Source: Candidatus Caribbeanibacter nitroreducens
GTDB taxonomy: Bacteria; Gemmatimonadota; Gemmatimonadetes; Palauibacterales; Palauibacteraceae
NCBI GenBank assembly: GCA_947581645.1
Contig: CANPVF010000128.1
Coordinates: 1 to 49,304, forward strand
Direction: 5' to 3'
Length of the DNA stretch: 49,304 bases
A model generated the notes under the pieces. That model was not told the origin of the DNA, made no database searches, and was given only the letters and a program-made list of their open reading frames with translations. Of this stretch, positions 1-49,304 are shown piece after piece. How positions within the stretch are numbered: the stretch's first letter is position 1; every line of letters begins with the position of its first letter. A program made the translations under genes and the position numbers.

Positions 1-200
1 GACGCCACCGCCGCCCTGCGGAGGGAGGCCACGGCCTCGCCGGGCGCGCGCTCCAGGAGCCCCTCCACCGCCAGCCGGAGCTCGTCGGCCGTCCGCCGCC
101 GGTCCGTGGAGAGGCGCCAGCACTCGACGGGCTCGAGCCCGCGGAAGAGCCCGACCACGGTCTCGGTATTCCCGACGTCGACGGCGAGGCGCGTCACCAT
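1..200 (-). CDS. coaX: Type III pantothenate kinase, N-terminal part (runs off window start)
   Basis: Manual minus-strand translation from ATG at 200: MVTRLAVDVGNTETVVGLFRGLEPVECWRLSTDR; DxGNT phosphate-binding motif typical of CoaX. Confidence 0.85.
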   Translation of the reverse strand, partial: MVTRLAVDVGNTETVVGLFRGLEPVECWRLSTDRRRTADELRLAVEGLLERAPGEAVASLRRAAVA

Positions 201-1006
201 TCCGGCACCCGGACGGTGGCGGAGTGGAGGCGACGGAGCGCGCCACGATCCGGGCGGAACAGGAGCGCGCCGTCGGGGGCGACTCCCACGCACACGCCGT
301 CGAGGAACTCGTCCTCGTCGTCGGGCTGGACGTCCACGCGACGGTCCCGGAGCCAATCGTAGCGGTCCAGCAGGTCGAGGGAGGGCTCGTCCAGGCTCTT
401 CGGCGGGTCCACGAGCCGCTTCTCGAGGCCCCGGAGCACGGCGTCCGCCACGTCGATCAGCGGGACCTCCTCCCCCAGCACCTCCTGCATGGACGTGGCC
501 CCGCCCCGGAGCTCCTCCGGGAACGCCTCTTCCGGGGTCTCCACGTTGATGCCCGTGCCCACGATCAGGTGCCGGGGCGTGTCCTCCTCCCAGGTCGCCT
601 CGCTCAGTACGCCGCCGAACTTCCGGTCATCGGCGATCAGGTCGTTCGGCCACTTGACCGCCGGGTCCAGGCCCTCGAAGTCGGCGTCCAGCTCGGCGGC
701 GATCCCCAGGCCGGCCACCAGCTGGAGGAGCACCGGGTTGTCGATCCGGTCCGGGCGGAAGATCACGCTCATGTAGACGCCCGTGTCGGGCGGCGAGTGC
801 CACGTCCGTCCCGCCCTGCCCCGGCCCCGGGTCTGCTCCCGGGCCAGGACGACGGTGCCGGCCGGCGCGTCGGACTCCGCCAGCTCGCCGGCGCGCTCGT
901 TGGTCGAGTCGACGCTGCCGTACAGGTGCACGGCCTCCCGGCTCCAGCGCTCCCGGAGCTCATCGACTCCAAGTCCCGCCCAGTGTTCGGCTTCGTCTGT
1001 CATCAT
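194..1006 (-). CDS. birA: Biotin--[acetyl-CoA-carboxylase] ligase, without N-terminal HTH
   Basis: STNERAGELAE, GRGRAGRTWHSPP, KWPNDLI, GTGINV motifs; MMTDEAEH start. Confidence 0.92.
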   Translation of the reverse strand: MMTDEAEHWAGLGVDELRERWSREAVHLYGSVDSTNERAGELAESDAPAGTVVLAREQTRGRGRAGRTWHSPPDTGVYMSVIFRPDRIDNPVLLQLVAGLGIAAELDADFEGLDPAVKWPNDLIADDRKFGGVLSEATWEEDTPRHLIVGTGINVETPEEAFPEELRGGATSMQEVLGEEVPLIDVADAVLRGLEKRLVDPPKSLDEPSLDLLDRYDWLRDRRVDVQPDDEDEFLDGVCVGVAPDGALLFRPDRGALRRLHSATVRVPEW

Positions 1007-1878
1007 TCCTCCACCTGCTCGAGGAGCAAGGAAAGATCCAGGGCCGGCGCCGAGTGCGTCAGCCGCCCCACGGAGATCAGGTCCACGCCGGTCTCGGCCA
1101 CGGCCGGGGCCGACTCCAGGTCCACCCCGCCGGAGGCCTCCAGCTCCGGACGCGGGCCGTCGACGCCGCGAACGAGCTGCACCGCCGAGCGGAGCTCCGA
1201 CAGCGACATGTTGTCCAGGAGCACCCGGTCCGGCCCCGCCGGGAGGGCCTCCCGCAGCTCGCCCACCGACTCCACCTCCACCTCCACGGCCAGTCCCTCG
1301 TCGTCGGCCCGGCCCCGGACGGCCTCGACCGCGGCCCGGACGCCGCCGGCCGCCCGGATGTGATTTTCCTTCAGGAGGACCATGTCGTACAGGCCCATCC
1401 GGTGGTTGACGGCACCGCCGGCCCGGGTGGCGGCCTTCTCGAGGCGTCTCCAGCCCGGCGTGGTCTTCCGGGTGTCGGTGATCCGGCACGGGGTGTGATC
1501 CACCGCCCGGACGAAGGTGCGCGTTCGGGTGGCCACGCCCGAGAGGTGGGAGAGAAAGTTCAGGGCCGTCCGCTCGCCGGTGAGGATCGGCCGCAGCGGG
1601 CCCGCCACCCGACAGGCCACTCCGCCCTCCTCCACCTCGCCGCCGTCCTCCACGGCCGCCTCCACCTCCACCTTCTCCGACAGCGACCGGAAGACCCGCT
1701 CCACCAGGCCGATTCCCGCGATCACGCCGGTACGGCGGCTGACGATCCGTGCGCGGCCCCGGGTCCCCTCGGGCACGGACCACGAGGTGGTGCGGTCGCC
1801 GTCGCCCACGTCCTCCGCCAGCGCATCGCGGACCAGCCCCTCCGCCGCGTCTCCGGCGCCCCGTTCGCCGCCGGTCAC
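1003..1878 (-). CDS. nadC: Nicotinate-nucleotide pyrophosphorylase (carboxylating)
   Basis: LAEDVGDGDRTT, TRKTTPGWR, AVNHRMGLYDMVLLKENHI, EVEVE motifs; GTG start; 4-bp overlap with birA. Confidence 0.95.
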   Translation of the reverse strand: MTGGERGAGDAAEGLVRDALAEDVGDGDRTTSWSVPEGTRGRARIVSRRTGVIAGIGLVERVFRSLSEKVEVEAAVEDGGEVEEGGVACRVAGPLRPILTGERTALNFLSHLSGVATRTRTFVRAVDHTPCRITDTRKTTPGWRRLEKAATRAGGAVNHRMGLYDMVLLKENHIRAAGGVRAAVEAVRGRADDEGLAVEVEVESVGELREALPAGPDRVLLDNMSLSELRSAVQLVRGVDGPRPELEASGGVDLESAPAVAETGVDLISVGRLTHSAPALDLSLLLEQVEE

Positions 1879-1903
1879 GCCCGGGCCTCCAGCGGTGGCC
1901 TCC

Positions 1904-2704
1904 TCATCCGCGCAGCCCGGGCCACAGCCATGCCGCCAGCAGGTAGCCGCCGCCCACGATCCAGCAGTAGTAGGCGAAGCGGTGGAAGCTGCCGGCCTCG
2001 AGGGCTCGGACGAAGAGGTGGATCGCCAGCACGCCGCTCACGGCGGCTGCCGCGAACCCTACGGCCAGCTCCGGGGCCAGCGACCGCACCAGTCCCATCT
2101 GACCCGGGCCCATCTGGAGGAGCGCCGCGCCGCCCACCGCCGGCACCGAGAGCAGGAAGGAGAACTCGGCCATGCGCGCCGGCTCCACGCCGCGCCAGAC
2201 GCCTGCGGCCACGGTGGAGCCCGAGCGGGAGATGCCCGGCATGATGGCGGCGGCCTGGGCGAACCCGATCCAGAGGGCTCCGCCCACCCCCGGGCGCTCC
2301 TCCCTCGCGGTGCCGGCGGTCCGCCGGATGGAGGCCACCAGCAGGCCCGTGACCAGCAGGAGACCGGCCGCCACGACGGGCCGCTCGAAGGTGGCCTCGA
2401 TGGGCTCCCGGAGCCACAGGCCCACGACGCCGGCCGGGACCGACGCCAGCGCGAGCAGGCCGACGTACCCCCACGCCTCCGAGTCGCCCCGGGCGATCCC
2501 GACGGTGAGCTCGACCACCCGCCGCCGGTACACCCACAGCACCGCCACCAGCGTGGCCAGGTGGACGGCCGCCTCGTAGACGACGCCCGGCGACCGGACG
2601 CCCAGGAGAGCCTGCCCCAGCACGAGGTGCGCGCTGCTGGAAACCGGCAGGAACTCCGTCACGCCCTGCACCACGCCGAGGATCGCCGCCTCCCACCAGC
2701 TCAT
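1904..2704 (-). CDS. uppP: Undecaprenyl-diphosphatase
   Basis: MSWWEAAILGVVQGVTEFLPVSSSAHL and PGISRSGST motifs. Confidence 0.96.
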   Translation of the reverse strand: MSWWEAAILGVVQGVTEFLPVSSSAHLVLGQALLGVRSPGVVYEAAVHLATLVAVLWVYRRRVVELTVGIARGDSEAWGYVGLLALASVPAGVVGLWLREPIEATFERPVVAAGLLLVTGLLVASIRRTAGTAREERPGVGGALWIGFAQAAAIMPGISRSGSTVAAGVWRGVEPARMAEFSFLLSVPAVGGAALLQMGPGQMGLVRSLAPELAVGFAAAAVSGVLAIHLFVRALEAGSFHRFAYYCWIVGGGYLLAAWLWPGLRG

Positions 2705-3852
2705 CCTCGCGCGTCGTCCCCGTCGGCTCCGACGACACGCCGGTAGAAACTCTCGTACATGGGAACCACCCGGCCGGCGGAGAACTCGTCCACGGCCCGG
2801 TTCCGGGCCGCGCTCGAGGTGCGTTCCCACAGCTCGTCGTCGGTCAGGTACTCGAGGGCGCTCCGGGACATGGCCCGCACGTCGCCCACCGGGTGCAGGC
2901 TCCCGGTGACGCCGTCCTCCACCACCTCGGAGAGCCCGCTCCCGGAGGTCCCGACCACGGGCACGCCGCAGGCGTGGGCCTCCAGGGCCACGAGCCCGAA
3001 GGACTCCTCCTCGCTGGGGAGGAGGAAGAGGTCGGCGCAGGAGAGCAGCTCCGACACGGATTCCAGCTTCCCCAGGAAGACCACGTCGTCGTCCACGCCC
3101 AGCTCCTCGGCCGTGCGCCGCGCGATCTCCCGCTCCGGCCCGTCGCCGATGAGGATCAGGCGGGAGGCCAGCTCGCTCCGGACCCCGGCGAAGACGCGGA
3201 CCACGTCCGCCATCCTCTTGACCGGTCGGAAGTTGGAGATGTGGAAGAGGAGCTTCTCGCCCTCCGGGGCCAGCGACTCCCGGTGGCAGCCCTCCTCGTC
3301 CCGGTGGTAGGTGTCGGGGTCGATGAAGTTCGGGATGACCTCGATCTCGCTCCCCGGACAGTCGAAGGCCTCCTCGGTCTCCTCCTTCAGGTACTCGGAG
3401 ACCGCCGTCAGGGCGTCCGAGTGGGAGATCGAGAACTCGGTGATGGTCCGGAAGCTCGGGTCCTGCCCCACGAGCGTGATGTCGGTCCCGTGGAGGGTGG
3501 TGATGATCTTCACGTCCTTCCCCTCGTCCCGGAGCATCTCCCGGGCGACCCACGCGCTGGTGGCGTGGGGGATGGCGTAGTGGACGTGGAGCAGGTCCAG
3601 GCTCCGCTCCCGGGCCACCGAATGCATGGTGACGGCCAGCGCCAGGGAGTACGGCGGGAACTCGAAGAGGGGGTACCGGTTGACCTCCACCTCGTGGAAG
3701 TACACGCCCTCCCGGAAGCCCGGCAGGCGGAACGGCTGCGCGTACGAGATGAAGTGGACCTCGTGGCCCCGCTCGGCCAGCTCCAGGCCCAGCTCCGTGG
3801 CCACGGCCCCGGAGCCGCCGTAGGTGGGGTAGCAGGTGATGCCGATCTTCAT
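2701..3852 (-). CDS. bshA: N-acetyl-alpha-D-glucosaminyl L-malate synthase (bacillithiol pathway glycosyltransferase)
   Basis: MKIGITCYPTYGGSGAVATELG, HVHYAIPHA, TTLHGTDITLVG, NFRPVKR, PSEEESFGLVALEA. Confidence 0.93.
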   Translation of the reverse strand: MKIGITCYPTYGGSGAVATELGLELAERGHEVHFISYAQPFRLPGFREGVYFHEVEVNRYPLFEFPPYSLALAVTMHSVARERSLDLLHVHYAIPHATSAWVAREMLRDEGKDVKIITTLHGTDITLVGQDPSFRTITEFSISHSDALTAVSEYLKEETEEAFDCPGSEIEVIPNFIDPDTYHRDEEGCHRESLAPEGEKLLFHISNFRPVKRMADVVRVFAGVRSELASRLILIGDGPEREIARRTAEELGVDDDVVFLGKLESVSELLSCADLFLLPSEEESFGLVALEAHACGVPVVGTSGSGLSEVVEDGVTGSLHPVGDVRAMSRSALEYLTDDELWERTSSAARNRAVDEFSAGRVVPMYESFYRRVVGADGDDARG

Positions 3853-4868
3853 CCCGCTGCCGCTCCTCCCTCCTCCGACGCCTCGGGTTCCCGGCGGCCG
3901 GCTCCGGGAGACGCTCCCCCGGCGTGCCGCTCCCAGTCGTTGACGATGCGATCTGCAAGTTGCTCCACCGGCTCGGCGGCGTCCAGCCGAACGGTGTGGT
4001 CCTCCGGCACCTGGTGCCGGAACCAGGTGCGCTGACTGCGGGCGTACTGCCACGTGTCGCGTGCGATGCGCTCCACCGCCTCCTCCCGGTCGATCTCGCC
4101 GTCCAGCAGGCGGGCCACGTCCCGGTATCCCAGGGCGTCCAGGGCCGGAGAGTCCGGTCCGTGGCCCGCCTGCCGGAGCGCGCGCACCTCCTCGGTCCAG
4201 CCTTTCGCCAGCAGCTGGCGGGTGCGGCGCTCGATGCGCTCCCGGTGCGGCCCGGTGGCCAGCTCCAGCACGTAGATCCGGGCCCCCAGGGGTGGCGCCT
4301 CCGGCTCCCCGTGGTCGTGCCACCAGCTCAGGGGACGGCCCGACAGGAGGGCGAGCTCCAGGGTCCGGCTGGCGCGCTGCGGGTCCAGCGGGTCCATCCG
4401 CTCCGCCAGCGCCGGGTCGAGGCGGCGGGCCCAGCGGAGGAGCAGATCGTCCGGCCTCTCGTCCATCCAGGCCCGGAGCTCCCCCCGCCGCTCGTCGTCC
4501 ATCTCCGGCTCCTCGAAGACGGGGTCGGTGAGCGCCTTGAGGAAGAATCCGGTCCCCCCGGCGAGGATCGGCACCCGTCCGCGCCCCCGGATCTCCCTGA
4601 TCCATTCACGGGCGCGGCGGGCGAAGCGTCCGGCGCCGTATCGCTGACCGGGAGAGAGAAAGGCGACGCCGTGGTGGGGGATCTCCTGCCGCAGCTCCGC
4701 CGGGGGCGCGGCGGTACCGACCTCCATGCCGCGATACGCCTGACGGCTGTCCACGGAAATGATCTCTCCGTCCAGCCGCCGGGCCACCTCGGCCGCCAGG
4801 GACGTCTTCCCGGTGGCCGTGGGGCCGACGACGGCCAGGGCCCGCGGGGGCTCCCGCTCGTCGCTCAC
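3849..4868 (-). CDS. miaA: tRNA dimethylallyltransferase
   Basis: VVGPTATGKTSLA, ISVDSRQAYRGMEVGTA, GGTGFFLKAL motifs. Confidence 0.96.
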   Translation of the reverse strand: MSDEREPPRALAVVGPTATGKTSLAAEVARRLDGEIISVDSRQAYRGMEVGTAAPPAELRQEIPHHGVAFLSPGQRYGAGRFARRAREWIREIRGRGRVPILAGGTGFFLKALTDPVFEEPEMDDERRGELRAWMDERPDDLLLRWARRLDPALAERMDPLDPQRASRTLELALLSGRPLSWWHDHGEPEAPPLGARIYVLELATGPHRERIERRTRQLLAKGWTEEVRALRQAGHGPDSPALDALGYRDVARLLDGEIDREEAVERIARDTWQYARSQRTWFRHQVPEDHTVRLDAAEPVEQLADRIVNDWERHAGGASPGAGRREPEASEEGGAAAG

Positions 4869-6754
4869 GAGCGGCCGAACCGCCTCTCCAGCTCCTCCAG
4901 GGTGAGGCGGACGACCGTGGGCCGCCCGTGCACGTCGTGCCCCGGGAGCTCCGTGGCGAAGAGCCGGTCGAACAGCTCCGCCATCTCCTCCTGGGAGAGC
5001 GGCTGGCCGGCCTTGATGGCCCCCTGGCAGGCCATGCTCTTGGCGATCTTCTCGTGCTGGTTCCGGGCCGAGTTCACCAGCTCCGAGCCCTCCGTCAGCT
5101 CGCGAATCATGTCCCGGAAGCAGCCCTCGGCGTCGAAGTACGGGTGGGGCTGCGGGCTCGCGTGCACGATGACCGTACGGTCGCCGAAGGGCTCGACCTC
5201 GAAGCCCACCTGCTCCAGCAGCCCCGACAGCTCCTCGACGGCCTGGTACTCCGCCGGCGAGAGGCGGAGCGTCAGGGGAAAGAGGAGCCGCTGGGAGGCC
5301 TCGCCGGTCTCCCCTTCGAAGTGACGCATCACCTCTTCGAAGAGGATCCGCTCGTGGGCCGCGTGCTGATCGATGATGAGGAGCCCCTCGCGGGTCTGGG
5401 CCAGGATGTAGCTCCTGTGGACCTGGTAGAGGTCGGGGGTGGCCGCCGCCTCGGCCGTGGCGGTCACCTCGCGGCTGTCCTCGCCCTCCCCGGCCTCCGT
5501 CTGCGCCTGGCGCATGAAGAGCGCCAGCTGCGACTCGCCGTCGCCACCGGACTCTCCGGCACGGGTCGGCTCCCCGGCGCCGGACGGGGCCGGGGCGCTC
5601 CCCTCGCCGGCCGTCACGCCGCCCCCCTCGCTGGCCTGCGGTCCGGGAAGCGGCGCTCTCGTTCCGTCGGCCTCCCCCGCCGGGGCGACCTCGCCCTCGC
5701 CCGGCTCCCCGTCCCCGTCGCTCTCCGGGGTCTCCCCTGCCGCCGGGCCCATGGTCGGGGCGCTCTCCAGGTCGGCCAGCCGCCGGCGCACGGCCTCCCG
5801 GGCCCCTTCCTCCACGCGGCTCCGGTCCCCGAAGCGCACCTCGGCCTTCCGGGGGTGGACGTTCACGTCCACGGCGGAGGGCGGCAGGCTGAAGTAGAGG
5901 AAGAAGGTGGGGCGCACGTCCGGCGCCACGGTGGTCCGATACGCCTCGTCCACGGCCTTCACCAGGCCCCGGTCGCTGAAGGGGCGGCCGTTGACGAAGA
6001 GGTAGCGGCGGCGACCGCCGGAGCGGGCCGCGTCCGGCTTCTCCACCAGCCCGCCGACGCGAATCGGGCCCGCCGTGTGGTCGACGCTCAGCAGGTCACG
6101 GGCCTCCTCCCTGCCCCAGATCCCGGCCACCCGCTCCTTCAGGGTGTCGGCCGGCGAAAGCTCAAGGAGCTCCCGGCCGTTGGACTCCAGTCGGAAACCC
6201 ACCCGGAGCGAGGAGAGGGCCAGCAGCGTGACCGTCTCGCTGCACGATCGGGTCTCCGCCGACGCCGCCCGCAGGTACTTGGCCCGGGCCGGCTGGTTGT
6301 GGAAGAGGGAGCGCACGGTGACGGTGGTCCCCGGACGGCGGACCACGTCGTCCACCGACAGGATCTTCCCGCCGCGGGCACGGATGCGGGTGCCCACCTC
6401 CGACTCCCCGGTGGCCGTCTCCAGCTCGAAGCGGCTCACCGCCGCGATGGAGGGCAGCGCCTCGCCCCGGAATCCGAAGGAGGAGACGGCCTGCAGGTCG
6501 TCGGCCTCCTCGATCTTGCTGGTGGCGTGGCGGTCCAGCGCCAGGAGGGCGTCCTCGCGCTCCATGCCGGAGCCGTCGTCGGAGACCCGGATGCTGGTCT
6601 TCCCGCCGTTCCGGAGCTCGATCTCCACCCGCTCGGCGCCGGCGTCGATGGCGTTCTCGACGAGCTCCTTCACCACCGAGGCCGGGCGCTCCACCACCTC
6701 GCCGGCGGCGATCTGGTTCGCGACGTGATCGGGGAGGATCTGGATCCGGGTCAT
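4865..6754 (-). CDS. mutL: DNA mismatch repair protein MutL
   Basis: IAAGEVVERPASVVKELVENAIDAGA; GFRGEALPSIAAVS; C-terminal QHAAHERILFEE. Confidence 0.97.
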   Translation of the reverse strand: MTRIQILPDHVANQIAAGEVVERPASVVKELVENAIDAGAERVEIELRNGGKTSIRVSDDGSGMEREDALLALDRHATSKIEEADDLQAVSSFGFRGEALPSIAAVSRFELETATGESEVGTRIRARGGKILSVDDVVRRPGTTVTVRSLFHNQPARAKYLRAASAETRSCSETVTLLALSSLRVGFRLESNGRELLELSPADTLKERVAGIWGREEARDLLSVDHTAGPIRVGGLVEKPDAARSGGRRRYLFVNGRPFSDRGLVKAVDEAYRTTVAPDVRPTFFLYFSLPPSAVDVNVHPRKAEVRFGDRSRVEEGAREAVRRRLADLESAPTMGPAAGETPESDGDGEPGEGEVAPAGEADGTRAPLPGPQASEGGGVTAGEGSAPAPSGAGEPTRAGESGGDGESQLALFMRQAQTEAGEGEDSREVTATAEAAATPDLYQVHRSYILAQTREGLLIIDQHAAHERILFEEVMRHFEGETGEASQRLLFPLTLRLSPAEYQAVEELSGLLEQVGFEVEPFGDRTVIVHASPQPHPYFDAEGCFRDMIRELTEGSELVNSARNQHEKIAKSMACQGAIKAGQPLSQEEMAELFDRLFATELPGHDVHGRPTVVRLTLEELERRFGRS

Positions 6755-6775
6755 CGGGTCAGGTCCGGGGGGCGC

Positions 6776-7585
6776 TCACTGCTCCAGGCCGTAGAAACGG
6801 CGCCCGTTTCGTCGGGTGAGGGCCGCGGTCTCCGCCGGCTCCTCGCCGCGGATCTCCGCCAGCGCCGCCGTGGTGTGCCGCACGAACGCCGGCTCGTTTC
6901 GCTTGCCCCGCTCGGGCACCGGTGCCAGATACGGGCTGTCGGTCTCCACCAGGAGCCGGTGGTCGGGCACCGCCCGGACACGCTCGGCGCCGTCGAAGCC
7001 GTCGAAGGTGAGGATGCCGGAGAAGGAGATCCACCACCCGGCGTCCACGGCGCTCTCCAGCAGCTCCATGCCGCCGGTGTAGCAGTGGAGCACACCCCGC
7101 ACGGAGCCGCGGTACGCCTCCAGCATCTCGCGGGTCTCCCTGTCGGCTTCCCGTGTGTGGACGATGAGCGGGAGGCCGCTCTCGGCGGCCATCTCCATGT
7201 GCGCCCGGAAGGAGGCGCCCTGCTCCTCGCGGGGACTGTTCTCGTAGTACAGGTCGTAGCCCGTCTCGCCCACGGCCACGACCTCGGGCCGCGCCAGGAG
7301 GTCCTCGATTCGGTGGCCGACCCCGGGGGCCCACGCCTCGGCCTCGTGCGGGTGGAGGCCGGCCGTGGCCCATACGCCGTCCGTGGCGGCGGCGAGCTCG
7401 GCGGCGGCGATCCCGTCGTCGGGGTTCGTCCCCACCGTGACCATCTCGCCCACGCCCCGCTCGCGGGCCCGGCCGATCACGTCCGACCGGTCCTCGCCCA
7501 GGCGGTCGTCGGTCAGGTGGCAGTGTGAATCGAAGTAGCGCGGCGTCTCCCCGGCGGGACCCTCGTCCCGGCCGTCAGGAGACAT
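6776..7585 (-). CDS. TatD family metal-dependent hydrolase
   Basis: YFDSHCHLTDDRL, GLHPHEA, GETGYDLYY, VHTREAD, ETDSPYLAP. Confidence 0.93.
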   Translation of the reverse strand: MSPDGRDEGPAGETPRYFDSHCHLTDDRLGEDRSDVIGRARERGVGEMVTVGTNPDDGIAAAELAAATDGVWATAGLHPHEAEAWAPGVGHRIEDLLARPEVVAVGETGYDLYYENSPREEQGASFRAHMEMAAESGLPLIVHTREADRETREMLEAYRGSVRGVLHCYTGGMELLESAVDAGWWISFSGILTFDGFDGAERVRAVPDHRLLVETDSPYLAPVPERGKRNEPAFVRHTTAALAEIRGEEPAETAALTRRNGRRFYGLEQ

Positions 7586-8501
7586 GCGCCGCCTCCGCCT
7601 GCGCCTTCCTCTTCCGGTACTGGTGGATCTCGAGCAGCGCGGGGGAGGCCACGAACACCGAGGAGTAGGTCCCGATCATGACCCCGAGGATGAGGACCAT
7701 GGCGAAGGGGCGGATCACCGCTCCGCCCACCGTGGCCAGGGCCAGCAGGGTGACCAGGGTCGTGGCGCTGGTCATCACCGTCCGGGGGAGCGTCTCGTTG
7801 ATGCTCCGATTCACCACGTTCATGTACTCCTCGCTCCGCGTGCCCTTCAGGTTCTCCCGCACGCGGTCGAACACCACGATGGTGTCGTTCAGCGAGTACC
7901 CGACGATGGTCAGGATCGCCGCCACCGTGGCAAGGGTGATCTCCACGTTCAGCACCGATATGAAGCCGAACGTGAGGATGATGTCGTGCACGGTGGCGAT
8001 GATCGCCGCCACGCCGAACCGCCACTCGAACCGGAAGGCCAGATACACCAGGGTCAGCAGGAAGGAGAGCCCGATGGCGATGGCCGCCTTCTGCTGCAGC
8101 TCCTCGCCCACCTGGGCGCTCACCGACTCCCGGCGGAGCACGGTGTAGCCGTCTTCTCCGTAGCCGTCGCTCAGGGCGGACTCGACGGCGTCCTGCACCT
8201 GCTGCCCGGACTCGCCGCCCCGGTTCTGCACCCGGATCAGGAACTCGTTCACGCTCCCGAAGCCCTGGAGCTGGGCGCCGCCGAAGCCTGCGCCGTTCAT
8301 CACGTCGCGGAGCTCACCCACGGTGAGCTGCTCCTCGAACTGGACCTGCATGAGGGTCCCGCCCGTGAAGTCCACGCCGTAGCTCAGGCCGCCCCGCATG
8401 ACGAGGGAGCCGATCCCGATGGCCAGCAGGAGGGCCGAGACGACGTAGGCCCGCTGTCGGCTGCCGAGGAAGTCGAAGTCTGCGTTACGGAAGAACCACA
8501 T
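7575..8501 (-). CDS. secF: Protein translocase subunit SecF
   Basis: SYGVDFTGGTLMQV, GYSLNDTIVVFDRVREN, NETLPRTVMTS. Confidence 0.97.
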   Translation of the reverse strand: MWFFRNADFDFLGSRQRAYVVSALLLAIGIGSLVMRGGLSYGVDFTGGTLMQVQFEEQLTVGELRDVMNGAGFGGAQLQGFGSVNEFLIRVQNRGGESGQQVQDAVESALSDGYGEDGYTVLRRESVSAQVGEELQQKAAIAIGLSFLLTLVYLAFRFEWRFGVAAIIATVHDIILTFGFISVLNVEITLATVAAILTIVGYSLNDTIVVFDRVRENLKGTRSEEYMNVVNRSINETLPRTVMTSATTLVTLLALATVGGAVIRPFAMVLILGVMIGTYSSVFVASPALLEIHQYRKRKAQAEAAHVS

Positions 8502-8513
8502 GTCGCGCCTGCT

Positions 8514-10295
8514 TTAGATGCTGACCGGATCGGTCGGGGAGTGCCGATCCAGGTAGATCATGAAGAAGGTCCTGGTGACGTACAGGGCGGTGACGAAGGA
8601 GGCGATGATCCCGATGGCCAGGGTCACCGCGAAGCCCTGCACCGGTCCCGTGCCCACCTGGTAGAGGATGATGGCCGTGATGAGCGTCGTGAGGTTGGCG
8701 TCCACGATGGCCGAGAGGGCGTGCGCGAACCCCTCCTCCACGGCCGTTCGTGGCGTCTTCCCCGCCGCCTGCTCCTCCCGTATGCGCTCGAAGATCAGGA
8801 CGTTGGCGTCCACCGCCATACCCACGGACAGGATGATGCCCGCGATGCCCGGAAGCGTGAGCGTCGCCTCGAGCCCCGCCAGTCCGCCGAGCACGAGGAT
8901 CACGTAGACGCAGAGCGCACCCACCGCCATGGCGCCCGCCATCCGGTAGTAGGCGATCATGCCCAGGATGACGAGCACGATGCCGATGATGAAGGCCATC
9001 CGGCCCTGCTCGATGGAGTCCTGGCCCAGCGACGGTCCCACGGTGCGCTCCTCCACGATCTGGATGGGCACCGGGAGGGCGCCGGCCCGGAGCACGAGGG
9101 CCAGGTCCTGGGCCTCCTGCAGGCTGCCGGTGGCGCCGAGCTCGATCTGCGCCCGCCGGCTCAGGGTCTGTCGTATCACCGGGGCGCTCTGCACCCGTCC
9201 GTCCAGCACGATGGCCATCTGCTCGCCCACGTTGCGGCTGGTCTGGCGCTCGAAGATCCGCGCCCCCTGCCGCGTCATCTCGAAGGGCACGATCGGCTGG
9301 TTGTAGGTGGGGTCACGCTGGGCGGGCCCGGCGTCGGCCAGGTACTCTCCGGTGATCAGGGGCTCGTCGGCCAGCACGTACAGCTGACGGTAGACGTTGC
9401 CGCCCTGGCTCACCGTGTTCGCGCCCCAGTTGAGCTGGATCCCGTTCGGGAGCATCCCCTGCACCGCGTCCATGGCCAGGAACTTCCGCACCGTGGGTAC
9501 GTCCTGCTCCGCCACGAGGAAGACCCCGTTCTGCCCGGACTGCAGCAGCAGCTCGGAGAGGGGGCGGAGCTCGCCCTGGGCAGCGCCGCCCTGACCGCCC
9601 TCCTGCTGCATGCCCGGTAGGCCCTGCGTCTCGGGGGACGGGGAGGTGTCCTGCCCGGCGGCCTGGCCGGTGTCCTCCCCGGCCAGGGCCGGCGGCAGAC
9701 CGCCTTCGCCCTGGCCACCCTGCTGCGCTCCGGCGGCCGCCGTGTCGGCGCCGGTGGTGTCCGGGGCCACGGTGTCGGGCGCCCCGGCCTCCCCCTGGCC
9801 GAAGAGCGCGCTCAGGTCGCCGCCGGCGCCGCCCGCGGCCCGCAGGTTCTCGGCGCCCAGCTCGTCCACGATGGCCTGGTCGATGCGCTCCAGCCGGTCC
9901 ATGACGGCGCCGTCCGTGCGCACGACGTTGAAGGAGAGGAAGGCCGTCTGGGAGACGATGTCCTTGGCACGCTCCGGGTTGTCGATGCCCGCCAGCTCCA
10001 CGATGATCCGCTCGTTGCCGACCTTCTGGATGATCGGCTCCCGGACCCCGAATTCGTTGACGCGGTTCCGGATCGTGGTCAGCACCCGGTCCAGGGCGTC
10101 GGAGCGGGCCTGGTCGGTCAGGGTGGTGTCGCTGGCCAGCTCGACGGCCAGGTGCATGCCCCCCTGGAGGTCGAGGCCCAGGTTCAGGGGAGAGATCGTG
10201 TTCCCCTCCGGCCCCTCCTGCGGCATGAGCGTCCACCCGCAGAGGAGCACGAGGCCCACGATGACTGCGATGCGTCCCTTGATGCTGCTGAACAT
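8514..10295 (-). CDS. secD: Protein translocase subunit SecD
   Basis: GLDLQGGMHL, IRNRVNEFGVREPIIQKVG, AVDANVLIFERIREE; start taken at MFSSIKGRIAV rather than the upstream ORF start at 10415. Confidence 0.96.
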   Translation of the reverse strand: MFSSIKGRIAVIVGLVLLCGWTLMPQEGPEGNTISPLNLGLDLQGGMHLAVELASDTTLTDQARSDALDRVLTTIRNRVNEFGVREPIIQKVGNERIIVELAGIDNPERAKDIVSQTAFLSFNVVRTDGAVMDRLERIDQAIVDELGAENLRAAGGAGGDLSALFGQGEAGAPDTVAPDTTGADTAAAGAQQGGQGEGGLPPALAGEDTGQAAGQDTSPSPETQGLPGMQQEGGQGGAAQGELRPLSELLLQSGQNGVFLVAEQDVPTVRKFLAMDAVQGMLPNGIQLNWGANTVSQGGNVYRQLYVLADEPLITGEYLADAGPAQRDPTYNQPIVPFEMTRQGARIFERQTSRNVGEQMAIVLDGRVQSAPVIRQTLSRRAQIELGATGSLQEAQDLALVLRAGALPVPIQIVEERTVGPSLGQDSIEQGRMAFIIGIVLVILGMIAYYRMAGAMAVGALCVYVILVLGGLAGLEATLTLPGIAGIILSVGMAVDANVLIFERIREEQAAGKTPRTAVEEGFAHALSAIVDANLTTLITAIILYQVGTGPVQGFAVTLAIGIIASFVTALYVTRTFFMIYLDRHSPTDPVSI

Positions 10296-10504
10296 GTATG
10301 CGCGCTCGTCCTCGACTCGTGGTGCGTACGAATGCGCCCGGGCTGTGCCGTGCGTCGGGCCGTCCCCGCGGCTCCGGGGCGGCGATCGGAAGCGCCCGAA
10401 GGTATGCCGCGCCATCGGGCCACGAAAGGGACGGGTGACCTTTCAGGGCACGCTCCATGCCGTCAGTGTACAACAGAGCGGCGACGGCGGTCGGACGCCG
10501 CCGC

Positions 10505-10578
10505 GGGCCCGTAGCTCAGCTGGTCAGAGCAGCCGACTCATAATCGGCCGGTCCCAGGTTCGAGTCCTGGCGGGCCCA
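10505..10578 (+). tRNA. tRNA with CAT anticodon, probably tRNA-Ile2 (lysidine-type); elongator tRNA-Met not excluded
   Basis: Hand-folded cloverleaf: acceptor GGGCCCG/CGGGCCC, anticodon arm GCCGA-CTCATAA-TCGGC, T arm CCAGG-TTCGAGT-CCTGG, discriminator A, CCA not encoded. Confidence 0.93.
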
Positions 10579-10601
10579 CTCTCCCTCCCGTTTCGCTCCC
10601 G

Positions 10602-11645
10602 CTACTGCTGCCCGGCCTCCACCCGGATCGCCGGGCCGTCCCCGCGCTCCACCAGGCGGCCCACGCGGGCGGCGGCGTAGCCTCCGGCGCTCCACCGCCG
10701 CACCACCTCGTCGGCCTCACCCGGCGGCACGGCCGCCAGCAGGCCGCCGGAGGTCTGGGCGTCGCAGAGCAGGACCCTCCGATTCTCGGATACCTCCGGA
10801 CCCCAGTCCAGGTGCTGCTCCACCGCCTCCCGGTTCCGGCGCGTACCGCCCGGAACGTGTCCCGCCGCCGCCAGCCGGTCGGCGCCGGGGATCAGCCGCG
10901 GCGCGTTCGCGGAGACGCGGGCGCCGACGCTGCCGGCGCGGCACAGCTCCCACAGGTGGCCCAGGAGGCCGAAGCCCGTGACGTCGGTGGCGGCGTGGAC
11001 CTCGACGTCCGCCAGGGCCGCCGTCGCCTCGCGGTTGAGCTGACGCATGGAGTCCACGGCGGCCCGGATCTCCTCCGCCCGGGCCTCCTGCGCCTTGATG
11101 GCCGTCGTGATGACGCCGGTCCCCAGCCCCTTCCCCAGGACCAGCGCGTCGCCCGGCTTCCCGCCGCGCTTCCGGTACAGGCGGTCCGGGTCGCCGAGGC
11201 CGATGGCCACCAGCCCGAACTTGGGCTCCCGGTCGTCCACCGAGTGTCCGCCGGCGATGACGATGCCCGCCTCGCGGCAGACGTCGCTGGCCCCGCGGTA
11301 GATGGCTTCCACCACCTCGTCGGGGAACTCCCCCGCCGGGATGGCCAGGACCGCCAGCGCGAAGGCCGGCGTCACGTTCATGGCGTACAGGTCGCTCAGC
11401 GAGTTCGCCGCCGCCACGGCGCCGAACTGTTCCGGGTCGTCCACCAGCGGCGTGAAGAAGTCCAGCGTGGCGGCCACGGCCTGCCCGTCGTCGAGACGGT
11501 ACACGGCGGCGTCGTCGGGCTCGTCCAGCCCGATGAGCAGCCTCTCGTCCGGGAGGCGCGGCAGTGCGTCCAGTACGTGCTCCAGGTCCTCCGGACCCAG
11601 TTTGCACGCTCAACCGGCGCCGTGGGAGTACTCCGTCAGCCTCAT
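10602..11645 (-). CDS. selD: Selenide, water dikinase with in-frame UGA (selenocysteine, codon 12 at 11610-11612)
   Basis: Manual translation from ATG 11645 (preceded by GGAGGTGAGAC): MRLTEYSHGAG(U)ACKLGPEDLEHVL...DDAAVYRLDDG..., continuous in frame with the track ORF 10602-11504; aligns with E. coli SelD YSHGAGCGCKI. Confidence 0.93.
11577..11607 (-). promoter_or_regulatory. Candidate bacterial SECIS hairpin just 3' of the selD UGA
   Basis: RNA: GUGC-AAA-CUGGGUCC-GGA-GGACCUGG-A-GCAC; 4-bp lower stem, 3:1 internal loop, 8-bp upper stem with 2 G-U pairs; apical loop begins with G, 17 nt after the UGA. Confidence 0.78.
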
Positions 11646-11801
11646 GTCTCACCTCCTCGTCGCTGTCCGGGGCGGATCCCGGAGCGGGCTCTCGCGTCGA
11701 CCGGCCGCAAGCTATGATTGCTCCCGGGCCCGGCCAACCCGTCGGGTCGGTCGGCGGTTCCCGGCAAGCAGGCGCTCACCCCGTCCAGCACCCGAGACTC
11801 C

Positions 11802-12500
11802 ATGAGCTTCCTCGACGGCTTCTTCTCCACAGGGGGACAGCGAGGCGGCGGCGCCGACGACGCCGCGCGGAGACGGAGGATGGTCGAGCGTCAGATCCGG
11901 CGGCGGGGGGTGGACGACGAGCGGGTGCTGAGCGCCATGGAGGAGGTGCCCCGCCACCTCTTCGTCCGCGCGGGCGACCGCTCCCGGGCCTACCAGGACA
12001 GCGCCCTGCCCATCGGCCACGACCAGACCATCTCCCAGCCCTACATCGTCGCCCGCATGACCGAGCTCCTGGAGCCGGACGAGGGCCTGACGGCGCTGGA
12101 GGTGGGCACCGGATCCGGATACCAGGCCGCGGTCCTGGCCGCCTGCGGCATCGAGGTCTTCTCCGTGGAGCGCATCGCCCCCCTGAGCGAGCGGGCCCGG
12201 GAGGCGCTGCTCCAGGCGGGCTACGCCGACCGGGTGCACCTGCGCGTCGGCGACGGCAGCCTCGGCTGGCCCGAGGAGGCGCCCTTCGACCGGATCGTCG
12301 TCACAGCCGGCGCCGCGGAGCTGCCCGACCCCCTGCGCGAGCAGCTGGCCGACGGCGGCGTGGCCGTGGCCCCCGTGGGCGGGCGCTCGACGCAGTGGAT
12401 CCGTCGCTACCGCAGGCAGGGGGACCGCTGGGAGGAAGAGGAGTTCGAGGCGGCGCGCTTCGTCCCCCTCATCCGCGGGGACGAGGAGGAGGGGCGCTGA
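11802..12500 (+). CDS. pcm: Protein-L-isoaspartate O-methyltransferase
   Basis: PRHLFV, ALPIGHDQTISQPYIVARMTELL, VGTGSGYQAAVLA, FDRIVVTAGA; start at MSFLDGFF. Confidence 0.93.
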   Translation: MSFLDGFFSTGGQRGGGADDAARRRRMVERQIRRRGVDDERVLSAMEEVPRHLFVRAGDRSRAYQDSALPIGHDQTISQPYIVARMTELLEPDEGLTALEVGTGSGYQAAVLAACGIEVFSVERIAPLSERAREALLQAGYADRVHLRVGDGSLGWPEEAPFDRIVVTAGAAELPDPLREQLADGGVAVAPVGGRSTQWIRRYRRQGDRWEEEEFEAARFVPLIRGDEEEGR

Positions 12501-12513
12501 GACTCCTCAGCGC
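12494..12513. terminator. Perfect 8-bp hairpin between convergent genes (candidate bidirectional terminator)
   Basis: GCGCTGAG-ACTC-CTCAGCGC; each arm contains a stop codon of one convergent gene; no strong T tract. Confidence 0.55.
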
Positions 12514-14168
12514 TTGATCCGGGCCCCTCCGTCCTCCGTCCGGAAGACGAAGGCCGCCAGCGCCCCGGGACGGATCTCCCCGGACCGGGCACGGACATCC
12601 AGGTCCTCCCGGGACCCCATCTCCGGCCCGGGCGGATCCACCTCACGGTGCACGAACTGCCGACATCGGCGCCGCCAGCGCACCCAGCACTGCGGCCGCA
12701 GGTCGACCCACCCCTGCTCCGACCAGCGCGTGTCCCGGGGGTCGCCGTCGTCCTCCGGCGCCACTTTCACGTCGGGGCCCCGGAGCATGCGGTCGCCGCC
12801 GGGCAGGAGGATCGGGAGTCCGATGGAGAGGACGTCGGAGCGGAGACGGTCGTCCTCGCCGACGATCTCCCGGGCCCGGCGCGCCACCTCGGTCTCGTCC
12901 AGGTTCATCGCCTCCCTCACGTCGGTGCAGGCGCGACGAAGGATCTCGGCCTCGAAGAGGAGCTTGCTCAGCCGCGGCGGCCCCAGCATCTCGAAGGCCA
13001 CCGACCGCACGTCGTGCTCCTCCTCCAGGCTCTCCATCTGGCGGAGGGCCGACTCGCGCATCACCCCGGCCCGATAGCTGGGTCCCATGCTGCTGGCGTC
13101 CAGGGCGGCGATGATGTCCCTCCCGGTCGGCCGGCCCAGGATCTCGGACTCGATGACGTCGGCGATCTCCTCCGGGGTCACCAGCTCCATCAGCCCCAGC
13201 GAGCTGATGGCCTCGAACTCTCCGAGGCTGAAGAGGCCGTTCTCGCCCGCGTCCAGGTAGACCGACTCGATGACCTCGCCGGTCTCCTCCCAGGCCTCCT
13301 CCGAGGGGTCGTTCAGCGCCTCCTCCACGGGCATGGGGGAGGACGCGTCGTACCGGGCGATGGGATCCCCGCCGCGGTGGACGGGACCGTACTCGATCTC
13401 CTTCCAGGCGATGGCCGCGGTGGGCTTCACCTCTTTCACCACGGGCGCCTCGGGGGTTCTCGCCATCAGGTAGAGGAGCAGCGTGTGGGCCCCGGCCACG
13501 CTGGACTTGGCCAGGAGCTCGCGGGACGGCCGCTCCTCGGAGTGGGTGAAGGGCACGTTCAGGCCCATGCCGCCGGTCCCGGACGTGCCGATCTTCAGGT
13601 AGACCGAGGTGTCGGCCCGACGCATGCCCTCGAGCATGTACTGGACATGTCGGATGAGCTGCGGGAGATGGAGCGTGGAGAGGTGGGCCTCCACTTCGGC
13701 GGCACTGGCCCCACCCTCCTCCCTGGCCTTCCGGCGGACGCGCTCCGCCGATGCGAAGACGTTCTGGTAGGCGATGGCCGTGGCGGTATTGACGCCGTCG
13801 ATGAGGATGTCCGGGCGCTGACGCTCCAGCAGCTGAATGAGGGCCGAGCGGTCGTAGGCCGCCGAGTCGAGGCTTCCGAACAGCTCGTCCAGGAGCTCGG
13901 CCCGGCTCTCCTCGTTGTTCAGCAGCTCCCGGCGGGAGGCCTCCTTCTTGGACTCCGGGAGGAAGATGTCGCCCCACTCCGGGACGATCTCCACCTCGTC
14001 GCCGCCGGGCTCCGAGGACAGCGTCCGCACCGCCTCACGGGCGTCTTCCTCCTGCAGGCCGGCGATGCCGAGGCGCGCCGGGCGGTGCTCCAGGAGGTTG
14101 CGGGCCACGGCCATGCCCACGAGACCGGTTCCGCCCAGGATCAGCACGTTCCTGCCCTCGATATCCAC
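12507..14168 (-). CDS. Uncharacterised NAD(P)-binding Rossmann-fold (SDR/epimerase-like) protein, 553 aa
   Basis: N-terminal VLILGGTGLVGMAVARNLL dinucleotide motif; distinctive KIGTSGTGGMGLNVPFTHSEERPSRELLAKSSVAGAH segment. Confidence 0.85.
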   Translation of the reverse strand: MDIEGRNVLILGGTGLVGMAVARNLLEHRPARLGIAGLQEEDAREAVRTLSSEPGGDEVEIVPEWGDIFLPESKKEASRRELLNNEESRAELLDELFGSLDSAAYDRSALIQLLERQRPDILIDGVNTATAIAYQNVFASAERVRRKAREEGGASAAEVEAHLSTLHLPQLIRHVQYMLEGMRRADTSVYLKIGTSGTGGMGLNVPFTHSEERPSRELLAKSSVAGAHTLLLYLMARTPEAPVVKEVKPTAAIAWKEIEYGPVHRGGDPIARYDASSPMPVEEALNDPSEEAWEETGEVIESVYLDAGENGLFSLGEFEAISSLGLMELVTPEEIADVIESEILGRPTGRDIIAALDASSMGPSYRAGVMRESALRQMESLEEEHDVRSVAFEMLGPPRLSKLLFEAEILRRACTDVREAMNLDETEVARRAREIVGEDDRLRSDVLSIGLPILLPGGDRMLRGPDVKVAPEDDGDPRDTRWSEQGWVDLRPQCWVRWRRRCRQFVHREVDPPGPEMGSREDLDVRARSGEIRPGALAAFVFRTEDGGARIKR

Positions 14169-14174
14169 GCTCGA

Positions 14175-14951
14175 TCAGTGCCTTTCGCTTCGTGCAGGAT
14201 TCGCCTTCGCAGCCGACTCGTCGTCGGACACCGCGCTTCGCAGGGCCCCCACCTCCTCGTGGGTGAGCTCACGCCACGCGCCCGGCTCCAGGTCGCCGAG
14301 CTCCACGGGCCCGAAGGAGAGCCGCCGCAGATACCGGATTCCGGCCCCCAGCTCGTCCATCATGCGCCGGATCTCGCGATTGCGTCCCTCGTGGAGCGTG
14401 AGGAGCAGCACCGCGCCCTCCTCCGCCGGGAGGCGGGCCGCCGCGTCGGCCGCCGCCCGCCCGTCCTCCAGCTCGACACCGTCGAGGACTCTCCGCTCGA
14501 CCTGCTCGGGCACGGGCGGGGCCAGGCCGACCTCGTATCGCTTCTCCACCTCGCGGCTCGGGTGCAGGAGACGGTGAGCCAGGTCGCCCTCGTTGGTGAG
14601 CAGAAGCAGCCCCTCGCTCATGTAGTCCAGGCGGCCGACGTGAAACAGGTCGCGAAGGGGCCCCTCGGGCAGCAGGTCGTAGATCGTAGACCGGCCCTGC
14701 GGGTCCTCCCGGCTGGTGATCACCCGCGGCGGCTTGTGGAGCGCCACCCACCGCGCGGGTTGCGGCTCCACGACCTCGCCGTCCACCGCCACCGTCACCG
14801 CCTCCGCGTCCGCGGGGACCCGGGTACCGAGCTCCGTGACGGTCCGCCCGTCCACGGTCACCCGCCCCTCGCGGATCAGGTCCTCGCTCGCCCGCCGGGA
14901 GGCGACGCCGGCCCGGCGGAGGTACTTCTGGAGGCGGACGGTCTCAGCCAC
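14175..14951 (-). CDS. rluB: Pseudouridine synthase, RsuA/RluB family
   Basis: VRLQKYLRRAGVASRRASEDLI S4 domain; GRLDYMSEGLLLLTNEGDLAHRL; EGRNREIRRMM; GTG start proposed at 14951 (track ORF begins at 14981). Confidence 0.9.
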   Translation of the reverse strand: MAETVRLQKYLRRAGVASRRASEDLIREGRVTVDGRTVTELGTRVPADAEAVTVAVDGEVVEPQPARWVALHKPPRVITSREDPQGRSTIYDLLPEGPLRDLFHVGRLDYMSEGLLLLTNEGDLAHRLLHPSREVEKRYEVGLAPPVPEQVERRVLDGVELEDGRAAADAAARLPAEEGAVLLLTLHEGRNREIRRMMDELGAGIRYLRRLSFGPVELGDLEPGAWRELTHEEVGALRSAVSDDESAAKANPARSERH

Positions 14952-15546
14952 GGGCCTCGTCCCCGCCGGTCCCGGCGGCACCGGCCGGCTCGGACTCCTC
15001 CTCTTCGCCGGTCTCCGACTCCTCCTCCCTGAGGGTCACGGGCAGGTCCTCCGGGGTGGGCAGGTCGTCGAGCGACTGGAACCCGAAGTGATCCAGGAAC
15101 CGCTCGGTGGTGCCGTAGAGGAGCGGCCGTCCCAGGCCCTCTCCCCTGCCCACCACCTCGATCAGCTCCCAGTCGCGCAGCGTGTTCAGCACCGAGCTGC
15201 TGCTCACCCCGCGAATCTCCTCCACCTCGACCCGGCTGATGGGCTGCCGGTAGGCCACGATGGCCAGGGTCTCCACCGCCGCGGAGGAGAGACCCGGGGC
15301 CTTCGGCACCGAGTCGAATCGCTCCAGGTACGGCGCGTACTCCGGGCGGGTGAGGATCTGGTAGCCGTCCCCGAGCTGGTAGATCTGGAACGAGCGCTCC
15401 TGGTCCTCGTAGAGGCCCCGAAGCGTCTGCACCGCCTCCTCCACGCGGGAGGGCGTCAGGTCCTCGTCCGCCCGTGCGATATCGGTCGGCGTGAGCGATC
15501 CCTCGCTGGCGAACAGCGTGGCTTCGACAACCTGCTCGGGCCTCAT
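14944..15546 (-). CDS. scpB: Segregation and condensation protein B
   Basis: VVEATLFASEG, AAVETLAIVAYRQPISRVEVEEIRGV, GRPLLYGTTERFLDHFG. Confidence 0.95.
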   Translation of the reverse strand: MRPEQVVEATLFASEGSLTPTDIARADEDLTPSRVEEAVQTLRGLYEDQERSFQIYQLGDGYQILTRPEYAPYLERFDSVPKAPGLSSAAVETLAIVAYRQPISRVEVEEIRGVSSSSVLNTLRDWELIEVVGRGEGLGRPLLYGTTERFLDHFGFQSLDDLPTPEDLPVTLREEESETGEEEESEPAGAAGTGGDEARG

Positions 15547-16424
15547 CCCTCGCTCCCCTCCTCCGATGCTGCCAGGTCGTGGGCCAGCCGGGCACCGTCC
15601 AGGGCCCCGGCCTCCTCCTCGCCGGCCTCCTCCTCGGTCTCCCAGAATCGCTCGCCCCGGTAGAGCCAGACCTGCGCGAAGGCTTCCGCCTGACGAACCC
15701 GAACGGCCTGCCTCCTGGCCATCTCCAGGCAGCCCAGCAGCCCGGCCACCCCGTGATACCGGTCCTTCCAGGGCTCGTACAGCCGCTCGAACGGCACCCG
15801 CTCGCTCTCCTCCAGGAGGCGCCGGGCCAGGGAGATCTTCTCGCTCACCCGCACGCGGCGCGTGGGAGCCCGGTGCACCGCCTCCTCGGCGGGCTCCGGC
15901 ACGCCCCGCGCCGCCTCCATGAGCTCGTCGAGCGTGAGCTCGAGGTCCTCCACCGGCGGCGCCGTGTCCGGAATCCGCGGCACGTATCCCTTGGCGAAGT
16001 GCCGCGACCGGTCCGCCTCGGCGCTCATGAGCACCTGTGCTACCTCCTGGAAGTGTTCGTACTCCAGGAGCCTGCGGACGAGGTCGGCCCGCGGGTCCTC
16101 CTCCCAGTCCGGCGACTCGTTGCGCGGGATCAGGAGCTGCGCCTTGATCCGGACCAGCGTCGACGCCATCTCGAGGAACTCGCCCGCCCGGTCCAGCTCC
16201 AGGCGGTCGAGACCGGCGGACAGGGCGGCCTGGAACTGCTCCGTGATCCGCGCGATGGGGATGTCGAAGATGTCGATGTCCTGGGACCGGATCAGGTGCA
16301 GGAGCAGGTCCAGGGGGCCGTGGAAGCGCTCCAGCTCGACCACGAACGGCTCGGGGCCGTCGTCCCCGTCCTCCGCCACGGCGACCGCTCCCGCGCCTCC
16401 ACGACGCGCCTCGGCGGCGGTCAC
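15543..16424 (-). CDS. scpA: Segregation and condensation protein A
   Basis: ERFHGPLDLLLHLIRSQDIDIFDIPIARITEQ; EFLEMASTLVRIKAQLLIP. Confidence 0.96.
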   Translation of the reverse strand: MTAAEARRGGAGAVAVAEDGDDGPEPFVVELERFHGPLDLLLHLIRSQDIDIFDIPIARITEQFQAALSAGLDRLELDRAGEFLEMASTLVRIKAQLLIPRNESPDWEEDPRADLVRRLLEYEHFQEVAQVLMSAEADRSRHFAKGYVPRIPDTAPPVEDLELTLDELMEAARGVPEPAEEAVHRAPTRRVRVSEKISLARRLLEESERVPFERLYEPWKDRYHGVAGLLGCLEMARRQAVRVRQAEAFAQVWLYRGERFWETEEEAGEEEAGALDGARLAHDLAASEEGSEG

Positions 16425-16464
16425 GGCTCACCGCCCGTGGGGTCGCCGCCGCCCGGAGGAGCGC

Positions 16465-17127
16465 TCACGACAGGAGGGCGATCACGGCGTCGGCCCCCTC
16501 CATCAGGGCCCACACCGGCGAGAGAACGGCTTCCATCGTGCCCGGGAGGAAGAAGAGGGCCAGGAGCAGCAGCAGCCCGTACTTGCCCAGCTCCCGGTAC
16601 CGGGCGGCGAGCTCGTCGGGGAGCAGGTGGACCAGCACGTGCGACCCGTCCAGCGGAGGGACGGGGAGCAGGTTGAAGACGCCCAGCAGCAGATTGAAGA
16701 AGATCCCCATCCGGACCGCGGACTGCACCGTGTCCAGGGTTCCCGCGGTCATGGGCAGCGCCGCTCCGGATCGGGCCAGGCCGACGGCTGCCAGCACCAG
16801 CACGCCGGCCAGCAGGAAGTTGGCCGTGACGCCGGCCAGGGAGACCAGGATGTCCCCCCGGGTGTGCTCGTCGAAGTTCTCGGCGTTGACGGGCACGGGC
16901 TTCGCCCACCCGAAGAGGAAGCTCCCCGGCATGAGCCACAGCGCGGCCGGTACGATCAGGCTTCCCACCAGATCCAGGTGCGGCAACGGGTTCAGCGTCA
17001 CCCGTCCCAGGGCCGCCGGCGTCGGGTCCCCCTGCCACACCGCCACCCGGGCGTGGGCGTACTCGTGCGCCACGACCGAGAAGAGGAAGATCGGGAGCAG
17101 CAGGATCAGCTGATCGAGACCGTTCAT
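16465..17127 (-). CDS. Site-2 protease family (M50) membrane metalloprotease
   Basis: FSVVAHEYAHARVA HExxH motif, FLFGWAKPVPVN, LLPVPPLDGSHVL. Confidence 0.93.
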   Translation of the reverse strand: MNGLDQLILLLPIFLFSVVAHEYAHARVAVWQGDPTPAALGRVTLNPLPHLDLVGSLIVPAALWLMPGSFLFGWAKPVPVNAENFDEHTRGDILVSLAGVTANFLLAGVLVLAAVGLARSGAALPMTAGTLDTVQSAVRMGIFFNLLLGVFNLLPVPPLDGSHVLVHLLPDELAARYRELGKYGLLLLLALFFLPGTMEAVLSPVWALMEGADAVIALLS

Positions 17128-17192
17128 GGCCTCCGGGAGCCGGGGTGAAGTCGGCCGCCGCGGGCCGGCGGTCCGACGGTTGCATCGTCATG

Positions 17193-17221
17193 TTGAGGGC
17201 GAGCGGCTCTCCGCCTAGCCT
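17193..17221 (+). promoter_or_regulatory. Putative sigma70-like promoter of rpsT
   Basis: TTGAGG - 17 nt - TAGCCT. Confidence 0.6.
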
Positions 17222-17354
17222 TACGGGCGGTTCGGGCCCTCGAACCAATGTGACCAAGTACCGATCCGCCGGAAACGTCTCACCGGGGCCGCAGGAAACG
17301 GGGCCCCGGCGATCGTTCGACACCACCGACACGACGAGAAGAGGAGCGTCAGAC

Positions 17355-17618
17355 GTGCCCACGACACCGAGCGCCAAGAAGCGTCTCAGACAGTCCGAGA
17401 AGCGCGAGAAGCGGAACAAGTCCGTCCGCTCCAGCATCCGGACCATGACCCGGAAGCTCCGCTCCACGGACTCCCTGGAGGAGGCCGAGGAGCTCCTGGA
17501 CGAACTGTACGCAGCCCTGGACCGGGCAGCGGGCAAGAACGTGATGCACCCGAACAAGGCCGCCCGGAAGAAGTCGCAGCTGGCGAAGGAAGTGGAGAAG
17601 CTCCGCGAGGAGTCGTAG
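17355..17618 (+). CDS. rpsT: 30S ribosomal protein S20 (GTG start)
   Basis: MPTTPSAKKRLRQSEKREKRNKSVRSSIRTMTRKLR...NVMHPNKAARKKSQLAKEVEKL. Confidence 0.95.
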   Translation: MPTTPSAKKRLRQSEKREKRNKSVRSSIRTMTRKLRSTDSLEEAEELLDELYAALDRAAGKNVMHPNKAARKKSQLAKEVEKLREES

Positions 17619-17635
17619 GAGGCCGGCGAGCCTCC
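17618..17635. terminator. Candidate terminator hairpin after rpsT
   Basis: GGAGGC-cggcga-GCCTCC overlapping the rpsT stop codon; convergent with the gene ending at 17659. Confidence 0.4.
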
Positions 17636-17658
17636 GCTCGGACCCGCCGGGGGACGGC

Positions 17659-18693
17659 TCAGGGGCGGTCCTCGTCCCGGTCGTCCTCCGGCTCTTCCTC
17701 CCCCGCACCTCCCTCCTCCTCGTCGTCCAGCATGGAGGAGACCGCATCGAACTGCTCCTCGTCGTCCAGCGAGAGCGACTCGAGGAACTCGAGCTCGTCC
17801 CGGTAGCTCTCCTCGCCCTCCCCGGCCTCCTCCCCTTCCTCGCTGCCGCCCTCGTCCGCCGGGGCATCCAGCTCCTCGACCGCTTCGGGCTCCTCTTCCT
17901 CGCCGCCGGACACCTGATCGACCCCTTCGGCCTCCTCCTCTTCGGCCTCCCCGGCGTCCTCCCAGCCGAAGTCTGACCCGGAGGAATCCTCGGGCTCCTC
18001 GACCTCCAGGTCGTACGGCCCCTCGTCGTCGGCCCGGTCGGCCTCCTCGCTCTCCGGTTCCGACCAGTCCTCGTCGTCTTCGCCCTCCTCGTCGCCGGCG
18101 TCGGGCTCCGGCCACTCCTGGCCTCCGGCGGTCCCGGCGGCGGTTTCGTCGTCGCCCCCCTCCGTCTCGTCCCCGGAGGAGGCTGTCTCGTCGGGCTCCG
18201 CGTCCTCGTCGGAGACGTCCACGTCGACGGTGCCTCCGGCGGCCTCCGCCACCGCGGACACCACCTCGCGCAGCTCCTCCACGGCGGCCTCCTCGTGCTC
18301 GAGCCGCCCCTCGAGCGTGTCGATGCGGTCCTCGAGCTCGTCGCGCTCGGCCTCCCACTTCTCGTCGTCGTACTCCCCGACCCGGTGCCGGAGTCGCGCC
18401 TCCTCGCGGGAGCGTCGCTTCTCGTCCAGCTCCTCCGCCAGGGCGTCCCGCTCGTTGAGGCGCTCCTCCAGTGCCTCCTCCAGCTCGGACTGGTACTCCG
18501 ACAGCTCCGACTCCACCTCGTCGAGGCGCTCCCGATAGTCGTCGGCCACGGGCCCGTAGACCTCGGGCTCCACCTCGTCCTCGAGGTCGTGCAGGCGCTC
18601 GAGCCACTCCAGGTACGTGCCGCGCCTCTCCAGGAGGTCGGAGATCTCCCGCGGGATGGGATCGACATCGGGTCCGACGTTGTCGCCGTTCAT
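17659..18693 (-). CDS. Coiled-coil protein with very acidic low-complexity C-terminal half, unknown function
   Basis: MNGDNVGPDVDPIPREISDLLERRGTYLEWLERLHDLEDEVEPEVYG... heptad-rich N-terminus, then E/D-rich tail. Confidence 0.8.
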   Translation of the reverse strand: MNGDNVGPDVDPIPREISDLLERRGTYLEWLERLHDLEDEVEPEVYGPVADDYRERLDEVESELSEYQSELEEALEERLNERDALAEELDEKRRSREEARLRHRVGEYDDEKWEAERDELEDRIDTLEGRLEHEEAAVEELREVVSAVAEAAGGTVDVDVSDEDAEPDETASSGDETEGGDDETAAGTAGGQEWPEPDAGDEEGEDDEDWSEPESEEADRADDEGPYDLEVEEPEDSSGSDFGWEDAGEAEEEEAEGVDQVSGGEEEEPEAVEELDAPADEGGSEEGEEAGEGEESYRDELEFLESLSLDDEEQFDAVSSMLDDEEEGGAGEEEPEDDRDEDRP

Positions 18694-18706
18694 GGAGCTC
18701 CGGGTT

Positions 18707-20010
18707 TCAGTTCGCGTCTCGATCGTCGGGTTCGGCGCGGTAGCGCGTGCGGCCGTCCACGATGGTGCGGTGCACGCGCCCCGTGAGTTCGTCCCCGGCG
18801 AAGGGGGTGTTGGCCGCCTTCGACTCGAAAGACGAGGGATCCACGGTCCAGCTCTCGTTCGGGTCGAAGAGCACCACGTCGGCCGGGGCGCCCCGGCGGA
18901 GCGTGCCGCCGGGCAGGTCCATGGCCCGTGCCGGCGCGCAGGCCATCCGGTCCACGAGCTCGGAGAGGGTGAGGACGCCGGTCCGGACCAGCGACTCGAC
19001 GCCGACGCCCAGCGCCGTCTCGAGGCCGACGATGCCGAAGGGGGCGTCGTCGAACTCCCGCTCCTTCTCCTCGTAGTGGTGCGGGGCGTGGTCGGTGGCG
19101 ATGAGGTCCAGGACGCCCTCGGCCAGGCCCTCCCGCACCGCGGCACGGTCCTCCTCGGTGCGGAGCGGCGGGTGCATCTTCGCCTCGGTCCGGTAGTCCC
19201 GGACCGCCTCTTCGGTCAGGGCCAGGTGATGCGGCGTGACCTCGGCGGTGACGGGCACGCCCTCCTCCTTGGCGCGCCGGATGAGCTCGACCGACTGCCG
19301 CGTCGAGACGTGGCAGACGTGCAGGTGCCCGCCGGTGAGCTCGGCCAGGAGGAGGTCCCGGGCCACCATGGCCGCCTCCGAGGCGTTCGGGATGCCCTCG
19401 AGGCCCAGGGCCGTGGAGACGACGCCCTCGTTCATGACGCCGTGGCCCGAGAGCTCGGTGTCCTCGGCGTGCTGGATCACGGGAATCCCGAAGGCCTGCG
19501 TGTACTCCAGGAGCCGGCGCATGAGGCGGGAGTTCTCGATGGGACGTCCGTCGTCGGAGATGCCCACCGCGCCGGCGCTCACCAGCTCTCCCACCTCGGT
19601 CATCTGCTCGCCGGCCTGCTCGCGCGAGGCGGCGCCGATGGGCTCCACGCGACTCCTGCGGGCTCGCTCCCCCTCGGCCCGGACGAACCCCACGGCCGCG
19701 GGGTTGTCCACCGGCGGGTCGGTGTTCGGCATGGCCCATACCTCGGCGAAGCCGCCGGCGGCGGCCGCCGCAGCCCCCGTGCGGATCGTCTCCTTGTGCT
19801 CCTCGCCGGGCTCCCGGAAATGGACGTGCAGGTCGATGAAGGCCGGAGCCACGACCAGGTCCGAGGCGTCGACCTCCTCGGCGCCGTCCGGCCCGGTGAT
19901 GCGGCCGCCGACGGACGCGATCTTCCCGTCCTCGATCAGCAGGTCGCCCGCCTCGTCCAGCGACCGCGAGGGGTCCAGGAGCCGGCCGCCGCGGATCAGC
20001 GTCGGCCGCA

Positions 20011-20011
<1 letters not shown>
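18707..20011 (-). CDS. pyrC: Dihydroorotase
   Basis: PAFIDLHVHFREPGEEHKETI, AMPNTDPPVD, ATDHAPHHYEEKE; ATG at 20011, not the long track ORF start. Confidence 0.95.
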
Positions 20012-20981
<970 letters not shown>

Positions 20982-20985
<4 letters not shown>

Positions 20986-21575
20986 TCCTCCGGCTCCTCG
21001 GGCACGGTGTGGACGGCCAGGTCGTCGTCGATCTCCGGCACGGAGACCGCCACCTGCCGGCCGCTCTCCACCTCCACGGCCCGGCCCACGTAGTCCGGCT
21101 GGATCGGCAGCTCGCGGCCGCCGCGGTCGACCAGGACACACAGCTCGATTCGGCGCGGCCGGCCGAAGTCGGCGATCTCGTCGAGGGCGGCCCGGACCGT
21201 CCGTCCCGTGTACAGCACGTCGTCGACGATGACCACGCGGTGGTCCGAGATCTCCGACGGGAGCTCGGTGGAGCCGATCAGGGGGCGGGGCCCGATCTGG
21301 GCGAAGTCGTCCCGGTACAGGGTGATGTCCAGCGAGCCCGTCGGCACCTGCCGCCCGGTCTTCTCGCGGACGATGTCGGCCAGGCGGTTCGCGAGCTGCA
21401 CCCCCCGGCGTCGGATCCCCACCAGGACCAGGTCCTGGTGACCGCCGGCCTCCAGGATGTCGTCGGCCAGCGCGTCCAGGCGGACCTCCACGTCCTCCCG
21501 GTCCATGAGGAGGACGCGGCCCCGCGCTTCGGCGTCTCCGCCCGCCGCTCCGTGAGATCCGCTGCCGGTCTGCAT
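20982..21575 (-). CDS. pyrR: Bifunctional pyr operon regulator / uracil phosphoribosyltransferase
   Basis: [54 protein letters not shown] at 21575. Confidence 0.94.
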
Positions 21576-21586
21576 ACCGGTGCCGG

Positions 21587-21615
21587 AGTATACGGGCGGC
21601 GACACGGCCGATCAA
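21587..21615 (-). promoter_or_regulatory. Putative promoter of pyrR-pyrB-pyrC
   Basis: Minus strand TTGATC - 17 nt - TATACT, ending 12 bp upstream of the pyrR ATG. Confidence 0.65.
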
Positions 21616-21677
21616 CGGTCCCGGGACGCGGCTCCCGACGTGTCGCCGCGGCTCACTTTCCCCGGCGCCACGGGCAC

Positions 21678-21706
21678 TTTACAGCCGAAGCCTCCCCGTC
21701 TAGCTT
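21678..21706 (+). promoter_or_regulatory. Putative promoter of the NhaC-type antiporter gene
   Basis: TTTACA - 17 nt - TAGCTT. Confidence 0.6.
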
Positions 21707-21766
21707 GCCGCGCGATCTGAGGCGAGCGACCGCAGTGACCCTGGCGGGAGGCCGGACGAGACACGG

Positions 21767-23794
21767 ATGCGCGCCACAGCCGGAGTCCTGAGTCTCCTGG
21801 CCGCGCTGTGGGCCCTTCCGTCCCCCGCCGCGGCGTCCGCCCCTGCACCGGCCGACGACCCCGGCCCGCAGCAGGCCCGAGCGGCTCCCGGTCTCTCCGT
21901 GGACGCGCCGAAGGTGGCCCTGGACGGCGTGCCCTTCGAGATCGCCGTGACGGCCGACAGCGCCGCGGCCGGGTCCCCCTACACTCTCCGGAGCGCCGAC
22001 GGACGGGAGCTGGCCTCCGGCACCGCGGCCGCGGGGGTCACCGACACCCTGAACGCCGGCGAGCTCTCCGGAGGTGCGTTTCCGCTCCGGCTCGAGGTGG
22101 AGGGCGGCGCGGAGCCGCTGACGGTGGATCCGATCCACCTCCCGGGCTGGATCAGCCTCCTGCCGCCGCTGGTGGCCATCCTCCTCGCCCTGATCTTCCG
22201 CGAGGTGGTCATCTCCCTCTTCTTCGGCGTGTGGCTCGGGGCCCTCTTCTTCGCGGGCCTGGACCCGCTGGCGGCCACCTGGCGGACCATCGACCAGTTC
22301 GCCATGCCGGCCCTGGCCAGCCCGGATCACGCCTCCATCATCATCTTCTCCCTCCTCCTGGGCGGCATGGTGGGGGTCATGGGCCGCTCGGGCGGGACCC
22401 GGGGCATCGTGGACGCCGTGAGCCCCCTGGCCACGACGCCCCGCCGCGCCCAGGCGGCCACGTTCTTCTCCGGCCTCTCGATCTTCTTCGACGATTACGC
22501 CAACACGCTGATCGTCGGAAACACCATGCGGCCCATCACCGACAAACTGAAGGTGTCCCGCGAGAAGCTGGCCTACCTGGTGGACTCCACGGCAGCGCCG
22601 GTGGCGGCCATCATCTTCGTCTCCACCTGGGTGGGCTTCGAGATCTCGCTCATCGGCGACGGCCTCCGCATCGCCGCCAACCAGGCGGGCACGGCCCCGG
22701 AGCTGGCGCAGGACCTGGCCACCGCCAACCCGTTCACGGTCTTCATCCACACGATCCCCTACCTCTTCTATCCCATCCTGGCTCTGATCATGGTGGGGCT
22801 GGTGGTGTGGACCCAGCGGGACTTCGGCCCCATGTGGGAGGCCGAGAACCGGGCCAGTCGCGGCGACGGCCTGTACCGCGAGGGCGCCCAGCTCATGTCC
22901 GACACCTCCGGCGGCGAGATGGAGCCGAAGGAGGGAGCGCCGCACCGGTGGTACAACGCCGTCCTGCCCGTCCTGACGGTGATCTTCGTGGTCCTGGGCG
23001 GGCTCTACTTCGGCGGCCGCGCCGCCGCCGGACCGGGGGCGTCTCTGTGGGACGTCTTCGGCGCCGCAGACCCCTTCGCGGCCCTCCTGTGGGGCTCGCT
23101 GGCCGGGTGCATCGTGGCGGTGGGGCTGGCCGTGGGGCAGCGCATCCTGTCGGCGGAGGAGGCCATCGAGGCCTGGCTCGGCGGTATACGGGCCATGGTG
23201 CTGGCGGCGGTGATCCTGGTCCTGGCGTGGGCGCTCAGCGCCGTCACCCAGGAGCTCGGGACGGCGTCCTACCTGGCGGGCATCCTGAGCGAGACGCTGC
23301 CGATGCGCCTCATCCCGGTGCTCACCTTCCTCACCGGCGCCATGATCGCCTTCGCCACCGGGACCTCGTGGGGCACCATGGCCATCCTCATCCCCCTGGT
23401 CATCCCGCTGGTGGTGGCGCTCGGGGGCGGCGTCGGCTTCCAGGCCGGTGCCAGCTACACCGTGCTCCTGGGGAGCATCAGCTCGGTGCTGGCCGGGGCC
23501 ATCTTCGGCGACCACTGCTCCCCGATCTCAGACACCACGGTGATGAGCTCCATGGCGTCGGCGTGCGACCACGTGGACCACGTGCGTACTCAGCTCCCGT
23601 ACGCCGTGACGGTGGCCCTGGTGGGCATGACGCTGGGTGACGTGGCCACCGCGTACGGCCTGCACCCGGCGATCTCCTACCTGCTCGGGGCGGCGGTGCT
23701 CTACGCGGTGCTGCGCTTCGTGGGCCGCCCGGACTACGAGTCCCCGCAGTGGGACGAGGAGGACGTGCCCGCCGGGGCGGCGGCCGAGAACTGA
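21767..23794 (+). CDS. Na+/H+ antiporter NhaC family protein with N-terminal signal peptide and extracytoplasmic domain
   Basis: Multispanning protein with IFFDDYANTLIVGNTMRPITDKLKVSREKLAYLVDSTAAPVA, FATGTSWGTMAILIPL, FGDHCSPISDTTVMSSMAS. Confidence 0.92.
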   Translation: MRATAGVLSLLAALWALPSPAAASAPAPADDPGPQQARAAPGLSVDAPKVALDGVPFEIAVTADSAAAGSPYTLRSADGRELASGTAAAGVTDTLNAGELSGGAFPLRLEVEGGAEPLTVDPIHLPGWISLLPPLVAILLALIFREVVISLFFGVWLGALFFAGLDPLAATWRTIDQFAMPALASPDHASIIIFSLLLGGMVGVMGRSGGTRGIVDAVSPLATTPRRAQAATFFSGLSIFFDDYANTLIVGNTMRPITDKLKVSREKLAYLVDSTAAPVAAIIFVSTWVGFEISLIGDGLRIAANQAGTAPELAQDLATANPFTVFIHTIPYLFYPILALIMVGLVVWTQRDFGPMWEAENRASRGDGLYREGAQLMSDTSGGEMEPKEGAPHRWYNAVLPVLTVIFVVLGGLYFGGRAAAGPGASLWDVFGAADPFAALLWGSLAGCIVAVGLAVGQRILSAEEAIEAWLGGIRAMVLAAVILVLAWALSAVTQELGTASYLAGILSETLPMRLIPVLTFLTGAMIAFATGTSWGTMAILIPLVIPLVVALGGGVGFQAGASYTVLLGSISSVLAGAIFGDHCSPISDTTVMSSMASACDHVDHVRTQLPYAVTVALVGMTLGDVATAYGLHPAISYLLGAAVLYAVLRFVGRPDYESPQWDEEDVPAGAAAEN

Positions 23795-23833
23795 GCCTCG
23801 ATCCCGGGCGGCCGGTGCCGCCCCGCCTCGCCG

Positions 23834-24817
23834 TCAGTCTCCGGTGGCTCCGGGGAGCGCGCTCTCCGGCACCGGCGTCATCGGCTCCCGGCCCGCCAGC
23901 ACGCTCCGGACGTTGTCCCGGGCGATCCGCCACATGCCGGTCCGCGCCTCCCGGGTGGCGCTCCCCAGGTGCGGCAGCACGAAGGCGTTCGGGAGCTCCC
24001 GGAGGGAGGCCGGGACCTCGGGCTCGTTCGGATAGACGTCGAGTCCGGCGGCGGACAGCGGGCCCTCGCGCAGGGCCCCGGCCAGCGCCTCCGTCTCCAC
24101 GATCCCGCCGCGGGCCGTGTTCACGAGCACCGAGCCCGGCGTCATGGCTGCCAGGGCACCGGCGTCCAGCAGCCCCCGCGTCTCGGGCGTGAGCGGGAGA
24201 TGGACCGAGAGGACGTGGGAGGCCGAGAGGATGTCGTCCAGCTCCTCCTCGCGCCGGGCACCGACGGCGCGCTCCAGCTCCGCGTTCCCGGACCGACTCC
24301 AGTACAGGACGTCCATGCCGAAGCCCGGCGCCCGCCGGGCCACCGCCGACCCGATGCGGCCGGCTCCCAGGATGCCCAGTCGCTTCTCCTGCAGGCCGGC
24401 GCCCAGCAGCTGATCGGGCTTCCAGCCCTCCCAGCGGCCGCTCGTGGCCAGCTCCAGCCCTTCCCGCATCCGTCGGGCCGCCGCCAGGATCAGCGCCCAC
24501 GTGAGGTCCGCCGTGGCCTCCGTGAGCACGCCAGGCGTGTTCGTGACGGCGACGCCGCGCTCCCGGGCCGCCTCCACGTCGACGTTGTCGTAGCCCACGG
24601 CGTAGTTGGCCACCACCCGGAGCCGCGGCAGGCGGTCCATCTCGGCGCCCGAGATCTCCCGGGAGAGGAGCGGGATGAGCGCCACGACCCGCTCGCTCAG
24701 GGGGAGCTCCTCGGAAGGCGCCACCCAGCGGGTCGCGGCCCCGCCCGGCCACTCCGGACGCTCCCCGTCCAGCAGAGGACGGAGCTCGCGGGAGACGAGA
24801 ACGATCTCCCGGCTCAC
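23834..24817 (-). CDS. D-isomer-specific 2-hydroxyacid dehydrogenase (glyoxylate/hydroxypyruvate reductase-like)
   Basis: VVANYAVGYDNVDVEAARERGVAVTNTPGVLTEATADLTWALIL; LGILGAGRIGSAVARRA; GTG start overlaps the gltX stop. Confidence 0.93.
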   Translation of the reverse strand: MSREIVLVSRELRPLLDGERPEWPGGAATRWVAPSEELPLSERVVALIPLLSREISGAEMDRLPRLRVVANYAVGYDNVDVEAARERGVAVTNTPGVLTEATADLTWALILAAARRMREGLELATSGRWEGWKPDQLLGAGLQEKRLGILGAGRIGSAVARRAPGFGMDVLYWSRSGNAELERAVGARREEELDDILSASHVLSVHLPLTPETRGLLDAGALAAMTPGSVLVNTARGGIVETEALAGALREGPLSAAGLDVYPNEPEVPASLRELPNAFVLPHLGSATREARTGMWRIARDNVRSVLAGREPMTPVPESALPGATGD

Positions 24818-26250
24818 GCCGTGGCCGCCATCTCCTCCAGGCGCTCCACCGCCTGGTCGATCCGCGTCAGGGTCCGCTCCTTCTCCATCAGCTCCAGGAC
24901 CCGGAAGATCCCGGGGCTCACGGCGACGCCCATGAGGGCCACCCGGAGCGGATGGATCACCGTTCCGGCCCCCACGCCCCGCTCGTCGGCCAGGGCCCGG
25001 AGCTCCTGCTCCAGCGTGTCCGGCTCCCACTCGTCGATCTCCTCGAAGCAGCCCCGCAGCGCCTGCAGGTGGTCGGCCGCCTCACCGGGGTCGGCCCAGA
25101 AGCGCTCCACCGCCTCGTCCGTGTACTCGATGCGGTCGGCGAAGAAGGGGCGCGTCTGCTGCAGCAGCGCGTCCACGGTCCGCGGGCGGTCCTTCACGGC
25201 CTCCAGCACCCGGAGCAGCCGGGGGCGGTCGCCGTCCAGCTCCTCGTGCCCGACGCCACCCTCCTCCACGAGCCGCGGCGCCACGATCCCCGCGAGCTCC
25301 TCGGCGGAGCTGCCGGCGATGTACTGGCCGTTGATCCACTCCAGCTTGTCCGTGTCGAAGACGGCGCTCTTCGTGAGGATCCGGTCGAGGCTGAAGGCCT
25401 CGATCAGCTCCTCCCGATCCATGATCTCCCGGTCGTCGCCCGGCGACCAGCCCAGGAGAGCCAGGAAGTTCACCATGGCGCTCGGGAGGATGCCCCTCTC
25501 CCGAAAGGCCTCCACGGAGGCGGCCCCGTGTCGCTTCGAGAGCCGCTTGCCGTCGGGGCCCAGGATCATCGGCACGTGGGCGAAGGTCGGCTGCTCCTCG
25601 TCCAGCGCCTCGTATATGAGGCACTGCTTGGGGGTGTTGGAGACGTGGTCGTCGCCGCGGATCACGTGGGTGATCTCCATCTCCACGTCGTCCGAGACCA
25701 CGGCCATGTTGTAGAGGGGCGTGCCGTCGGAGCGGAGCACCACGAAGTCCTCGATGCTCTCGTTGTCGAAGGAGACGCGTCCCTGGACCGCGTCCTCCCA
25801 CGCGGTCTCCCCGGAGCGGGGCACGGCCAGGCGGAGGGCGTAGGGCTCGGCCCGTGCCCGGGCCGCCGAGTCCTCCTCGTCCAGCTCCCTGCAGCCACCG
25901 GGACAGCCGCCGCGGAAGGCCTCCTGGTCGGCCCCCTCCGAGACGTCGCAGAAGCAGCGGTAGGCCGCGCCGGCCTCCAGGAGGCGGCGCGCGTCCCGCT
26001 GGTGGCGCTCCAGCCCGTCGGCCTGGTGGAAGGGGCCCTCGTCGGGCTCCATGCCCAGCCACTCCAGGGCGCTGAGGATCGACCGGGTCATCTCGTCGCT
26101 GGACCGTTCCCGGTCGGTGTCCTCGATCCGGAGGACGAAGGTGCCGTCCTCCTTGCGGGCGAAGAGCCAGTTGAACAGCGCGGTTCGGGCCCCACCCACG
26201 TGCAGGTGGCCCGTGGGGCTCGGGGCGAAGCGGACTCTGGGTCTGCTCAT
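24814..26250 (-). CDS. gltX: Glutamate--tRNA ligase
   Basis: RVRFAPSPTGHLHVGGARTALFNWLFAR; KRLSKRHGAASVEAF (KLSKR signature). Confidence 0.97.
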   Translation of the reverse strand: MSRPRVRFAPSPTGHLHVGGARTALFNWLFARKEDGTFVLRIEDTDRERSSDEMTRSILSALEWLGMEPDEGPFHQADGLERHQRDARRLLEAGAAYRCFCDVSEGADQEAFRGGCPGGCRELDEEDSAARARAEPYALRLAVPRSGETAWEDAVQGRVSFDNESIEDFVVLRSDGTPLYNMAVVSDDVEMEITHVIRGDDHVSNTPKQCLIYEALDEEQPTFAHVPMILGPDGKRLSKRHGAASVEAFRERGILPSAMVNFLALLGWSPGDDREIMDREELIEAFSLDRILTKSAVFDTDKLEWINGQYIAGSSAEELAGIVAPRLVEEGGVGHEELDGDRPRLLRVLEAVKDRPRTVDALLQQTRPFFADRIEYTDEAVERFWADPGEAADHLQALRGCFEEIDEWEPDTLEQELRALADERGVGAGTVIHPLRVALMGVAVSPGIFRVLELMEKERTLTRIDQAVERLEEMAATA

Positions 26251-26412
26251 CGTATCAGTCGTCCAGGGTTGTCGGACCGAAGGCGGACGCGCCCACGGGC
26301 CCGCGGCGGTTGCGGGCGCCGCGGCGGCAGTTCACTTCTTTCTCTGTCGGTCTTCTCTGCCTGGAAGCTGCGTGCCAGCCCAACCGCCAGCCCAACCGCA
26401 CACGGTGCCGCC

Positions 26413-27702
26413 ATGCCCGAAACCAACGACGCCTTCGTCGCGCCCGGCCTCCGGAGCCCCTTCGCCAAGATCGACCGGGAGCTCGGAGACCTGGACGGCC
26501 TGCAGCTGTCCGTGCCCGTGGTCCAGCAGACCGTGGTGGGGGAACGCGGTCCGTCGGAGGCGGGGCTGGTGGATCTGATGCTCTGGGGGTCGGTCATCCC
26601 CGATCTCGAGGTGAGCAACTGGGGCCGGGAAGTCTGGCTGGAGGCGGGCCTGGACCCGCTGGTCCCGGCGCAGGGCATCGTCCAGGCCTGCGGGACGAGC
26701 CTGGCCGCGGCGACCCACGCCGCCGGGCAGGTCCGATCGGGGCAGGTCGGACTGGCTCTGTGCGGCGGCGTCGAATCCATGTCCGGCGTGCAGATCGGTC
26801 TCCGGAAGGGCGCGAGTCGGGCGCTCCGACGGCTCGGCACCGCCGGCAGCCCCGGCGAAGCGCTCGGCGCCCTGGGCAGCGTGGGGCTCTCCGACCTGGG
26901 ACTGCACGTCCCCGAGGTCGAGGAGCGGACCACGGGGCTCTCCATGGGCGAGCACGCCGAGATCATGGCCAGGGACTGGGACATCCCGCGGGAGAAGCAG
27001 GACGAGGTGGCGGCGGCCAGCCACCACCGGGCCGCCGAGGCCCGGGAGGAGGGCTTCTTCCGGCCCCTGCTCGTGTCCCACGGCACGTTCGAGGCGGACC
27101 GTGACGGGATCGTCCGTCCGGACACCTCGGTGGAGGCGCTGGCCGGCCTGCCTCCGGCGTTCGACCGCGACCGCGGGACGCTGACCGCCGGGAACTCGAC
27201 CCCTCTCACCGACGGCGCCGCGGCGTGCTGGGTGGGCAGCGAGGCCGGGGTGGACCGACTTCCGGGCAGCGTCCCCCGGGCCCGGCTGGTGGACTGGCGG
27301 CAGGAGGCCGTGGACCTCCGGACCGAGGGGCTGCTCATGGCGCCGGCCGTGGCCCTGCCCCGGATGCTGGAGGAGCACGGCCTGAGCTACGACGACGTGG
27401 ATCTGTGGGAGATCCACGAGGCCTTCGCCGCGCAGGTGCTGTGCACGGTCCGGGCCCTGGAGAGCGAGGAGTGGCTCCGGGACCGCGTCGGAGTCTCCGG
27501 CGACCTCGGCCGGGTGCCCATCGACAGGATCAACCCCAACGGCGGGAGCATCGCCCTGGGCCACCCCTTCGCCGCCACCGGCGCCCGCATCCTCTCGCAG
27601 GCCGTCCGCGAGCTGGACCGTCGCCCGGCGGGGACTCTGGGTGTGGTGAGCATCTGTGCCGCTGGAGGGCTGGGGCACGTGGCCCTGCTGGAGGCCGCCT
27701 GA
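26413..27702 (+). CDS. Thiolase family protein (acetyl-CoA acyltransferase)
   Basis: QACGTSLAAATHAAGQVRSGQVGLALCGGVESMS; EIHEAFAAQVL; NPNGGSIALGHPFAATGARI; CAAGGLGHV. Confidence 0.95.
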   Translation: MPETNDAFVAPGLRSPFAKIDRELGDLDGLQLSVPVVQQTVVGERGPSEAGLVDLMLWGSVIPDLEVSNWGREVWLEAGLDPLVPAQGIVQACGTSLAAATHAAGQVRSGQVGLALCGGVESMSGVQIGLRKGASRALRRLGTAGSPGEALGALGSVGLSDLGLHVPEVEERTTGLSMGEHAEIMARDWDIPREKQDEVAAASHHRAAEAREEGFFRPLLVSHGTFEADRDGIVRPDTSVEALAGLPPAFDRDRGTLTAGNSTPLTDGAAACWVGSEAGVDRLPGSVPRARLVDWRQEAVDLRTEGLLMAPAVALPRMLEEHGLSYDDVDLWEIHEAFAAQVLCTVRALESEEWLRDRVGVSGDLGRVPIDRINPNGGSIALGHPFAATGARILSQAVRELDRRPAGTLGVVSICAAGGLGHVALLEAA

Positions 27703-27704
27703 CA

Positions 27705-27743
27705 CCTCCGTCGCCCCCGCCCGGCGAACCGCCGGGACGGAGG
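27705..27743. terminator. Candidate terminator hairpin between convergent thiolase and barrel-protein genes
   Basis: Outer stem CCTCCGT/ACGGAGG, inner stem CCCGGCG-AAC-CGCCGGG. Confidence 0.5.
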
Positions 27744-27754
27744 CGTCGCCGGGT

Positions 27755-28522
27755 TCAGAGCCGGGGAGCGACCTCCAGTGTCAGGAAGAGCTCGTGCTGG
27801 AGCTCCTGCTGGCCGGGGCGGTTGGCGGGCGCGAAGACGCTGACGTAGTCCGCCAGCTCACCGGCGAGGCGCACCCCGCCGACGCTCATCGACACGCCGA
27901 ACCCGACCCGGCCCGTCACGTCGGTGTGCTCGCCCGCGAAGCCGTCGTCCACGTGCACCTCGCACACGCTGTCCCCGAGGACGCACTCCCCCGTGTAGGC
28001 CGGCTCGCCGCCAAGGCGCTCGACCGTCGGCGCCGTGCTGAAGTCGTAGCGCTTCACGCCGACTCCGGCGTGGATGAAGGCGCTCGGCGTTCCGGGCGTC
28101 GTCACGGTCTCGTAGACGACGCCGCCGGTGGCCGTCCAGAGCGTGCCCTGGCTCCGGGCCGCACAGTGCTGCGGCTCCGACGTCGCGCCGCCGACGGGAC
28201 AGGTCAGGCTCTCGGTGAACATCTCGGCGCCGGGCGTCGCACGGGCGTCCGCCCGCACGGAGAAGGATCTGCCCACGGGGACCTCCACGGCGCCTCCGAT
28301 CGCCCATCCCGGGTTCAGCTCGGTCGTGAAGGCCTGGTTCCCGGCGGCGCTCCTGATGGTGCCGAGATCGGCGAGCGCGGTGGCCGGGCCTCCGAGCGCC
28401 GAGACGTGGATTCCGAGGCCGAGCAGGCCCTCGCCGCCCGGGCCCTGGGCCGATGCCGGTGACACCCCCAGCGCGAGAGCGAAGAAGACGGCAGACGCCG
28501 CGACCGCGAACCGAGACCTCAT
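27755..28522 (-). CDS. Secreted/outer-membrane beta-barrel-like protein of unknown function
   Basis: Signal peptide MRSRFAVAASAVFFALALGVSPASAQ; alternating Gly/aromatic strand pattern. Confidence 0.75.
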   Translation of the reverse strand: MRSRFAVAASAVFFALALGVSPASAQGPGGEGLLGLGIHVSALGGPATALADLGTIRSAAGNQAFTTELNPGWAIGGAVEVPVGRSFSVRADARATPGAEMFTESLTCPVGGATSEPQHCAARSQGTLWTATGGVVYETVTTPGTPSAFIHAGVGVKRYDFSTAPTVERLGGEPAYTGECVLGDSVCEVHVDDGFAGEHTDVTGRVGFGVSMSVGGVRLAGELADYVSVFAPANRPGQQELQHELFLTLEVAPRL

Positions 28523-28562
28523 GGCTCTTCCTTCCGTGCGGATGAGTGTCGTGCTCCTCCGT

Positions 28563-29477
28563 TCAGCCGGCGTCGGAGGCAGGGTACCGGGAGACGGTCC
28601 ACCCGGCCACCACGAGGAGGGCGAAGGTCGCCGTGCCCAGGGTCACGTGGAGAGCGCGCACCGCCGTGGTGAACGCGCCCGTGACCAGCGCCGCCCCCAC
28701 GGCGAGCTGGACCAGCGCCACCACGGCGGCGGCGAGCGTCCACCTCCGGGGCACCGCATCGTCCGGGCGCCGCGAACGAACGTGGAGGGCCAGCAGGGGC
28801 ACTCCGGCCACGAACAGGTACGCCAGGAGCCGGTGCCCCCAGTGCACGTGGGTGCGCCACCCGCCCGCCGGCCACCACTGCCCGCTGCAGAGCGGGAACC
28901 CGGTGCACGCGGCGGCGGCATCGAGGTTGGCCACGAAGCCGCCGGCCAGGATGACCGCGAAGGCCGAGACGGCTCCCACCCACGTCCAGGTCGACGCCAC
29001 GTCCCGCCGCGGCGCCCGCCGGGAGGTGCCGGCCCGGGCCCATCCGACCAGGAGGGCGGCCAGCAGGAGCAGGGCGGTCCCCAGGTGGAGCATCACCGAG
29101 GCCGGCGGCAGCTCCAGCCGTACCGTCACGGCGCCCAGCAGGACCTGGACGACCAGGAGCACCGCGGCCACGGCCGTGATCTTCCGGTAGGGCGTCCACC
29201 GGCTGTCTCGTCCCGGCCACCAGGCCCAGGCGGTCACCGCGCCGACCAGCACGCCGATCCCCGCCGCCACCAGCCGATGGCTCCACTCGATGAAGGTGGC
29301 CAGGCTCATGGTGGGGATGAGCTGGCCGTTGCACAGCGGCCAGTCGTCGCCGCACCCCATGCCGCTCCCGGTGATGCGAACCACCCCGCCGAGAACGATC
29401 AGCAGGTAGGTCGCCACCGAGGCGATCGCCACGAGGGTCCGCCAGCGCCGCAGGGAGTCCTCCTCGGACACGGTCAC
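28563..29477 (-). CDS. ctaA: Heme A synthase (COX15/CtaA family)
   Basis: LGGVVRITGSGMGCGDDWPLCNGQLIP, FIEWSHRLVA, HWGHRLLAYLF; GTG start. Confidence 0.92.
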   Translation of the reverse strand: MTVSEEDSLRRWRTLVAIASVATYLLIVLGGVVRITGSGMGCGDDWPLCNGQLIPTMSLATFIEWSHRLVAAGIGVLVGAVTAWAWWPGRDSRWTPYRKITAVAAVLLVVQVLLGAVTVRLELPPASVMLHLGTALLLLAALLVGWARAGTSRRAPRRDVASTWTWVGAVSAFAVILAGGFVANLDAAAACTGFPLCSGQWWPAGGWRTHVHWGHRLLAYLFVAGVPLLALHVRSRRPDDAVPRRWTLAAAVVALVQLAVGAALVTGAFTTAVRALHVTLGTATFALLVVAGWTVSRYPASDAG

Positions 29478-29478
29478 C

Positions 29479-30249
29479 TCACTTCGAGGTCGGGCCGCGC
29501 CGCTGGCGCGCCGGGTCCGTGCCTTCCGGTCCCGGGGGAGCGGATGAGGAGTCCAGCAGCGCCCGCACGTCGTCGCTCAGCACCTCGTAGGTCTGGGCTC
29601 CCATGTACCGGCGCCGGATGACCCCCCGCCGGTCGACGAGGAGCGTCGTCGGGAGCCCGACGGCCCGGTACTCCGTGGCCGCCGTGCCGGGATCCGACAG
29701 CCAGACGGGATAGTTGATCCCGTATTCCTCTCCGAACTCCTGTATCTCCTGCCGCGATCCCGAGGAGACGGCGACGCCCACGACGCTGGCGCCCTCCGAG
29801 CTGAGCGAGTCCTGCAGTCGGCTCAGCTCCGGGATCTCCCGCTTGCAGGGCGGGCACCACGTGGCCCAGAAGTTCAGCACCACGACCCGTCCTCTCAGCC
29901 CTCCCAGGGACGCCGTGTCGCCGGCGAGGGTCCGGAAGGTGATCACCGGAGCGGGAATCGAGAGCCAGCGGCTCCGCCCGGACTTCGAGCGGACTCGCGC
30001 GCGCCCCTCCGATGCCGCGGGGGCTTCGGCCCGTGCGCCGGCGGCCGATTCCGCCGCCCCATCGGACGCGCCCCCGGCCTGGCGGTAGCCCTCGGCGGCG
30101 TACCAGGCCATGGCCACGGCGACGGCCAGGCCGGCCGCGGCGAACAGGGTCCCCACGACCCACTTCGTGCCGACGCCGTCGCCGGCGGAGGACCCGTCGG
30201 GACCGTGTCCGGTCCCCTCCCCACGTCGCTCCAGCTCGTCTTCGCCCAT
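29479..30249 (-). CDS. TlpA/ResA-like membrane-anchored thioredoxin-fold protein
   Basis: VVLNFWATWCPPCKREIPELSRLQD (CPPC motif) after one TM helix; start MGEDELERRG. Confidence 0.92.
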   Translation of the reverse strand: MGEDELERRGEGTGHGPDGSSAGDGVGTKWVVGTLFAAAGLAVAVAMAWYAAEGYRQAGGASDGAAESAAGARAEAPAASEGRARVRSKSGRSRWLSIPAPVITFRTLAGDTASLGGLRGRVVVLNFWATWCPPCKREIPELSRLQDSLSSEGASVVGVAVSSGSRQEIQEFGEEYGINYPVWLSDPGTAATEYRAVGLPTTLLVDRRGVIRRRYMGAQTYEVLSDDVRALLDSSSAPPGPEGTDPARQRRGPTSK

Positions 30250-30541
30250 GATGCCGTCTCGTCGTCCCTGATGCTCGAGTGCTGAAGCGGTGCTCTCCGT
30301 CGATCGCGCACCGGCGGTGCCGCGCCCGGTCCGGCCTCCATACCCCCGGCCGGCGCCTCCACGTTCCGCGCTCCGCGGAAACGACCGATTCGGACGGGGC
30401 CCCGTCCCCCGGCTCCGCATGCTGGCCGCACCGCGGCGCGCACTCCATGTTGACCAGCGCGGCCGATCGCCGGCCGCGTCCCGGACGTCCAGCGCGACCC
30501 GGGACCCGGATGCAGCGCCGACCGTCGGGAGGCCGAGTCCC

Positions 30542-31330
30542 GTGTCAGGCGGAGCTCCACGCCGCATCGATCGGATCCGGAGCACCGTCGGCTACTATCG
30601 CTCCGTGGCCCCGCACATCGAGCGGGAGCTCACGGAACGTCCCGACCGCCGGTTCTGGATCGGACTCGCGGAGGAGCACCCCGACGCCCGGGTCGTCGAG
30701 GTGGGCTGCGGCACGGGCCGGGTGACGACCCTCCTGGCGCCGCGCGTCCGGCGCGTCGCCGCCGTCGACCTGTCGCCGGACATGCTTCGTCGAGCGCGGC
30801 GCAAGTTCCCGGAGAACGGGGCCGTCGACCTGGTCCGCGGCGACGTGCTCCACCTGCCGCTCCGCCGGCGGTTCGACCTGGGCGTGGCCGCCAACGGCGT
30901 CTTCTCGCACCTGCTCCGCGACGGAGAGCGGCTCCGCGCCCTCCGTCAGATCCGGACCTGCCTGCGTCCGGGCGCCACGATCCTCGTGGATGCCTTCTGG
31001 CTCTCCCGTGACCGCCGCTCCCGGTGTGCTCCGCCGGAGGGAGATCGCCGTTCCCGCACCCTCACCGGCGAAACCGGGCCGCTCCGAATGGCCGAGCGGT
31101 GGCTGTGCGATCCGGATTCGGCTCGCTGCCGCGTGACCTGTCGATACCGGCATCCGGACGGAACCACCGAGCGGGCCGAGTCCGTGCTCCGGTACTGGAC
31201 CGGAGCCGAGGTGCGCCGGCTCTTCTCCGAGGCCGGCCTCGAGCTCACCGCCACCTGGGGCGACTACGAGCGCGGCGGATGGAGCCGCGACTCGAAGCGC
31301 CTGGTGATCCGGGCTCGGCGCCCCGCCTGA
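30542..31330 (+). CDS. Class I SAM-dependent methyltransferase
   Basis: ARVVEVGCGTGRVTTLLAPRVRRVAAVDLSPDMLRRARRKFP; start uncertain, GTG at 30542 proposed. Confidence 0.82.
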   Translation: MSGGAPRRIDRIRSTVGYYRSVAPHIERELTERPDRRFWIGLAEEHPDARVVEVGCGTGRVTTLLAPRVRRVAAVDLSPDMLRRARRKFPENGAVDLVRGDVLHLPLRRRFDLGVAANGVFSHLLRDGERLRALRQIRTCLRPGATILVDAFWLSRDRRSRCAPPEGDRRSRTLTGETGPLRMAERWLCDPDSARCRVTCRYRHPDGTTERAESVLRYWTGAEVRRLFSEAGLELTATWGDYERGGWSRDSKRLVIRARRPA

Positions 31331-31349
31331 GCCCCCCCGGAGACCGCGG

Positions 31350-33953
31350 TCAGCCGCCTCCCCCGCCGATGGGACTGCCGGGCGGGAGGTCCGGTACCCG
31401 GGCCGGCGGCGTCGTCCCCTCCGGCCTCTCCTGCCAGCGGCGAATGTCGTCGAGTGCCAGGCTCTGGTGCGGGGTGAGCTGCTCCCGGCCCTCCAGCCAG
31501 TCCGCCAGCCCGTCGATGCGATCGGAGAGGACGGCCCGGACGAGCTCCGTGTTGCCGGCGCTCCCGGCTTCCTCCATGAGGTGGTGCAGGACCACGCTCT
31601 CCACGGTCTGCTGCACGGCGTTCCGGTACGGGTCGTCCGGGTCCGGCGCGCGCCAGGTCCGGGCGATCGTGCTGTCCACGACCGCCGCGAGCCCCGGGAG
31701 CTCCGCTCTCCGGCGATGCTGCTCCACCAGCCGCGCCATCCGCTCCGGCTGCAGCAGATACCGCAGCGTGTACCGGGCCGACGACGCCGCCACGCCCAGC
31801 GGGTCGAAGGTCGGGTACGTCCGCCTGGCGAAGGTCTCGCCCTCGGCCATTCCGAAGGCCCGGGGGGGAATCATCTGCAGCACGTTCTCGGGAAGGGCCA
31901 GGAACTCCGGCTCCAGGCTCCGCAGCAGGCCGTCCAGGGCCGTGTGCTGCGTGGACGCCGTCACCGGCTCGATCACCATCTGGCCGTCGCCCCGGAGCGC
32001 GTAGTTGTAGTCGTAGCCGCCCAGGCTGTGGGCCGCCACCTCCAGCTGATACCGATGGTGCAGGTAGAGCGGCACCAGCACCTCCTCGAGCCCCGCCATG
32101 GGCTTGCCGGGCCGGATCGTCTCCGGCCCGAAGTTCTCGAGCCCGATGCGGCGCACCCTGTACTCGTGTGACAGGTACTCGGCCGGCTGCTGGCCGTTGT
32201 CCCACAGGCCGGCCAGGGCGTGGGCCGCCCCCTCGGGCCGGGCGTCCTGGTCCGAGATGAACCGGATGCCGCGCTCGAGGCCGTCCCGGACGACGGAGTC
32301 CAGCGCGGCGGCCTCCTCCCTGCCCTCGGGGAAGTCCTGGTACAGCCAGGTCACCGCGAATTCGTCGTACTCGCCGATGCCGACGTCGTAGGCGTTGGAC
32401 AGGTCGAGCTGCCCCTCGCCGGTGATCTCGACCAGCGGCGCCGGATAGTCCATGACGCTGGCACGGCCGCCGTAGGTGCTGGCGATGTAGTTGTGGGAGA
32501 AGCCGAGCGTGTGCCCCACCTCGTGCGCCGACAGCTGACGCACCCGGGCCAGGGCCAGCTCCCGCGGGCCGGTCTCCTGCTGCGTGACGCTGGCCAGGTA
32601 GCCGAAGGACGGACCGGCGCTGAGATCGCAGGCGGGAATCCCCGCGCCCCCGGAGGCCCGCTCCTCGCCGGCCGCCCCCGCTCCGCCCGTGCCGGCTCCG
32701 AAGGGCGGCGCGAGCCCCTTGCCGATCAGGTAGTCCTGCCGCAGCCGGAGGCTGCCCAGGTTCACGTTCGCCTTCAGGATCTCGCCGGTCCGGGGGTCCA
32801 CCACCGAGGACCCGTACGACCAGCCTCGTGTCCGCCGGTGCGTCCAGTGGATCATGTTGTACCGGATGTCCTGGGGGTCGGCGCTGTCCGGCAGCACCCG
32901 CACCCGGAACGCGTCCTCGTATCCCGCGGCCTCGAAGGCCTGGTCCCACCACGACGCGCCCTCCACCAGCGCGCTCCGGATCGGCTCCGGAGTCCCGGGG
33001 TCGACGTAGTAGACCAGCGGCTCCACCGGCGGCGACGAAGCGGAGCCGGGGTCCTCCTTCTGCAGGCGGTGGCGGCTGGCCCACCGGACCTCGAGCTCCC
33101 GGTCGATGGGCGACGAGTAGTCCTGGAAGCTGATGCCGAACGCCCCCACCCTCGGGTCCACCGGCCGGGGGTCGTAGCCCGCCGTGTCGGGCAGCTCCAC
33201 CAGGGAGTGGTGGACGCGGAGCGTCACGGCCTCGCCGTCCGCCGCCGTCGCCCGGACCAGGTCACCCGGATCCTCGGTGGTGAACGTGAGGCTGGCCTCC
33301 ACCTCCGTGTTCCGGGGAAAGGCCTTCGTGCGGGGCAGGTGGACCGCGCTGCGGGACGGCTCCAGGCTGTAGCTCCCCTGCCCCGTCTCCTCCAGCGTCT
33401 GGGCGATGTCGTGGGCGTCGCGGAGGAAGAAGTCGGTGGCGTCCACCAGCACGCGCTCGCCGCTCTCCGCCACCGCCTCGAAGCCCCACAGGGTGGCCCG
33501 CGCGAAGGCGTCGTCCACGGCGGCCACCTCGGCGGAATCCGCGTCGCGGGCCCGGTACCGGTAGTTGGGCTCCTCCAGGAGCACCTTCGGGCCGACCCGC
33601 CGAAATTCCGCCACGTGCGTCTCGCCCAGCTGTCCCCGGTCGAGCCCCACCGGGTTGCTGCCCAGGCCGGCGGCAAGCGAGACCTGGTACAGGAACTCGG
33701 TGTCCCACCGATCGATCTCCCAGTACAGCTTCCCCGTCTCCCGGTCCCAGTAGAGGTCGAAGAACCCCTCCAGGGCGTCCATCCCCTCCGTCTTCTCCTC
33801 GATCGTCGGGAGCTCTTCCGTCTCCTGCTCGGTCTCCTGGAGTCCGGCCGCCGGGGCCGCGGCCAGCAGGAGCACGAGCGCCGCGGCGACGGCGGCGCGG
33901 GAGAGGAGAGCGGCGAGGGGCGTGCCTGGCGACGGGCTCGGGGTCTCCGGCAT
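31350..33953 (-). CDS. Secreted zinc-dependent metalloprotease (DUF5117/DUF4953-type)
   Basis: Signal peptide; LSAHEVGHTLGFSHNYIAS zinc motif; domain layout of the DUF5117/DUF4953 metalloprotease family. Confidence 0.9.
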   Translation of the reverse strand: MPETPSPSPGTPLAALLSRAAVAAALVLLLAAAPAAGLQETEQETEELPTIEEKTEGMDALEGFFDLYWDRETGKLYWEIDRWDTEFLYQVSLAAGLGSNPVGLDRGQLGETHVAEFRRVGPKVLLEEPNYRYRARDADSAEVAAVDDAFARATLWGFEAVAESGERVLVDATDFFLRDAHDIAQTLEETGQGSYSLEPSRSAVHLPRTKAFPRNTEVEASLTFTTEDPGDLVRATAADGEAVTLRVHHSLVELPDTAGYDPRPVDPRVGAFGISFQDYSSPIDRELEVRWASRHRLQKEDPGSASSPPVEPLVYYVDPGTPEPIRSALVEGASWWDQAFEAAGYEDAFRVRVLPDSADPQDIRYNMIHWTHRRTRGWSYGSSVVDPRTGEILKANVNLGSLRLRQDYLIGKGLAPPFGAGTGGAGAAGEERASGGAGIPACDLSAGPSFGYLASVTQQETGPRELALARVRQLSAHEVGHTLGFSHNYIASTYGGRASVMDYPAPLVEITGEGQLDLSNAYDVGIGEYDEFAVTWLYQDFPEGREEAAALDSVVRDGLERGIRFISDQDARPEGAAHALAGLWDNGQQPAEYLSHEYRVRRIGLENFGPETIRPGKPMAGLEEVLVPLYLHHRYQLEVAAHSLGGYDYNYALRGDGQMVIEPVTASTQHTALDGLLRSLEPEFLALPENVLQMIPPRAFGMAEGETFARRTYPTFDPLGVAASSARYTLRYLLQPERMARLVEQHRRRAELPGLAAVVDSTIARTWRAPDPDDPYRNAVQQTVESVVLHHLMEEAGSAGNTELVRAVLSDRIDGLADWLEGREQLTPHQSLALDDIRRWQERPEGTTPPARVPDLPPGSPIGGGGG

Positions 33954-34016
33954 GTGATGCCTCCAGGTGGGTGTGCGGCACGGCGAGGAGAGGCCGCAAT
34001 CTTCGAGCGCCCGCCT

Positions 34017-34054
34017 GCCCCCGCAACCGGCGGCCGGCGGTCGGGAACGGGGGC
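34017..34054. terminator. Candidate terminator hairpin downstream of the terC-like gene
   Basis: GCCCCCG (24-nt loop region) CGGGGGC. Confidence 0.35.
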
Positions 34055-34070
34055 GCTGATCGCCTTTCTG

Positions 34071-34991
34071 CTAGTCCGCGTACTCCTCGACCCACCAGGA
34101 CGCGGCCACGGAGCCGCCGAGGATGGAGAGCACCACGAACAGGGACACGAGGATCGGGATGTGGATCGCGCCGTGGAGGAGGAGCTTCACCCCGATGAAG
34201 ACGAGCACGGCAGCGATACCCAGGTCCAGGTACCGGAACCTCTGCACGGCCCCCTCCAGCACGAAGTAGAGCGAGCGGAGGCAGGCGACGGCCAGGATGT
34301 TCGAGGTGTAGACGATGAAGGGCTCCCGCGTGACGCCGAAGATGGCCGGGATGGAGTCGACGGCGAAGACGACGTCGGTGCTCTCGATCACGATCAGCGT
34401 GACGAAGAGGGGCGTGGCCGCCCGGCGTCCCATGCGCTCGATGAAGAACTGCTGTCCGTAGTAGCGCTTCGTGATGGGGATCCACTTTCGGAGCACGCGC
34501 AGCAGCGGGTTGTTCTCCGGGTTCACCTCGTGGTCGTCCTGTCGCACCATCCGGAGCCCGGTGAGCACCAGGAAGCCTCCGAAGACGTAGAGGATCCAGT
34601 CGAAGCGGTGGATCAGGAAGGTCCCGGCCCCGATCATCGCGCCCCGCATGAGGAGAGCCCCCATGACGCCCCACATGAGCACCCGGTACCGGAATTCCCG
34701 CGGCACCTGGAAGTAGGAGAAGACGACGACGAAGACGAAGACGTTGTCGATCGAGAGGGAGAGCTCGATCACGTAGCCGGTGAGGAACTCCAGCCCGGAG
34801 CGGGAGCCGGCCAGGTACCAGGTGCCCGCCCCCCACAGCAGCGCGAGCACGATCCATCCCGTGGTCCACGCCGCCCCCTCGGAGGCCGTGATCTCCCGGG
34901 GCTCGCGGTTGAAGAAGAGCTCGGCCCCCAGCATGCCGAGCACGGCGGCGTGGAAGCCGATCCACAGCGAGAGCTCGCTCAGCGCCTCGAT
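34071..34991 (-). CDS. TerC family integral membrane protein; start uncertain (ATC at 34991, CTG at 34982, or GTG at 34943)
   Basis: SLSIDNVFVFVVVFSYFQVP, VESTDVVFAVDSIPAIFG, FIGVKLLLHG; frame open upstream to GGGGAGG-CAGCC-ATC GAG GCG CTG AGC GAG CTC TCG CTG TGG ATC GGC TTC. Confidence 0.9.
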   Translation of the reverse strand: MEALSELSLWIGFHAAVLGMLGAELFFNREPREITASEGAAWTTGWIVLALLWGAGTWYLAGSRSGLEFLTGYVIELSLSIDNVFVFVVVFSYFQVPREFRYRVLMWGVMGALLMRGAMIGAGTFLIHRFDWILYVFGGFLVLTGLRMVRQDDHEVNPENNPLLRVLRKWIPITKRYYGQQFFIERMGRRAATPLFVTLIVIESTDVVFAVDSIPAIFGVTREPFIVYTSNILAVACLRSLYFVLEGAVQRFRYLDLGIAAVLVFIGVKLLLHGAIHIPILVSLFVVLSILGGSVAASWWVEEYAD

Positions 34992-35009
34992 GGCTGCCTC
35001 CCCGCCACC

Positions 35010-36269
35010 TCAGAGGTCCTCGAGGTAGGCCCGCGCCGCCCGCGTGAGACGGTGCTCCTCGCCGTAGGCGTCCCGGAAGATCCCCAGGGCCCGCTCGTGG
35101 AGCTCCCGGGCCCGCTCCGTCTCCCCTTCCTCCTCGAGCGTGGCCCCCAGGTTGCTCAGGTCCGGGCCCAGGGCCGGGTGGTCCTCCGAGTAGACCTCCT
35201 CCAGGATCTCGATGGCCTGTCGGAAGGTGGTGCGGGCCCTCTCCAGACGTCCCTCGCCCCGGAACGCCCGGCCCAGGTTGCTCACCGCCGCCGCCGTCTC
35301 CGGGTGATACCGACCCAGCCGGTCCCGCGCGAGGGCCACCGCTCTGCCCGCCACCTCCGCAGCGCGTCGGCTCTCCCCCCGGGCCAGGAGCACGTCCGAG
35401 AGATCCAGGCACAGCTGCAGCTCGAGCGGCGTGCCGGAGGCGTGATGCTCCTCCAGGAGCTCGAAGGCACGGTCGTAGAGCTCCGTGGCCTCCTGCAGCC
35501 GCCCCAGGCGCTTCAGGACGCCGCCGGCGTTGTGGAGGACCACCGCCCTCCGGGGATCCTCCCGGCCGCACCGGTCCTCGGCCTCGCGCACGGCACGCCG
35601 GGCCTGCTCCACGGCCTCCTCGTCCCGCTCCAGCTCCGCCAGGAGTCCCGCTCGCTGGTCCGCCAGCGCGGCGAGCACGAAGGGCTCGTCCAGGCGCGGC
35701 GCACGTTCCGCCGCCTCCTGGAGGTCGGACAGCAGGCGCTCCGCCTCGGCCGGACGCGACCGGTCCTGCAGGCGGCCGGCAGCCCGCGTGCCGACGCGCA
35801 GCGCCGGGTCCGGGGACCGACCGGCCTCCGGCATCCGCTCCGCCAGCGCCAGGGCGTGGGCGGCCACGGCGTCCCAGGCCCGGTCCTCGTCGCCGGCGCC
35901 GGCCTCCAGCTGCTCCCGCCAGGATTCGAGGAACCGGCAGGCGGCCTCCGCCGCGCTGGCCGCCACCGGCCGCACCAGATCCTCCCGCAGCGCGCGTGAC
36001 GCAGGCGCGGACAGCAGAATCCCCAGCTCCCGTCGCTGCAGGACACCGGCCTCCTCCAGGGCCGACAGGGTCTTCTCGGCCGATCCCGGGCCCACGGCGT
36101 CATAGTCCCCCGGCACTCCGTCGCTCGCCGCACGGACGGCGTCGAGCGGGAGGGGACGCTCGGCCAGCTGTGCCAGCGCGTTCAGGAGGTCGGCGGCCGC
36201 CGGCACGTTCTCGCGTGCGCGCCGCAGGGCGGCCGCGGGATCGTCGAGCCGCGATCCGGCGTCCGTCAC
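35010..36269 (-). CDS. Tetratricopeptide-repeat protein (kinesin light chain-like TPRs)
   Basis: Repeats such as HPETAAAVSNLGRAFRGEGRLERARTTFRQAIEILEEVYSEDHPALGPDLSNLGATLEEEGETERARELHERAL; GTG start overlaps upstream stop (GTGA). Confidence 0.85.
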   Translation of the reverse strand: MTDAGSRLDDPAAALRRARENVPAAADLLNALAQLAERPLPLDAVRAASDGVPGDYDAVGPGSAEKTLSALEEAGVLQRRELGILLSAPASRALREDLVRPVAASAAEAACRFLESWREQLEAGAGDEDRAWDAVAAHALALAERMPEAGRSPDPALRVGTRAAGRLQDRSRPAEAERLLSDLQEAAERAPRLDEPFVLAALADQRAGLLAELERDEEAVEQARRAVREAEDRCGREDPRRAVVLHNAGGVLKRLGRLQEATELYDRAFELLEEHHASGTPLELQLCLDLSDVLLARGESRRAAEVAGRAVALARDRLGRYHPETAAAVSNLGRAFRGEGRLERARTTFRQAIEILEEVYSEDHPALGPDLSNLGATLEEEGETERARELHERALGIFRDAYGEEHRLTRAARAYLEDL

Positions 36270-36580
36270 GATTCCTCGAAGATCTGGTCCGCCGTCTCGC
36301 CATCGGCCAGGCGCCGGAAGGCCTCGGCCCGGAGCCCGGAGCCTCCGCCGGCGGCCTCCAGGCGGTCGGTCTCCTGACCGACGTGATACATGACGGCGAT
36401 CAGGACGCGCGCGATCTCGTCCTTCGCACGAGTCTCGTCCAGCCCCCGCTCCCGCATGGCCTCGTGCGCCCGGCGGGCCGCGTCGTTCTGCGCCAGGATC
36501 GCCTGGACGGCGTCCTTCACGAGCCGGTAGGCCTCCCCCTCGTCCGGGGGAACGCCCCCGCTCTCCGGTGAGCCGTTCAC
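36266..36580 (-). CDS. Small protein of unknown function (possible DUF1841-like helical domain)
   Basis: VNGSPESGGVPPDEGEAYRLVKDAVQAILAQNDAARRAHEAMRERGLDETRAKDEIARVLIAVMYHV...RRLADGETADQIFEES; GTGA overlaps on both sides. Confidence 0.7.
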   Translation of the reverse strand: MNGSPESGGVPPDEGEAYRLVKDAVQAILAQNDAARRAHEAMRERGLDETRAKDEIARVLIAVMYHVGQETDRLEAAGGGSGLRAEAFRRLADGETADQIFEES

Positions 36581-38514
36581 GGGGATGCCGCCTTCGAGCC
36601 GAGCCACCGCTCACGGAAGGCGCGCTGCTCGGCGGTGGGCGCGGCCCCCGCGGCCTCCGTGGGACGGATCCGGACCGTCGGATCGGGGACGACCCGCAGG
36701 CTCCGGGTGAGCGCGCTCCCGCGCCCCCGGTACCGGATCTCCGCCTCGTCGCCGGGCGCGAGGCCGGCCACCGACGCCCGGAACTCTTCCGGCGTCTCCA
36801 CGGCCTCGCCCGCCAGGCGCAGGATCCTGTCGCCGTGGCTCACGCCCGCCTCGTACAGTGGCGTTCCGGCGGCGACGCTGCCCACGACCCGAACGCCTGA
36901 TTCCGCCGGCTCCAGCCGCGGGGCTCCGACCCACGGCTCGGTGGGCGCGGTCCGTTCCAGCTGCAGGCCGGCACGGGCCAGGAGCGTCGCGTAGTCGGGC
37001 AGCTCCCTCCCCTGCACCTGCTCCTGCATGAAGGCACGCGCGAAGGCCTCGTCGCCCGTCACCTCCGCCAGGATCCGGCGCAGATCTCCCCGGTCGTAGG
37101 GCTCCTCGGTGCGGCCGTGCCGCCGCCACACCTGGCGCATCACGTCGTCCAGGGTCCGGCCGTGGCGGGCCCTGAGGGTGAGATCGAGGCCCAGGGCCAG
37201 CGCGGCCCCGTAGGTGTAGTACGAGATGTAGGTGTTCTCCAGGTTCGTCCTCTGGACGTGGGACGCTCCGTCCACGAGCGGCGACATGCGGCTCATCTCC
37301 GCCGCTCCCCGCACCCGACGGCCGGGACCGTTGAGCACGGCGTTCACGGTGCCCCCCATGGACCGGGCGAACTCCGCGGTGGAGAGGATCCCCGCCCGCC
37401 GGAGCGTGAGGTCGTCGTAGTAGCTCGTGAAGCCCTCGGCGAACCACAGGAGATCGGTCATGTTGCGACGCGGGCTGGCGAAGTCGAACGGCTGGAGGTC
37501 CTCCGGCCGGAACCGCTCGACGCTCCACGCGTGGAAGAACTCGTGGGCCAGCGTCCCGGCGTTCTCGTCCGGCCCCTCGGCCAGCGAGTGGGTGCTGGTG
37601 AGGATGGTGGAGTTCCGGTGCTCCATCCCGTCGCCGTGCACCCACGGGAGGTAGTCGGCGATGAAGATGTAGGAGCCGTGGTCGAAGTCCGGGAGCTCGC
37701 CGAAGATGGCCCGCTGCTCCCGGACCACCTTCCGGGCCAGCACCGCGAAGGAGTCCACCGCCGCGGCCCCCGCGGTGTCGTGAACGGCCAGGCGGATCGT
37801 CTCCGTATCGCCCGAGCCCCGGCCCGAGGCCGCCTCCCAGCTCCGGAGCCGGAAGTCGGAGAGCTCGGTGGGGCTGTCCATGAAGTACTCGAGGTCCGGC
37901 GCCGTGAAGGTCATCTCGCCCCCGGCCGGGATCAGCTGCGTCGCCGCACGCCACTCCGAGCCCTCCGGCGGCCGGAAGCGGACGCGCACGGCGCGCTGGC
38001 GCAGCGACGGGGCGTAGGCGAAGACGGCGGGCATGTTCAGGTGGGCGTGGCTCCGGTCGATGCCCGCGTACGTGCCGCTGGCGTGGTCGCCGAAGACCGT
38101 GTACCGGAACCGCACCGTACCGTCGTGGTCGGCGGACACCCGCCAGGAGTGCGGGTCCGCCCGCTCCACGCGCAGCGTGTCCCCCTCGCCGTCGGTGGCC
38201 GCCACGCCGTGGACGTTCACGGCGAACTCGTGCGGCGCGTACCGCCCGGGAGAGCCCCGGCTCATGCGCACCGTCAGCGGGCCCGCCGGCACCTCCCGGT
38301 ACGTGACCTGCACCTCGGCCTCGTGGTGCGCGGCGTTCGGGAACGACACCTCGTACCTCACCTCCGGCCCGTCCCCCTGGCCGAGCACGTCCGGGGACCG
38401 GCATCCCGCGAGCACCGTCAGGGCGGCGGCCACGGCCAGTGCCGCTGCCCGCACCGGGAGCGCGGGGGACGGCAGGGCCAGCGGCGGCGACGTACGGGGA
38501 CGATGTGTCTCCAT
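36577..38514 (-). CDS. M61 family (glycyl aminopeptidase-like) secreted peptidase with C-terminal PDZ domain
   Basis: Lipoprotein-like N-terminus (LTVLAGC); TLAHEFFHAWSVERFRP; LLWFAEGFTSYYDDL; PDZ GTPLYEAGVSHGDRILRLAGEAV. Confidence 0.93.
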   Translation of the reverse strand: METHRPRTSPPLALPSPALPVRAAALAVAAALTVLAGCRSPDVLGQGDGPEVRYEVSFPNAAHHEAEVQVTYREVPAGPLTVRMSRGSPGRYAPHEFAVNVHGVAATDGEGDTLRVERADPHSWRVSADHDGTVRFRYTVFGDHASGTYAGIDRSHAHLNMPAVFAYAPSLRQRAVRVRFRPPEGSEWRAATQLIPAGGEMTFTAPDLEYFMDSPTELSDFRLRSWEAASGRGSGDTETIRLAVHDTAGAAAVDSFAVLARKVVREQRAIFGELPDFDHGSYIFIADYLPWVHGDGMEHRNSTILTSTHSLAEGPDENAGTLAHEFFHAWSVERFRPEDLQPFDFASPRRNMTDLLWFAEGFTSYYDDLTLRRAGILSTAEFARSMGGTVNAVLNGPGRRVRGAAEMSRMSPLVDGASHVQRTNLENTYISYYTYGAALALGLDLTLRARHGRTLDDVMRQVWRRHGRTEEPYDRGDLRRILAEVTGDEAFARAFMQEQVQGRELPDYATLLARAGLQLERTAPTEPWVGAPRLEPAESGVRVVGSVAAGTPLYEAGVSHGDRILRLAGEAVETPEEFRASVAGLAPGDEAEIRYRGRGSALTRSLRVVPDPTVRIRPTEAAGAAPTAEQRAFRERWLGSKAASP

Positions 38515-38680
38515 CGAGTGCGGCTCTCTCTCCTCTGCGGGCGGCTGATTCCGCCGCGGCGCGGATTCGGGGAAGACGGCGGCGAGCGGGCGGCGACCCG
38601 CTCCACACTACGGAGAGAATACGAGCGAGGAAAGCGCCCGTGCTCCCGCGCGGACGCCCTCCCGTGTCCCGGTCTCCGGG

Positions 38681-38710
38681 CTCGACCTCCGCCGGGAGCG
38701 GGCCTAGCTT
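38681..38710 (+). promoter_or_regulatory. Putative promoter of hemE
   Basis: CTCGAC - 18 nt - TAGCTT; same -10 element as the 21701-21706 promoter. Confidence 0.4.
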
Positions 38711-38778
38711 GGCCGCCGCGCCTCGACCCGCCGCCGCGCCCGGTGCGTGCCGGCGCCACCCCGAACCCGACGTCCCTC

Positions 38779-39828
38779 ATGACCCGACCCGACCCCCGCA
38801 ACGACCGCCTGCTCCGTGCGCTCCGCATGGAGCCCGTCGATCGGACGCCCGTCTGGTTCATGCGCCAGGCGGGCCGCAGCCTGCCGACGTACCGGCAGAT
38901 GCGCGCCGACCGCGGCATGTTCGAGATCCTCCGGGACCCGCCGGCGGCGGCGGAGATCACCCGCCTCCCGCTGGACTACTATCCCGTGGACGCGCTGGTG
39001 CTGTACAACGACCTGTCGACGCCCTTCCTGGGGGCGGGGCTGGAGGTGGAGATGCGCTCCGGGGTCGGCCCGGTGGTGGACCGTCCCGTCACCGGGCCGG
39101 AGGACGTCGACCGCCTGGAGCCCTTCGATCCGCGTGAGGCCCTTCCCTATACCATGGAGGCGGTGCGCCTGCTGGCCGAGAGCGAGGAGGTGCCGGTGCT
39201 TGGCTTCGCCGGCGCCCCGTTCACGCTCTGCTCCTACCTGGTCCACGGCCCCCGTTCTCGGCGACTGAAGGAGACGAAGGCCTTCATGTGGCGGCACCCG
39301 GAGGCCTGGGACCGGCTCCTGGACTTCTGGGCCCGACACCTGGCCGAGTACGCCGTGGCCCAGCACGAGGCCGGGGCGTCGGCCGTCCAGATCTTCGACT
39401 CCTGGGCCGGCGTGCTGGCCCCGGAGGACTACCGGGAGCGGGTGCGGCCGCACTCCCGCACCCTCTTCCGCCGGCTGGAGGAGGCCGGCGTGCCGTCGGT
39501 CCACTTCACCACGGGCAACCCCGCGCTGCTGGAGGACGTGGCGGCGGCGGGCGGCGACGCCGTGGCCGTGGACTGGCGGCTCCCCCTGGACGAGGCCTGG
39601 GAGCGGATCGGCCACGACCGGGCGATCCAGGGCAACCTGGACCCCACGGCGCTGCTGGCCGGCCCGGAGCTGGCGGTCCGGAAGACCCGGGACGTGCTCG
39701 AGCGGGCCGGCGGGCGCCCCGGTCACATCTTCAACCTGGGGCACGGGCTGGGACCCGACGTCGACCCTGAGGTGATACGCGCGGTGGTGGAGGAGGTGCA
39801 CCGCCACGGCGCGGCACGGGAGGAATGA
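38779..39828 (+). CDS. hemE: Uroporphyrinogen decarboxylase
   Basis: TPVWFMRQAGRSLPTYRQMR; GFAGAPFTLCSYLVHG; HIFNLGHGLGPDVDPE. Confidence 0.97.
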   Translation: MTRPDPRNDRLLRALRMEPVDRTPVWFMRQAGRSLPTYRQMRADRGMFEILRDPPAAAEITRLPLDYYPVDALVLYNDLSTPFLGAGLEVEMRSGVGPVVDRPVTGPEDVDRLEPFDPREALPYTMEAVRLLAESEEVPVLGFAGAPFTLCSYLVHGPRSRRLKETKAFMWRHPEAWDRLLDFWARHLAEYAVAQHEAGASAVQIFDSWAGVLAPEDYRERVRPHSRTLFRRLEEAGVPSVHFTTGNPALLEDVAAAGGDAVAVDWRLPLDEAWERIGHDRAIQGNLDPTALLAGPELAVRKTRDVLERAGGRPGHIFNLGHGLGPDVDPEVIRAVVEEVHRHGAAREE

Positions 39829-39849
39829 CCCCCCTGTGCCGAGCCGGAC

Positions 39850-41235
39850 CTACGGTGTCCCGGACGTCTTCTCGAAGCGGACGCCGCGGACGCGGCCTCC
39901 GTCGTAGGTGTAGCCCGTGACGCGGCCGGAGCTCCGGGTGAAGTGGAGCTCGGCTCCGCCCATCCCGAAGGTGTCCGGGCCGTCGTACTCCAGCACGCGG
40001 CGCTCCCCGTCCGGGCCCTTCGCCACCAGCTCGGTCCCGTCCACGGCCAGGGCCCACGTGGCGCCGACCCCGGGGCCGCGGTAGCGACCGGTGAACGCCC
40101 GGAGGTGGGACCGGACGGCTTCCTCCAGGAAGACCTCCATGACCTCGAGGGCCAGGCCCCCGGGATCGATGCGGCGCTGATTGCACAGCAGGGCCACGCC
40201 CAGCCCGTGATCCGGGGCGCGGACGAAGTGCGTCCGGTACCCCATGAAGCTGCCGCCGTGGCCCACGGTGGAGACCCCCTTGTGCTCCGAGAGCTCGATC
40301 CCCCAGGCGTACTCGAGGGTGTCTCCTCCACGGAGGACCGCCCGTTCCTTCAGCCGCTCCACGAAGCCCGATCCGCCGACCGTGGGCCGCGTGAAGTTGC
40401 GGTTCCACTCCGCCAGGTCCCGGACCGTGGTCCACATGCCCCCCGGTCCCACGCCGGTGAAGCCCGGGAGGTACGCCCGCTCCACCCCCTCGCCGTCGTC
40501 GTCCGCCTCGTACCCGACGGCCTTCCGGGGAATGAAATGGAGCGCGTCGTCGTGGAAATGGGTGTCGTCCATCCCCAGCGGCCCGAACAGGCGCTCGTCG
40601 GCGTACTGCCGGAGACTCCTGCCGGTGGCCCGCTCCACGATCTCGGCCATCAGCAGGTAGCCGGAGTTGCTGTACAGGTGCTCCTCGCCGGGGGCGAAGT
40701 TGAGCTCCTCCTGGCGCGCCACCAGCTCGACGACGTCCTCCGCCGTGGCCGTCTCCAGCCCCAGTCCCGCCAGGTCCATGAGCCCGTACATGTCCCGGAT
40801 GCCGCTCGTGTGGTGGGCCAGGTGGCGGATCCGGATCGTGTCGCCGTAGCCCGGGAGCTCGGGCACGTGGCGGCGAACCGGGTCCCCCGAGTCGAGCGCC
40901 CCCTCCCGTTCGGCCAGGAGGACCGAGGCCGCCGTGAACTGCTTGGAGACCGACGCCGCGTAGAAGCGGGTGGAGGGCGTGATCGGCCGCCCCTGCTCCA
41001 GGTCGGCCACCCCGTACCCCCGGGCGTAGACGAGATCGCCGGCGCGCATCACGCCCAGGGCACAGCCGGGCGTGTCCGGTCGGTCGAACTCCAGGAACAC
41101 GTCGTCCACCCGACGGTGGAGGCTGTCGCTCGCGACCCCGGCACCCCCGGAATACTCCTGCGCCGGGACCGCCCCGGGGACAAGAAGGAGCAGGGCCGCG
41201 AGGACCGCCGCCGCTCCGACGGCTCGCCGCCTCAC
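39850..41235 (-). CDS. Secreted serine hydrolase, class C beta-lactamase-like
   Basis: Signal peptide VRRRAVGAAAVLAALLLLVPGAVPA; FYAASVSKQFTAASVLLA (SxxK); YSNSGYLLMAEIVERATG (YSN); GTG start. Confidence 0.9.
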   Translation of the reverse strand: MRRRAVGAAAVLAALLLLVPGAVPAQEYSGGAGVASDSLHRRVDDVFLEFDRPDTPGCALGVMRAGDLVYARGYGVADLEQGRPITPSTRFYAASVSKQFTAASVLLAEREGALDSGDPVRRHVPELPGYGDTIRIRHLAHHTSGIRDMYGLMDLAGLGLETATAEDVVELVARQEELNFAPGEEHLYSNSGYLLMAEIVERATGRSLRQYADERLFGPLGMDDTHFHDDALHFIPRKAVGYEADDDGEGVERAYLPGFTGVGPGGMWTTVRDLAEWNRNFTRPTVGGSGFVERLKERAVLRGGDTLEYAWGIELSEHKGVSTVGHGGSFMGYRTHFVRAPDHGLGVALLCNQRRIDPGGLALEVMEVFLEEAVRSHLRAFTGRYRGPGVGATWALAVDGTELVAKGPDGERRVLEYDGPDTFGMGGAELHFTRSSGRVTGYTYDGGRVRGVRFEKTSGTP

Positions 41236-41372
41236 GCCGGGACCCCCTCGACCATGAACGGGGCGCAGAGATCCCCCGGGCACAGGAGGAGGTCGGCTGC
41301 TTCCAGCCGCTCCAGCACCGCCCGCAGGTTGTGGATGTGGTCGTGGATGTCCGAGACGACGGCGATCTTCAT
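41232..41372 (-). pseudogene. Truncated calcineurin-like metallophosphoesterase (first 46 aa only)
   Basis: MKIAVVSDIHDHIHNLRAVLERLEAADLLLCPGDLCAPFMVEGVPA-stop; DxH and GDL motifs present, remainder of family absent. Confidence 0.7.
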
Positions 41373-42733
41373 CGGCAGCCTCCTGCGTCCAGTCGTCGGG
41401 CCGGTTCTCGATCGAGTATCTCGCCCAGTTCCCGGTCCAGCTCCCCCGCCAGGCGCCGTGCCTCCCGCACCCGGGACGGAATGCCGGCCTGGCTCTCCCA
41501 GTTGGCGCACACGTGAATCCCCGGGGGCACCGCGGACAGGCCCTCGCCCCGGGCGTTCCAGCTCTCGTCGTGGGCCGGGACCCTGGTGCGGTGGACCGAC
41601 AGCGGCCGGGCGGGAGCGCCGGTGATCGCCTCGAACTCCCGCGCCGCCCGCTCCACGAGCCACGCGTCGTCCCGGCCCACGTCCTCCTCGCGCCCCATCC
41701 CGCCCAGGTAGGCCGTGCACACCCCCCGGCGCCCGAAGAGGCTCGAGTTCCAGGTCACCCCCCGGGTGGCGAACCCCTCCTCGGCCAGCGAGATCTGGTA
41801 GCCGAAGCCCCGACGCTCCAGGTCCGACTCCAGGTGGACGACGGCCAGCGGGTTGTAGCGGAGCCGGCGGAGCCGCTCCAACCCTCCGTCCGCTCCTCCT
41901 CCGGCGAGCAGATCCGCCGCCTCCGCCGCCGGCACCGTCAGGACCACCCGGCGCGCCTCCACGCGTCTCCCACCACCCCCGACGGAGACCCGGAAGCCCC
42001 GGTCCGTCCTCGCGACCGCCGACACGGGAGCCTCCAGCCGGAGACGGTCACCGCAGTCCTCGCCCAGCGCGTCGGTGAGGGTCGAGAGTCCCTCGGCGAA
42101 GCTGCACGGCGGGGGACGCTCGCCGCCCGTGAGGGCGCGGCGTGCCGCCGACAGCACGAAGCTCCGTGGCGAGCCGAAGGCCCGCCACAGCGGGATCAGC
42201 GAGTGTCGGGCCGGCATCCGGGCCGGATCCGAGGCGTAGATGCCCCCGAAGAGGGGACCCAGCAGGTGGAGGTAGCCCTCCTCACCGAAGCTGCGCCGGA
42301 AGTAGTCCGCGACGCTCTCCTCCTCCCGGGGCGGCCCGGCCACGGGCTCGGCCAGGAAACGGGCCTTGCCGGCGAGGGAGAGGAGGTCGGTGCGGAGGAA
42401 GCCCCCCGGGCCCAGTGGAGCGCGCCGGAGGCGGCCGTCCCGGTACACGTAGAGCGGGAGGTCCGGGGGCGCCGTCACGACCTCCCGCTCCAGGTCCAGC
42501 TCGTCCACCAGCCCGGCGACGGGATCGGTGAGCCGCGTGCGCTGGGGGCCGAGCTCCACGACGCGGCCCTGCACGCGGCGGCTCTCGATGACCCCGCCGG
42601 GCCGATCGTCCGCCTCCAGGACCACGACGTCCCGGCCTCGCTCCGCCAGCTCCCGGCACAGCACCAGGCCGGTGATCCCGGCGCCCACGACGGCGACGTC
42701 CCTCTGCTCTCCTGCCCCGACGTCCGCGTTCAT
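41369..42733 (-). CDS. hemY: Oxygen-dependent protoporphyrinogen/coproporphyrinogen oxidase
   Basis: VAVVGAGITGLVLCRELAERGRDVVVLEADDRPGGVIESRR; LGPLFGGIYASDP; PGIHVCANWESQAGIP. Confidence 0.92.
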   Translation of the reverse strand: MNADVGAGEQRDVAVVGAGITGLVLCRELAERGRDVVVLEADDRPGGVIESRRVQGRVVELGPQRTRLTDPVAGLVDELDLEREVVTAPPDLPLYVYRDGRLRRAPLGPGGFLRTDLLSLAGKARFLAEPVAGPPREEESVADYFRRSFGEEGYLHLLGPLFGGIYASDPARMPARHSLIPLWRAFGSPRSFVLSAARRALTGGERPPPCSFAEGLSTLTDALGEDCGDRLRLEAPVSAVARTDRGFRVSVGGGGRRVEARRVVLTVPAAEAADLLAGGGADGGLERLRRLRYNPLAVVHLESDLERRGFGYQISLAEEGFATRGVTWNSSLFGRRGVCTAYLGGMGREEDVGRDDAWLVERAAREFEAITGAPARPLSVHRTRVPAHDESWNARGEGLSAVPPGIHVCANWESQAGIPSRVREARRLAGELDRELGEILDREPARRLDAGGCR

Positions 42734-42814
42734 GACGGCCAGAATCTTCCCCCTGTGGCCGGCGCTATCAACGTGGGGGTTCGGCCGCCACCGTCGTCAC
42801 CGCTCCCGACGGCG

Positions 42815-42843
42815 TTGACCCGCCGGCGTCGGGGGCTTTCATT
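42815..42843 (+). promoter_or_regulatory. Putative promoter for the 42896 ORF and hemH
   Basis: TTGACC - 17 nt - TTCATT in the divergent hemY/hemH gap. Confidence 0.55.
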
Positions 42844-42895
42844 CTCCCCGTCGCGCCGCCGCGCCATCAGCGAACCCCCGTCGACCGACCTCCAC

Positions 42896-43288
42896 ATGGA
42901 CACCTCGCCCGCCTTCCAGCGCGCCCTCCGGGAGATCCGGGAGCACATCCTCCGGTCCGACGGCCTGCCGGTGCCCGACGAGAAGCGCGAGGTGCTGGGC
43001 GACTACGAGCTGAGGGCCGCGGCGCCCGACCAGGAGTCGGTGACCTTCGACGTCGACGTCCGTGTACGGTCCGAGGCAGGGAGCGATTCCCCGGACGTGC
43101 GCCAGCGGTCGGTGGAGATCACGCCGCAGGTGATGGTGGACTCCCCGGACGGCATGCGCTTCTTCGCCGGCTGGAACGACGTCGGGCGGATCTTCGTCGT
43201 GTGGTTCACCGACGACTCCCTGGAGGCGATACGAGAACGACTCGAGGACCGACGCGAACCGAGCAACCGGGAGAACGACCAGCCATGA
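42896..43288 (+). CDS. Conserved-looking hypothetical protein, 130 aa, translationally coupled to hemH
   Basis: MDTSPAFQRALREIREHILRSDGLPVPDEKREVLGDYELRAAAPDQESVTFDVDV...; ATGA overlap with hemH. Confidence 0.75.
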   Translation: MDTSPAFQRALREIREHILRSDGLPVPDEKREVLGDYELRAAAPDQESVTFDVDVRVRSEAGSDSPDVRQRSVEITPQVMVDSPDGMRFFAGWNDVGRIFVVWFTDDSLEAIRERLEDRREPSNRENDQP

Positions 43289-44382
43289 CCGCCGGAATCC
43301 TCCTCCTCAACTTCGGCGAGCCCCCGACCCCCGAGCGGGACGTCGTCGTGGACTACCTCACGCGGATCTTCTACAACAACGCGGACCTCGAGCAGCACGC
43401 CAACCGGGAGGCGGCGCTGGAGCGGAGCCGCGAACTGGCGGAGCGCAGGGCGCCCGGGCTCATGGAGGAGTACCGTGAGATCGGCGGTTCGCCCCTCAAT
43501 CCGCAGGCCGAGGAGCAGGCCGAGGCCCTGGCCGAGCAGCTTCGGGAGCGCGGGCGGGACGTACGGACGTGGGTGGGGATGCAGTTCATGGAGCCCACCG
43601 TCGCGGACGCCGCCGCCACCGCCCGCGAGGCCGACGTGGACCGCCTGGTGGGACTCCCCATCTATCCTCTCTGCGGGCGCTCGACCACCGTGGCGGCCCT
43701 GGAGGACCTGGATCGGGCGCTGGACGAGATGGGCTGGTCCCCGCCCCGGGCCGATCTGACGGGCTGGCACCGCCACCCCGACTACGTGTCCTACCGCGCC
43801 GAGAACGTCCGGCGGTTCTGCGAGAGCGAGGGCGTCGACCTCTCCGGTCCCGGGACGCGCCTGGTCCTCTCGGCCCACGGCACGCCGAGGAAGTACCTGG
43901 ACGAGGGGAACCGCTACGAGGAGTACGTCGAGGAGTACGTCCGGGCCCTGGCCGGAGCGCTGGACGTCGACGACCCGGTGCTGGGCTACCAGAACCACGG
44001 CAACCGGAGCGAGGTGGCGTGGACCGAGCCCGACGTGGAGGACGCGGTCACGTCGCTCGACGCCGAGCGTGTCGTCGTCGAGCCGGTGAGCTTCGTGCAC
44101 GAGCAGTCCGAGACCCTCTCCGAGCTGGACGTCGAGCTCCGGGAGGAGGCCGAGGAGGCGGGGCTGGAGCTGCACCGCGTGCCGGTCCCCCACGCCGAGC
44201 CGCGCTTCATCCGGCTCCTGGCCGACCTGGTGGAGCCCCTGCTGGAGGCCGATGCCCCCGAGGAAGGGGCGGACTCCGAGGGACGCCGCTTCCTCTACGG
44301 GGCCTGCCGCTGCAAGCCCACCGACGGCACGTTCTGCCTCAACTCCGTGGAGCAGCCCGCCCGGGAGCCGGCCACGGCCTGA
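43285..44382 (+). CDS. hemH: Ferrochelatase
   Basis: GILLLNFGEPPTPERDVVVDYLTRIFYN; IGGSPLNPQAEEQAEAL; SAHGTPRKYLDEG. Confidence 0.95.
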   Translation: MTAGILLLNFGEPPTPERDVVVDYLTRIFYNNADLEQHANREAALERSRELAERRAPGLMEEYREIGGSPLNPQAEEQAEALAEQLRERGRDVRTWVGMQFMEPTVADAAATAREADVDRLVGLPIYPLCGRSTTVAALEDLDRALDEMGWSPPRADLTGWHRHPDYVSYRAENVRRFCESEGVDLSGPGTRLVLSAHGTPRKYLDEGNRYEEYVEEYVRALAGALDVDDPVLGYQNHGNRSEVAWTEPDVEDAVTSLDAERVVVEPVSFVHEQSETLSELDVELREEAEEAGLELHRVPVPHAEPRFIRLLADLVEPLLEADAPEEGADSEGRRFLYGACRCKPTDGTFCLNSVEQPAREPATA

Positions 44383-44397
44383 CCTCCCGGCGGGGCG

Positions 44398-45177
44398 TCA
44401 CCCCCGGCGGCCGCGGTCCAGGACGTAGGGGTTCCGCTGCGCCGTGGGCATGATCACCAGGTCGTGTACGCTGACGTGCGGAGGGGCGTTGACCACGTAC
44501 GCCACGGCGTCCGCCACGTCCTCCGGTCTCAGAGGGCGGTATCCCTCGTACACCTGCTCGGCCCGCTCCTCGTCCCCGTGGAAGCGGACCTCCGAGAACT
44601 CGGTCTCCACGGCCCCCGGACTGATGCAGGAGGCACGGACACGCGTGTCCACCAGATCCACGTTCATGGCCTGCGTGAGGGCCCGCACCGCGAACTTGGT
44701 GGCGTTGTAGACGTTCCCGCCGGGATAGACCATGTGCCCGGCGATGCTCCCCATGTTGACCACGTGCCCGCGGTCTCGCCGGACCATGAGCGGCACGACG
44801 AAGCGGCTCACGTTCAGGAGGCCCGTGACGTTGGTGTCGATCATCCGGTCCCAGTCGTCGAAGGAGCCCTCGTGCAGGGGCGCCTTCCCGGCGGCCAGCC
44901 CGGCGTTGTTCACCAGCACCTCGGGCACCCGGCCCTCCCTCTCGAGTCGGGAGACGAGCTCCTCCACGGCGTCCCGATCCCGGACGTCGAGCTCGGCGAC
45001 CCGGACCTCCACCCCGTGGGCCTCCTCCAGCTCGCTCTCCAGCTCCTCGAGCCTCTCCAGGCGACGCGCCGCCAGGATCAGGTCCCGGCCGTCGCGGGCG
45101 AACTGCCGGGCGCACTCGCGGCCGATGCCGGCGCTGGCACCGGTGACGAAGACGGGGCTGAGGCGATCGTCGCTCAC
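44398..45177 (-). CDS. Short-chain dehydrogenase/reductase
   Basis: VFVTGASAGIGRECARQFA; NNAG; YNATKFAVRALTQ; GTG start. Confidence 0.93.
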   Translation of the reverse strand: MSDDRLSPVFVTGASAGIGRECARQFARDGRDLILAARRLERLEELESELEEAHGVEVRVAELDVRDRDAVEELVSRLEREGRVPEVLVNNAGLAAGKAPLHEGSFDDWDRMIDTNVTGLLNVSRFVVPLMVRRDRGHVVNMGSIAGHMVYPGGNVYNATKFAVRALTQAMNVDLVDTRVRASCISPGAVETEFSEVRFHGDEERAEQVYEGYRPLRPEDVADAVAYVVNAPPHVSVHDLVIMPTAQRNPYVLDRGRRG

Positions 45178-45226
45178 GGTCTTCCCTTCCTCGATTCTCG
45201 TTCCACTCGGGGGCACCGGGTACGCG

Positions 45227-46966
45227 TCAGTACGCGATGGCGTAGGCTTCCCGGCGCGGGCCGGCCGCCGCCACGAGCGCGCCGGACTCCGGGTGCACGT
45301 AGATCATCTGGACGCCACCGAACGTGGCCAGCCATCCGTTCATGGGGTCCAGCCGGTGGCCCAGGCGGTCGAGGCTGTCCCGCACCGCCGGCCGCACCCG
45401 CGCCTCGATGGCCAGGCGCCGGTCGCCGTAGCTCCTGTACCGCGGCGCCTCGACGGCCTGCTGAGGCGTCATGCCGAACAGGTGGATGTTGTGAAACACC
45501 TGGAGCAGCGTCTGGCTCTGGCTGTCCCCTCCCGGCGTCCCGAAGGTGAAGGCCAGCTGGCCGTCCCGGAGCGCCATGGCCGGCATCAGCGTGTGGAAGG
45601 GCCGCTTCCCCGGCGCGATACGGTTCGGGTGTCCCTCCTCGAGCGTGAAGAGGCCGCCCCGGTTCTGGAGCACGATGCCCGTCTCCGGCTCCACCAGGCC
45701 CGATCCGAAGGAGTAGTACAGGCTCTGGATCCAGCTCACCGCATTTCCGTCGGCGTCCACCGCCGTCAGGTAGACCGTGTCGCCCGAGTCTCCGGCGTCC
45801 TCCGGACTGGCCGCGGTCTCGCCGCCGGCCGGGCCGCCGATGCCCGGCCCCGGATCCTCCATCGCGGAGTCCGGCGACACCAGCCGGGCCCTGCGGTGCA
45901 GGTATCCCTCGGAGAGCAGCGAGTCCATGGGAATGTCCGCCACGGAGGGGTCCGCGAGCCAGCGGGCCCGGTCGCCGAACGCCAGCTTCTTCAGCTCCAC
46001 CAGCGTGTGCAGGTAGCGGGTGCTGTTGTGGCCCATGGACTCGAGGTCGAACTGCTCGGCCATCTTCATCTGCTGGAGGAGGACGAAGCCCTGGGTGTTG
46101 GGCGGGAAGGTGAGGACGCGGTGTCCCCGGTAGTCGACCCCGATGGGGTCCGTCCACGTGGACGTGTGGTCGGCGAAGTCGCCCGGACGGAGGTAGCCGC
46201 CACGCTCCTCGAGGAACGACGCCAGGCGGTCGCCGATCTCCCCGCCGTACATGGCGCCGGGGCCCTGCTCGGCGATGGTCCGGAGGCTCTCGGCCAGGGC
46301 CGGATTCCGGAGCAGCGTTCCCACGGCCGGAGCCTCGCCGTCCCGCAGGTAGATGGCGCGCCCGGCCTCGTTCAGGTCGTCCGCGTGGTCCGCGAGATCC
46401 GCCCGGAGCTCCGTGCTCACCGGAAAGCCCTCCTCGGCGTACCGGATCGCCGGCTCCAGGGCCTCCGCCAGCGAGATGCTGCCCCGCTCCTCCAGGGCCG
46501 TCGCCCACGCCCCGACCGATCCGGGCACCGACACGGAGAGCGCTCCCCGGGTGGGGATCTCCTCCCGGCCGGCGTCCGCGAAGAACTCCGGCGTCGCGAG
46601 CTCGCCGGCGCGGCCGCTCCCGTTCAGCGCCGACACCTGGCCGGACTCCCCGTCGTAGAAGAGGCCGAAGGAGTCGCCCCCGACGCCGTTCATGTGCGGC
46701 CGCACGACCGCCAGCACCGCGGCCATGGTCACCGCGGCGTCCACGGCGTTCCCCCCGTCCCGGAGCACCCGGTAGCCGGCGGCCGACGCCAGGGGATGAT
46801 CCGAACTCACGGCGCCGGCGGTGCCGGCGACATCCGGACGATTCTGCGCCGGGAACTCCGCCTCCATGGTCACGGAATCGGCGGCCCCGGCTCCGCCTCC
46901 CGGCGAACCACCACAGGCGACCAGGAGGACGACCAGGAGGACGGGCGCGGCGGAGCGTCGAAGCAT
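45227..46966 (-). CDS. ggt: Gamma-glutamyltransferase
   Basis: Lipoprotein signal MLRRSAAPVLLVVLLVACGG; GGNAVDAAVTMAAVLAVVRPHMNGVGGDSF; GDTVYLTAVDADGNAVSWIQSLYYSFGSG. Confidence 0.94.
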   Translation of the reverse strand: MLRRSAAPVLLVVLLVACGGSPGGGAGAADSVTMEAEFPAQNRPDVAGTAGAVSSDHPLASAAGYRVLRDGGNAVDAAVTMAAVLAVVRPHMNGVGGDSFGLFYDGESGQVSALNGSGRAGELATPEFFADAGREEIPTRGALSVSVPGSVGAWATALEERGSISLAEALEPAIRYAEEGFPVSTELRADLADHADDLNEAGRAIYLRDGEAPAVGTLLRNPALAESLRTIAEQGPGAMYGGEIGDRLASFLEERGGYLRPGDFADHTSTWTDPIGVDYRGHRVLTFPPNTQGFVLLQQMKMAEQFDLESMGHNSTRYLHTLVELKKLAFGDRARWLADPSVADIPMDSLLSEGYLHRRARLVSPDSAMEDPGPGIGGPAGGETAASPEDAGDSGDTVYLTAVDADGNAVSWIQSLYYSFGSGLVEPETGIVLQNRGGLFTLEEGHPNRIAPGKRPFHTLMPAMALRDGQLAFTFGTPGGDSQSQTLLQVFHNIHLFGMTPQQAVEAPRYRSYGDRRLAIEARVRPAVRDSLDRLGHRLDPMNGWLATFGGVQMIYVHPESGALVAAAGPRREAYAIAY

Positions 46967-47135
46967 GGGGGTGGTCTCCCTGTCGGCTCGATCGAGGTGG
47001 AGCTGCGGGCCGTGGCCCGTGGCTCGAGAAGAGGTCGCCAACGTAGTGTATCGCCGGCCGGCGCCGCCAAGCGCCGGGCCGGACGACGCCCAGCATCTAC
47101 TTCAGAACGATGGTTGCATACCGCTGTTGTACGAC

Positions 47136-47423
47136 GTGTTAACTACCCTGCCGCCCGTCCTCGCGCTCCTCGCGGTGGCCCTTCCCTCCTCTGCCATCGC
47201 TTCCGGTACGGACGCGGCCGTCGGCACCGGCGGGGGGGGCACGCCCGCCGTCCCGGCCGCGGGACCGGACCCCCTGGCCGAGCGCATCGACGCCCGAATG
47301 CGGGAGGCCGAGCTGGAGGAATGCGAACTCGCCCATCGGGACCCGGGCTCGGGACGGGATGATCAGGCAGCGGCACCGGCGCTCGCGAGACGCTCCCGGG
47401 CCCACGCGAGCGAGTCGAAATAG
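47136..47423 (+). CDS. Possible small secreted protein (low confidence)
   Basis: GTG start; VLTTLPPVLALLAVALPSSAIAS signal-like sequence; 3' end overlaps the antisense HDOD gene. Confidence 0.3.
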   Translation: MLTTLPPVLALLAVALPSSAIASGTDAAVGTGGGGTPAVPAAGPDPLAERIDARMREAELEECELAHRDPGSGRDDQAAAPALARRSRAHASESK

Positions 47424-48613
47424 AGCCGGGTGAGGTCCTCCGGATCCAGCGAGACGTCGACCTGATCGAGCACGTCGAACACCTGCTCCCAGCTCCCGGA
47501 CTCGTATCTCCGTGCGAGCCGAAGCGGGGCAGCGAGCGGACCGCTGTCGTAGAGAAGAGCCCAGCGCACATCCTCCCGGAGATCGAGCTGTTCCGCCACC
47601 CGTTCCATCGGCTCGTCCAGAAGCGAGTCCAGGAGCGAGAAGACGCCGAGGAGGAACAGGGCCGACGCGTCCTGATCGAACGCCGCTTCCCGCGCAAGGA
47701 GCTCCAGGAAGCGGCCGCGCTGGATGGCCGTCTTGGCGGCCTCCCGGTCCACGCCCTGCTCGCCCGTCACCGACGACACCAGCAGGAGCGACATCCAGCG
47801 GTGGAGCCGCTGCCGTCCGAGCATGCGGATGGCGTGCCCGATCGAGTTCACGCCGCGTCCTCCCACGCCAGCCGAGTTGACGATACGGAGCAGCTTGTAC
47901 GTCAGGGAGGGGGCGCTGCGGAACACCTCCTCGACTTCCGCGTCGGCCACGTCGAAGTCGCGCAGCAGGTTCAGGAGGCGAAACAGCTGGACCTGCTTCA
48001 CGGGCAGCTCGGATCCGGACACCGTCTCCGGCTCCCGGAAGAAGTTGCCCTGGAAGAGATCGAAGCCGAGCTCCTCCGCGCGCTCCCGGAGCGAGGGCGA
48101 CTCGACTCGTTCCGCCACCAACTGGACGTCATGGGATGCGGCGGCCTCCACGTCGTCCGCGATCTCCGCTTCGCCGCGATCCAGTACGTCGATCTTCACG
48201 TAATCGGCCACTTCCAGGAGCGGCTCCAGCTCCGGACGATAGGTGAAGTCGTCGAGGGCGAAGCAGTAGCCGTTGGCAGCCAGGACCCTGCACCGTCGAA
48301 CCGTCTCTGAATCGGGGGGAACGGACTCGAGGAGCTCCACGACCCAACCATCGGGTTCCACCAGTCGGACGGTGCCGTCCATGATCATGTCCTCGCTCAT
48401 GTTGATGAAGGCTGGTGCCCCCCGCGTGAGCTCCTCCAGCCCGAAGGTGACCACGGAGTTGACGATGACGTCGGACGTCATCTGCTCCGGATTCGCCTCC
48501 TCCGCCGCCCGGCTCCCCGCATCCCCGCGATAGAGGAGCTCATAGCCCCGGAGCTCCTCGTCGGCGTCGAAGATGGGCTGCCGGGCAACGAACGTTCGTA
48601 CGGGCTCGGTCAT
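47363..48613 (-). CDS. EAL-HDOD (YuxH-like) signalling protein with degenerate EAL domain
   Basis: FVARQPIFDADEELRGYELLYRG; FALDDFTYRPELEPLLEVADYVKID; LTYKLLRIVNSAGVGGRGVNSIGHAIRMLGRQRLHRWMSLLL. Confidence 0.92.
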   Translation of the reverse strand: MTEPVRTFVARQPIFDADEELRGYELLYRGDAGSRAAEEANPEQMTSDVIVNSVVTFGLEELTRGAPAFINMSEDMIMDGTVRLVEPDGWVVELLESVPPDSETVRRCRVLAANGYCFALDDFTYRPELEPLLEVADYVKIDVLDRGEAEIADDVEAAASHDVQLVAERVESPSLRERAEELGFDLFQGNFFREPETVSGSELPVKQVQLFRLLNLLRDFDVADAEVEEVFRSAPSLTYKLLRIVNSAGVGGRGVNSIGHAIRMLGRQRLHRWMSLLLVSSVTGEQGVDREAAKTAIQRGRFLELLAREAAFDQDASALFLLGVFSLLDSLLDEPMERVAEQLDLREDVRWALLYDSGPLAAPLRLARRYESGSWEQVFDVLDQVDVSLDPEDLTRLYFDSLAWARERLASAGAAA

Positions 48614-48776
48614 GGCATCGTGGCGGTCGTGGTTGCGGGAGTCCGTCCGGCCTTCGACTGCTGTCGTCGCTCGAGTCGAAGTGTCGGCATCTGCGCGGGC
48701 CGAGTTGAAGACCCGGCTCTCGCCCGGTCCCGGCCGCTCCCGAGCACGGTCTCCGCGCCCCGGCTCGGCCGGTCCT

Positions 48777-49304
48777 CTAGGCTCCCTCCCCCGCCAGGCG
48801 CCTGCGGGCGGCACCGACCCCCAGGTCCACGTCCAGCTCGGCTCCGGCGCGCTCGAGCTCGCCGCCCAGGGCCGCCAGCGTGTGGAGCACGTTTCCGGGT
48901 CGGGCCGAGTGGCCCATGCATCCGATTCTGAAGATCTCTCCCGCCAGGTCGCCGAGTCCGCCGGCGATCTCGATGTCGTAGCCGTTCAGAACGGCCTGGA
49001 TGATCTCGCCGTCGTCGATTCCGGTCGGGACCCGGACGGCGTTCAGGCTCGGGAGCCAGTACTCGTCGTCTGCGTTCATCTCGAGCCCCATGGCCCGGAC
49101 ACCGGCCTTCAGTGCACCGGCCACGCGGCGGTGTCTCCGCCATCGCTCTTCGATCCCCTCCTCCGCCACGAGACGCAGGGCCTCCCGCATGGCGTAGACG
49201 TTGGTGATGGGGGCGGTGTGGTGGTACGACCGCTCTCCGCCCCAGTAGCCCTCCAGGAGCCCCAGGTCCAGATACCACGAACGGGCCGGTTCCTCGCGGC
49301 CGTG
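48777..49304 (-). CDS. Class V aminotransferase (alanine/serine-glyoxylate aminotransferase-like), C-terminal part; runs off window end
   Basis: SYHHTAPITNVYAMREALRLVAEEGIEERWRRHRRVAGAL...GLGDLAGEIFRIGCMGHSARPGNV. Confidence 0.88.
   Translation of the reverse strand, partial: HGREEPARSWYLDLGLLEGYWGGERSYHHTAPITNVYAMREALRLVAEEGIEERWRRHRRVAGALKAGVRAMGLEMNADDEYWLPSLNAVRVPTGIDDGEIIQAVLNGYDIEIAGGLGDLAGEIFRIGCMGHSARPGNVLHTLAALGGELERAGAELDVDLGVGAARRRLAGEGA

Follow-up and report, generated by a model that had tools for sequence, protein, structure and literature searches.

The selD locus and its reading frame

The analysed stretch of DNA, here called the window (49,304 nucleotides), carries on its minus strand a gene whose ATG (11645-11643) opens a frame of 348 codons that ends with the stop at 10604-10602 (Table 1). 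Codon 12 of this frame (11612-11610) is TGA; with this codon read as selenocysteine (Sec), the frame reads MRLTEYSHGAGUACKLGPEDL... and is open through to the stop. A second in-frame TGA is located two codons ahead of the ATG, so that ahead of codon 12 no ATG other than that at 11645 can serve as the start. The mechanical ORF list contains a shorter version, 10602-11504, with a GTG start and 300 aa (the 'MYRLDDGQ' form), in agreement with the first-pass annotation, which had described the called ORF as a truncated SelD. Its further claim, that the frame runs upstream through the TGA to an ATG with a ribosome site, agreed with our reading of the sequence. As the standard call drops 47 residues, the catalytic site among them, the annotation of selD is corrected here. 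A standard ORF caller does report the GTG at 11504 as the start, however, it is highly improbable that the truncated protein is the real product, as it would be devoid of the catalytic residue and of 47 N-terminal residues which align to the solved SelD 3u0o, whereas the ATG at 11645 is preceded by a strong ribosome site, and relatives conserve the residues that the shorter call leaves out.

Coding signal was found on either side of the selD TGA. Only two other TGAs in the window have same-frame coding signal around them, and both are ordinary gene boundaries. A tRNA with a CAT anticodon lies on the plus strand at 10505-10579, convergent to selD, 22 bases past its stop and between selD and secD. 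Gene order around selD was of little help, as few relatives share its neighbours within the flanks that were compared.

Table 1. Coordinates of the features at the selD locus (window positions), in the rest of the assembly and in two relatives
Feature	Position	Strand	Basis or remark
selD CDS (selenide, water dikinase)	10602..11645	-	347 residues including predicted Sec12, plus stop; sequence read, TIGR00476, 3u0o
In-frame UGA at catalytic position, SHGAG-U-ACK	11610..11612	-	sequence, 44 relatives, 3u0o alignment
Ribosome-binding site GGAGGTGAG before ATG at 11645	11648..11656	-	read in sequence
Predicted bacterial SECIS upper hairpin, 8-bp stem, GGA apical loop (11592-11590)	11582..11600	-	fold and model test
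selA, own assembly	C162:14867-16231		495.7 bits (cut-off 267.9)
selB, own assembly	C59:4152-6038		340.1 bits (cut-off 242.25)
tRNA-Sec, own assembly	C59:13113-13205		79.1 bits (gathering score 47)
CMD/AhpD-like gene, in-frame TGA, DCFY-U (CxxU)	G000:C84:6357-6593 (L164)		second selenoprotein candidate
Peroxiredoxin-like gene, cut by contig end, in-frame TGA, W-U-PYC (UxxC)	G000:C5:11-244 (L165)		third selenoprotein candidate
NADH dehydrogenase-like/SelD fusions with Cys	L147:1202-3535; L148:84-2309		two relatives

Family identity and conservation of the UGA

The full frame matched the NCBIfam SelD model TIGR00476 with 370.7 bits (cut-off 125) over profile positions 1-309 of 311, i.e., at full length, and aligned to PDB 3u0o, a SelD, over residues 1-339 (261 bits). 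In this alignment the TGA falls under the first Cys of the motif YSHGAGCGCK, which, together with the codons of the orthologues, bears out the earlier claim that the UGA occupies exactly the catalytic Cys/Sec residue. The comparison covered 60 genomes, i.e., the window's own and 59 relatives that belong to the same family, order or class. Of these relatives, 44 (45 of 60 including the own genome) have a SelD frame that contains a single TGA, located at the same residue, at identities down to about 44%. The orthologue alignment proposed in the first-pass annotation as a check for Cys or Sec returned only TGA (45), TGC (64) or TGT (16) among the 125 homologues with a readable site; 80 named SelD loci had been collected by patterns containing the Cys form of the site, and Sec forms are therefore under-sampled among these.

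Because the TGA sits on the one Cys/Sec residue of SelD, is flanked by coding signal on both sides and is conserved in the relatives at this frequency, its occurrence is not due to chance, and its retention in 44 related genomes also argues against a sequencing error. The window does belong to a draft of 199 contigs, in which an error of sequencing or assembly could in principle give rise to such a codon, as could a nonsense mutation if the gene were decaying. However, neither can explain a TGA that is shared by three quarters of the genomes at a site where all homologues have only TGA, TGC or TGT. In addition, the frames with the TGA are otherwise stop-free, and the remainder of selD is intact and scores well over the TIGR00476 cut-off, so that we consider an error or gene decay extremely unlikely. 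The gene is almost certainly selD, encoding a selenophosphate synthetase which is itself a selenoprotein, with the UGA decoded as Sec.

Sec-containing SelD proteins are already established (PMC1794560, PMC4561486, PMC13188914), and according to the literature they and one other family are the most widespread selenoproteins in bacteria. With the bacterial SelD-Sec (TIGR00476; PMC1794560, PMC4561486), the gene shares the family, the catalytic Sec, the UGA with a downstream bacterial SECIS (bSECIS) and the co-occurrence with selA, selB and tRNA-Sec. Nothing essential differs; the host lineage, apparently Gemmatimonadota, is little mentioned in the cited selenoproteome papers. The Sec-type selD described here is a further member of a long-known kind, well supported but ordinary. 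Judged by title and abstract, a literature search on selenocysteine or selenoproteins in Gemmatimonadota/Gemmatimonadetes gave no paper treating the subject. Cys-type SelD is the same enzyme, in which, as exemplified by the catalytic Cys in the sequence of PDB 3u0o, recoding is unnecessary. Two relatives have the SelD domain in frames of 741 and 777 aa, behind an N-terminal oxidoreductase-like domain and with a CGGCAAK motif that contains Cys and no UGA. Such NADH dehydrogenase-like SelD fusions are a known class (PMC4561486). Both relatives lacked a separate UGA-type SelD match, and one of them (G033) had no selA over the cut-off.

A predicted SECIS hairpin and its shifting position

A SECIS element at selD was absent from the first-pass annotation, yet is present as a predicted upper hairpin that begins 9 nt downstream of the UGA and has a UGA-to-loop distance of 17 nt. 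The 52 nt around the UGA folded with -26.1 kcal/mol (z -3.45), and only one out of 200 dinucleotide shuffles was equally stable. The bSECIS model (PMC13188914) sets a G within the first two loop bases, a loop of 3-9 nt, a stem of 4-16 bp, a distance of 16-37 nt from the UGA and an energy of at most -7.5 kcal/mol; the selD hairpin, with its GGA loop, 8 bp, 17 nt and -9.7 kcal/mol, satisfies this model. In a simple contiguous-stem version, the model accepted 73% of the 45 UGA-type SelD genes, but only 12.5% of the 80 Cys-type genes. Compared to synonymous recodings, the mean fold z was -1.49 for the UGA-type and -0.21 for the Cys-type genes; as the sequences compared are related to one another, the p-value of this difference is not to be read at face value. 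The fold of the own selD was modestly better than its recodings (z only -1.67). For several close relatives the recoding z was near zero, and their contiguous-stem energies of -7.1 kcal/mol fell just short of the -7.5 limit; hairpins of the most distant members of the class (families f4 and f9) were poor or marginal under this scoring. Within one genus group a compensated stem change was found, from CGGCCCGGA...TCTGGGCCG to CGGCTCAGA...TCTGAGCCG in L118, in which both encoded residues change as well.

The UGA-to-loop distance differed between groups, as compared between loci L133-L137 and L098-L132. In the own genome, and in a large part of the family and order to which it belongs, this distance was 17 nt. 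It rose to 20 nt in g6, the largest of the genus groups, and to 32-33 nt in f3, f5 and f6, which are other families of the class and in which the stem is formed by a different stretch, e.g., TGACGCAGGTCCTGCGTCA. Thus, the UGA and the flanking protein are fixed in place while the position of the hairpin varies among families, and the SelD family set provides a usable natural series for SECIS shifts inside one conserved gene.

Selenocysteine machinery and further selenoprotein candidates

The assembly that holds the window comprises 2.96 Mb in 199 contigs and is 96% complete. From the window alone it had been proposed that the lineage possesses selA, selB and tRNA-Sec elsewhere, and all three were found in the same assembly with scores over the curated cut-offs (Table 1). 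The identities of SelA and SelB were confirmed by an NCBIfam search, and ARAGORN assigned the tRNA the anticodon TCA (UCA). In a draft of this kind the genes could be contamination, for which the listed estimate is 2%. Among the 45 genomes with a UGA-type SelD, selA was found in 41; the completeness of the other four is 81-88%. Two nearly complete genomes (G049 and G057) have neither SelD nor selA. Two others (G051 and G054) have a Cys-type SelD and yet keep selA, so that Cys at this site does not imply that the trait has been lost. In a further genome, a partial selA frame (G008:C332:3100-4233) is interrupted by a single TGA, which probably stems from a frameshift or from the end of the contig.

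Very probably, the host lineage decodes UGA as Sec, and given this, other short or split genes of the lineage deserve re-examination. A genome-wide reassignment of UGA to Trp, Gly or Cys would look alike locally, as it would also place an in-frame UGA inside a conserved gene. However, only three coding-flanked TGAs were found in 85 kb, two of which are ordinary gene ends, the internal UGAs examined sit at redox-active Cys/Sec positions, and the genome has selA, selB and tRNA-Sec. Such a reassignment therefore has hardly any probability compared to decoding as Sec.

The computational observations comprise selD with its conserved UGA and its hairpin, the genes of the Sec machinery and the other UGA-containing genes, and for actual Sec insertion and enzyme activity we draw on established knowledge. 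Translation of selD would start at 11645, and at codon 12 SelB with bound Sec-tRNA-Sec would decode the UGA as Sec under the direction of the SECIS hairpin. Sec12 is predicted to take the catalytic role held by Cys in other SelD proteins. The enzyme would make selenophosphate out of selenide and ATP, and SelA would use this for more Sec-tRNA-Sec, which may serve SelD itself and other selenoproteins, with the CMD/AhpD-like and peroxiredoxin-like proteins as candidates.

These two candidates emerged from family searches for other selenoproteins of the genome (Table 1). The CMD/AhpD-like gene has a strong SECIS-type hairpin of 9 bp located 17 nt downstream of the UGA (-13.5 kcal/mol), and the peroxiredoxin-like gene one of 8 bp (-8.0 kcal/mol), also of SECIS type; the loop is GGC in both hairpins and thereby similar to GGA in selD. 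SelW-like (Rdx) genes occurred in 20 of the 41 genomes searched, each with a single in-frame TGA; reading through three of them (L154, L155, L156) placed this codon at the U position of CxxU. The family search found no SelW-like gene in the window's own genome. Selenouridine synthase (TIGR03167) gave no match in the own genome and none over the cut-off in the 60 genomes. Formate dehydrogenase was not found either, as a PF00384 search of the assembly gave only two molybdopterin oxidoreductases; these were rejected as formate dehydrogenase and read as an ActB-like subunit of alternative complex III and as NuoG. According to a 2006 study, Sec-decoding organisms without FdhA all have a Sec-containing SelD, and the own genome, with its UGA-type SelD and no formate dehydrogenase found, fits this rule.

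Downstream of selA on C162 lies what reads as the start of a cytochrome oxidase gene, which, together with the ActB-like subunit, suggests that the host respires aerobically. We slightly favour the view that an aerobic-looking class, apparently of the Gemmatimonadota, keeps the Sec trait by means of SelD and small redox selenoproteins (CMD/AhpD-like, peroxiredoxin-like and SelW-like), having neither formate dehydrogenase nor selenouridine synthase, and that the SECIS of SelD has moved (17, 20 and 32-33 nt) with the UGA fixed.

The placement of the class was approached by a quick SelD tree in which the Sec/Cys column was masked. The window's own order did not stand beside the Gemmatimonadota records in this tree, the deep forks of which are weakly supported. 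Records named Gemmatimonadota are interspersed with other families of the class, one of which (G051) nests among Gemmatimonadales, and this suggests that the class of the host lies in Gemmatimonadota.
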